Position numbers and translations under genes: made by a program
Shown: positions 1-39,603 of the stretch, piece after piece
Layout of the letters: each line of letters opens with the position of its first letter
How positions within the stretch are numbered: position 1 is the stretch's first letter
From: Oscillospiraceae bacterium
GTDB taxonomy: Bacteria; Bacillota; Clostridia; Oscillospirales; Oscillospiraceae
Length of the DNA: 39,603 nt
Direction of reading: 5' to 3'
NCBI GenBank assembly: GCA_017408525.1
Contig: JAFQUN010000067.1
Coordinates: 1-39,603 of the forward strand
The notes under the pieces: generated by a model
Seen by the model: the letters and a program-made list of their open reading frames with translations, nothing else
Told to the model about the DNA's origin: nothing
The model's database searches: none

Positions 1-670
1 CCGGCGGCGAGTGACTTTTTTATCGCTGAATAAAAAAGTCACCAAAAAAGTCAGTTTAGAAACCTACGGTTTCTAAAAATTTCCCTTCGCGCTATTGTTT
101 GTGCGTTGCTTTACTTCGGCGCGTAGATATCGAATCGACTATGCTTTTTGCCTCGGGCGTTACACCCTGCATGGCGGTCAGTGGCAGCGCGTGCGTTTTA
201 AGTACAGCGCCTACTGCCAAGAACCCCCGATGGTCTGGGGGGATTGAAAGAAGCTTTGCATTTACCTCTCAGTCAGCTTCGCTGACAGCTCTCCTTAAAA
301 GGAGAGCCAAGTAGGTATGTGCGCGTCAACGCAGTGCCATCTTTACGCAAACCGCAGTAGGCGCAGTCGTTGAAACGCAGACACTGCCTTCAACCAAAAG
401 GGCAGCGCGTAACGCGCGGGGACGGAGGCAGAGACAAGTCCGTCAACATGCGCCGTGGTTCACCTTGGCAGTTGCAGTATAGCCAAAGGGAAATTCTTAG
501 AAACCGTAGGTTTCCAAGCCGGTTTTTGGTTCCTTTTTGACGCAAAAAGGAACCATTCCGCTCAGACGCGAGAGGAATGGTTCCTTGCAGGCATTACAGT
601 TAGAAAAGATCGAAACAGAATAAAAAGGAAATCGCAAAAACCTCGCCTTGCGCCGCGGAACAATCCTCCC
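1..670. repeat. composite non-coding repeat element, copy 1 (left end cut by window)
   Basis: No convincing gene lies here; the short open frames do not look like proteins. The stretch is built of palindromes. A hairpin at 11-42 (12-bp stem) and a hairpin at 528-554 (12-bp stem, 3-nt loop) bracket inverted copies of a segment containing RAAACCTACGGTTTCTAA, at about 53-75 and 494-516. The right half (about 320-560), read on the minus strand, aligns by eye with 21422-21665: the shared blocks CCGCGCGTTACGCGCTGC, GCGCCTACTGCGGTTTG and GATGGCACTGCGTTG occur in the same order. The centre (about 211-309) holds a second palindromic unit with CTCAGTC and a GCTCTCCTT...AAGGAGAGC hairpin, a type of intergenic repeat common in gut Clostridia. 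No transposase is present, so this resembles a MITE-like or nested palindromic element. The right end stops just before the uvrD promoter. Confidence 0.75.
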
Positions 671-689
671 TAAGATATTTATTTTGCTA

Positions 690-718
690 TTTCCTTTTTC
701 GAGCGGTTGTGGCATAAT
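690..718 (+). promoter_or_regulatory. candidate sigma-A promoter for pcrA/uvrD (extended -10)
   Basis: A weak -35 TTTCCT (690-695) lies 17 nt before a -10 CATAAT (713-718). The -10 is preceded by TG at 710-711, giving an extended -10. The call rests mainly on the -10 element and its position about 45 nt before the start codon. Confidence 0.4.
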
Positions 719-762
719 GGGAGGCGTTGAAAATTGTGTAAGACTTGGAGGATGTGAGTTCT

Positions 763-3219
763 ATGAGTGATTTTAACGAACGCTTTGCTGCGGCGCGGCG
801 TGTAGTCATCGCGCGCGATTTTGCGCACATGAATCCGCCTCAGCGCGAGGCAGTTCTGACAACGGAAGGACCGCTTTTGCTGCTTGCCGGCGCAGGGTCG
901 GGGAAGACGACGGTTCTTATCAACCGCATCGCAAACCTTTTGCGCTACGGGCGCGGAAGCGACACGGACGAAGTATCGCCCGCTGTGACGGAGGACGACC
1001 TTGCGTTTTTGGAAAGTTACCCGCACGACCCGACAGAGGAGGAGCGGCTGCGCGCGCGCGCGCTTTGCGCGGTCGAGCCCGTCAGACCGTGGGAGGTGCT
1101 TGCGATCACGTTTACGAACAAGGCTGCGGGGGAGCTGAAAGACAGACTTGAAAAAATGCTCGGCGCGCATTCGCGCGATGTTTGGGCGTCTACTTTCCAC
1201 TCCGCGTGCGTGCGCATCCTGCGGCGCGACATCGATAAACTTGGTTTTTCAAAAGATTTTACCATCTATGACACGGATGACTGCAAGCGCGTTGTGAAGG
1301 ATCTTTTGAAGGAGATGGACCTTGACGAGAAGCAATTCCCTGTGCGGGAAGTGCTCTCGATCATCTCAAACGCCAAAGACGCGATGGAACTGCCCCCTGC
1401 ATTTATTGCACGGTGGGAGCCGAGCGGCGACTGGCGCAAGGTGCGCATCGGCAAGCTCTATGAGAAGTATGTGGCGCGGCTGCGTGATGCGAATGCGCTC
1501 GACTTTGACGACATCATCCTGCACACGGTGTGGCTTTTGCAGAAGGACGAGGAGGTTCGCGCGTACTATCAGTCGAAGTTCCGCTATATCCTCGTCGACG
1601 AGTATCAGGATACGAACCATTTGCAGTATCTTTTGACAAAACTCCTTGCCGGTGGACACAAAAATATCTGCGTCGTCGGCGACGATGACCAGAGCATCTA
1701 CCGCTTCCGCGGGGCGGATATCCGCAATATTCTCGATTTTGAAAAAGACTACACGCGTCCGCGCACCATTCGCTTGGAGCAGAACTATCGCTCGACGCAG
1801 AACATCCTTGACGCGGCGAATGCCGTGATCCGGAACAATCTGGGGCGAAAGGGAAAGAAGCTATGGACTGAGAGCGGCGCGGGTGAGAAGATCATTGTCA
1901 AGACGGTTTTCAATGAGAACGACGAGGCGAACTATGTTGCCGGCGAGATATTGATGGCGTACCGGCGCGGCCGTGCGTGGCGTGAGAACGCTGTGCTGTA
2001 CCGCATGAACGCGCAGTCGAATGCGATGGAGCTTGCCTTCAAGCGAAACGGTATCCCGTACAGGGTGTTTGGCGGTATGAAGTTTTTCGACCGTGCCGAG
2101 GTCAAGGATATGCTCTCCTACCTTGCGCTTTTGAACAATACGACCGACGATCTGCGTCTGCGACGCATTATCAACAATCCTGCGCGCGGTATCGGTGCGG
2201 CGAGTATCGACAAGGTGCAGGCTATCGCCGCCGAGGAAGGGCGGTCGATGTTCGACATTGCACGCGAGGCAAGGTCTTATCCGCAGCTCAAAACGGCGGC
2301 GGGAAAGCTTGAACAGTTTGCGCAGATGATCGAATCGCTGCGGCGGACGGCGGACACGATGACGCTTGACGCGCTCTATGACCGCGTGTGCGAGGAGAGC
2401 GGATATGTGCGCGCCTTGCAGGAAAAGGGCGACATGGAAAGCCGCGGACGGCTTGAAAATGTGCAGGAGCTTAAATCGAGTATTCTGGCGTTTATCGACG
2501 GTGAGCCGGAGGATGCGACGCTTGCCGGATTTTTGAACGAGATCGCGCTCTACACAGATCTTGACAGCGCCGAGGCAGGCGATGAGTGCGTGACGATGAT
2601 GACGATGCACAGCGCGAAAGGACTTGAATTTTCGGCGGTGTATCTGATCGGTATGGAGGAGGGGATTTTCCCCGGAAATCGCGCGATGGGCGAGGCTGAG
2701 GAGATGGAAGAGGAGCGGCGGCTTTGCTACGTTGCGATGACGCGCGCGCGCAAGAATCTGACGCTTACCAATGCGCGCCAGCGTATGCTCTTTGGACGTA
2801 CGACACCGAACCTGCCCTCGCGGTTTATCAAAGAGATCCCCGAAGGGAACATGGAGTGGATATCTAAGCCGGAACCGCGCGCGGCGCGTGAGGATTTTGA
2901 TGACTTTGACGGAGGCTTTGGCGGAAGCCGCTTTGGTGGCTTCGGTGGAACTTCACGCAGCACGACGGAAGTGCGCAGCGTATCCGCCGCTTCGCGCAGT
3001 GCTGTTTCGCGAGGCGTGAGTGCTTCTGCACCGAAGACGGCAGTTTCTATCCCGCAGTTGAGCAAGGGGGATATGATTCAGCACAAGGCGTTCGGGCGCG
3101 GCATGGTGCTTGCGATCACACCGATGGGCGGCGATGCGCTGCTTGAAGTCGCGTTCGACGAGGTGGGAACGAAGAAGCTGATGCTTCGCTCTGCGGGCAT
3201 ACATATTCAAAAGCTGTAA
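763..3219 (+). CDS. pcrA: ATP-dependent DNA helicase PcrA/UvrD
   Basis: Superfamily 1A 3'-5' helicase acting in nucleotide excision repair, mismatch repair and removal of proteins from DNA. All motifs are visible: Q-motif/Walker A (LAGAGSGKTT, residues 41-50), motif II (VDEYQDT, about 277), motif III (GDDDQSIYRFRG, about 305), motif IV (LEQNYRST), motif V (MTMHSAKGLEF, about 611) and motif VI (CYVAMTRARKN, about 654). The last 60 residues (GDMIQHKAFGRGMVLAI) form the PcrA C-terminal RNA-polymerase-binding fold. ATG 763 is preferred over an in-frame TTG at 745 because GGAGG (747-751) precedes it; the product is 818 aa. Two oddities are an acidic insertion of about 40 residues after Walker A (about 62-107) and a Gly/Phe-rich linker (about 708-735). 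It is monocistronic and ends at a bidirectional terminator. pcrA and uvrD are not distinguished by sequence alone; pcrA is usual for Firmicutes. Confidence 0.96.
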   Translation: MSDFNERFAAARRVVIARDFAHMNPPQREAVLTTEGPLLLLAGAGSGKTTVLINRIANLLRYGRGSDTDEVSPAVTEDDLAFLESYPHDPTEEERLRARALCAVEPVRPWEVLAITFTNKAAGELKDRLEKMLGAHSRDVWASTFHSACVRILRRDIDKLGFSKDFTIYDTDDCKRVVKDLLKEMDLDEKQFPVREVLSIISNAKDAMELPPAFIARWEPSGDWRKVRIGKLYEKYVARLRDANALDFDDIILHTVWLLQKDEEVRAYYQSKFRYILVDEYQDTNHLQYLLTKLLAGGHKNICVVGDDDQSIYRFRGADIRNILDFEKDYTRPRTIRLEQNYRSTQNILDAANAVIRNNLGRKGKKLWTESGAGEKIIVKTVFNENDEANYVAGEILMAYRRGRAWRENAVLYRMNAQSNAMELAFKRNGIPYRVFGGMKFFDRAEVKDMLSYLALLNNTTDDLRLRRIINNPARGIGAASIDKVQAIAAEEGRSMFDIAREARSYPQLKTAAGKLEQFAQMIESLRRTADTMTLDALYDRVCEESGYVRALQEKGDMESRGRLENVQELKSSILAFIDGEPEDATLAGFLNEIALYTDLDSAEAGDECVTMMTMHSAKGLEFSAVYLIGMEEGIFPGNRAMGEAEEMEEERRLCYVAMTRARKNLTLTNARQRMLFGRTTPNLPSRFIKEIPEGNMEWISKPEPRAAREDFDDFDGGFGGSRFGGFGGTSRSTTEVRSVSAASRSAVSRGVSASAPKTAVSIPQLSKGDMIQHKAFGRGMVLAITPMGGDALLEVAFDEVGTKKLMLRSAGIHIQKL

Positions 3220-3233
3220 AGGGAATATACTGT

Positions 3234-3273
3234 ACGCAAAAAGACCGGACAGAAATGTCCGGTCTTTTTGCGT
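3234..3273. terminator. bidirectional terminator between pcrA and the HAD gene
   Basis: A perfect 17-bp stem (ACGCAAAAAGACCGGAC and its complement) with a 6-nt loop. A-tracts on one side and T-tracts on the other make it usable from both strands, which fits the convergent genes. Confidence 0.9.
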
Positions 3274-3284
3274 ATCGGGAGAAT

Positions 3285-3908
3285 TTAGAGAAGCTCGGAA
3301 AAGCCGGTGATGAAGCGGTCACAGACACCGGGCATATCGGCTTTGGTGGATTCGAAAAATCGATCGTATACGCCGACAACGTGCCAGCCGGCTTCGCGGG
3401 CGCTGCGGCAGGACTTGACCGAGTCGTCAAAAAGCGTACACTCGGATGCGTCGACACCGAGAAGCTGCGCCGTTTTATGGAAGATCTCCGGTGTTCCTTT
3501 GTCTAAGCCGAGTTCCTGCGCAAGAATGACGCGCTCAAAATACGGTTCAAGGTCGTGCGCGGCGAGGGCGGCTTTGCAATGCTCGGGAACGCAGGCGGTC
3601 AAAAGCGCCATGCGCTTCCCCTCGGCGCGGCACTTATCGAGAAATTCGCGCACTGACGGTTTGAGTGCAACGTGAGCGTATTTACCTTGTGCAAGTTCCA
3701 TCCATTCCGCCATGATCTCCTCGCACGATTCTTCGAGCTTTGCATACTCCTTCGTGAAAGCGGCGGCAAGGGGGAAGATCGTGTGGGCAACGCCCTCGTA
3801 ATACTCCTTCGTGTAGGGGAGGTTCCGGCGGGCGAGGAAGGTGCGGTCAACATCCGCCCAGATGCCGTTGGAGTCGATAAGCGTACCGTCAAGGTCGAAA
3901 ATGTACAT
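3285..3908 (-). CDS. HAD-superfamily hydrolase, phosphoglycolate-phosphatase-like
   Basis: A 207-residue cytosolic phosphatase of the haloacid dehalogenase superfamily, subfamily I with an alpha-helical cap. Motif I is MYIFDLDGTLIDSNG at the N terminus, with the nucleophilic and acid/base aspartates. Motif II is LLTA (about 100), the motif III lysine lies near LGLDKGTPEIF, and motif IV is TLFDDSVKSC (about 165). The start is the ATG at 3908-3906, preceded on the minus strand by GGGAG at good spacing; a longer frame to 3959 would add 17 residues of no family character. Family members include phosphoglycolate phosphatases, beta-phosphoglucomutases and pyrophosphatases; the substrate cannot be read from this sequence. 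It converges on pcrA and shares its terminator. Confidence 0.88.
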   Translation of the reverse strand: MYIFDLDGTLIDSNGIWADVDRTFLARRNLPYTKEYYEGVAHTIFPLAAAFTKEYAKLEESCEEIMAEWMELAQGKYAHVALKPSVREFLDKCRAEGKRMALLTACVPEHCKAALAAHDLEPYFERVILAQELGLDKGTPEIFHKTAQLLGVDASECTLFDDSVKSCRSAREAGWHVVGVYDRFFESTKADMPGVCDRFITGFSELL

Positions 3909-4050
3909 ACAAAAGCTCCCTGCTGTCGAAAATTTGCGTCTTTGGTCGTATTTTAGCACATACTGTATGTTTTTTCAACGCGCTGTTTTTTTGCAGGTGC
4001 GGGTGGGGAAAATAGAGGTCGTGCGGGTGCAGAAATTCGTGTTTTCATGA

Positions 4051-4079
4051 TGGACAACGGCGGTATTTTGTGATAAAAT
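4051..4079 (+). promoter_or_regulatory. sigma-A promoter of the tagA-tmk pair
   Basis: -35 TGGACA (4051-4056), 17-nt spacer, -10 TAAAAT (4074-4079), ending about 28 nt before the ATG. Confidence 0.7.
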
Positions 4080-4107
4080 AACTTGAATTTTCGGGCGAGG
4101 TGCGTCT

Positions 4108-4824
4108 ATGAGAGTAGAGATATTGGGCGTTGGCTTTGACAATGTGACAATGGAGCAGGCGATAGAGCGCGGTCGGGCGCTTCTTGCGCAGGAGGGTTCG
4201 CACTATGTCGCAACACCGAACCCCGAGATCGTGGAGACCTGCCGTGAGAATGAGCAGGCGCGCGAGGCGGTGAACGCTGCGTCACTTGTCCTGCCGGACG
4301 GCATTGGTGTTGTGTATGGAGCGCGGATGCTTAAAACACCGCTTTGTGAACGTGTGCCGGGGATCGAATTCGGCACGGCGATGATCGAGCATTGCGCAAA
4401 GGTCGGGAAGAGCGTCTATCTTCTCGGTGCAAAGCCGGGTGTTGCCGAAATGGCGGCAGAGAATTTGAAGGAGCGCTTTGAAGGACTTATCATCGCGGGA
4501 ACAGGCGACGGGTATTTTAAAGACGACGCCGCAGCGGCGGAAAAGATCCGCGAAAGCGGCGCGGCAATGGCGCTTATTTGTCTGGGTGCGCCAAAGCAGG
4601 AGCTTTTTATGCACCGCTATGCCGAGGCGACGGGTGCGCGGCTTTTGCTGGGTCTTGGCGGTTCGCTTGATGTGTTTGCGGGTGTTGCGCAGCGTGCGCC
4701 GAAATTTTTCTGCGACCACAATTTGGAATGGTTTTACCGCCTTGTCAAGCAGCCCAGCCGCATTGGACGCATGATGCGCCTGCCGCTCTTTTTGGTCCAC
4801 GTTGCAAAGGAGAAGCACAAATGA
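4108..4824 (+). CDS. tagA: WecB/TagA/CpsF-family glycosyltransferase (GT26)
   Basis: A 238-residue membrane-associated N-acetylmannosaminyl- or hexosaminyl-transferase of family GT26. In Gram-positive bacteria TagA adds ManNAc to lipid-linked GlcNAc to start wall teichoic acid or related glycopolymers. Family landmarks are ATPNPEIVETC (about 34-44), LPDGIGVVYGARML, VPGIEF, YLLGAKPGV, GTGDGYF, LGAPKQELFMH and the C-terminal GLGGSLDVFAGVAQRAP followed by a basic, aromatic tail (LEWFYRLVKQPSRIGRM) typical of the membrane-binding end. The start ATG follows GCGAGGTG. The stop overlaps the next start as ATGA, so it is translationally coupled to the thymidylate kinase gene. The exact acceptor sugar is unknown; TagA is used as the best-known family name. 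Confidence 0.88.
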   Translation: MRVEILGVGFDNVTMEQAIERGRALLAQEGSHYVATPNPEIVETCRENEQAREAVNAASLVLPDGIGVVYGARMLKTPLCERVPGIEFGTAMIEHCAKVGKSVYLLGAKPGVAEMAAENLKERFEGLIIAGTGDGYFKDDAAAAEKIRESGAAMALICLGAPKQELFMHRYAEATGARLLLGLGGSLDVFAGVAQRAPKFFCDHNLEWFYRLVKQPSRIGRMMRLPLFLVHVAKEKHK

Positions 4825-5486
4825 GCGGGAAGCTGATCGTGATCGAAGGCACGGACGGGTCGGGCAAAGCTACGCAGACGCAGCTTTTGTGCGACCGTCT
4901 CGCGCGCGAGGGTATTGCATACCGCCGCTTGTCGTTTCCGCGCTATGGTGAAAAGTCGGCAACGCTTGTGCAGATGTATCTTGACGGTGCATTTGGGAGC
5001 GCGCCCGGGGATGTGAACGCCTACGCCGCGTCGGCTTTTTTCGCTGTCGACCGCTATGCGTCCTACAAGGAGGACTGGGGGCGGTTTTATGAGGCCGGCG
5101 GCTTGATCGTTGCTGACCGGTATGTGACCTCCAACGCCGTGCATCAGGCGTCGAAGCTGGGTGAGGACGAGCGCGCGGCGTTTGTGGACTGGCTGTTCCA
5201 TTTCGAGTATGACCTTTTGGGTCTTGCGCGCCCGACGGAGGTTTTCTATCTCGACGTTCCGACGGAGCTTACGGAAAAGCTCCTGCGTGCGCGTGAGAAA
5301 AGCACGAATACCAGCGCCGATATCCATGAGCAGGATGCTGCGTATCTTGCACACTGCCGCGCAAACGGCCGATGGATGATGGAGCACTGCGCCTGGCACG
5401 GGATTGATTGTGCGCGTGAGGGCAGGCTTCGTGACGCGCAGGATATCCATGAGGAGATATACGGCGCTGTGAAAGCTCTGCTGTAA
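4821..5486 (+). CDS. tmk: thymidylate kinase (dTMP kinase)-family protein
   Basis: P-loop nucleoside monophosphate kinase of 221 residues, expected to phosphorylate dTMP to dTDP for DNA synthesis. Walker A is EGTDGSGKATQTQ (residues 9-21), with Ala where most Tmk proteins have Ser after the Lys. The conserved DRYVTSN motif lies near residue 96, and RYASYKEDW marks the region near residue 75 where the family has a DR motif; the LID region is REKSTNTSADIHE. It begins 4 nt before the end of tagA (ATGA overlap), and AAAGGAGA lies upstream within tagA. The sequence differs enough from the classical E. coli type that a related deoxynucleoside monophosphate kinase is possible. Confidence 0.85.
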   Translation: MSGKLIVIEGTDGSGKATQTQLLCDRLAREGIAYRRLSFPRYGEKSATLVQMYLDGAFGSAPGDVNAYAASAFFAVDRYASYKEDWGRFYEAGGLIVADRYVTSNAVHQASKLGEDERAAFVDWLFHFEYDLLGLARPTEVFYLDVPTELTEKLLRAREKSTNTSADIHEQDAAYLAHCRANGRWMMEHCAWHGIDCAREGRLRDAQDIHEEIYGAVKALL

Positions 5487-5536
5487 GGTTGTCCAACTTT
5501 ACAGATAAGAATTGGGATGCGCAAGGCATCCCAATT
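5481..5536. terminator. two hairpins between the convergent tmk and cysteine-rich genes
   Basis: The first (5481-5504) pairs CTGTAAGGTTG with CAACTTTACAG across the tmk stop codon, with one G-T pair. The second (5510-5536) is a perfect 11-bp stem, AATTGGGATGC / GCATCCCAATT, with a 5-nt loop. No strong T-run follows on the plus strand, so terminator function is inferred from position between convergent genes. Confidence 0.5.
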
Positions 5537-5565
5537 CCAAGGAGAGTTCCCGTGCTAAGTAAGGT

Positions 5566-5793
5566 TTAGCAGCAGCACGAATCGCTGCAGCAATGGTGGC
5601 AGCAGCAGTTGCCTGAGCCTGTGTTGGTGCCGCCGACGCCGCTGTTATTGCAGCAGTGGCAGCAGCAACAGCAGCAGTTGCCGGTGCTGGTGCCGCCGAC
5701 GCCGGAGTTGTTTCCGCCGCAGCAGCAGATCACGATGATGATGAGAATGAGCCAGAGGCAGGAGTTCTCACCACCGTTGTTGTTGAAGCACAT
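5566..5793 (-). CDS. very cysteine-rich small membrane-anchored protein
   Basis: A 75-residue protein with 21 cysteines (28%) and three histidines. After MCFNNNGGENS comes one hydrophobic stretch (LWLILIIIVI, residues 13-22), then CCCG and two tandem copies of a unit: NNSGVGGTSTGNC, a run of Cys, HCC, then NNSGVGGTNTGSGN, CCCHHCC and SDSCCC. The start codon has a good ribosome-binding site on the minus strand (GAGGTG, about 8 nt upstream), which argues for a real gene despite the low complexity. It resembles proteins I recall being annotated in Firmicutes genomes as 'chorion class high-cysteine HCB protein'; no function is established. Metal binding or a disulfide-linked surface role are guesses. 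The repeat unit suggests expansion by tandem duplication. Confidence 0.7.
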   Translation of the reverse strand: MCFNNNGGENSCLWLILIIIVICCCGGNNSGVGGTSTGNCCCCCCHCCNNSGVGGTNTGSGNCCCHHCCSDSCCC

Positions 5794-5912
5794 CTTTTTT
5801 CACCTCGCTTGTCGTTTCATAGTTCATAGTATGCGGAAGGTCCGGTTTGGTAGCTTGACCACGGACCTGACTGCGATTTTTTTCTATTTCACCACGGAAG
5901 GACGTGCCACAG

Positions 5913-7184
5913 ATGTCGTTTACGGACAAATTCGATTCTTTGGAGGAGCGCTTTAATGCGCTTGCACGCGCGGCGTCGGAGACGTCGAGCTGGGATGCGG
6001 AGGAGGTGCGGCGCGAGAGTGACCGCTACGCGCGTTCCCGCAGCCAGCAGGGCGAACGCCGCAGCAGCAAACAGAGCGAGCGGCGCAGTACGCAGGGAGC
6101 GCCGTCGGGCGAGCGCCGGCGCAAGGAACGCGGGAATCCTCTGGGTCGGTTCGCGCTTTGGCTGGTGTGCGTCGTTGTGGTGTCGTTCTTGCTTGCCGAG
6201 GTCGGCTGGCTTTTAATGAACGACCTTTGTGCGTTCAATAAACCGGAGCTCACGGTCACGTTGACGGTTGAAAAGGACGACAGCATTTCAACTGTCGCAA
6301 AGAAGCTCCATGATGAAGGGCTGATCGACTATAAGTGGTTTTTCAAGCTCTATGCAGCCGTTTCCAATGCAGAGGAGAAGATCGGCGAGGGGGAACACAC
6401 GCTTACAAGCGATATGGACTATCACGCGCTGATCAGCAATATGAAAAATTCTTCCGGCGGATCGCTTTCCGCTGAGACGGTGCGTGTGACGATACCGGAG
6501 GGCTACACTGTTGCGCAGACGATCGCACTGCTTGCGGAGAAAAAGGTCAATACTGTCGAGGCTTTGACCGAGGCGGCGGAGAGTTATGCCTTTGATTACG
6601 ACTTCCTCAATGGCGCGGAAAGCGGAGATATTTCACGTCTGGAAGGGTTCTTGTTCCCTGATACCTACGATTTCTATGTTGGAGAGAAGCCGTCGAGCGC
6701 ACTTTCAAAGCTCATGGCAAACTTTGATCTGAAGATGAACGAGGAGCTGCTTGCGGCAGTCAATGAGTCGGGCTATTCACTGCGTGAGATCATCACTGTT
6801 GCATCGTTGATCGAAGAGGAGACGGACGGCACCGACCAAAAGCGCATCGCGTCTGTCATCTATAACCGCATTCAGAATCCATCCGCCGAGACGGTCGGGC
6901 TTTTGTAGATCGACGCGGCACTGATCTACGGTCTTGAGTACGGTGCGGGCGCACAGCTTACCGACGCGGACAAGGAGATCGATACACCCTACAACCTCTA
7001 TTTGCGCAAGGGACTTCCGCCGACGCCGATCAGCAATCCCGGTATGGATGCGATCAAGGCGGCGCTCAATCCCGAGGATACGGGCTATTACTACTACGCG
7101 CTCGGAAAAGACGGACTGCACCACTATTCCAAGACGTACAGCGATCATGTGGCGTTTTTGAACAGCGGCGAGTACGCGGGATAA
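5913..7184 (+). pseudogene. mltG: endolytic murein transglycosylase MltG, interrupted by in-frame TAG at 6906-6908
   Basis: MltG cleaves nascent peptidoglycan strands at the membrane. The product has a charged cytoplasmic N terminus rich in Arg/Ser/Gln (residues 1-78), one transmembrane segment (about 80-101), then the YceG domain. The catalytic Glu lies in SLIEEET (E301 by alignment with the E. coli SIVEKET motif). Codon 332 is TAG; in the family this site is the Gln of the LQxDxxxIYG motif, so one C-to-T change (CAG to TAG) explains it. The frame then continues for 91 residues with full family character (IDAALIYGLEYG, LYLRKGLPPTPISNPGMDAI) to TAA at 7184. As read, the protein ends after the catalytic Glu but lacks the C-terminal part of the active site. 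ATG 5913 is chosen because GGAAGGA precedes it at good spacing; GTG 5904 lies too close. A sequencing error, a true nonsense mutation or amber suppression are all possible. Confidence 0.9.
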
Positions 7185-7203
7185 AAAATCACGGCAGAAT
7201 AAA

Positions 7204-7240
7204 AAACAAGGCGAGCCGCAAATGTGAGCTCGCCTTGTTT
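7204..7240 (+). terminator. terminator after mltG
   Basis: 13-bp stem AAACAAGGCGAGC / GCTCGCCTTGTTT with an 11-nt loop. It lies only 18 nt before the next start codon. Confidence 0.75.
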
Positions 7241-7257
7241 GTTAGGAGCGTTTGAAC

Positions 7258-8484
7258 ATGGAAAAGAAAAAAACGATGCTGCTCGCGCCGGCAGGTGATA
7301 TGGAGCGGCTGAAAATGGCGGTTTTGTATGGCGCGGATGCCGTGTATCTTGCCGGAGAGAGCTTCGGGATGCGCGCATTTGCGGGGAACTTTGCACCCGA
7401 TGAGCTGCGCGAGGCGGTGCGCTTTGCACACGCGCACGGTGTGGAGGTACACACGACGGTGAACACCATGCCGCGAAACGACGAAGTGATGCAGCTTCCC
7501 GCGCACCTTGAAATGCTCGATGCGGCGGGGGTCGATGCGCTGATCCTTGCAGACCTTGGCGCGTTCACGATGGCAAAACGCTATGCGCCGCACTGCAAAA
7601 GGCATGTGAGCACGCAGCAGAGTGTTTCAAACTACGCCTGCGCGGCGGCATGGCATGAGCTCGGCGCGGACTGTGTGGTGCTTGCGCGCGAGCTTTCGCT
7701 GGGCGAGATCCGCACGATACGCGAAAAAACACCACCCTCACTTAAAATCGAAACGTTCTGCCACGGGGCAATGTGCGTTTCGTATTCGGGGCGGTGTCTG
7801 CTTTCGAACTATATGACAGGGCGCGATTCAAACCGCGGCGCATGCGCGCAGCCGTGCCGCTACCAGTACGCGCTGATGGAGGAAAAGCGCCCGGGTGAAT
7901 ATTTTCCTGTGTTTGAGGATGAGATGGGGACATACATCATGAACTCGCGCGATATATGCATGATCGACCACGTTCGTGAGATGATGGACGCGGGGATCGG
8001 CTGCATGAAGATCGAAGGGCGGGCGAAGTCTGCGTACTATGCCGCCATCGTTACGGGCGCGTACCGCCATGCGATCGACGCTGCGGCGGCAGGTGTGCCG
8101 ATCGACCCCGTCTGGCGTGACGAGGTGGAGCATGTGAGCCACCGGCACTACTCAACAGGATTCTATTTCGGCGAGCCGGGGCAGTATTACCAGAATTCGC
8201 GCTACATAAGAGATTGGCAGATCTGCGCGATGGTGCGCGAGTGCGATGCGGACGGAAACGCAGTGCTTACGCTCAACAACAAATTCTCCGCCGGCGATGA
8301 GGTGGAGATCGTCGGACCTGATATGCGCCCGTTTTCAATGCGTGTGGAGGCGCTTTTCGATGCGGACGGCGTGCGCGTGGAGAGTGTGCGTACACCGCAG
8401 ACGACCTTTTCAATGAAGCTGCCGCGCGAGGTGCCGCCGTTTAGTCTTGTGCGTCACGCGGTGGAGCTTTCGGCGCAGGAGTGA
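7258..8484 (+). CDS. peptidase U32 family protein (tRNA/rRNA hydroxylation-type)
   Basis: A 408-residue protein of the U32 family. Well-studied members (TrhP/YegQ and RlhA/YdcP in E. coli) hydroxylate tRNA uridine 34 or 23S rRNA rather than acting as proteases. The N-terminal TIM-barrel-like part starts LLAPAGDMERLKMAVLYGAD. The family signature with its cysteine cluster is at about residues 165-205: ETFCHGAMC, SYSGRCLLS, RDSNRGACAQPCRY; these cysteines are thought to bind an Fe-S cluster. The C-terminal region from about 300 (DWQICAMV...) matches the U32 C-terminal domain. ATG 7258 is chosen because TAGGAG lies 9 nt upstream. Its last 44 nt overlap the end of the convergent EamA gene. Which RNA is modified cannot be told. 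Confidence 0.88.
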   Translation: MEKKKTMLLAPAGDMERLKMAVLYGADAVYLAGESFGMRAFAGNFAPDELREAVRFAHAHGVEVHTTVNTMPRNDEVMQLPAHLEMLDAAGVDALILADLGAFTMAKRYAPHCKRHVSTQQSVSNYACAAAWHELGADCVVLARELSLGEIRTIREKTPPSLKIETFCHGAMCVSYSGRCLLSNYMTGRDSNRGACAQPCRYQYALMEEKRPGEYFPVFEDEMGTYIMNSRDICMIDHVREMMDAGIGCMKIEGRAKSAYYAAIVTGAYRHAIDAAAAGVPIDPVWRDEVEHVSHRHYSTGFYFGEPGQYYQNSRYIRDWQICAMVRECDADGNAVLTLNNKFSAGDEVEIVGPDMRPFSMRVEALFDADGVRVESVRTPQTTFSMKLPREVPPFSLVRHAVELSAQE

Positions 8485-9433
8485 TGTGCGCGGCGCGGTA
8501 GGTTTCGATCAGCCCCGGGACAATGGAGACGGCTGAGCCTGCGAGGAAGAGCACGATGCCGAGCGCCATGTTCGCTGTGATCGCTTCGCCGAGAATGATG
8601 AGGGCGAGGACGGGCGCGAGCGCCGGCTTGATGAAGAAGATCAGTCCTGCCTCCTTGGCGGACGTCAGCTCGACCGCTTTCATATGGCAGACGAAGCCGG
8701 CGGCGGAGTTTATAAGGCAGATATAGGCAAGGTAGGGAAGCGATGCGGTCGTGATGCCTGCGAGGATGGGAACTTGCGCAAAGATGGAAAGTCCGATGCT
8801 TTCGTAAAACGATGCGATGGGGGCAAGGTGTCCGAGAAGAAGCAGCGTCAAAAGCTCCAGCGAGCCGAAAAGAAAACAAAAGCAGGTGACAGTCAGCGCA
8901 CCGTAACGCACGACAGTCCTTTTGTTGAGAACGCTGTAGAGCGCGAAAAGAAGCGACGAGAGAATGGCAAACGCTGCGCCGAGCGGGTCGATCTGCGCGT
9001 TCCACGGCTCAACGATCACGAGGATGGCGGCGAGCTGGAGCGCAAGAGCAAGGATATTATTGCGCCGCACCGTTTCACCGAGGAGCAGGAACGCGAGGAA
9101 GAGGAAAAAGACGGAGTTGCTTGAAAAGATGACGGCGACGGCGGAGGCTTTCGTATATGTCACCGCCATCTGGTAGAGCACCATCGCAAGCGACACGTTC
9201 AAAAGTCCCGTGAGCGCCCATGTGCGAAGAGCGGATCTTTCAGGGAAGATGCCGTGGCGGCGCAGTGTGGTGAGCGTGAGCGGTAAAAGGGCAAGTCCGC
9301 CGACAAGAAAACGCAGGACGGTGATTTGCAGCGGTGCGAAAACGCCGTGTACTTGCTTTAGCATGATCTCCATCGTGCTGAAAATGATGGCGGTGAGGAC
9401 GATATAGAGGTATCCGAGACGCTTTTTGTTCAT
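8441..9433 (-). CDS. EamA/DMT-superfamily transporter
   Basis: A 330-residue integral membrane protein of the drug/metabolite transporter superfamily with two EamA repeats and about ten predicted helices. The first repeat starts at GYLYIVLTAIIFSTMEIML and contains LQITVLRFLVGGLALLPL; the second begins near WNAQIDPLGAAFAILSSL and ends LALIILGEAITANMALGIVL. The start is ATG 9433-9431 with AAAGGGA just upstream on the minus strand; a longer frame to 9505 runs into repeat DNA and is rejected. Family members export amino acids or metabolites; the substrate here is unknown. The 3' end overlaps the U32 gene by 44 nt and no terminator separates them. Confidence 0.9.
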   Translation of the reverse strand: MNKKRLGYLYIVLTAIIFSTMEIMLKQVHGVFAPLQITVLRFLVGGLALLPLTLTTLRRHGIFPERSALRTWALTGLLNVSLAMVLYQMAVTYTKASAVAVIFSSNSVFFLFLAFLLLGETVRRNNILALALQLAAILVIVEPWNAQIDPLGAAFAILSSLLFALYSVLNKRTVVRYGALTVTCFCFLFGSLELLTLLLLGHLAPIASFYESIGLSIFAQVPILAGITTASLPYLAYICLINSAAGFVCHMKAVELTSAKEAGLIFFIKPALAPVLALIILGEAITANMALGIVLFLAGSAVSIVPGLIETYRAAHITPAPKAPPRDAQD

Positions 9434-9440
9434 AAAAAAT

Positions 9441-9625
9441 CCCTTTGGTCTTCGGCAAAGATGCGCAGCATCTTTGCCGAGTATTTTGCGCTTCGCTCCG
9501 CGCACTCACTTTCGTTCGCACACTCGCTCCGCGAGAAGTGTTTTCTCCGACGTACACGCCGCCGGAGAAAATGATTTGACTTTTTTCCGCTGCAGTGCGG
9601 CGGAACTCTGTGAGACGTTTTCAAT
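9441..9625. repeat. dispersed hairpin repeat (family R2), copy A
   Basis: Contains the family core GAGAAGTG then TTTTCTCCGACGTACACGCC (9541-9560) and GCCGGAGAAAATG. It is preceded by a 13-bp hairpin (TCGGCAAAGATGC / its complement, about 9450-9478) and followed by a TTCCGC...GCGGAA hairpin and CTGTGAGACG. It lies just upstream of the EamA start. It shares order and core sequence with 20500-20690 and, more distantly, 13762-13926. Confidence 0.8.
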
Positions 9626-9670
9626 TATACGACAGATTTTGCACTTTAGCAAGTGCTGGTGTGGTTGTGG

Positions 9671-9700
9671 TTGACATCGTGTGCGGTTTGATGGTAATAT
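9671..9700 (+). promoter_or_regulatory. sigma-A promoter of the 106-residue membrane protein gene
   Basis: Perfect -35 TTGACA (9671-9676), 18-nt spacer, -10 TAATAT (9695-9700). Confidence 0.75.
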
Positions 9701-9758
9701 GTGCTACGGCAGTTTGGGAAGGCTGCCGTGTTGGAACAGAGCGAAAAGAGGTATGAAA

Positions 9759-10079
9759 ATGGGTATTACGATCTTTTGCAACGTGGGAAGCTTGCTGCTT
9801 GGCGCTGCGGCGTGGGCGATCGGTATTGCGGCGGTCAGGACAGCAAGAAGAAACGCTTCATACAAGTTTTCTGTTTTGAGCTTCACCGCATGTGCGTCGT
9901 CGCTTCTTTTGCAGCTTTTTGAGGTTGCAAACCGCGTGGCGCGTGATGATTTTGCGGCGATCGAGGATACTATTCGTGTTGTTGTTCTGGCGTCGTGCGT
10001 TTTGTTTGCGGGTACGGTTTTTTTGAACGCGTCGGCGCTTTTCAAAAGGCGCGGTGCGGCGGAAAAAAGAAGTGGTTGA
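9759..10079 (+). CDS. small three-helix membrane protein of unknown function
   Basis: A 106-residue hydrophobic protein with three likely membrane segments: ITIFCNVGSLLLGAAAWAIG (about 3-22), FSVLSFTACASSLLLQLF (about 35-52) and IRVVVLASCVLFAGTVFLNA (about 70-89). The C-terminal tail is basic (FKRRGAAEKRSG). I do not recognise the family. ATG 9759 is chosen over ATG 9753 because AGAGG (9747-9751) sits 7 nt before it. It has its own strong promoter. The alaS promoter begins within its last codons (the TTGACA at 10076 overlaps the TGA stop), so transcription may run on into alaS. Confidence 0.7.
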   Translation: MGITIFCNVGSLLLGAAAWAIGIAAVRTARRNASYKFSVLSFTACASSLLLQLFEVANRVARDDFAAIEDTIRVVVLASCVLFAGTVFLNASALFKRRGAAEKRSG

Positions 10080-10103
10080 CAACGAAAGAGAATGTGGTAA
10101 AAT
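10076..10103 (+). promoter_or_regulatory. sigma-A promoter upstream of the alaS leader
   Basis: Perfect -35 TTGACA (10076-10081) overlapping the stop of the previous gene, 16-nt spacer, -10 TAAAAT (10098-10103). The -10 lies inside the first arm of a 13-bp hairpin. Confidence 0.75.
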
Positions 10104-10231
10104 AACTGCGAAGCAGTTATTTTACGCGCATTTGCGCACTCTGTGCGCAAGCGCTGTAATTTCAGCCATGCCGTCGGAGACGGCATATGGCATATTTTAC
10201 CATGAATTTCATTCATGGTAAAATAACTGCG
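10095..10231. repeat. array of four hairpins with a 13-bp inverted repeat and 16-bp direct repeat
   Basis: TGGTAAAATAACTGCG occurs twice in direct orientation (10095-10110 and 10216-10231), and GCAGTTATTTTAC (10113-10125) is an inverted copy. This gives four successive hairpins: 10097-10125 (13-bp stem, GAA loop), 10126-10154, 10165-10191 (GCCGTC gga GACGGC core) and 10195-10223 (12-bp stem TTTTACCATGAA). The segment 10113-10230 is a 118-bp unit bounded by perfect 13-bp inverted repeats, as expected of a small MITE or palindromic repeat inserted in the alaS leader. Confidence 0.75.
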
Positions 10232-10264
10232 TAAATCTGAATTTTGCGATTTTGGCTTTGAGAA

Positions 10265-10480
10265 AAGAAGAGCGCGGCGAAAGCGGAAAAAGCGAGACAG
10301 GGGTTGGTGCGAGCCTGTCATCCATGCACGGCGCGCGGCCGCTTTTTGAGCCGGCTGCGAAAAGCAGTCCGCCTGACCTGCGTTATCGGGTCACACGAGG
10401 TCACACCGCTTCGGTGTGATGAATCGGGTGGTATCGCGAAGATGTCCTTCGCCCCGACCGGGGCGGGGGATTTTTTGTTT
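10265..10480 (+). promoter_or_regulatory. T-box riboswitch controlling alaS
   Basis: Senses uncharged tRNA-Ala and lets transcription continue into alaS. The Stem I distal features GCGAGACAGG and GGTTGGTGCGAGCCTGTC lie at 10291-10319. A hairpin TCACACC...GGTGTGA (10401-10419) is stem III. The T-box sequence AATCGGGTGGTATCGCG is at 10422-10438. The antiterminator pairs CGAAG with CTTCG and TCGGG with CCCGA around the bulge; its TGGT is complementary to an ACCA tRNA end, fitting a tRNA with discriminator A such as tRNA-Ala. The competing terminator is an 11-bp stem (10445-10455 / 10460-10470) followed by TTTTTT. A GCC at 10350-10352 is the best candidate Ala specifier codon, but I could not fold Stem I to prove it. 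Confidence 0.88.
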
Positions 10481-10519
10481 TTGCAGGCAAAAGAAAATTT
10501 TTATACAAGGAGAAAAACT

Positions 10520-13168
10520 ATGTCACATCCCTACTATGGACTCAACGAGCTGCGTGAGAAGTTCCTCTCGTTCTTTGAAACGAAGGATCATCTGCGCCTC
10601 CCGAGCTTTCCGCTCATTCCGCAAAACGATGCATCCCTTCTTCTCATCAATGCCGGTATGGCGCCGATGAAACCCTGGTTCAAGGGCGAGGAAGAGCCGC
10701 CGCGCCGCCGCGTCTGCACCTGCCAGAAGTGCATCCGTACGGGCGACATCGAAAATATCGGTAAGACGGCGCGCCACGGCACCTATTTTGAGATGCTCGG
10801 CAACTTCTCCTTCGGTGATTACTTCAAGAAAGAAGCCATCGCCTGGACGTGGGAGTTTTTGACCTCGCCTGAGTGGATCGGTCTTGAGCCCGACCGCCTG
10901 TATCCGTCCGTTTATGAAGAGGACGATGAGGCGTTCGACATCTGGAACAAGGATATCGGCATCGCCAAAGAGCGCATTTTCCGCTTCGGCAAGGCCGATA
11001 ACTTCTGGGAGCATGGCTCCGGTCCCTGCGGTCCTTGCTCGGAGGTCTACTATGACCGCGGCGAGGAGTACGGCTGCGGCAAGGAGGGCTGCACCGTCGG
11101 CTGCGACTGCGACCGCTATATCGAAATTTGGAACAACGTTTTCACGCAGTTTGATAACGACGGCGAGAACCACTATACCGAGCTTTCCCAGAAGAACATC
11201 GATACCGGTATGGGTTTGGAGCGCCTTGCATGCGTGTGCCAGAACGTGAACTCCCTCTTTGACGTTGATACCGTCATGAACATCACCAACCGCGTGTCGG
11301 AGCTGACCGGTGCGCACTACGGTGAGGCGTACAAGAAGGACGTTTCCCTGCGCATCATCACCGACCACATCCGTTCGGCGACCTTTATGATCTGCGACGG
11401 TGTTCTGCCCTCGAACGAAGGACGCGGCTATGTTCTGCGCCGTCTTCTCCGCCGTGCGGCGCGTCACGGAAAGCTCCTCGGCGTGAACGATCCGTTCCTC
11501 TTTGACATCGTGGACACGGTTGTGCATGAAAACGAGTGCGAGTACAAGGATCTTCGCGAAAAGCAGGCGTATATCACCAAGGTCATCCGCACGGAGGAGG
11601 AAAACTTCGCAAAGACCATCGACGGCGGCATGAAGATTTTCAACGAGCTGCTCGCCGCGCACAAGGAAAAGGGCGAGAGCGTCTTTGCCGGCGCGGATGC
11701 TTTCAAGCTGTACGATACCTACGGCTTCCCTGTCGACCTCACGGTCGAGATGGTCGAAGAGCAGGGGATGACCGTCGACCGCGACGCGTTTGCAGCGCTC
11801 ATGGAAGAGCAGCGCGTGCGCGCGCGCAAGGCGCGTGAGGCGCTCGGCGACCTCGGCTGGGGCGGCGTTGAGTTCGGCAGCGAGATCCCCTCGACTGAGT
11901 TTATCGGCTACGACCGTATGAGCGCCGAGGGTAAGATCGTCGCTATCGTTGCAGAGGAAGAGCAGCGTCAGGAGATCGTCACCGGCGTCGACGCGATCGT
12001 CGTGCTTGACAAGACGCCGTTCTATGCCGAGATGGGCGGTCAGACCGCCGACCACGGCGAGATCGTGGGCGCAGACGGTGCGCGCTTTGAAGTGACGAAC
12101 GTTCAGAAGAACAAGGGCGGCAAGTTTATGCACTACGGCAAGGTCGTCTCCGGTGCGTTCAAGGTCGGCGAGACCGTTACGGCAAGTATTGACGCCGAGC
12201 GCCGCCGTGCGATCATGCGCGCGCACAGTGCAACACACCTTCTTGACACTGCACTCAAACGCGTGCTCGGTGACCACGTGCATCAGGCGGGTTCTCTTGT
12301 GGAACCCGACCGCATCCGCTTCGACTTTACGCACTTTGAGGGCATCTCTCCCGAGCAGCTTGCCGAGATCGAGCGCATCGTCAACGAAGCGATCCTCGAA
12401 GGCTACGACGTTGTGACGGAAGTGCTTCCCATCGAGGAGGCAAAGAAGAAGGGCGCTGTTGCGATGTTCGGCGAGAAGTACGGCGAGGTCGTGCGCGTTG
12501 TCGAGATGGGCGACTTCTCGATGGAATTCTGCGGCGGTACGCATCTTGACAACACGGCAAAAGCCGGTGCGTTCCGTATCCGCTCGGAAGGCTCTGTTGC
12601 CTCCGGCGTGCGCCGTATCGAGGCGACGACCGGCAAGCTGACGCTTGAAACGCTTGCGGCGAATCACCAGCTCATCATGCGTGCGGCAAATCTCCTTCGC
12701 ACCACGCCCGGTGAGATCGAGGCGAAGCTCGAGCAGCAGTCCGGCGAGATGAAGGAGCTGCGTCACCAGATCGAAAAGTTCAAGGCGGAGGCATCGCTCG
12801 GCGAGGCACGGCAGTTCCTGCTCTCGGCAAAGGATGTCGGCGGACTGAAAGTCCTCACCACGCACCGCGACGGTCTGGATGCAAATGCACTGCGCCAGAT
12901 GGGCGATTTCCTGCGCGACAAAGAGCCGAAGGTCGTCGGCGTGCTTGCAACCGTCAACGACGGCAAGATCACGCTCCTTGCCGTGTGCGGCGCGGAGGCT
13001 GTTGAACGCGGCGTAAAGGCGGGCGATATTATCCGCCAGATCGCACCCATTGTCGGCGGCAAGGGCGGCGGCAAGAGCGACAGCGCGATGGGCGGCGGCA
13101 GCGATGTCGTCAAGCTCGACGATGCGCTCGCGGCGGTCGACAACTTTGTTGCCTCGAAGCTGGGTTGA
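10520..13168 (+). CDS. alaS: alanyl-tRNA synthetase
   Basis: Class II aminoacyl-tRNA synthetase of 882 residues, the usual bacterial length, charging tRNA-Ala. The catalytic domain starts with LREKFLSFFETKDHLRLPSF and carries LINAGMAPMKPWFKG and ETDRL-like regions. The editing domain has HSATHLLDTAL (about 569) and CGGTHLDNT (about 671), the zinc and deacylation site. The C-Ala domain follows, ending with the Gly-rich GGKGGGKSDSAMGGGS and a terminal helix. ATG 10520 has AAGGAGA upstream; the open frame extends 72 codons further up but through the T-box, so it is not coding there. The next gene starts 5 nt after its stop. It is controlled by the T-box leader. Its strongly C-ending codon use suggests high expression. 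Confidence 0.97.
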   Translation: MSHPYYGLNELREKFLSFFETKDHLRLPSFPLIPQNDASLLLINAGMAPMKPWFKGEEEPPRRRVCTCQKCIRTGDIENIGKTARHGTYFEMLGNFSFGDYFKKEAIAWTWEFLTSPEWIGLEPDRLYPSVYEEDDEAFDIWNKDIGIAKERIFRFGKADNFWEHGSGPCGPCSEVYYDRGEEYGCGKEGCTVGCDCDRYIEIWNNVFTQFDNDGENHYTELSQKNIDTGMGLERLACVCQNVNSLFDVDTVMNITNRVSELTGAHYGEAYKKDVSLRIITDHIRSATFMICDGVLPSNEGRGYVLRRLLRRAARHGKLLGVNDPFLFDIVDTVVHENECEYKDLREKQAYITKVIRTEEENFAKTIDGGMKIFNELLAAHKEKGESVFAGADAFKLYDTYGFPVDLTVEMVEEQGMTVDRDAFAALMEEQRVRARKAREALGDLGWGGVEFGSEIPSTEFIGYDRMSAEGKIVAIVAEEEQRQEIVTGVDAIVVLDKTPFYAEMGGQTADHGEIVGADGARFEVTNVQKNKGGKFMHYGKVVSGAFKVGETVTASIDAERRRAIMRAHSATHLLDTALKRVLGDHVHQAGSLVEPDRIRFDFTHFEGISPEQLAEIERIVNEAILEGYDVVTEVLPIEEAKKKGAVAMFGEKYGEVVRVVEMGDFSMEFCGGTHLDNTAKAGAFRIRSEGSVASGVRRIEATTGKLTLETLAANHQLIMRAANLLRTTPGEIEAKLEQQSGEMKELRHQIEKFKAEASLGEARQFLLSAKDVGGLKVLTTHRDGLDANALRQMGDFLRDKEPKVVGVLATVNDGKITLLAVCGAEAVERGVKAGDIIRQIAPIVGGKGGGKSDSAMGGGSDVVKLDDALAAVDNFVASKLG

Positions 13169-13172
13169 TGCC

Positions 13173-13352
13173 ATGCTTCCAAAAGATGCGAATATTTTGT
13201 TCAGCTTTGTAAACGCAAGGCTGCGTGATGAATACGAGAGCTTTGACGAGCTTTGCGCCGCGCTCGATGCCGACGGGGAGGATGTTTTGAAAAAGCTCTC
13301 CGGTGCGGGGTACGTTTACAGCGAGGCGAAAAACCAGTTTGTTCCCGTATGA
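13173..13352 (+). CDS. DUF4250-like small protein
   Basis: A 59-residue protein, MLPKDANILFSFVNARLRDE to NQFVPV, that matches the remembered pattern of DUF4250 proteins (MLPKDPxxLLSFxNTKLRDxY, LxELCEDLDxD, LxxxGYxYxxxxNQF). The function of that family is unknown; it is predicted to be a small helical domain. It starts 5 nt after the alaS stop, so it is probably translated by coupling with alaS, and is followed 24 nt later by the HIT gene. The three genes form an apparent operon under the T-box. Confidence 0.8.
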   Translation: MLPKDANILFSFVNARLRDEYESFDELCAALDADGEDVLKKLSGAGYVYSEAKNQFVPV

Positions 13353-13375
13353 CAAAATTTTAAGGAGGAAGCACC

Positions 13376-13714
13376 ATGTCTGATTGCCTTTTTTGCAAGA
13401 TCATTGCGGGGGAGATCCCGTCCGACAAGGTCTATGAGGATGACCTCTGCCTTGCGTTCAATGACATCGATCCGAAAGCGCCCACGCATTTTCTCGTGAT
13501 CCCCAAGGCGCACATCAGTTCCGTTTCCGCCATATCTGCGGAAAACAGTGCCGTCGTTGCCCACATCTTTGAGGTGATCGCAAATCTCACGCGTGAGCAG
13601 GGACTTGAAAGCTACCGCGTCGTGTCGAACATCGGCGAGCAGGCGGGGCAGAGCGTGTTCCATCTGCACTTCCATGTGCTCAGCGGACGCGATATGACCT
13701 GGCCCCCGGGCTAA
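13376..13714 (+). CDS. HIT-family (histidine triad) nucleotide hydrolase, HinT-like
   Basis: A 112-residue cytosolic protein of the HINT branch, which hydrolyses purine nucleoside phosphoramidates and aminoacyl-adenylates. The N-terminal zinc-type CLFCKIIAGEIPS is present, as is the active-site triad HLHFHVLSGRD near residues 95-105. Length and motif order are typical. A strong AAGGAGGA precedes the ATG. Location next to alaS suits a role in clearing aminoacyl-AMP, but this is inference from family knowledge. A perfect 19-bp terminator hairpin follows. Confidence 0.93.
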   Translation: MSDCLFCKIIAGEIPSDKVYEDDLCLAFNDIDPKAPTHFLVIPKAHISSVSAISAENSAVVAHIFEVIANLTREQGLESYRVVSNIGEQAGQSVFHLHFHVLSGRDMTWPPG

Positions 13715-13720
13715 AAGTAA

Positions 13721-13761
13721 TCAAAAGAAACGAGGGAGCAAAGCTCCCTCGTTTCTTTTGA
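13721..13761 (+). terminator. terminator of the alaS operon
   Basis: Perfect 19-bp stem (13721-13739 / 13743-13761) with an AAA loop. Its 3' arm contains GTTTCTTTTGA and a TTTTT run follows at 13764-13768. Confidence 0.88.
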
Positions 13762-13926
13762 GATTTTTGCACTTCGCTGTGCGCACTCGTCGCCGCAAGG
13801 CGGCTCGTACACTCCGCAATGTGAGAAGTATTTTTGCCGACGTACCCGCAAGGGGCACGCCGCATCCGTAGGGCGGCAAAGCCGCCAACGGCTGCGCAGT
13901 ACACGCCGCCGCGAAAATATATTTGA
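13762..13926. repeat. dispersed hairpin repeat (family R2), copy C (diverged, with insert)
   Basis: Begins GATTTTTGCACTTCGCTGTG right after a terminator hairpin. It carries GAGAAGTATTTTTGCCGACG and ends ACACGCCGCCGCGAAAATAT, the same order as copies A and B. Between the two core halves it has about 60 extra bases including GTAGGGCGGCAAAGCCGCC. It occupies most of the gap between the HIT and XRE genes. Confidence 0.7.
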
Positions 13927-13941
13927 ATAACACGATAACGT

Positions 13942-13967
13942 GTCCGTTTTTTGACGTAAAAACGGAC
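13942..13967. terminator. hairpin of terminator type upstream of the XRE gene
   Basis: GTCCGTTTTT / AAAAACGGAC, 10-bp stem with 6-nt loop. It resembles the hairpins that end the composite element (11-42, 528-554, 21422-21451). Confidence 0.5.
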
Positions 13968-13969
13968 TC

Positions 13970-13998
13970 TTGCGCGTTTTGAGAGGGTGTGGTACACT
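13970..13998 (+). promoter_or_regulatory. candidate promoter of the XRE-comEC-holA-rnmV group
   Basis: -35 TTGCGC (13970-13975), 17-nt spacer, -10 TACACT (13993-13998). A second perfect -10, TATAAT, lies at 14031-14036 but with no good -35 at normal spacing. Confidence 0.5.
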
Positions 13999-14072
13999 CT
14001 TTTTGGCTCCGAATGGGTACAATCCTCCGATATAATGTTGCCGCTTGGTAACATTTTGTGGGGGGATTCAAC

Positions 14073-14294
14073 ATGGAAATTAAACGGATGCGTGATTTAA
14101 GAGAGGATAATGACAGGACGCAGCAGGAAATTGCGGATATGCTGAACATGCACCGCAGCGTCTATCGAAGATACGAAAGCGGTGAGCGTGAAACGCCTGC
14201 ATGGGTGGTTGTGAAGCTCGCGGCATATTACAGCGTTACGACGGATTATCTGCTCGGTTTAAGTGATGCGGGTGTGGGAGCGCAGGCAAAATGA
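14073..14294 (+). CDS. XRE-family helix-turn-helix regulator
   Basis: A 73-residue single-domain Cro/C1-type DNA-binding protein. The HTH is RTQQEIADMLNMHRSVYRRYESGERETP (given here as RTQQEIADMLNM and HRSVYRRYESGE, residues about 15-42), followed by the usual DYLLGLSD C-terminal helix. ATG 14073 has a G-rich ribosome-binding site (GTGGGGGGA) upstream; the frame extends 5 codons further but without a better site. The stop overlaps the comEC start as ATGA, so the regulator and comEC are translationally coupled. It may control this operon, but no operator is obvious. Confidence 0.9.
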   Translation: MEIKRMRDLREDNDRTQQEIADMLNMHRSVYRRYESGERETPAWVVVKLAAYYSVTTDYLLGLSDAGVGAQAK

Positions 14295-16537
14295 GAAAGC
14301 TTGCCACGACTGCTTTTTCCTTTGCGGCTGCCGTTTTTGCTGCGCAGTACTTTCTTGCGCCGGGAGAACAGCTTCTTGCGGCGGCGATCATGGCTGCGTC
14401 TGCGCTTTTGGCGGTTTTCCTGCGCGGACCGGCGCGTGTGCGTGTGGTTTTGATCGCACTTTCACTTTGTTTTGGTTTTATATATAACTTTGCATATACC
14501 GCGCTTGTGCGAAATGATATTGATGCACTTGTTGACAGAGAGCGCACCGCTATGATGGAGCTTTGCGAATATGCCGAGGAAACGGAATACGGTGCGCGGG
14601 TGACGGTGAAGCTTATCGGTGAGGACGGTGGGAGGAAGGCTGTTTACTACGGTTCGGAGGAGCTTTTGCTTCTTTCGCCGGGTGCGCAAGTTTGCGATAC
14701 GGTGTTGCTTTCAGATGCCGGAAACATAAGAGGTGAAAGGGTAACATCCTTTACATCAAAAGGCGTTCATCTTCTTGCCTACAGCCGCGGTGAGGCGGTA
14801 TTTGATGAGGGAAATGAGGGTGCGCTGCGCTATTTACCGCAGCGGATTTCCCACTGCATCAGCGAGGCACTTGGTGAGCTTTATGAAGGGGACACGCTCG
14901 CGCTTGCACGGTCACTTGTGCTTGGTGAGCGGAATGGACTTTCTGAGGCGGCGTATGCCGATCTCACCGAGACTTCGCTTTATCACATCACAGCGGTTTC
15001 GGGGATGCACTGTGCTTTTTTGCTTGCGCTCACGCAAATGCTCGTCGGACGGCACAGACGGCGTCTTTTGGCGGCGGTATCTGTGCCGGTGCTGCTCATC
15101 TATGTAGTGATGGTGGGCGCGGGACCTTCCGTTGTGCGGGCGGCAGTGATGCTTATACTTTTGCTGCTTGAGCCGCTTTTCGGACGTGAGAGAGACGGTC
15201 TTACGGCGCTTTCTTTTGCACTTTTGCTGATACTGCTGCAAAATCCATATGCTGCGGCAAGCGTCGGTCTGCAGCTTTCGTTTGCGGCGGTCGGTGGGAT
15301 GCTGCTGCTCACCGCACGAGTTTACCGCGCAATGATCGGTGGGAAAAAGCATATTCGCGCTTACCGCTTTGCGGCGGCATCGTTTTCGGCGTCGCTTGGG
15401 TCAATGGTATTCACGATCCCGCTTTCGGCGTACTACTTCAACATTCTTGCGATAGTCGCACCGCTGAGCAATCTCCTCTGCCTCTGGGCGGTGAGCTTTG
15501 CGTTTCCGCTCGTCCTTTTGAGCGGTCTGGCGGCGAGCGTTTTCCTGCCGCTCGGGCAGCTTTTATCGCTTCCTGCGGTACCGCTTCTCGACTATGTTCT
15601 GAAAGGGGCAAACATTTTGGCGAACATTCCGTACCACGCGCTCTATTTTTCAAATGAATTTTTAGTGCTCTGGCTTATTTTTGTCTATGCGATGCTGGCT
15701 GTGTGCATCCTCACACGCGCGCGGGCGCGGGGATGGCTGATGGCGGTCACGCTGGGTGCGGTGTCGCTTGCGGCAGTGGTCATGCTCAATGGAAAGGTCT
15801 ATACCACGCAAAAGATGAATGTCATCGTACTCGACGTGGGGCAGGGTGAGAGTGTGATCGTTGCTTCCGGTGAGGATGCGGTACTCATTGACTGCGGCAG
15901 CTCGAACGGGTTTATTTCGGCGGGTGAGACCGCCGCAGATATGCTCATGAGCATGGGGCACGATGTGCTTGATGCCGCTGTGGTGTCGCACTATCACGCC
16001 GACCACGCAAACGGCTTCGACGAGCTTTTTGCAAGGGTGCGGATAGAGACGCTCGTGCTTGCGGATATTCCGGATGAGGGAGACCTTCGCGAGGAACTGG
16101 AGACCCTCGCGGCGGAGCATGATACGGAGATCATCTATGTGCGGGAGATGACGGCGCTTGCGGTCGGCGAGGCGGAAGTTTGCGTATACCCGCCGATGGG
16201 CGAAGATGGGGCGAATGAGGCATGCCTGAGCGTTCTTTGCGATGCGGGTGATTTTGAAACGCTTATCACCGGCGATATGGATATAAGCGCGGAGGAAGCG
16301 CTCACTGAACGTGTGGAGCTGCCGGATATTGAGGTGATCCTTGCGGGGCATCACGGTGCGAAAAATGCATCGTCGATGGAGCTGCTTCGCGAGACCACAC
16401 CGGAAACGGCAGTCATCAGTGTGGGGTCGAACAGCTATGGGCATCCGACGGAGGAGGCGCTTATCCGCCTTGCGGCGGTGGGTGCGCAGGTTTACAGGAC
16501 AGATCTGCACGGGCACATTACGATCAGTGTGAATTGA
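14291..16537 (+). CDS. comEC: DNA internalization-related competence protein ComEC/Rec2
   Basis: A 748-residue polytopic membrane protein that forms the channel for single-stranded DNA uptake during transformation. Order: N-terminal hydrophobic DUF4131 region (about 1-75), soluble OB-like part (about 90-160), competence domain with the marker TSLYHITAVSGMHCAFLLAL (about 226-245) and many membrane helices to about 500, then a metallo-beta-lactamase-fold domain (from about 505) with VIVLDVGQGESVIV, VVSHYHADHANG and AGHHGAKNASS, the proposed nuclease metal site. All parts are complete. It begins 4 nt inside the XRE gene and ends 10 nt before holA. Many Clostridia keep comEC without known competence, so activity is not assured. 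Confidence 0.95.
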   Translation: MRKLATTAFSFAAAVFAAQYFLAPGEQLLAAAIMAASALLAVFLRGPARVRVVLIALSLCFGFIYNFAYTALVRNDIDALVDRERTAMMELCEYAEETEYGARVTVKLIGEDGGRKAVYYGSEELLLLSPGAQVCDTVLLSDAGNIRGERVTSFTSKGVHLLAYSRGEAVFDEGNEGALRYLPQRISHCISEALGELYEGDTLALARSLVLGERNGLSEAAYADLTETSLYHITAVSGMHCAFLLALTQMLVGRHRRRLLAAVSVPVLLIYVVMVGAGPSVVRAAVMLILLLLEPLFGRERDGLTALSFALLLILLQNPYAAASVGLQLSFAAVGGMLLLTARVYRAMIGGKKHIRAYRFAAASFSASLGSMVFTIPLSAYYFNILAIVAPLSNLLCLWAVSFAFPLVLLSGLAASVFLPLGQLLSLPAVPLLDYVLKGANILANIPYHALYFSNEFLVLWLIFVYAMLAVCILTRARARGWLMAVTLGAVSLAAVVMLNGKVYTTQKMNVIVLDVGQGESVIVASGEDAVLIDCGSSNGFISAGETAADMLMSMGHDVLDAAVVSHYHADHANGFDELFARVRIETLVLADIPDEGDLREELETLAAEHDTEIIYVREMTALAVGEAEVCVYPPMGEDGANEACLSVLCDAGDFETLITGDMDISAEEALTERVELPDIEVILAGHHGAKNASSMELLRETTPETAVISVGSNSYGHPTEEALIRLAAVGAQVYRTDLHGHITISVN

Positions 16538-16547
16538 GGAAGAGAAG

Positions 16548-17588
16548 ATGGCAGAGAAAAGAAATAAAGAGTACGAAAAACTCAAAAGCGACCTTGCGGC
16601 GGGAACACCCGGCGGCATTTACATCTTCTATGGTGAGGAGACGTATCTGCGCGAGCATTATCTGCGTGAGCTGCAAAAGGCGGTCGTCCCGCCTGCGGTC
16701 GAAGCATTCAATCTCCATCGCTTTTCGGGTAAAACTTCCATATATGAGATCGCGGAAGCAGTCGAGGCGATGCCGATGATGTCGGAGCGGACGCTTGTTT
16801 TGGTAACGGATCTTGACCTTTACAAGATGAATGAAGATCAGCGAGGGAGGTTCATCGAGCTGGTGGAGGATCATCCGCCGTATTGCTGTCTTGTGTTCGT
16901 GTATGACCTTATCGATTACAAGCCGAATAAGACGTATAAAAAGCTCTATGCCGCGATCGAAAAAAATGTGCGGGAGGTGCGCTTCGACATTCAGGAGCGC
17001 AGTGCGCTTATGGGCTGGATCGCGCGGCGCTTTCGCGCGGTGGGGAAAGAGATCGACGCGCGCACGGCGGAACACCTGATCTTCACCTGCGGCGCGCTGA
17101 TGACGGGACTTGTGCCGGAGATCGAAAAGATCGGAGCCTATGCGCGCGGGAAGAGCGTCACGGTACAGGATATCGATGCGGTTGCCGAGCCGATCCTTGA
17201 CGCAGTGGTGTTTGATATGACAAACGCTATCACACGCGGCGATTACGACCGCGCGTCGGAGCTTTTGGGACAGCTTTTCAAAAAGCAGGAAGAGCCGATC
17301 AAGCTTCTTGCCGTGATCGGAAAGGAGCTGCGGCGCATCTATACGGCGCGCATCGCACTTGACGAGGGGCGTGACCGGCTTTGGCTGATGGAGCTTTGGA
17401 AGATGCGCTCGGACTATCCCGCGCGCCTTGCGATGGATGCGGCACGGAAGGTCACGCGTGAGTGGTGCTGTGAGAGCGTGCGGCTTTGCGGTGAGATAGA
17501 TGTGCGGATGAAAAGCGAGAAGGGCTTTGACAGCGAGGGTGAGCTCAAGCTCTTTTTGATGCGTCTTGCACAGGGGGTGCGGAAATGA
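16548..17588 (+). CDS. holA: DNA polymerase III subunit delta
   Basis: A 346-residue clamp-loader subunit that opens the beta sliding clamp. N-terminal pattern PGGIYIFYGEETYLREHYL (about 22-40) is characteristic, followed by the DLYKMNEDQRGRFIEL region and the domain III segment LLGQLFKKQEEPIKLLAVIG (about 238-257) with RRIYTARIALDEG. Length matches HolA. comEC followed by holA is a common order in Firmicutes. It overlaps rnmV by 4 nt (ATGA). Confidence 0.93.
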   Translation: MAEKRNKEYEKLKSDLAAGTPGGIYIFYGEETYLREHYLRELQKAVVPPAVEAFNLHRFSGKTSIYEIAEAVEAMPMMSERTLVLVTDLDLYKMNEDQRGRFIELVEDHPPYCCLVFVYDLIDYKPNKTYKKLYAAIEKNVREVRFDIQERSALMGWIARRFRAVGKEIDARTAEHLIFTCGALMTGLVPEIEKIGAYARGKSVTVQDIDAVAEPILDAVVFDMTNAITRGDYDRASELLGQLFKKQEEPIKLLAVIGKELRRIYTARIALDEGRDRLWLMELWKMRSDYPARLAMDAARKVTREWCCESVRLCGEIDVRMKSEKGFDSEGELKLFLMRLAQGVRK

Positions 17589-18163
17589 AACCGAGAGTTC
17601 GGGAGGTCATCGTTGTTGAGGGACGGTATGATAAAAATACGCTCTCGCAGGTCGTCGATGCGACGATCGTGGAGACGGGCGGCTTTCGCGTGTTTGACGA
17701 TGCGCAGCGCATTGCCTTTTTTCGCCGCCTTGCCGATGAGCGCGGTCTGATCGTGTTTACTGACAGCGACGGCGCGGGATTTATGATCCGCAATCATCTC
17801 AAAGGTGCGCTGCCGCGCGAGCTTGTAAAGCATGCGTATATACCCGATGTGTACGGAAAGGAGCGCCGCAAGAGAAAAGCGGGCAAGGAAGGAAAGCTCG
17901 GCGTGGAGGGGATGAGTCGTGAGGTTTTGCTTGATGCCCTCCGCGCCGCAGGGGCTACGTTTGAGGGGGAGGAAGCATCCTTTCCGCGCGGGGGTATCAA
18001 AAGCGGTGATCTCCTTGAAAAAGGACTCATCGGCGCGGGCAGCAGCGTGCGGCGCGAAGCGTTTTTGAAAAAACTGTCACTTCCGCAGCATTTATCGAGC
18101 AAGGCTCTTTTGGAGGTTTTGAACCTTTTGATGACAAAAGAAGAGTTTGATAGATTGGACTGA
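17585..18163 (+). CDS. rnmV: ribonuclease M5 (toprim-domain 5S rRNA maturase)
   Basis: A 192-residue Toprim-domain nuclease that matures 5S rRNA precursors in low-GC Gram-positives. The catalytic Glu is in EVIVVEGRYDKNTL (residues 7-20), and the DxD of the Toprim fold is IVFTDSDGAGFMIRN (about 57-71). The C-terminal domain includes GVEGMSREVLLDALRAAG and the tail LLEVLNLLMTKEEFDRL, as in DUF4093/RNase M5. It is translationally coupled to holA and followed by a terminator hairpin. Confidence 0.92.
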   Translation: MKPRVREVIVVEGRYDKNTLSQVVDATIVETGGFRVFDDAQRIAFFRRLADERGLIVFTDSDGAGFMIRNHLKGALPRELVKHAYIPDVYGKERRKRKAGKEGKLGVEGMSREVLLDALRAAGATFEGEEASFPRGGIKSGDLLEKGLIGAGSSVRREAFLKKLSLPQHLSSKALLEVLNLLMTKEEFDRLD

Positions 18164-18169
18164 GTCTGT

Positions 18170-18204
18170 GCGGGCGGCGCATCGTGCTGCCCGCGCAAAT
18201 TTTT
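18170..18204 (+). terminator. terminator after rnmV
   Basis: 9-bp stem GCGGGCGGC / GCTGCCCGC (one G-T pair) with a 7-nt loop, followed by GCAAATTTTT. Confidence 0.7.
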
Positions 18205-18285
18205 CCGCTTCGACAAAGTTCGACAAGCGCAGTCTTTTTGCCGTGCTATCCTTGCAGGGAGGCTCTTTGAGAGGAAGGGATGCGG

Positions 18286-18555
18286 ATGTGCGAGCTTCTT
18301 TTTACTCAGCGCGGCGATGTGGGGTGCTGGTACGAATACTATCTTCTGGTTGAAAATTTAGGGGCGTTTCAAAGCGGGGAGGAGACATTCGGCGTAAAGC
18401 TCGTTTCCTCTGACGGAGAGCGCGCTGCTGCGCTGCACCTTACGACATCGTATGAGAAGATCGTGGGCGTATTGACGCTGCTCGTTCGCAGCTGCGTGAC
18501 ACCGAGGACGCTTTCGGGTGTGATCTCCGAGCTTGCTGTGCGCGGCGCATTTTAG
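18286..18555 (+). CDS. DUF6514-like small protein
   Basis: An 89-residue protein (MCELLFTQRGDVGCWYEYYL to RGAF). The pattern of a short beta-rich N part, FGVKLVSSDGE, then an SYEKIVGVLTLLVRSCVTPR helix fits what I recall of DUF6514 proteins in Clostridia; function unknown. ATG 18286 is chosen over ATG 18280 because AGGAAGG ends only 2 nt before 18280 but about 7 nt before 18286. It ends with TAG immediately followed in frame by TGA, one of only three natural TAG stops in this window. Confidence 0.7.
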   Translation: MCELLFTQRGDVGCWYEYYLLVENLGAFQSGEETFGVKLVSSDGERAAALHLTTSYEKIVGVLTLLVRSCVTPRTLSGVISELAVRGAF

Positions 18556-18584
18556 TGAAAAAGAGCTGCGGATTTGGGAAAAGC

Positions 18585-18613
18585 TTGCTTTTTTGCGTGT
18601 TGTTCTGTATAAT
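18585..18613 (+). promoter_or_regulatory. sigma-A promoter of glnS
   Basis: -35 TTGCTT (18585-18590), 17-nt spacer, perfect -10 TATAAT (18608-18613). The leader of about 110 nt before the ATG shows no T-box. Confidence 0.82.
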
Positions 18614-18729
18614 ATCCCTGTTCTTGCGCCGTGAGAGGACGCGGCGCGCGGTTTTGCTGCACGGATGAGATGCTTTGTCTGTAATGCGATATCGCTTTAC
18701 ATAGTTTACACAGAGAGGAATGGAACGAC

Positions 18730-20460
18730 ATGGCTGAAGAGGTAAAGGCTGCGATGAGTGAAGAAGCCGCCGAAGCGAAAAATTTTATCCACAATTTTAT
18801 TGAGGAGGATATCGCAAAGGGTGGTCAATTTGAGGGGATGCAGGTCCATACCCGCTTTCCGCCCGAGCCGAACGGCTATTTGCATATCGGTCACTGCAAG
18901 GCGCTGATCATCGATTTTGGCACGGCTGAAAAGTTTGGAGGTATCTGCAACCTGCGTATGGACGACACCAATCCCGCTAAGGAGGATACCGAGTTTGTCG
19001 ACGCCATTCAGGAGGATATCCACTGGCTCGGTTTTGACTGGGGCGACCGCTTTTTCTATGGCAGCGACTATTTTGACAAGACGTATGAGTACGCCATCGA
19101 GCTTATCAAGAAGGGGCTTGCGTATGTGTGCGAGCTTACACCCGAGGAGTTTCGTGCAAACCGCGGCGAGATCGGCGTGAGTGCGACAAGTCCGTACCGT
19201 GACCGCCCGATCGAAGAGAATCTTGACCTTTTTGAGCGCATGGCGGCAGGGGAGTTTCCGGAGGGAAAGTACACGCTGCGTGCGAAGATCGACCTTGCCT
19301 CCGGCAACTTCAATATGCGCGACCCCGTGCTCTACCGTATCCGCCACATTGAGCATCACCGTCAGGGTACGAAATACTGCCTGTTCCCGATGTATGACTT
19401 TGCACACCCCATTCAGGATGCGCTCGAAGGCATCACGCACTCGCTGTGCTCACTCGAGTATGAGGAGCACCGTCCGCTCTATGACTGGGTCGTGAGCAAT
19501 GTTTCGATCCCGTATCACAAGCCGCGCCAGATCGAATTTGCGCGCCTTGGCATCAACTACACCGTTATGTCCAAGCGCAAGCTGCGCCAGCTCGTCGAAA
19601 CGGGACGCGTTTCCGGCTGGGATGATCCGCGTATGCCGACGCTGTGCGGTCTGCGCCGCAGAGGTTATACCGCCGCGTCCATCCGTTCGTTCTGCGAGCG
19701 CATCGGCGTTGCGAAAGCGCCGTCGACCATCGAGTATTCGTTCCTGGAGCATTGCCTGCGCGAAGACCTCAACGCGACCGCCGAGCGCACGATGGCGGTG
19801 CTGCATCCTGTGAAGCTCGTCATTACGAACTACCCCGAGGGCAAGAGCGAAACGTTCGATGTGGAGAACAATCCGACCGACGAGAACGCCGGCACGCACG
19901 AGGTGTCGTTCAGCCGTGAGCTTTGGGTCGAGGCGGACGATTTCATGGAAACGCCTATCCCCAAGTATAAGCGTCTTTATCCTGGAAACGAGGTGCGCCT
20001 TAAAGGTGCGTATCTTGTTACCTGCACCGGCTGCAAGAAGGATGAGGAGGGGAACGTTGTCGAGGTTTACGCCGAGTACGATCCCGAATCGCACGGCGGA
20101 AATCCTGCCGACGGACGCAAGGTAAAGGGCGCGACGATCCACTGGGTCGATGCCGAAACGGCTGTCGATGCAGAGGTGCGCCTGTACGATTATCTTTTCA
20201 GCGATCCCGCGCCCGATGCGGCGGACAAGGACTTCCTGGAGTGCCTGAATCCCGATTCGCTGAGCGTGCTTACCGGCTGCAAGGTCGAAGCGAGAATGAA
20301 GAAGATCGCTGCCGAATATGCGGCAAGCGAGCGCAGCGGACGCACCGCGCCGTCGTATCAGTTCATGCGTCTTGGTTACTTCTGCCTTGACAATAAGGAT
20401 ACGACAGGGGAGAAGATCGTCTTCAACCGCAGCGTTTCGCTCAAAGACAGCTTTAAGTAA
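18730..20460 (+). CDS. glnS: glutaminyl-tRNA synthetase
   Basis: Class I synthetase of 576 residues charging tRNA-Gln directly. The signature FPPEPNGYLHIGHCKA (residues 43-58) carries the HIGH element, and VMSKRKL (about 278) is the KMSKS equivalent typical of GlnRS. LRMDDTNPAKEDTEFV, GWDDPRMPTLCGLRRRGY and the C-terminal anticodon-binding barrels (VEADDFMETPIPKYKRLYPG; TIHWVDAE) are all present. There is a 20-residue N-terminal extension relative to E. coli. Many Firmicutes use the GatCAB route instead, so a GlnRS is informative about the lineage and is thought to trace to horizontal gain. Own promoter and terminator. Confidence 0.96.
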   Translation: MAEEVKAAMSEEAAEAKNFIHNFIEEDIAKGGQFEGMQVHTRFPPEPNGYLHIGHCKALIIDFGTAEKFGGICNLRMDDTNPAKEDTEFVDAIQEDIHWLGFDWGDRFFYGSDYFDKTYEYAIELIKKGLAYVCELTPEEFRANRGEIGVSATSPYRDRPIEENLDLFERMAAGEFPEGKYTLRAKIDLASGNFNMRDPVLYRIRHIEHHRQGTKYCLFPMYDFAHPIQDALEGITHSLCSLEYEEHRPLYDWVVSNVSIPYHKPRQIEFARLGINYTVMSKRKLRQLVETGRVSGWDDPRMPTLCGLRRRGYTAASIRSFCERIGVAKAPSTIEYSFLEHCLREDLNATAERTMAVLHPVKLVITNYPEGKSETFDVENNPTDENAGTHEVSFSRELWVEADDFMETPIPKYKRLYPGNEVRLKGAYLVTCTGCKKDEEGNVVEVYAEYDPESHGGNPADGRKVKGATIHWVDAETAVDAEVRLYDYLFSDPAPDAADKDFLECLNPDSLSVLTGCKVEARMKKIAAEYAASERSGRTAPSYQFMRLGYFCLDNKDTTGEKIVFNRSVSLKDSFK

Positions 20461-20468
20461 AGATTTTG

Positions 20469-20502
20469 AAAGGGACTGCCGAAGGCAGTCCCTTTTTTTC
20501 TT
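20469..20502 (+). terminator. terminator of glnS
   Basis: 12-bp stem AAAGGGACTGCC / GGCAGTCCCTTT with GAA loop and a run of T. Confidence 0.9.
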
Positions 20503-20712
20503 CCTCGAAGAAGATGCCCTGCATCTTCTTCGAGATTTTTGCGCCCCGCTGCATCGCACTCGCTTTGCTCGCACGTTTGCGGGGCGAGAAGTATTTTCTC
20601 CGACGTACACGCCGCCGGAGAAAATGGTTTTGCTTTATTTCGCGCCGGTGGCGCGAAACTCGGTGAGACCTTTTTCGACAGGTTGAGAGGGACTGCTTTC
20701 GCAGTCCCTTTT
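20500..20712. repeat. dispersed hairpin repeat (family R2), copy B
   Basis: Order: hairpin CTCGAAGAAGATG...CATCTTCTTCGAG (about 20504-20534), GATTTTTGCGCCCCGC, a long stem closed by GCCCCGC/GCGGGGC, core GAGAAGTATTTTCTCCGACG (20586-20605) then TACACGCCGCCGGAGAAAAT, hairpin TTTCGCGCC ggt GGCGCGAAA, GGTGAGACC. It is closed by AGGGACTGC tttc GCAGTCCCT (20687-20709), which echoes the glnS terminator at the other side. Paired arms differ from copy A but still pair. Confidence 0.8.
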
Positions 20713-20725
20713 TATAATGAGATTT

Positions 20726-20959
20726 TCAATGCTCGTGGCGGGAAGTGGCGCAGCCGAGAGACTCAAACACGGAAACGATCTTTTCGATGCGCTGAAAACA
20801 TTCGGGGTCGTCAAGCGCTTTGTCATCAAGTATCTCGCTGATGCGGCAAAGTGATTGATATGCGGCATCATGTACCAGTGCTGTGCGGTCCGCAGACTCC
20901 ATACTTGCCATGACCTCACGCGCGATGATCTGCTGCATGATCCCCTGATATAGAGACAA
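20726..20959 (-). CDS. conserved-looking 77-residue protein of unknown function
   Basis: A small, mostly helical, acidic protein: an N-terminal helix (LYQGIMQQIIAREVMASM), then ALVHDAAYQSLCRISEILDD, and a C-terminal helix (CFQRIEKIVSVFESLG) ending with a His-rich tail. I do not recognise it with confidence. The start is TTG at 20959-20957, because GGAGG lies 7 nt upstream on the minus strand and no ATG is near. It is read from a perfect-consensus promoter (21042-21014), so it is likely well expressed. It is divergent from the ribbon-helix-helix-type gene at 21065. It could be a regulator partner, a small adaptor, or half of a toxin-antitoxin-like pair; none of these is shown by sequence. Confidence 0.7.
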   Translation of the reverse strand: MSLYQGIMQQIIAREVMASMESADRTALVHDAAYQSLCRISEILDDKALDDPECFQRIEKIVSVFESLGCATSRHEH

Positions 20960-20979
20960 AAAATCACCTCCAAAAAATA

Positions 20980-20998
20980 ATGCGTCATATATGCGTCA
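20980..20998. promoter_or_regulatory. direct repeats ATGCGTCA, one helical turn apart; candidate operator
   Basis: ATGCGTCA at 20980-20987 and again at 20991-20998 (11-bp period), between the -10 of the minus-strand promoter and its ribosome-binding site. Ribbon-helix-helix repressors often bind direct repeats, and such a protein is encoded next door. Assignment is inference. Confidence 0.45.
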
Positions 20999-21013
20999 AA
21001 ACGACTACTTTTG

Positions 21014-21042
21014 ATTATAGTGTGACATCTTATTTTTGTCAA
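21014..21042 (-). promoter_or_regulatory. perfect-consensus sigma-A promoter for the 77-residue gene
   Basis: On the minus strand: TTGACA (21042-21037), exactly 17 nt, TATAAT (21019-21014). It also holds TGACA...TGTCA as an inverted repeat (21023-21041). Confidence 0.88.
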
Positions 21043-21064
21043 ATGGAAAGGGAGGATGTCTCGC

Positions 21065-21265
21065 TTGAAAGATAATTTACCACGTTATACATTGCGTGTG
21101 AGTGCGCTGCTTCTCAAAAAGCTCGAATTTGTCGCCGAGTATCACGGCAGGACAAAGAATAAGGAAATCGAGATGCTCATCAGGCAGCATATCGCTGAAT
21201 TTGAAAGAGTGCATGGTCCGATCGATGCGGATGCAAAGGCGTATCCGGATGAGATGGGGGAATGA
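21065..21265 (+). CDS. small ribbon-helix-helix (Arc-like) DNA-binding protein
   Basis: A 66-residue protein, LPRYTLRVSALLLKKLEFVA then EYHGRTKNKEIEMLIRQHIA, with the beta-strand/helix/helix pattern of Arc/MetJ-type repressors. The strand YTLRVS would contact the DNA major groove, and KNKEIEMLIRQHI is the second helix. A TTG start at 21065 is preferred: the strong AAAGGGAGG (21047-21055) is 9 nt before it, whereas ATG 21056 directly abuts that site. It is divergently arranged with the 77-residue gene and may regulate it through the direct repeats between them. An acidic tail (DADAKAYPDEMGE) follows. Confidence 0.75.
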   Translation: MKDNLPRYTLRVSALLLKKLEFVAEYHGRTKNKEIEMLIRQHIAEFERVHGPIDADAKAYPDEMGE

Positions 21266-21339
21266 GGGAGGGATATCCTCGATTTGGGGATATCTTCTTC
21301 TTTTTGCTTTGCGGTGCTTCTTGGAAAAGGTTTTGTTTC

Positions 21340-22185
21340 TCCGCACTGGCGGCGAGCTTCTTCTATTTCGGTTTTTTCTTTGCGATGCCCCCTGCAAGAG
21401 GATATTCCGCGCTCCGGCGCGGGTCCCTTTTTGCGCCGTCAAAAAGGGACCAAAAACCGGCTTAAAAACCTATGGTTTTTAAGAAATTCCCTTACGCTAT
21501 ACTGCGACTGCCAAGGAAAGCCACGGCGCACTTTGTCGGATTTGTTTCTGCTTCTTTCTCCGCGCGTTACGCGCTGCTTTTTTGTTTGTTGCAATGCTTG
21601 CGTCTTTACAGCCGCGCCTACTGCGGTTTGAGTTCCGATGGCACTGCGTTGCCGCATGGTACCAAAGCCTCCCTTGTGTAAAGGGAGGTGCCCCGAAGGG
21701 GCGGGGGGATTGACCATGCAGACTGCTACAACCCCTCAGTCTGCCTTGCGGCAGACAGCTCCCCTTACACAGGGGAGCCTTTGTCTGCGACGCACGCAGT
21801 AGAAGGCTACAAACCCCCCTCGCGCCATCGGTGTTTATGAAAGATAGGCGCTCCCGTTGAGGCGCAAGCATACGCAACAAACAAAAAAGCAGCGCGTAAC
21901 GCGCGGAGGAAACGGCAGAGACAAATTCGTTGACCATGCGCCGAGAATTATATCTGCACTTGCAATAGAACAAAGGGAAATCCTTAAAAACCGTAGGTTT
22001 TTAAGCCGACTTTTTGGTTCCTTTTTCCTCGTCGGGAAAAATGAACTCAGAGCCGTAGGCGCGGAACCCTCCCCTTGTAGGTAGTGCGTCAAAAGAAAAT
22101 TAAAAAAGTGCCGCGCCGCCGGAGCGGCGAAACAAACTTCTCCGCAGGGGATGCCGCAAAGCAAAAGCCAAAATAGAAGAAAAGC
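21340..22185. repeat. composite non-coding repeat element, copy 2 (complete)
   Basis: About 840 bp with long imperfect inverted ends. Left: CTTCTTCTATTTCGG (about 21356), a hairpin at 21422-21451 (12-bp stem), GGCTTAAAAACCTATGGTTT, TACTGCGACTGCCAAGG, CCGCGCGTTACGCGCTGC. The same blocks recur inverted on the right down to about 22185, including CGCGTAACGCGCGG (about 21895) and AAAAACCGTAGGTTTTTAAG (about 21987). The centre (21667-21780) is a nested palindromic unit with CTCCCTTGTGTAAAGGGAG, GTCTGCC ttgc GGCAGAC and GCTCCCC...GGGGAGC. No transposase or other gene is visible. It fills the gap between the ribbon-helix-helix-type gene and the first molybdenum hydroxylase gene. About 50 bp separate it from the latter's promoter. 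Confidence 0.82.
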
Positions 22186-22232
22186 CTTTGTGCATATTGC
22201 GCGAAAATTTTATCATCTTTGCAGATTTATAG

Positions 22233-22261
22233 TTGCATCCGATAAAAAAACGATGTAGAAT
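22233..22261 (+). promoter_or_regulatory. sigma-A promoter of the fused molybdenum hydroxylase gene
   Basis: -35 TTGCAT (22233-22238), 17-nt spacer, -10 TAGAAT (22256-22261). A leader of about 90 nt precedes the ribosome-binding site AAAGGAG. Confidence 0.7.
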
Positions 22262-22356
22262 AAGAATACTATGGAAGCAATCTGCACGAGGTGCTTTTCC
22301 AAAGACCCCGTGGTGACAAGGCAATCCATACATTTCGACTGAAAAGGAGTTTTGAT

Positions 22357-24939
22357 ATGGCAACCTTTGTTGTGAACGGTCAGAACGTGACCGTCGAGCA
22401 AAACCAAAAGCTCATCCGCTATCTGCGTGACGAGATGCACCTTACCTCCGTCAAGGACGGCTGCAGCGAGGGTGCGTGCGGCACCTGCCATGTACTTATC
22501 GACGGTAAGGCGACCAAGGCGTGTGTCGTTTCCACCGACAAGCTGGAAGGAAAGAGCATCATCACCGTTGAGGGTCTTTCCGATTTCGAGAAGGAAGTCT
22601 ATACCTATGCTTTCGGTGAAGCCGGCGCTGTGCAGTGCGGCTTCTGCATCCCGGGCATGATCATCTCCGCGAAGGGTCTTTTGGATGTCAATCCCGACCC
22701 CACGCGCGAGGAGGCGGCGTTTGCTATCCGCAACAACATCTGCCGCTGCACCGGCTATGTCAAGATCATTGACGGTATCCTGCTTGCGGCGAAGATCTTC
22801 CGCGAGGGACGCATTCCCAAGCCTTCGGCAGATGACTGGCAGATCGGCTCGCGTATGCAGCGTCTGGACGTTCCTGAAAAGGTACAGGGCTACGGCAAGT
22901 ATCCCGATGACTGGTACATCGACGGCATGTGCTACGGCAGCGCCGTCCGCAGTGAGCATCCGCGCGCGCGTGTGCTTGCTATCCACACGGAAGAAGCGAA
23001 GGCACTTGAGGGTGTTGTCTGCGTTTTGACGGCAGAGGATATCCCCGGCAAGAACTACGTCGGTCATATCAAGAAGGACCAGCCCACGCTCATCCCTGTC
23101 GGTGAGATCACGCACTATCTCGGTGATGCGATCGCGCTCGTGTGCGCGCGTGACCAGAAGACGCTGGAAGAGGCGAAAAAGCTCGTGCGCGTTGAGTACG
23201 AGGTGCTTCCCGCTGTCCACAATCCCGAAGAGGCCGCTGCACCCAATGCGCCGCTCGTCTTCGAAACGGACAAGGACAATGTGCAGGCGTACAAGCACGT
23301 CTCCCGCGGCAACGCCGAAGAGGCTATCCGAAACGCAAAGCACGTTATTACCCGCAAGTTCCACACCCCCTGGACGGAGCACGCGTTCCTCGAGCCGGAG
23401 TGCTGCGTTGCATACCCGATCGAAAACGGCGGTGTCCGTCTTCTGACCACCGACCAGAGCGCTCACACCACGCTGCACGAGTGCGCGTCGATGCTCGGCG
23501 TTCCGCATGAGCAGTGCGAGGTCGAAAACCAGCTCGTTGGCGGCGGCTTCGGCGGCAAGGAGGATATGTCTGTGCAGCACCACGCAGCGCTCATCGCTTA
23601 TGTCGCGCGCGTGCCGGTGAAGGTCAAGCTCTCCCGTGCGGAATCCATCCTCATCCATCCCAAGCGTCACCCGATGGATATGGAATTTACGATGGGCTGT
23701 GACGAAAACGGTATCATTCAGGGCGTCAAGGCACGCGTTGTGTCCGATACGGGCGCGTTCGCTTCCCTCGGCGGTCCCGTGCTCGAGCGTGCCTGCACCC
23801 ACGCGGCAGGTCCGTATGCCTATGAGAATTTTGAGATCGAGGGCACGGCATATTATACCAACAATCCTCCCGCAGGTGCGTTCCGCGGCTTCGGTGTGAC
23901 GCAGACCTGCTTTGCGACCGAATCGCTTTTGAACGAAATGGCGGACATTGTCGGCATTTCTCCGTGGGAGATCAGATACCGCAACGCCATCCGTCCGGGC
24001 GGCGTGCTGCCCAACGGTCAGATCGTCGATGAGTCCACCGGTCTTGTTGAGACGCTTGAGGCTGTCCGCGAGCAGTACGACGCGGCAGTCGCTGCCGGTA
24101 AGCCGGTCGGCATCGCCTGCGCGATGAAAAACTCCGGCGTCGGCGTTGGTCTTCCCGACTGGGGACGCTGCAAGCTGATCGTCGAGGATGACAAGAAGCT
24201 GCATATCTACACCGGCGCTTCCTGCATCGGTCAGGGTCTTGGCACGGTGCTGGTGCAGATGATCTGCACCAATACGCCGCTGGGGCGCGACGACATCGTG
24301 TACGAGCGTTCCAACACATGGATCGCCCCCGACTCCGGCGATACCTCCGGCTCGCGCCAGACGCTCGTGACGGGTGAGGCCTGCCGCCGCGCCTGCGAGA
24401 AGTTCAACGAAGCCTACGTCGGAAAGACGCTTGCCGATCTTGTCGGTCAGGAGTTCTACGGTGAGTATCTTGCAAAGACCGATCCGCTCGGTGCGGATGT
24501 TCCCAACCCTGTTTCCCACGTTGCATACGGCTACGCCACGCAGGTGTGCATCCTCGACAAGGAATCCGGCCGCGTGGAGAAGATGATCGCCGCGCACGAT
24601 GTCGGCAGGGCTGTCAATCCGCTCAGCTGCGAAGGTCAGATCGAAGGCGGCGTCGTGATGTCGCTCGGCTACGCGCTCACGGAGAAGTATCCCATCGACG
24701 ACAACTGCAAGCCTACCGCAAAGTACGGTATGCTCGGTCTTTTCAAGGCCAACCAGATCCCTGAGATCGAGGCGATCGTTGTCGATAAGCCGGGTCTGAA
24801 CGTTGCCTGCGGTGCCATCGGTATCGGTGAGATCACGTCTATCCCCACCGCGCCCGCGATCGCGGACGCGTACCGCCGTCTTGACGGTGAGCTGCGTACG
24901 GAGCTGCCGCTCAAGAACACGCCTTACGCGAAGAAGTAA
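22357..24939 (+). CDS. fused [2Fe-2S]/molybdopterin hydroxylase, possible selenium-dependent xanthine dehydrogenase
   Basis: An 860-residue xanthine-oxidase-family enzyme with the iron-sulfur and molybdenum domains in one chain. The plant-type ferredoxin cluster uses C36, C41, C44 and C56 (GCSEGACGTC). The second cluster uses C94, C97, C129 and C131 (QCGFCIPG; CRCTGY). Then come the aldehyde oxidase/xanthine dehydrogenase a/b hammerhead (from about 190) and the molybdenum domain with VGGGFGGKED (about 392), PPAGAFRGFGVTQ (about 507) and the catalytic Glu in GIGEITSIPTAPA (about 826). No FAD domain is present. This layout is found in selenium-dependent xanthine dehydrogenases, E. coli XdhD and aldehyde oxidoreductases, so the substrate is uncertain; a purine is likely given mocA and xdhABC nearby. 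ATG 22357 follows AAAGGAG. Codon use is strongly C-ending. Confidence 0.9.
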   Translation: MATFVVNGQNVTVEQNQKLIRYLRDEMHLTSVKDGCSEGACGTCHVLIDGKATKACVVSTDKLEGKSIITVEGLSDFEKEVYTYAFGEAGAVQCGFCIPGMIISAKGLLDVNPDPTREEAAFAIRNNICRCTGYVKIIDGILLAAKIFREGRIPKPSADDWQIGSRMQRLDVPEKVQGYGKYPDDWYIDGMCYGSAVRSEHPRARVLAIHTEEAKALEGVVCVLTAEDIPGKNYVGHIKKDQPTLIPVGEITHYLGDAIALVCARDQKTLEEAKKLVRVEYEVLPAVHNPEEAAAPNAPLVFETDKDNVQAYKHVSRGNAEEAIRNAKHVITRKFHTPWTEHAFLEPECCVAYPIENGGVRLLTTDQSAHTTLHECASMLGVPHEQCEVENQLVGGGFGGKEDMSVQHHAALIAYVARVPVKVKLSRAESILIHPKRHPMDMEFTMGCDENGIIQGVKARVVSDTGAFASLGGPVLERACTHAAGPYAYENFEIEGTAYYTNNPPAGAFRGFGVTQTCFATESLLNEMADIVGISPWEIRYRNAIRPGGVLPNGQIVDESTGLVETLEAVREQYDAAVAAGKPVGIACAMKNSGVGVGLPDWGRCKLIVEDDKKLHIYTGASCIGQGLGTVLVQMICTNTPLGRDDIVYERSNTWIAPDSGDTSGSRQTLVTGEACRRACEKFNEAYVGKTLADLVGQEFYGEYLAKTDPLGADVPNPVSHVAYGYATQVCILDKESGRVEKMIAAHDVGRAVNPLSCEGQIEGGVVMSLGYALTEKYPIDDNCKPTAKYGMLGLFKANQIPEIEAIVVDKPGLNVACGAIGIGEITSIPTAPAIADAYRRLDGELRTELPLKNTPYAKK

Positions 24940-24946
24940 GTGATAT

Positions 24947-24981
24947 AAAAAGTGGCGCCGTCATTGACGGCGCCACTTTTT
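24947..24981 (+). terminator. terminator after the fused hydroxylase gene
   Basis: Perfect 16-bp stem AAAAAGTGGCGCCGTC / complement with ATT loop, ending in TTTTT. Confidence 0.93.
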
Positions 24982-24984
24982 CTG

Positions 24985-25342
24985 TGATGGGAAATTGCTT
25001 TACACTGTTTGCGGTAAAAGGATCTGGAGACGCGAAAATGCCGCCGTTTTGGCGGCGGCGTTTTCGCAAAAGAGAGGAAAAAAGAGGGAGTATGGAAAAC
25101 CGTCAGCAGACGGTGGGTAAGTGGTCTGTCCGTCTTCCGCCGCGGCTGCGGCAGGTGCGCTAAAGGCGGACAGTTATTGTTTAGCGCAAGTATAATCTAC
25201 CATAGCTTTGTTGCAAAAGTTTGACGCGAAAATGAACGTTTTGTAAACATCAGAAAAAGAGAACTGCCGTGTCGAAATGTGGAAGAGCTTCTTTGCAGGT
25301 GCGGTCCAAAGGCAAAACAAAAAGAGAAGAAATGCAAGAGTA
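24985..25342. other. intergenic region upstream of coaX with a strong hairpin and a possible 23-codon ORF
   Basis: No long gene. A 14-bp stem (GCGAAAATGCCGCC / GGCGGCGTTTTCGC, one G-T pair, 8-nt loop) spans 25032-25067 without a T-run. A short ORF, ATG 25092 to TAA 25163, would encode 23 residues (MENRQQTVGKWSVRLPP then RLRQVR); AGGGAG abuts its ATG and AGAGAGG lies 14 nt upstream, so translation is doubtful. The rest, 25165-25342, shows no known riboswitch or tRNA. Confidence 0.35.
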
Positions 25343-25371
25343 TTGCGAAAAAATCGGATCTGTGCTACGAT
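25343..25371 (+). promoter_or_regulatory. extended -10 promoter of coaX
   Basis: -35 TTGCGA (25343-25348), 17-nt spacer, -10 TACGAT (25366-25371) preceded by TGC. Confidence 0.75.
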
Positions 25372-25397
25372 GCACGAGAGAAAAAGGAGGTGCTCCC

Positions 25398-26168
25398 ATG
25401 CTTCTTGCAATGGATATCGGAAATTCCACCGTCTCAACGGGACTTTTTGACGAGAAGGGGACACTGCGTTTTCTTTCCTCGCTTGAAACGGACAGCGGCA
25501 AAACAGCGGATCAGATCGCCATCGACCTTATGAATATCTTTCGTCTTTATGATGAGGACATCAAAACTGTCACGGGCGCGATCCTTTCAAGCGTCGTGCC
25601 ACCGCTTAATTTTAATACGGAAAAGGCGCTCACCCGTCTTTTCGGGAAGCCGCCGATGGTCGTAGGACCGGGGATCAAGAGTGGGCTGAATATCCGTATG
25701 GACAGCGCCGCGCAGCTTGGCGCCGACATCGTGACTGATGCCGTTTCTGCGCTCAATAAATACCCTGCGCCTATCATCGTTATCGACATGGGAACGGCGA
25801 CGACCATCTCCTACATCTCGGCGCAGCGCACCTACGAGGGCGGGATGATCTTTCCGGGCGTCCGCATCTCGCTCGATGCGCTCTCGGGTCGCACGGCGCA
25901 GCTCCCCGATATCTCGCTGCGCGCGCCGAAGGCGGTCATCGGCAAGAACACGGTCGACAGTATGTGCGCGGGCATCGTCTACGGCACGGCGTCGAGGCTC
26001 GACGGCGTGATCGACCGGCTGCGCGAGGCGTACTCCGAGCAGAAACCGACTGTTGTTGCGACAGGCGGCAACGCGGCGATCATCGTGCGCTACTGCAAAA
26101 ATGAGATCATTTATGACAAGTACCTTCTTATGGAGGGGCTTTGGACACTGTATCAGAAGAATAAATAA
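25398..26168 (+). CDS. coaX: type III pantothenate kinase
   Basis: A 256-residue enzyme for the first step of coenzyme A synthesis, phosphorylating pantothenate; it belongs to the ASKHA fold. The N-terminal phosphate loop MLLAMDIGNSTVSTGLF, the central VIDMGTATTISYI (about 127-139), FPGVRISLDAL and the C-terminal VVATGGNAAIIV are the family motifs. ATG 25398 is set by AAGGAGG 8-9 nt upstream; the frame is open for 43 more codons but crosses the promoter. It is monocistronic, between two molybdenum hydroxylase units. The link to butyryl-CoA metabolism downstream is only general. Confidence 0.94.
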   Translation: MLLAMDIGNSTVSTGLFDEKGTLRFLSSLETDSGKTADQIAIDLMNIFRLYDEDIKTVTGAILSSVVPPLNFNTEKALTRLFGKPPMVVGPGIKSGLNIRMDSAAQLGADIVTDAVSALNKYPAPIIVIDMGTATTISYISAQRTYEGGMIFPGVRISLDALSGRTAQLPDISLRAPKAVIGKNTVDSMCAGIVYGTASRLDGVIDRLREAYSEQKPTVVATGGNAAIIVRYCKNEIIYDKYLLMEGLWTLYQKNK

Positions 26169-26170
26169 GA

Positions 26171-26203
26171 GAAAGGCTATCGGCAGAGCCGATGGCCTTT
26201 CTT
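26171..26203. terminator. hairpin between convergent coaX and mocA
   Basis: 13-bp stem GAAAGGCTATCGG / CCGATGGCCTTTC (one mismatch-like G-T) with a 5-nt loop, flanked by A and T tracts. Placed to serve both strands. Confidence 0.7.
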
Positions 26204-26211
26204 TGAAGAAA

Positions 26212-26811
26212 TCAAGCTTCTTTTTTGAGGGACTCGAATGACTCGCGTGTATCGACATCAATAAGCTCTTTTTCGTCAAGCGTGAACAGCTCCAGCGCGT
26301 CCTCGTGCGCCTCGATGACGCTGCGCCCGCCGTGGTCGCCGGTCAGCGCCATCAGCTCATCGAAAAAGCGGGCAGGGAAGATGCACGGGTTTCCACGCCG
26401 ATCGCCGCTTTTCATTGCGATGATGCGGTCGCTGTGCGCGCAGAAAAAGTCGAGCGCCGCCTCGACGCTTTCGCGCCGCAGGAGCGGCTGGTCGGCAACA
26501 AGATACATGATCGCATCACACCGGGGTGCAAGCGCCTGTGTTCCAAGCCGGACAGTGTGGGAAAGCCCGAGCCCGCTGTTGTTATTTTCGATGACCGAAA
26601 AGCCGAAATCTTTTGCAAGATTGACGACCGGTGCGTGCTGCGCCACAACGGTGACGGAGCAGAACCTGTGCGCGGGAACGGCTTCCAGTGCGCGATGGAT
26701 AAGGGACTTGCCCTCGAACTCCTCAAGAAGTTTGTTTGCACCAAAGCGTTTTGCGTTTCCTGCCGCCATCACCACGCAGCCGATCGAAAGTGTGTTTTTG
26801 CCGCCGTCCAT
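26212..26811 (-). CDS. mocA: molybdenum cofactor cytidylyltransferase MocA-like
   Basis: A 199-residue nucleotidyltransferase that converts molybdopterin cofactor to its CMP dinucleotide form, needed by xanthine-dehydrogenase-family enzymes. The NTP-binding signature VVMAAGNAKRFGANKLLEEF lies at residues 13-32. YLVADQPLL (about 96) holds the metal-binding Asp, and GNPCIFPARFF and LTGDHGGRSVI are typical of the MocA/YgfJ group. The start ATG 26811-26809 has AAGGAGG 8 nt upstream on the minus strand. Its place between the fused hydroxylase and xdhABC genes supports the role. It could also be the related family member used for the selenium-dependent enzymes. Confidence 0.9.
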   Translation of the reverse strand: MDGGKNTLSIGCVVMAAGNAKRFGANKLLEEFEGKSLIHRALEAVPAHRFCSVTVVAQHAPVVNLAKDFGFSVIENNNSGLGLSHTVRLGTQALAPRCDAIMYLVADQPLLRRESVEAALDFFCAHSDRIIAMKSGDRRGNPCIFPARFFDELMALTGDHGGRSVIEAHEDALELFTLDEKELIDVDTRESFESLKKEA

Positions 26812-27002
26812 AATCGTATCCTCCTTACGGGATCGCTGCACACAGTTTAACAAAGATGTGCTGTGCCGTCAACGAAGCGTTTTTTTCAGACAATGTTCTC
26901 TTATCATGCGCAGACAGCGTCGCGTTTACGCAGCAGTTATCGAAAATACAAATAATTTTTTTTCATTCCCAAAAATTTTTTGTTTTTTTCACGAAAAATA
27001 CT
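26812..27002. other. AT-rich divergent intergenic region between mocA and xdhA
   Basis: Holds long T and A tracts (26950-27000) just upstream of the xdhA promoter, as in an UP-element-like or bent stretch. I see no clear operator palindrome and could not pick out the mocA promoter with confidence. Confidence 0.4.
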
Positions 27003-27030
27003 TTGAATTGGGGAAATGATGTGCTATACT
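27003..27030 (+). promoter_or_regulatory. extended -10 promoter of xdhABC
   Basis: -35 TTGAAT (27003-27008), 16-nt spacer, -10 TATACT (27025-27030) preceded by TGC. The leader (27046-27086) can fold: GCGG + ACGAG pair with CTCGT + CCGC around a GCGGAAGTCCGC stretch. Confidence 0.78.
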
Positions 27031-27110
27031 ACTAAATGAGTTACAGGCGGAAGTCCGCACGAGTGCCGTGCGCGGCTCGTCCGCATTGTTGAAACAGGAG
27101 GTTGGTACAT

Positions 27111-29423
27111 ATGTCAAACGTTGGCAAGAGCGTGGCGCGTGTCGATGCGTTCGACAAAGCAACGGGCCGCGCCAGATACACGGATGACCGCTGCGACAAG
27201 GGCGCGCTGATCGCCCGTGTGGTCCATTCCACCGTGGCACACGGTGTCGTTAAGAGCATCGACATCGAGGCTGCGTCCAAGGTTCCCGGCGTCGTCAAGA
27301 TCGTGACGTGCTTTGATGTGCCGGACATCAAGTTCCCCACCGCAGGACACCCCTGGTCGACCGATCCTCATCATCAGGACGTTGCCGACCGTCTCCTTTT
27401 GACTTCGCACGTCCGTTTCTACGGTGACGATGTCGCCGCCGTCGTCGCGGAAAACGAGGTCGCCGCCGCGCAGGCCGCGCGCCTTATCAAGATCGAGTAT
27501 GAGGAGCTTCCCTTTGTTCTCGACGTGCAGAAGGCGATGGAGGACGGCGCGCCGCAGCTTCACGAGAAGTTTAAGAACAATATCCTCAACCACACCACCA
27601 TCCGCAACGGCGATTATGAGTCCGCGCGGAAGGAAGAGGGTCTTATCTGCGTGGAGGGTTGGTATGATACCCCCACCGTGCAGCACTGCCACATCGAAAA
27701 CCACATCTGCTACGCATACGAAGAAAACGGACAGGTCGTCGTCGTTTCTTCCACCCAGATCCCGCACATCACCCGCCGCATCTGCGGTCAGGCGCTGGGG
27801 ATTCCCTGGGGCAAGGTGCGTCTTGTCAAGCCCTACATCGGCGGTGGCTTCGGCAACAAGCAGGACGCTTTGTATGAGCCGCTTTGTGCCTACCTTACCA
27901 CGCAGGTCGGCGGTCGTCTCGTCAAGCTCGACGTTCCCCGTGAGGATACGTTCGTGAGCAACCGCGTCCGCCACGCCATCCGCACCCACATTATCTCCTA
28001 TATGCGTCCTGACGGCACGTTCGTCGCGCGCAAGATCGAGTGCTTCTCCGATCAGGGTGCCTACGCTTCCCACGGTCACGGCATCGTTGCCAAGGGCATG
28101 GGCGCGTTCCCGCAGCAGTATCCCTGCCCCAACGTTGAGGGCGACGCATATACCGTCTTCACCAACAAGTCCGTTGCCGGCGCGATGCGCGGCTACGGTA
28201 TCCCGCAGGCTATGTGGGCGGGTGAGTGCCATATCGACGACTGCGCCCGTGCGCTCGGCGTCGATCCGCTGGAGTTCCGCTTCAAGAACATCATGAAGAA
28301 GGGCTACCGCGACGGCTTCTCCAAGAACGAGCTGTATGACGACTCGTATGTTCAGTGCCTTGAAAAGGGCAAGGCGTACCTCGACTATGACCGCAAGGTC
28401 GCTGAGTACGCAAAGCAGACCGGTCCTGTCCGCCGTGGTATCGGTGTTGCCGCGTTCTGGTACAACACCGCCGTTTGGCCCATTTCGCTCGAGACTTCCT
28501 CCTGCCGCATGATCCTCAACCAGGACGGCAGCGTGCAGGTGCAGGTCGGTGAGACGGAAATCGGTCAGGGCGCCGACACTGCCTACGCGCAGATGACTGC
28601 TGACGTCATCGGTCTTGCCGATTATAAGGACGTCCACGTTGTTTCCTGCCAGGATACCGACGTTACGCCGTTTGGTACGGGTGCTTACGCTTCCCGCCAG
28701 ACGTACACCGCCGGCTTCTCCATCCGTCAGACGGGTCTTCTGCTTAAAGAGCGTATCTTGAAGTACGCTTGCGAGCTGACGCGTCAGGCAGTCTACAACC
28801 TCGATATCGAAGAGGGCAACATCGTCCGCACGACCGACGGTCGTGTTCTGATGAGCCTTGGCGAGCTTGCCACCGAAGCGCTTTACAGCCTTACGCACAG
28901 TGAGCATCTTTCCGCCGAGAGCACCTACCAGATCAAAAACAACGCCTATTCCTTCGGCTGCACCTTTGCCGAGGTCGAGGTCGATATCCCCATGTGCAAG
29001 GTCAAAGTCCTCGACATTATCAATGTCCACGACTGCGGCAAGCTCATCAACCCCGCTCTTGCCGAAGCGCAGGTCCACGGCGGTATGTCCATGGCGATCG
29101 GCTACGGCGTGAGCGAGCAGCTCCTCTTCGACGAGAAGACGGGCAAGCCCCTCAACAACAACCTGCTTGACTACAAGCTTTCGACCTTTATGGATCACCC
29201 GCACCTGGAAGCGCAGTTCGTCGAAAACTACGAGCCGACCTCCGCGTTCGGCACGAAGGCGCTCGGCGAGCCGCCCGCCTGCTCCGGCGCACCGGCGATC
29301 CGCAATGCGGTCTTCAACGCAACGGGCGTTGGCGTCAACCGTGCGCCTATGACCCCGCACGTTCTGTTCGACCGGTTCAGCGAGGAAGGTCTGATCCGTG
29401 ATTTCTGGAGAGAGGAGAAGTAA
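27111..29423 (+). CDS. xdhA: xanthine dehydrogenase, molybdenum-binding subunit
   Basis: A 770-residue catalytic subunit, close in length and sequence to E. coli XdhA. Shared segments include VGKSVARVDAFDKATGRARY at the N terminus, TPTVQHCHIENH, VVVVSSTQIPHITRRICGQA, KPYIGGGFGNKQD (about 242), AGAMRGYGIPQ (about 361), VGETEIGQGADT, INVHDCGKLINPALAEAQVH and the catalytic Glu in GEPPACSGAPAIRNAV (about 725). It oxidises hypoxanthine/xanthine at the molybdenum site and passes electrons to the XdhC clusters and XdhB flavin. ATG 27111 follows AGGAGG. First gene of xdhABC; 6 nt separate it from xdhB. Confidence 0.95.
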   Translation: MSNVGKSVARVDAFDKATGRARYTDDRCDKGALIARVVHSTVAHGVVKSIDIEAASKVPGVVKIVTCFDVPDIKFPTAGHPWSTDPHHQDVADRLLLTSHVRFYGDDVAAVVAENEVAAAQAARLIKIEYEELPFVLDVQKAMEDGAPQLHEKFKNNILNHTTIRNGDYESARKEEGLICVEGWYDTPTVQHCHIENHICYAYEENGQVVVVSSTQIPHITRRICGQALGIPWGKVRLVKPYIGGGFGNKQDALYEPLCAYLTTQVGGRLVKLDVPREDTFVSNRVRHAIRTHIISYMRPDGTFVARKIECFSDQGAYASHGHGIVAKGMGAFPQQYPCPNVEGDAYTVFTNKSVAGAMRGYGIPQAMWAGECHIDDCARALGVDPLEFRFKNIMKKGYRDGFSKNELYDDSYVQCLEKGKAYLDYDRKVAEYAKQTGPVRRGIGVAAFWYNTAVWPISLETSSCRMILNQDGSVQVQVGETEIGQGADTAYAQMTADVIGLADYKDVHVVSCQDTDVTPFGTGAYASRQTYTAGFSIRQTGLLLKERILKYACELTRQAVYNLDIEEGNIVRTTDGRVLMSLGELATEALYSLTHSEHLSAESTYQIKNNAYSFGCTFAEVEVDIPMCKVKVLDIINVHDCGKLINPALAEAQVHGGMSMAIGYGVSEQLLFDEKTGKPLNNNLLDYKLSTFMDHPHLEAQFVENYEPTSAFGTKALGEPPACSGAPAIRNAVFNATGVGVNRAPMTPHVLFDRFSEEGLIRDFWREEK

Positions 29424-29429
29424 ACGGCC

Positions 29430-30311
29430 ATGTATGATATGAAAGCGCTCTACGAAGCCGGCAGCGTCGAAGAGGCGGTGCGCCTTCGCATTGAGCATCC
29501 CGAAGCACAGATCATCGCCGGCGGTTCCGACGTTCTCGTGCAGATGCGCGAGGGCAAGCGTGCCGGTAAGGAGCTTATCTCCATCTACGGCATCGACGCT
29601 ATGCGCGGTGTTTCCATCGACGAGAACGAGGCGATCCGTATCGGCAGCCTCACCAGCTTTTCCCACATCACCCGCGACCCCATCATTCAGAAGTACTGCA
29701 ACGTCCTCGGCGAGGCAGTCGACATGGTCGGCGGTCCGCAGATCCGCAACATCGGCACCATCGGCGGCAACACCTGCAACGGTGTGACCTCCGCCGACTC
29801 CGCTTCCACGCTCCACGCGTGGGAGGCGATCGTTGAGCTGACCGGCTCGAACGGCGTTCGCCGTGTTCCCATCAAGGAATTCTACATCAAGGCCGGTCAG
29901 GTCGATATCAAGCCCGACGAGATCCAGACCGCCATCATCATCCCCAAGGAGAGCTACGAGGGCACCTACGGTCACTACATCAAGTACGCTATGCGCAACG
30001 CGATGGACATTGCGACCCTCGGTTGCAGCGTCAATGTTCGCCTTTCCGCGGATAAGAAGACGATCGAGCGCGCCCGCATCGCCTACGGCGTCGCAGGCCC
30101 CGTTCCCATGCGCGCTGAAAGCGCCGAGCGCTATGCCGCCGGCAAGAGCGTCAGCCTTGAAACGGTCGAGCAGTTTGGCGCCGAAGTCCTCAACGACATC
30201 AATCCGCGCGACTCCTGGCGCGCGTCCAAGGCGTTCCGTCAGCACATCGCCGTCGAAATGGCGAAGCGCTGCCTCGTCTGCTCTATCAAGCTCGCAGGAG
30301 GTGAGATCTAA
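29430..30311 (+). CDS. xdhB: xanthine dehydrogenase, FAD-binding subunit
   Basis: A 293-residue subunit of the CO dehydrogenase/xanthine dehydrogenase flavoprotein family, matching E. coli XdhB in size. The FAD pyrophosphate loops are IIAGGSDVLVQMREGK (about 28-43) and GGPQIRNIGTIGGNTCNGVT (about 106-125). YGVAGPVPMRAESAE lies in the C-terminal domain. It hands electrons from the Fe-S clusters to NAD or another acceptor. The stop TAA overlaps the xdhC start by one base (TAATG), implying coupled translation. Confidence 0.94.
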   Translation: MYDMKALYEAGSVEEAVRLRIEHPEAQIIAGGSDVLVQMREGKRAGKELISIYGIDAMRGVSIDENEAIRIGSLTSFSHITRDPIIQKYCNVLGEAVDMVGGPQIRNIGTIGGNTCNGVTSADSASTLHAWEAIVELTGSNGVRRVPIKEFYIKAGQVDIKPDEIQTAIIIPKESYEGTYGHYIKYAMRNAMDIATLGCSVNVRLSADKKTIERARIAYGVAGPVPMRAESAERYAAGKSVSLETVEQFGAEVLNDINPRDSWRASKAFRQHIAVEMAKRCLVCSIKLAGGEI

Positions 30312-30820
30312 TGGCACAGCAGTATAAGCTCGTCACCTGTACGATCAACGGGAAAGAGGTCTCCACCATGGTGGACGTGCGTGCCTCTTTGACCGATATG
30401 CTCCGCAACGACTATCGCCTGACCTCCGTTAAGAAGGGCTGCGAGGTCGGTGAGTGCGGCGCGTGCAACGTCATCATCGATGGCGAGGCGTTCAACTCCT
30501 GCATCTATCTCGCCGTTTGGGCGGAAGGCAAGAACATCCGCACGCTCGAAAGCCTCATCAGTCCCGAGGGTGAGCTGAGCGATATCCAGCAGGCGTTCAT
30601 CGATGAAACGGCGATCCAGTGCGGCTTCTGCACGCCCGGCTTTATCATGACGGCTGTGGAGATCCTCGAGTCCGGCAAGCACTATTCCGACGATGAGCTG
30701 CGTAAGCTCCTCAGCGGTCACCTTTGCCGCTGCACGGGCTACGAGAACATCTTCAAGGCGGTCAAAAAGACCATGCTCCGCCGCCTCGGAAAGCTCGACG
30801 ATCCGTTCCTCAAAGCGTAA
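30311..30820 (+). CDS. xdhC: xanthine dehydrogenase, [2Fe-2S] subunit
   Basis: A 169-residue small subunit with two [2Fe-2S] clusters. The plant-ferredoxin-type cluster uses C44, C49, C52 and C64 (GCEVGECGAC; SCIYL). The alpha-helical cluster uses C104, C107, C139 and C141 (QCGFCTPG; CRCTGY). It links the molybdenum and flavin subunits. The name follows E. coli xdhC; it is not the unrelated XdhC/CoxI maturation factor. GCAGGAGG lies upstream inside xdhB. It ends the operon before a terminator. Confidence 0.95.
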   Translation: MAQQYKLVTCTINGKEVSTMVDVRASLTDMLRNDYRLTSVKKGCEVGECGACNVIIDGEAFNSCIYLAVWAEGKNIRTLESLISPEGELSDIQQAFIDETAIQCGFCTPGFIMTAVEILESGKHYSDDELRKLLSGHLCRCTGYENIFKAVKKTMLRRLGKLDDPFLKA

Positions 30821-30825
30821 ACTTC

Positions 30826-30868
30826 AAAAAGGGGTGCTTCACCTGTATGGCGGAGCACCCCTTTTTTT
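30826..30868 (+). terminator. terminator of xdhABC
   Basis: 13-bp stem AAAAAGGGGTGCT / AGCACCCCTTTTT, 15-nt loop, then more T. Confidence 0.9.
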
Positions 30869-31020
30869 CTGTTTTGCATTTTATACAACGATGGTTTCAC
30901 GGAGGGGAATGTTCCGCTCGTATGCGCGTGGAACTGATATTTGTGGCAAAAGGAAAAAAGTCCGCCGCCGGAGCGGTGAAGCGATATTGCTTTACAGGTG
31001 CTGTGACAAAGGACCAAAGG

Positions 31021-31050
31021 GGAAGCCCGCCGTGGCAGCGGGCTTCCTTA
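31021..31050. terminator. hairpin between xdhC and the spoIVA end
   Basis: 10-bp stem GGAAGCCCGC / GCGGGCTTCC with a 7-nt loop, immediately beyond the spoIVA stop. It has TTATTAT on the plus side and CCCTTTGG on the minus side, so termination would be stronger in the plus direction. Confidence 0.55.
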
Positions 31051-32532
31051 TTATAATATGATGCAAATAAGTCCTCCGGATCCTTCATTGATGATCCGCT
31101 GGAGTGTTTCACGGAGCTTCCCCTGCGCGTCGTCGGGCATTCGCTTGAGCTTTGCCTGCAGATCCTCGCTGACGATCTCGTAAAAGCTGCGCCCGAAGAT
31201 GTTCGATTGCCAGATCTTCGTTGTGTCGCCCTCAAATTCCTGCAAAAGATAGTTCACCATGTCCTCAGACTGCTTTTCATTTCCGACAATGGGCGAAACC
31301 GCAGTTTCAATGTCGGCACGGATCATGTGGATGGACGGCGCGCTTGCCTTGAGACGGATGCCGTAGCGTCCGCCCTGCTTCATGATCTCCGGCTCTTCAA
31401 GGATCAGCTCGCCAACGCTCGGAACGACAATGCCGTACCCTTTTTCCTTCACATCCGCAAGCGCCTGCGCGATCTTATCATACTCGCGCTTGACACCGGC
31501 AAGCTCGGTGAGAAGCGACATCAGGTCGCCGTCATCGGCAATTTCAAAGCCGGAGCGCTCGCTCAAGGTCCGATAGAACAGTGCGCGCGGCAGGCGGAGC
31601 TGTGCTTCGACAGATCCGATACCAAGGTCGATGCGTGTGACCTCCGCACCATCGAATATTTCCTGCGTGCCGAGGTTGGAAACGATCTCCACCGCCTCGC
31701 GGATGCAGCGCATCTCATGCGTTGCCCCGCGGATCTCGTCGCAGACCGCGCGCTTGATGGCGTGTTCGCCCGGCAGCGCATCGACCCAGGGCGGAAGAAA
31801 GATCGAAAGCTCCGTAAGAGGAAATTCATACAGCACCTCGCGCAGGATGCCGCTGATATCCTCCTCGGTGAGAAGAAGACAATTTACGCTGATGCAGCGC
31901 ACCTGATGACGGCGGGATATCTCTTCGCAGATGGCTTTGGCACGCTCGGATTCGGGGTTTGTCGTGTTGAGCAGAACGATAAACGGCTTTCCGATCTCCT
32001 GCAATTCCGCAATGACGCGCTCTTCCGCCTCAATGTAGTCCTCGCGTGGGATATCAGTGATCGTGCCGTCGGTCGTGATGACGATACCGATGGTCGAATG
32101 CTCGCGGATGACTTTTTCTGTGCCGATCTCTGCTGCCTCCGCCATCGGGATCTCGTGGTCATACCACGGTGTTGTGACCATGCGCGGCGCATCCTCCTCG
32201 AACTGCCCCGCTGCACCATTGACCATATAACCCACGCAGTCGATCAGCCGTACCGAAAGCGCAGCACCGCCGGCAAGTGTAACATCGACCGCTTCCTCCG
32301 GTACAAACTTCGGTTCGGCAGTCATGATGGTTCGCCCCGAGCCGCTTTGCGGCAGCTCATCCTTGGCGCGCTCCTTGCGGTAAACGTTGTCGATGTAGGG
32401 AATGACCTGTGATTCCATGAAACGCTTGATAAATGTAGACTTTCCGGTACGCACCGGACCGACGACACCGATATAGATATCGCCCGCCGTGCGCGTTGCG
32501 ATGTCCTGATAGATGCTGCTTTGTGTATTCAT
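31051..32532 (-). CDS. spoIVA: stage IV sporulation protein A (spore coat ATPase)
   Basis: A 493-residue cytoskeletal ATPase that polymerises on the forespore surface and forms the base of the spore coat. The N-terminal IYQDIATRTAGDIYIGVVGP and Walker A GPVRTGKSTFIKRF (about 26-39) are diagnostic, as are DELPQSGSGRTIMTAEPKF, LIDCVGYMVNGAAG, EHSTIGIVITTDGTITDIPR and the C-terminal ERIINEGSGGL-type end (here LQRIINEGSGGLICIIL). Length matches B. subtilis SpoIVA (492). ATG 32532-32530 has GGAGGG 9 nt upstream. It shows the organism belongs to an endospore-forming lineage. A sigma-E-like promoter lies upstream. Confidence 0.97.
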   Translation of the reverse strand: MNTQSSIYQDIATRTAGDIYIGVVGPVRTGKSTFIKRFMESQVIPYIDNVYRKERAKDELPQSGSGRTIMTAEPKFVPEEAVDVTLAGGAALSVRLIDCVGYMVNGAAGQFEEDAPRMVTTPWYDHEIPMAEAAEIGTEKVIREHSTIGIVITTDGTITDIPREDYIEAEERVIAELQEIGKPFIVLLNTTNPESERAKAICEEISRRHQVRCISVNCLLLTEEDISGILREVLYEFPLTELSIFLPPWVDALPGEHAIKRAVCDEIRGATHEMRCIREAVEIVSNLGTQEIFDGAEVTRIDLGIGSVEAQLRLPRALFYRTLSERSGFEIADDGDLMSLLTELAGVKREYDKIAQALADVKEKGYGIVVPSVGELILEEPEIMKQGGRYGIRLKASAPSIHMIRADIETAVSPIVGNEKQSEDMVNYLLQEFEGDTTKIWQSNIFGRSFYEIVSEDLQAKLKRMPDDAQGKLRETLQRIINEGSGGLICIIL

Positions 32533-32566
32533 AAGGCTGCCCTCCGATATTCAGTGCTGTTGCTAC

Positions 32567-32596
32567 ATTCCTATGAACGTTTTCGGTGGGATATGC
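32567..32596 (-). promoter_or_regulatory. candidate sigma-E (mother-cell) promoter of spoIVA
   Basis: On the minus strand, -35-like GCATATC (32596-32590), 14-nt spacer, -10-like CATAGGAAT (32575-32567). This fits the sigma-E pattern (KMATATT, 13-14 nt, CATACAnT) in the -35 and roughly in the -10. spoIVA is a known sigma-E gene. Confidence 0.6.
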
Positions 32597-32850
32597 CCTC
32601 TTTTCGTTTTCGATAGTCTCTGCTGTGGGGAGCATTCCGCGCCGTAAGCGCGAAGCGCACCCTTTGCAAAGAAATTGTGGACAAGGAAGCTGAAGTGGAA
32701 GGGGATAGGGAACGCTTGCTTTGCCTTGTTCATCTTTTAACAGGATGAAGCTATTCCTGCAAAAATGCGAAATATGTCGGTTAATGTCACAAAACTTACT
32801 GGTTAAATTTAGATAAAACGCCGAATCGGAAAGGGAAATGCTTGTTTCTC
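32597..32850. other. intergenic region between divergent spoIVA and bcd
   Basis: No gene seen. GGTTAA occurs twice in direct orientation (about 32779 and 32801) near TTAATGTCACAAAAC. A redox-responsive Rex-type site would be expected before bcd in Clostridia, but no good palindromic match is visible. Confidence 0.35.
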
Positions 32851-32878
32851 TTGCTTATTTATCGTCAGGTGCTATAAT
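32851..32878 (+). promoter_or_regulatory. extended -10 promoter of bcd-etfB-etfA
   Basis: -35 TTGCTT (32851-32856), 16-nt spacer, perfect -10 TATAAT (32873-32878) preceded by TGC. Confidence 0.85.
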
Positions 32879-32960
32879 AATGTCATGCATTCTGAGAAAC
32901 GTTTGTGAAAAATTCGACGATCAAGCGAGTGCGTCAAATATTATGAAGGAGAAGACAAGT

Positions 32961-34103
32961 ATGGATTTTCATCTGTCAAAAGAGCAGGAACTTGCGCGTA
33001 AAATGTTCCGCGAATTTGCCGAGACGGAAGTGAAGCCCCTTGCCGAGGAGATCGACGAGGAAGAGCGCTTCCCGATGGAGACCGTGGAAAAGATGGGCAA
33101 GCTCGGTATGATGGGCATTTATTTCCCCAAGCAGTACGGCGGCGCCGGCGGCGATGTTCTCACCTATGCGATCTGCGTTGAAGAACTTGCCAAGGTTTGC
33201 GGTACGACGGCTGTTATCGTTTCGGCACATACCTCTTTGTGCTGCGCCCCCATTTTTGAAAACGGTACGGAGGAGCAGAAGATGAAGTATCTGCCCGACC
33301 TCCTTTCCGGCCGCAAGATCGGTGCGTTCGGTCTGACCGAACCCAATGCCGGTACGGACGCTTCCGGTCAGCAGACCAGCGCCGTTCGCGAGGGTGACCA
33401 CTATGTACTTAACGGTTCGAAGTGCTTTATCACCAACGGCACTGTCGCCGAAACGTTCGTTGTTTTCGCAATGACCGATAAGTCCAAGGGCAACAAGGGC
33501 ATTTCCGCATTTATCGTTGAAAAGTCCTTCCCCGGCTTCTCCTGCGGTAAGCACGAGAAGAAGATGGGTATCCGCGGCAGCTCCACCTGCGACCTGATCT
33601 TTGAAGACTGCATCGTTCCGGCTGAGAACCTGCTCGGCAAGGAAGGCGACGGCTTCAAGATCGCGATGCGCACGCTCGACGGCGGCCGTATCGGTATCGC
33701 TTCCCAGGCCCTTGGCCTTGGCGAAGGCGCGATCAACGAGGCTGTCAAGTACACCAAAGAGCGCATCCAGTTCAAAAAGCGCCTCTCCCAGTTCCAGAAC
33801 ACCCAGTTCCAGCTTGCCGATATGCACACCCGTATGCAGGCTGCGCAGTATCTTGTCTACGCCGCTGCTACAAAGAAGCAGAACCACGAGGATTACTCGA
33901 TGGATGCTGCGATGGCGAAGCTGTACGCGGCAGAGTCCGCCTCCGATGTTACCCGCCGCGCTGTTCAGCTGTTCGGCGGCTACGGCTACACCCGCGAATA
34001 TCCGGTCGAGCGCATGATGCGCGACGCCAAGATCACTGAGATCTACGAAGGCACTTCCGAGGTCCAGCGCATGGTCATCTCGAAGTACCTGGGCGTGAAT
34101 TGA
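32961..34103 (+). CDS. bcd: acyl-CoA dehydrogenase, probably butyryl-CoA dehydrogenase
   Basis: A 380-residue flavoenzyme of the acyl-CoA dehydrogenase family. With the adjacent EtfBA it most likely reduces crotonyl-CoA to butyryl-CoA while bifurcating electrons to ferredoxin. Landmarks: MDFHLSKEQELARKMFREFA, FGLTEPNAGTDASGQQT (FAD contacts, about 126-142), GIRGSSTCDLIFEDC, and the catalytic Glu in ITEIYEGTSEVQRMVISKYL (about 359-378). ATG 32961 has AAGGAGAAG upstream; a longer frame to 32838 crosses the promoter. No thl, crt or hbd gene is in the window, so the butanoate assignment rests on the etf linkage. Confidence 0.93.
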   Translation: MDFHLSKEQELARKMFREFAETEVKPLAEEIDEEERFPMETVEKMGKLGMMGIYFPKQYGGAGGDVLTYAICVEELAKVCGTTAVIVSAHTSLCCAPIFENGTEEQKMKYLPDLLSGRKIGAFGLTEPNAGTDASGQQTSAVREGDHYVLNGSKCFITNGTVAETFVVFAMTDKSKGNKGISAFIVEKSFPGFSCGKHEKKMGIRGSSTCDLIFEDCIVPAENLLGKEGDGFKIAMRTLDGGRIGIASQALGLGEGAINEAVKYTKERIQFKKRLSQFQNTQFQLADMHTRMQAAQYLVYAAATKKQNHEDYSMDAAMAKLYAAESASDVTRRAVQLFGGYGYTREYPVERMMRDAKITEIYEGTSEVQRMVISKYLGVN

Positions 34104-34123
34104 GATAGGGAGGTAAATAAGAC

Positions 34124-34924
34124 ATGAAGATCATCGTTACCGTTAAGCAGGTTCCCGATACCTCCGGTAAGGTCGCGGTCAATCCCGACGGCACGCTCAA
34201 CCGCGCCTCGATGCAGACCATTACCAACCCCGACGACATGAACGCCGTCGAAGCTGCCCTCAAGCTCAAGGATGAGACCGGCTGCAAGGTCGTCGCTGTC
34301 ACGATGGGTCCCCCGCCGGCAGAGGGTATGCTGCGTGAGCTGATGGCCATGGGCGTTGATGAGAGTTATCTCGTCTCCGCGCGTGAGTTCGGCGGCTCTG
34401 ACACCTTTGCAACGAGCCAGATCCTCGCTGCTGCGATCGACACCATCGGTCTTGAAGAGGGCGACCTCCTCTTCGCAGGCCGCCAGGCGATCGACGGCGA
34501 TACGGCACAGGTCGGTCCGCAGATCGGCGAAAAGCTGAACCTGCCCCAGATCACCTATGCTGCCGACATCCAGAAGGAAGGCAATACCGTCACCGTCAAG
34601 CGTATGCTCGAAGACGGCTATATGACCATCCGCGTCAAGACCCCCTGCCTTGTCACCTGCATCAAAGAGCTCAATACTCCGCGCTACATGAGCGTCAATG
34701 GTGTGTTTGAAGCGTACAGCAAGCCCATGACCGTCCTCGGCTTTGAGCAGCTCAAAGATCATCCCCTCATCGAGGTGGATACCATCGGTTTGAAGGGCTC
34801 GCCCACGAACATCTTCAAGTCCTTCACCCCGCCGCAGAAGGGCGTGGGCATGATGCTTGAAGGCGCCGACAAGGATACCTGCGAAAAGCTCGCCGGTCTT
34901 CTCGCCGCGAAACACATCATTTGA
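34124..34924 (+). CDS. etfB: electron transfer flavoprotein subunit beta
   Basis: A 266-residue EtfB of the type found in bifurcating Bcd-Etf complexes. Starts MKIIVTVKQVPDTSGKVAV; VVAVTMGPPPAEGMLRELMA and the adenine-nucleotide/FAD loop LLFAGRQAIDGDTAQVGPQ (about 108-126) are typical. In bifurcating Etf proteins this subunit carries the FAD where NADH electrons split. GGGAGG precedes the ATG; 20 nt lie between it and bcd. Confidence 0.95.
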   Translation: MKIIVTVKQVPDTSGKVAVNPDGTLNRASMQTITNPDDMNAVEAALKLKDETGCKVVAVTMGPPPAEGMLRELMAMGVDESYLVSAREFGGSDTFATSQILAAAIDTIGLEEGDLLFAGRQAIDGDTAQVGPQIGEKLNLPQITYAADIQKEGNTVTVKRMLEDGYMTIRVKTPCLVTCIKELNTPRYMSVNGVFEAYSKPMTVLGFEQLKDHPLIEVDTIGLKGSPTNIFKSFTPPQKGVGMMLEGADKDTCEKLAGLLAAKHII

Positions 34925-34942
34925 TCGAAAGGAGAAAGAACA

Positions 34943-36064
34943 ATGGCTTCTAACTTCAACAGTGCTGATATTGCTGCTTTCAAGAACGTTTGGGTCTTTT
35001 GTGAGCAGCGTCAGGGCAAGATGATGCCCACCTCTTTTGAGCTGATCTCCGAAGGTCGAAAGCTGGCGGACGAGCTGGGCGTTGAGCTTTGCGGCATCCT
35101 CCTCGGCGACAATGTCGAGGGCATCGCAAAGGAACTGGGCGGCTACGGCGCAGATAAGGTCTACCTGTGCGAAAGCCCCCTGCTCAAGGACTACACCACC
35201 GACGCTTATACTAAGGTCATCTGCGACGTGATCGAGGACATCAAGCCCGAGATCCTGCTCTTCGGTGCTTCCAATATCGGTCGTGACCTCGCACCGCGCT
35301 GCGCTGCGCGTCTGCACACCGGTCTTTGCGCCGACTGCACGCACCTTGACGTTGACCTGAACGGCTATGTCAACTTCCTGCGCACCGGCTCTTCTCTCGA
35401 TGTTGACAACATGAACTTCGAGAGCAAGCTGTTCGACGTGAACAAGAACCTGAAGATGACCCGTCCTGCATTCGGCGGTCACCTGATGGCAACCATCGTC
35501 TGCCCGCGCTTCCGTCCTGCGATGGCAACTGTCCGTCCCGGCGTTATGAAGAAGCGCCCCTACGACGAGGCGAAGGCGAACGCGGTGGAGATCATCCGTC
35601 CCGAGTTCAAGCTCGCTGCTGAGGACATCAAGACCGAGGTTCTCGAAGTCGTCAAGGCTGCCAAGAAGCTCGTCGACCTGATCGGTGCCGATTACATCGT
35701 CTCTGTCGGCCGCGGCATTTCCAAGGACGTTGAAGGCGGCATCAAGCTCGCCGAGGAGCTTGCCGAAGTTCTCGGCGGCGTCGTCGGCGGCTCCCGTGCG
35801 ACCATCGACTCCGGCTGGCTCTCCGCTGACCACCAGGTTGGTCAGACCGGTAAGACCGTCCATCCGAAGGTCTACATCGCTCTCGGCATCTCCGGTGCTA
35901 TCCAGCACAAGGCCGGTATGCAGGAGTCCGAGTGCATCATCGCCGTCAACAAGAACGAGACTGCGCCCATCTTCGAGATCGCCGATTACGGTATCTGCGG
36001 CGACCTGTTCAAGGTCACCCCGATGCTGATCGAAGCGATCAAGGCTGCCAAGGCTGCGAAGTAA
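34943..36064 (+). CDS. etfA: electron transfer flavoprotein subunit alpha
   Basis: A 373-residue EtfA, longer than the usual 330-340. An N-terminal AANH-like domain (VWVFCEQRQGKMMPTSFEL; LLFGASNIGRDLAPRCAARL) is followed by the FAD-binding C-terminal domain: VGGSRATIDSGWLSADHQVG (about 275-294), GKTVHPKVYIALGISGAIQH, and VNKNETAPIFEIADYGICGD. The signature is complete and FAD should bind. It ends the operon and is followed by a terminator. Codon use is very strongly biased, as expected of an abundant energy-metabolism protein. Confidence 0.95.
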   Translation: MASNFNSADIAAFKNVWVFCEQRQGKMMPTSFELISEGRKLADELGVELCGILLGDNVEGIAKELGGYGADKVYLCESPLLKDYTTDAYTKVICDVIEDIKPEILLFGASNIGRDLAPRCAARLHTGLCADCTHLDVDLNGYVNFLRTGSSLDVDNMNFESKLFDVNKNLKMTRPAFGGHLMATIVCPRFRPAMATVRPGVMKKRPYDEAKANAVEIIRPEFKLAAEDIKTEVLEVVKAAKKLVDLIGADYIVSVGRGISKDVEGGIKLAEELAEVLGGVVGGSRATIDSGWLSADHQVGQTGKTVHPKVYIALGISGAIQHKAGMQESECIIAVNKNETAPIFEIADYGICGDLFKVTPMLIEAIKAAKAAK

Positions 36065-36076
36065 GTACACATTTTC

Positions 36077-36112
36077 AAAAGAACACCCGCCGACAGGCGG
36101 GTGTCCTTTTTT
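36077..36112 (+). terminator. terminator of bcd-etfBA
   Basis: Stem ACACCCGCC / GGCGGGTGT extended by AAAAG/CTTTT, GACA loop, then TTTTTT. Confidence 0.9.
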
Positions 36113-36269
36113 GCGATCTGCTCCGGTGCGTGTTCGCGGATGACAGCAAAGACATTCCCCTTGCAGATGATATTCCCATATACTTTCCCGCTCTTCTATG
36201 GTAAAATGTTGGAAATAGTTTATTGAAAGTCATCGAATGATGGAAAAACAGAGAAACGGAGAACTATCC

Positions 36270-36713
36270 ATGAAAAAAGCGGTCATCGTCCTCGCGATAA
36301 CAACGGTATTCTTTTTTTGCCAGTGGATCGGCGCGATCAAAGAGCATTACGACCGAATGGAAGAACTCTGCCAGCGCTATGCGGAGGATGCCGCGGGGCA
36401 TCTGGCAAATTATGTAGAATTCAAGGACATAAACGACGAGAGCTACATTGGGCAATATTGGGGCTCGGTCGCCGTATTTTATGCGTTCATGGATACGCTG
36501 TATATGCTTCCGGACAGCGGCGGATGGAACAGGGCGATGTACAACAATTGCGATGTCCTCTACGATCACATGCTTCTTGCACCCGACGAGGTGCTCGCGC
36601 ATTTGGACGAAGTCCTTGCGGCACTGGAGCTTGTAGGGGAGGACTTTACCGACTTCGAAGCACGCCGCGCGATGAACGAATTGAGCTACAACTTGCAGTA
36701 TGTGTGGGAGTAG
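36270..36713 (+). CDS. membrane-anchored protein of unknown function, 147 residues
   Basis: N-terminal hydrophobic segment KAVIVLAITTVFFFCQWIGA (residues 3-22) acts as signal anchor; the rest is acidic and predicted helical (HYDRMEELCQRYAEDAAGHL; VLAHLDEVLAALELVGEDF), presumably outside the membrane. No family recognised. ATG 36270 has GGAGA 7 nt upstream; an upstream in-frame ATG at 36237 lacks a site. It ends in TAG at 36711-36713. The same frame stays open for 16 codons and runs into the next gene, so a suppressed stop would fuse the two. First of five small genes of similar style, less C-rich in codon use than the etf operon before it. Confidence 0.75.
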   Translation: MKKAVIVLAITTVFFFCQWIGAIKEHYDRMEELCQRYAEDAAGHLANYVEFKDINDESYIGQYWGSVAVFYAFMDTLYMLPDSGGWNRAMYNNCDVLYDHMLLAPDEVLAHLDEVLAALELVGEDFTDFEARRAMNELSYNLQYVWE

Positions 36714-36761
36714 GAGACAGCAAAACGCTCCGTTATCAGGATAAACAGAGGAGGAATTGGC

Positions 36762-36968
36762 ATGTTTTCGGGATTTGGTTTTATTGATATTTTGGTCAGC
36801 GAGATCACAATGGTCATCGGTGCATTGATTTTTTTGCTCTGCGGCACACTTCTGATTTTCAAGCGTAAAACGCTGAACAGTTCTCAAAAGGCACTCGTTG
36901 TCGGTGGGCTTGTTGTGACCGCGATTTATCTGGCATTTATCATTTATCTTGTAGTCATGTGGGGCTGA
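36762..36968 (+). CDS. small two-helix membrane protein, 68 residues
   Basis: Two hydrophobic segments, about residues 10-32 (VSEITMVIGALIFLLCGTLL) and 45-66 (VVGGLVVTAIYLAFIIYLVV), joined by a basic loop FKRKTLNSSQK. No family recognised. A strong GAGGAATTGGC ribosome-binding region precedes the ATG, supporting independent translation. It lies in the same frame as the previous ORF. Confidence 0.72.
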   Translation: MFSGFGFIDILVSEITMVIGALIFLLCGTLLIFKRKTLNSSQKALVVGGLVVTAIYLAFIIYLVVMWG

Positions 36969-36987
36969 TAAAAAGGAGGAACGCTCT

Positions 36988-37155
36988 ATGAGAAAAATGC
37001 TGCTTGCCATATTTCTGATGCTCATAAGCATCTGGTGCTTTTGCTTCGGCGTTGCCGATAACTTTGCGGCGCTCCTCTATGCAAGCATCATCCTGCTATT
37101 TATTTCCATCCTTGTTTTCGCCATCGGCTACTCTTCAGATGAAAAGAAAAAGTAG
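36988..37155 (+). CDS. small membrane protein, 55 residues
   Basis: Encodes MRKMLLAIFLMLISIWCFCF, then GVADNFAALLYASIILLFIS and ILVFAIGYSSDEKKK. Two hydrophobic stretches and a charged tail. AAAAGGAGGA, 7-8 nt before the ATG, is one of the best ribosome-binding sites in the region, so it is likely real despite its size. It ends in TAG at 37153-37155; the frame continues without a stop for 5 codons into the next ATG. Function unknown. Confidence 0.7.
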   Translation: MRKMLLAIFLMLISIWCFCFGVADNFAALLYASIILLFISILVFAIGYSSDEKKK

Positions 37156-37170
37156 GGAAGGGGAACAATA

Positions 37171-37377
37171 ATGAAAAAACACATCGCAAAAGTGATTTTA
37201 GGCATCTCGCTTTTATTCTTTTTTGGAATAATTGCCCTCGCTTTTTCCCTGTTGAGCAAAAACATACTGTGGCAGAAGGAGTATCTTCTCACCTTTGGAG
37301 TATTGCTGACCGCCGGCGGACTTTTCCTTGCGTTGTATCGGATAATCGACTTGCTCGAAACGAAGCGGGATCTGTGA
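37171..37377 (+). CDS. small two-helix membrane protein, 68 residues
   Basis: Hydrophobic segments about 6-27 (AKVILGISLLFFFGIIALAF) and 39-58 (LLTFGVLLTAGGLFLALYRI), C-terminal LLETKRDL. No family recognised. AAGGGGA precedes the ATG. It is 15 nt downstream of the 55-residue ORF and in its frame. Confidence 0.7.
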   Translation: MKKHIAKVILGISLLFFFGIIALAFSLLSKNILWQKEYLLTFGVLLTAGGLFLALYRIIDLLETKRDL

Positions 37378-37400
37378 GAGAGTCTTTGTCAAAGGCGGTG

Positions 37401-37422
37401 TTTCGCCGCCGGAGCGGCGAAA
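37401..37422. repeat. small GC hairpin repeat TTTCGCCGC cgga GCGGCGAAA
   Basis: Perfect 9-bp stem with a CGGA tetraloop. Related copies with the same CGCCGC cgga GCGG core lie at 22114-22129 and 30963-30978. Confidence 0.6.
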
Positions 37423-37482
37423 CAACCCCTCTTACAAATACTGCCGAACTGCGAACCGTAAAATAGAAACGGAGATTCTCGC

Positions 37483-38112
37483 ATGAAAAAAATATATCTT
37501 ACTCTGCTTTTCATTATCCTTGCCGCCCTCTTGCTCAACTATTACAAGCCTGTGGGCACAGTTGAGGGTCCGGAGTGGGATATTCTCCGCATAGACGGCG
37601 TTACATACATCAGCAGAGGAAGTGCCTCCGTCGATATTCCATACAGCCGTGCCGATAAGGGAAAACACCTCGGCATCATCAGATCCGGTGACCATATCTT
37701 CCATATCTATGAGATAAAGGGTGACCCGGAAAGAAACTATCTCTATTGGGCATGGGAATGGGAAGGAAAGATGTTTGTCCGCAAGGAGCTCTCTGACGCG
37801 GCAAAAACAGCGCAAATTCCCGTTACGGAGTTTTCTTATGTTGAAACGGTTAAAAATTACAAGCCGGATGATCCCGGTGTAAAAACCGACGGATTTAAAA
37901 ACGATTCTTCGTGCCGGTATTCCGGATTGGATGATTTGATTGAACTTGCCAAAAATGAATGTACCATAGACTATGATTCGATCACTCTTGCACAGGACAG
38001 TCAGGAGCTTATCATGCGCGTGACCTTCTCTAAGGAAGGAACGCTTGGAAACTGCCAGGATGTGTTTATCGATGATTCCGGGAAAACGATATTGATTATT
38101 TACGGCGAATGA
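37483..38112 (+). CDS. membrane-anchored protein of unknown function, 209 residues
   Basis: Signal anchor KIYLTLLFIILAALLLNYY (residues 3-21), then a soluble domain rich in beta-type sequence: EWDILRIDGVTYISRG, GIIRSGDHIFHIYEIKGD, WEWEGKMFVRKEL, and a C-terminal part SLxxIELAKN-like region with LGNCQDVFIDDSGKTILI. No lipobox Cys follows the hydrophobic stretch. No family recognised. It is last in the run of five small genes and is separated from the previous one by a hairpin (37401-37422). Confidence 0.72.
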   Translation: MKKIYLTLLFIILAALLLNYYKPVGTVEGPEWDILRIDGVTYISRGSASVDIPYSRADKGKHLGIIRSGDHIFHIYEIKGDPERNYLYWAWEWEGKMFVRKELSDAAKTAQIPVTEFSYVETVKNYKPDDPGVKTDGFKNDSSCRYSGLDDLIELAKNECTIDYDSITLAQDSQELIMRVTFSKEGTLGNCQDVFIDDSGKTILIIYGE

Positions 38113-38221
38113 CCATGCAATTCCACCTGTACTCAGACCGAGGCAGGCGCGCTGATCGTAAGCAGCTGCGGCAGGCACTGCCATAATGCAAAATTAAAAC
38201 GGAAGAAAGAAAAGGGTATCT

Positions 38222-39603
38222 ATGCTCACTTATAACCTTCAAAAAGATGCGAAGCTGCCGCTATATGAGGCGCTTTACCGCAATATACGAGACGACATCC
38301 TCTCCGGCGTCCTGCACGCAGGGGAACGTCTGCCGTCCAAACGTGCGCTTGCGGAGCATTTGAATGTGAGCAAGGTGACAGTCGAAAACGCCTATGCGCA
38401 GCTTATTGCCGAGGGCTTTGTCCGCACAGTCCCCAAAAGCGGCTGCTTTGTTGAGAAGGTCGAACGTATCGAGCGGAAACTGTCCGCAAGTATGCCGACA
38501 GCAAGCATTGCCGCACCAAAAACATGGCTCGCCGACTACACCCGCAGCAGCACGACGCCCGAGTGCTTCCCGTTTTCCACATGGGCAAAGCTGATGCGCC
38601 GCGTTATCCTCGACAGCTCTACCGCACTTTTGGACGAGACGCCCTTCAACGGAGCGCCGGAGCTGCGAAATGCCATCGCAGGATACCTGTACCGCTTCCG
38701 CGCTCTGCACGTTTCGCCGGAACAAATCATCATCGGCGCAGGCTCCGAGTACCTCTACCAGCTTCTTATTCAGCTCGTCGGACGCGAAAAACGCTGGGCG
38801 GTCGAAGACCCCGGATACCGCAAGGTCAGCCGTATCCTCCACGCAAACGGTGTCGCTCTCTCCGCGATCTCACTTGACGGGGAGGGTATCCGCATCGACG
38901 CGCTGCAAAGCGCGCACGCCGACATCGTGCATCTTTCGCCAACGCACCACTTTCCCACCGGCATCGTTACGCCTATGCGCCGCAGACAGCAGCTTTTGCA
39001 GTGGGCGTGCGAAGGGGAGGGGCGCATCATCCTTGAAGACGACTATGACAGTGAGTTTCGATTTGGCACGCGCCCGATCCCTACGCTGCAAAGCCTGGAC
39101 GGTGCGCATCGGGTGGTTTACATAAACACATTTTCCAAAACAATGGCGCCGTCGCTGCGTATCAGCTATATGGTCCTGCCGCAGCCTCTCATGGAGCGCT
39201 ACCGCGCGGAGCTTTCGTTCTACGCCTGCACCGTTCCGGTTTTTGAGCAGCTCACGCTCGCGCGATTTATCGACGAGGGGTATTTTGAAAAGCACCTGAA
39301 TCGTGCGGGAAAGTACTATAAGGGCATCCGTGAGGAGCTGCTGCGCGCGCTTGCAAGCTCCTCCGCCGCGCCGCGTCTGCGTGTTTCCGCCGGTGACTCG
39401 GGGCTTCATTTTCTTATCCATGTGCGAACAGACAAAACGGAAGAGCAGCTCTCGCAGGCGCTTGCCCGCGAGGGGGTCGCCGTCAATTTTCTATCGCGCT
39501 ACTATGAAGACTCTGCCGCACACGCAAACGAGCGCACGCTCGTTATCAACTACGCCGGTGTCGGGCGCGATAATGCCTGCGCCATCGTCGATGCGCTTGA
39601 AAA
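38222..39603 (+). CDS. MocR-family (GntR-type HTH plus aminotransferase) regulator, 3' end beyond window
   Basis: At least 460 residues are visible and the frame is open at the window edge. An N-terminal winged HTH of the GntR type (PLYEALYRNIRDDILSG; RLPSKRALAEHLNVSKVTVE; AYAQLIAEGFV, residues 13-70) is followed by a fold-type I aminotransferase domain: NGAPELRNAIAGYL, IIIGAGSEYLYQLL, WAVEDPGYRKV, ILEDDYDSEFRFG and the PLP-lysine motif TFSKTMAPSLRISYM (about 304-318). MocR proteins such as PdxR and GabR sense PLP or amino acids and usually regulate a divergent or neighbouring gene. The target is not visible here. ATG 38222 follows AAAAGGG. Confidence 0.92.
   Translation, partial: MLTYNLQKDAKLPLYEALYRNIRDDILSGVLHAGERLPSKRALAEHLNVSKVTVENAYAQLIAEGFVRTVPKSGCFVEKVERIERKLSASMPTASIAAPKTWLADYTRSSTTPECFPFSTWAKLMRRVILDSSTALLDETPFNGAPELRNAIAGYLYRFRALHVSPEQIIIGAGSEYLYQLLIQLVGREKRWAVEDPGYRKVSRILHANGVALSAISLDGEGIRIDALQSAHADIVHLSPTHHFPTGIVTPMRRRQQLLQWACEGEGRIILEDDYDSEFRFGTRPIPTLQSLDGAHRVVYINTFSKTMAPSLRISYMVLPQPLMERYRAELSFYACTVPVFEQLTLARFIDEGYFEKHLNRAGKYYKGIREELLRALASSSAAPRLRVSAGDSGLHFLIHVRTDKTEEQLSQALAREGVAVNFLSRYYEDSAAHANERTLVINYAGVGRDNACAIVDALE

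Follow-up and report, generated by a model that had tools for sequence, protein, structure and literature searches.

The mltG frame and its amber codon

The window analysed here is a complete contig of 39,603 nucleotides, contig C17 of a draft assembly in 147 contigs from an uncultured gut-type bacterium of the Oscillospiraceae (1.64 Mb, 78.3% complete, 3.06% contaminated). Its features relevant to this analysis are the following.

5913-7184, + strand: stop-interrupted mltG frame, ATG at 5913 and TAA at 7182-7184
5913..6908, + strand: 5' part of mltG, 331 codons plus TAG, with the cytoplasmic N-terminus, the membrane segment and the first part of the YceG/MltG domain, including ASLIEEE
6905..6929, + strand: inverted repeat GTAGATC / GATCTAC with 7-bp arms, the TAG lying in the left arm (not significant)
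6906-6908, + strand: premature amber TAG, codon 332, at a position where 80% of relatives have Gln
6909..7184, + strand: 3' part of mltG, 91 codons plus TAA, conserved residues intact, a start codon of its own near the 5' end likely absent
7252..8484, + strand: intact peptidase U32 gene, downstream of mltG
18730-20460: glnS, within the window

A previous sequence-only reading of this DNA had described an mltG gene broken by a lone TAG, and its coordinates and description proved exact when we re-read the sequence: the frame is interrupted only at codon 332 and then stays open for 91 codons. With the TAG taken as Gln, the product scores 253.2 bits against the YceG/MltG profile PF02618 (profile positions 1-271 of 275), well above the curated cut-off of 32.4, and a search of the genome with stops read through returned mltG at 250.5 bits. 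The near-full profile match on readthrough and the retained conserved residues liken the gene to MltG/YceG-like endolytic transglycosylases, from which it differs in the one TAG that breaks the frame across the domain and that is absent from the relatives' genes listed. As the assembly holds no other copy of mltG, redundancy through a second copy was rejected.

In the Oscillibacter contig L091 (JAFQRI010000010.1), mltG is likewise followed by a U32-like frame. This contig begins two bases before the homologue of codon 333 (positions 1-8), so that its residue at codon 332 is not fully readable; the two bases left, AC, are not compatible with CAG. We treated the start of L091 at the homologous site as a coincidence of contig ends. 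Elsewhere in the window, a selenium-dependent xanthine dehydrogenase and a separate XdhA molybdenum-binding subunit lie close together (22291-24939 and 27102-29423). Matches to the acryloyl-CoA reductase AcrC (below cut-off) and to the electron transfer subunit AcrB (above cut-off) at 32838-34924 suggest a putative acrylate-pathway or related acyl-CoA reductase cluster.

Conservation at and beyond the stop

The closest identifiable relatives by MltG are Oscillospiraceae and Oscillibacter-like genomes, at 52-61% protein identity. Relatives nearer than about 55-60% protein identity were not found, nor was any conspecific sequence, and the genome is the sole representative of its genus in the comparison set. 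The expectation that homologues carry Gln at the site of the TAG was borne out in 71 of 89 aligned loci (63 CAG, 8 CAA), the others having Asn (6), Glu (6), Gly (2), Cys (1), Arg (1) or a gap (2). After de-duplication to 70 distinct sequences, Gln still made up 80% of the column, which is well conserved but not invariant. The TAG is one transition away from CAG, the commonest codon of the relatives at this position.

Conserved residues are equally intact on both sides of the stop. At columns conserved to at least 85%, the gene matches 45 of 47 upstream and 26 of 27 downstream, within the spread of intact relatives, and we found no measurable decay 3' of the stop. This agrees with the sequence-only reading, in which the 91 codons after the stop were said to keep full family character and decay to be recent or absent. 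It also means that the change either arose very recently or is not real, although with relatives this distant the lack of decay would place a real change as recent on that scale only.

Among the matches listed, the relatives' mltG genes have no stop in the aligned domain. Two order-level relatives, G243 and G208, had been candidates for stops inside mltG and were both rejected: in G243 the stops fall in a poorly aligned N-terminal extension, and the aligned domain of G208 has none. The comparison with relatives that the sequence-only reading had proposed thus returned a site where Gln is common and a stop that no listed relative shares.

The conservation of both halves would fit a gene that the stop has split into two cooperating polypeptides. 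However, the first in-frame start-type codon past the stop, an internal TTG, comes about 31 codons further on, within a conserved region, and no split mltG was seen in relatives; we consider a split gene the least credible of the explanations weighed here.

We also inspected the sequence around the stop. The change to TAG makes the inverted repeat at 6905-6929 perfect, and the usual sense codon of the relatives would break one of its pairs. The same change would give an arm of at least 7 at 55 of 1549 CAG codons (3.6%), so a templated (quasi-palindrome) mutation was not significant. Downstream of the stop, the fold energy of the RNA equals that of shuffled sequence (z -0.05), and a readthrough-stimulating structure was rejected for want of excess stability.

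Decoding of TAG in the genome

The sequence-only reading had offered a sequencing error, a new nonsense mutation and decoding of TAG as Gln by a suppressor tRNA as its three options. The first two together hold almost all of the probability, while the third was not supported. In the third, TAG would be read as Gln at codon 332, at a low or high level, through a CUA suppressor tRNA (for example from a prophage) or through readthrough by a near-cognate Gln-tRNA, giving full-length MltG. Gln is indeed the commonest residue of the column, and UAG-to-Gln suppressor tRNAs are described for gut phages (PMC10879173). That replaced codon, encoding Gln in relatives, is the sole likeness to the phage system. 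Here, one codon in one gene is concerned instead of many, no CUA tRNA was found, and release factor 1, whose loss would be expected of a genome recoded to TAG as Gln, is present: prfA is intact, at 523.9 bits and with no internal stop.

The genome search for a suppressor tRNA covered all 31 typed tRNA genes of the assembly, without a single CUA anticodon among them; scanning the stretches sampled from the assembly (main set 561 kb) gave no CUA tRNA either. A pattern search of viral contigs found nothing. The two Gln tRNAs have the standard anticodons UUG and CUG. The assembly lacks roughly a fifth of the genome, and its tRNA set has visible gaps, with no Glu, Asn, Phe, Trp or Ile species among the 31 genes; the failure to find a CUA tRNA is thus no proof that none exists, and this incompleteness counts in favour of Gln decoding. 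The presence of glnS in the window was correctly reported and had been taken to provide a synthetase for an amber suppressor. It carries no weight in this respect, because charging of the two normal Gln tRNAs already requires this ordinary housekeeping gene. Pyrrolysine decoding of UAG was rejected, as the only match to pyrrolysyl-tRNA synthetase (PylS) reached 19 bits against a cut-off of 178 bits, and most control genomes also give sub-threshold matches. A tRNA-Sec gene (anticodon TCA) is present in the same genome, G000, on contig C86 at 18644-18734 (G000:C86:18644-18734); given this tRNA, in-frame TGA codons elsewhere in the genome may encode selenocysteine.

TAG serves as a normal stop codon in this genome. 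It terminates 7 of 76 genes near the ends of their relatives in a homology-based set, and 17 of the 178 ORFs called in 295 kb, from a set that takes in mltG itself and a small number of doubtful ORFs. Past the TAG-ended ORFs the mean score was -0.30, which is non-coding, versus +0.19 within genes.

To search for further in-frame stops, we aligned two sets of proteins to the sampled genome, one taken from contigs sampled in two relatives and the other from mltG neighbourhoods. The mltG stop itself was recovered with 22 references; it drops out under a later filter, because it was outscored by a U32 frame that enters mltG in a different phase. Across about 34,000 conserved codons, no second in-frame stop with well-conserved flanks was present in a true frame. 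Other candidates were rejected, as they fell in shadow frames or in 5' extensions whose flanks matched poorly. Where a recoded genome should have many in-frame TAG codons at conserved Gln columns, that of mltG stands alone in this sample, pointing to one event in one gene and not to a code. Intact RF1, the use of TAG as a stop and the lack of further conserved in-frame TAG codons led us to reject genome-wide recoding. According to a published screen of more than 250,000 genomes, the bacterial reassignments known at the time of writing all involve UGA; the screen attributes similar isolated in-frame stops in yeasts to pseudogenes, most often arising through single transitions (PMC8629427).

Together with the chance-level downstream structure and the lack of any relative sharing the stop, these results make Gln decoding at codon 332 very improbable. 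We give marginally less credence still to the specific case of a standard-code bacterium with RF1 that decodes a single mltG amber as Gln, whether by programmed readthrough or by a suppressor tRNA missing from the assembly, and thereby produces some full-length cell-wall transglycosylase.

A probable recent nonsense change or base error

For the lone stop in mltG, an ordinary mutation of recent date and an erroneous base in the assembly are the most likely origins. Without a relative nearer than about 55-60% identity, a real event is inseparable from such an error. Of the two, we lean towards a real recent nonsense change under the standard code, with loss of function, and infer that the base is real in the population. 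A single base change would have turned codon 332 into an amber stop in a bacterium with the standard code, and RF1 would end translation there. The resulting product of 331 residues would lack the last quarter of MltG, including the GLPP...NPG segment, and would probably be inactive. By analogy with E. coli MltG, we take the catalytic Glu to lie in the ASLIEEE segment, upstream of the stop. On this reading, mltG would be a very recent nonsense pseudogene or a loss-of-function allele, and the otherwise intact frame with 26 of 27 downstream columns kept is what a change too recent for decay should leave.

Loss of mltG could be tolerated because the gene is dispensable in several bacteria; its deletion mutants have been examined in Streptococcus mutans and S. 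suis (PMC9941400, PMC10269899). In the family, 7 of the 129 genomes with a completeness of 90% or more and a contamination of 5% or less lack a match to mltG, which suggests that the gene may occasionally be lost. Against a real loss, mltG was found in 187 of 200 family genomes, so that loss is uncommon, and the conserved sample contains no other nonsense pseudogene.

The same observations bear on the less probable but serious alternative that the T at 6906 reflects an error in the consensus of a metagenome assembly or comes from a minority strain in it, and that the cell has a normal full-length mltG. The draft state of the assembly, with its many contigs, partial completeness and some contamination, would allow for this, as would a gene near-universal in the family, whose flanks are under normal conservation and whose stop is the sole one of its kind in the conserved sample. 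The site moreover lies in the inverted repeat that the change perfects, a place where copying artefacts can arise, although this repeat is not significant. However, the surrounding assembly looks clean: in the conserved sample no further in-frame stop of the conserved kind was seen, and the single frameshift-like pair lies at a contig end.

In its single-base stop, intact remainder, standard code and RF1, the locus resembles ordinary nonsense alleles and young bacterial pseudogenes, with the difference that the base here is known from the assembly consensus. Broader importance would follow only if codon 332 were translated, of which the genome shows no sign. If the stop is an error, it matters for annotation only; if it is real, it adds a further young case of cell-wall enzyme loss, here in an uncultured lineage.
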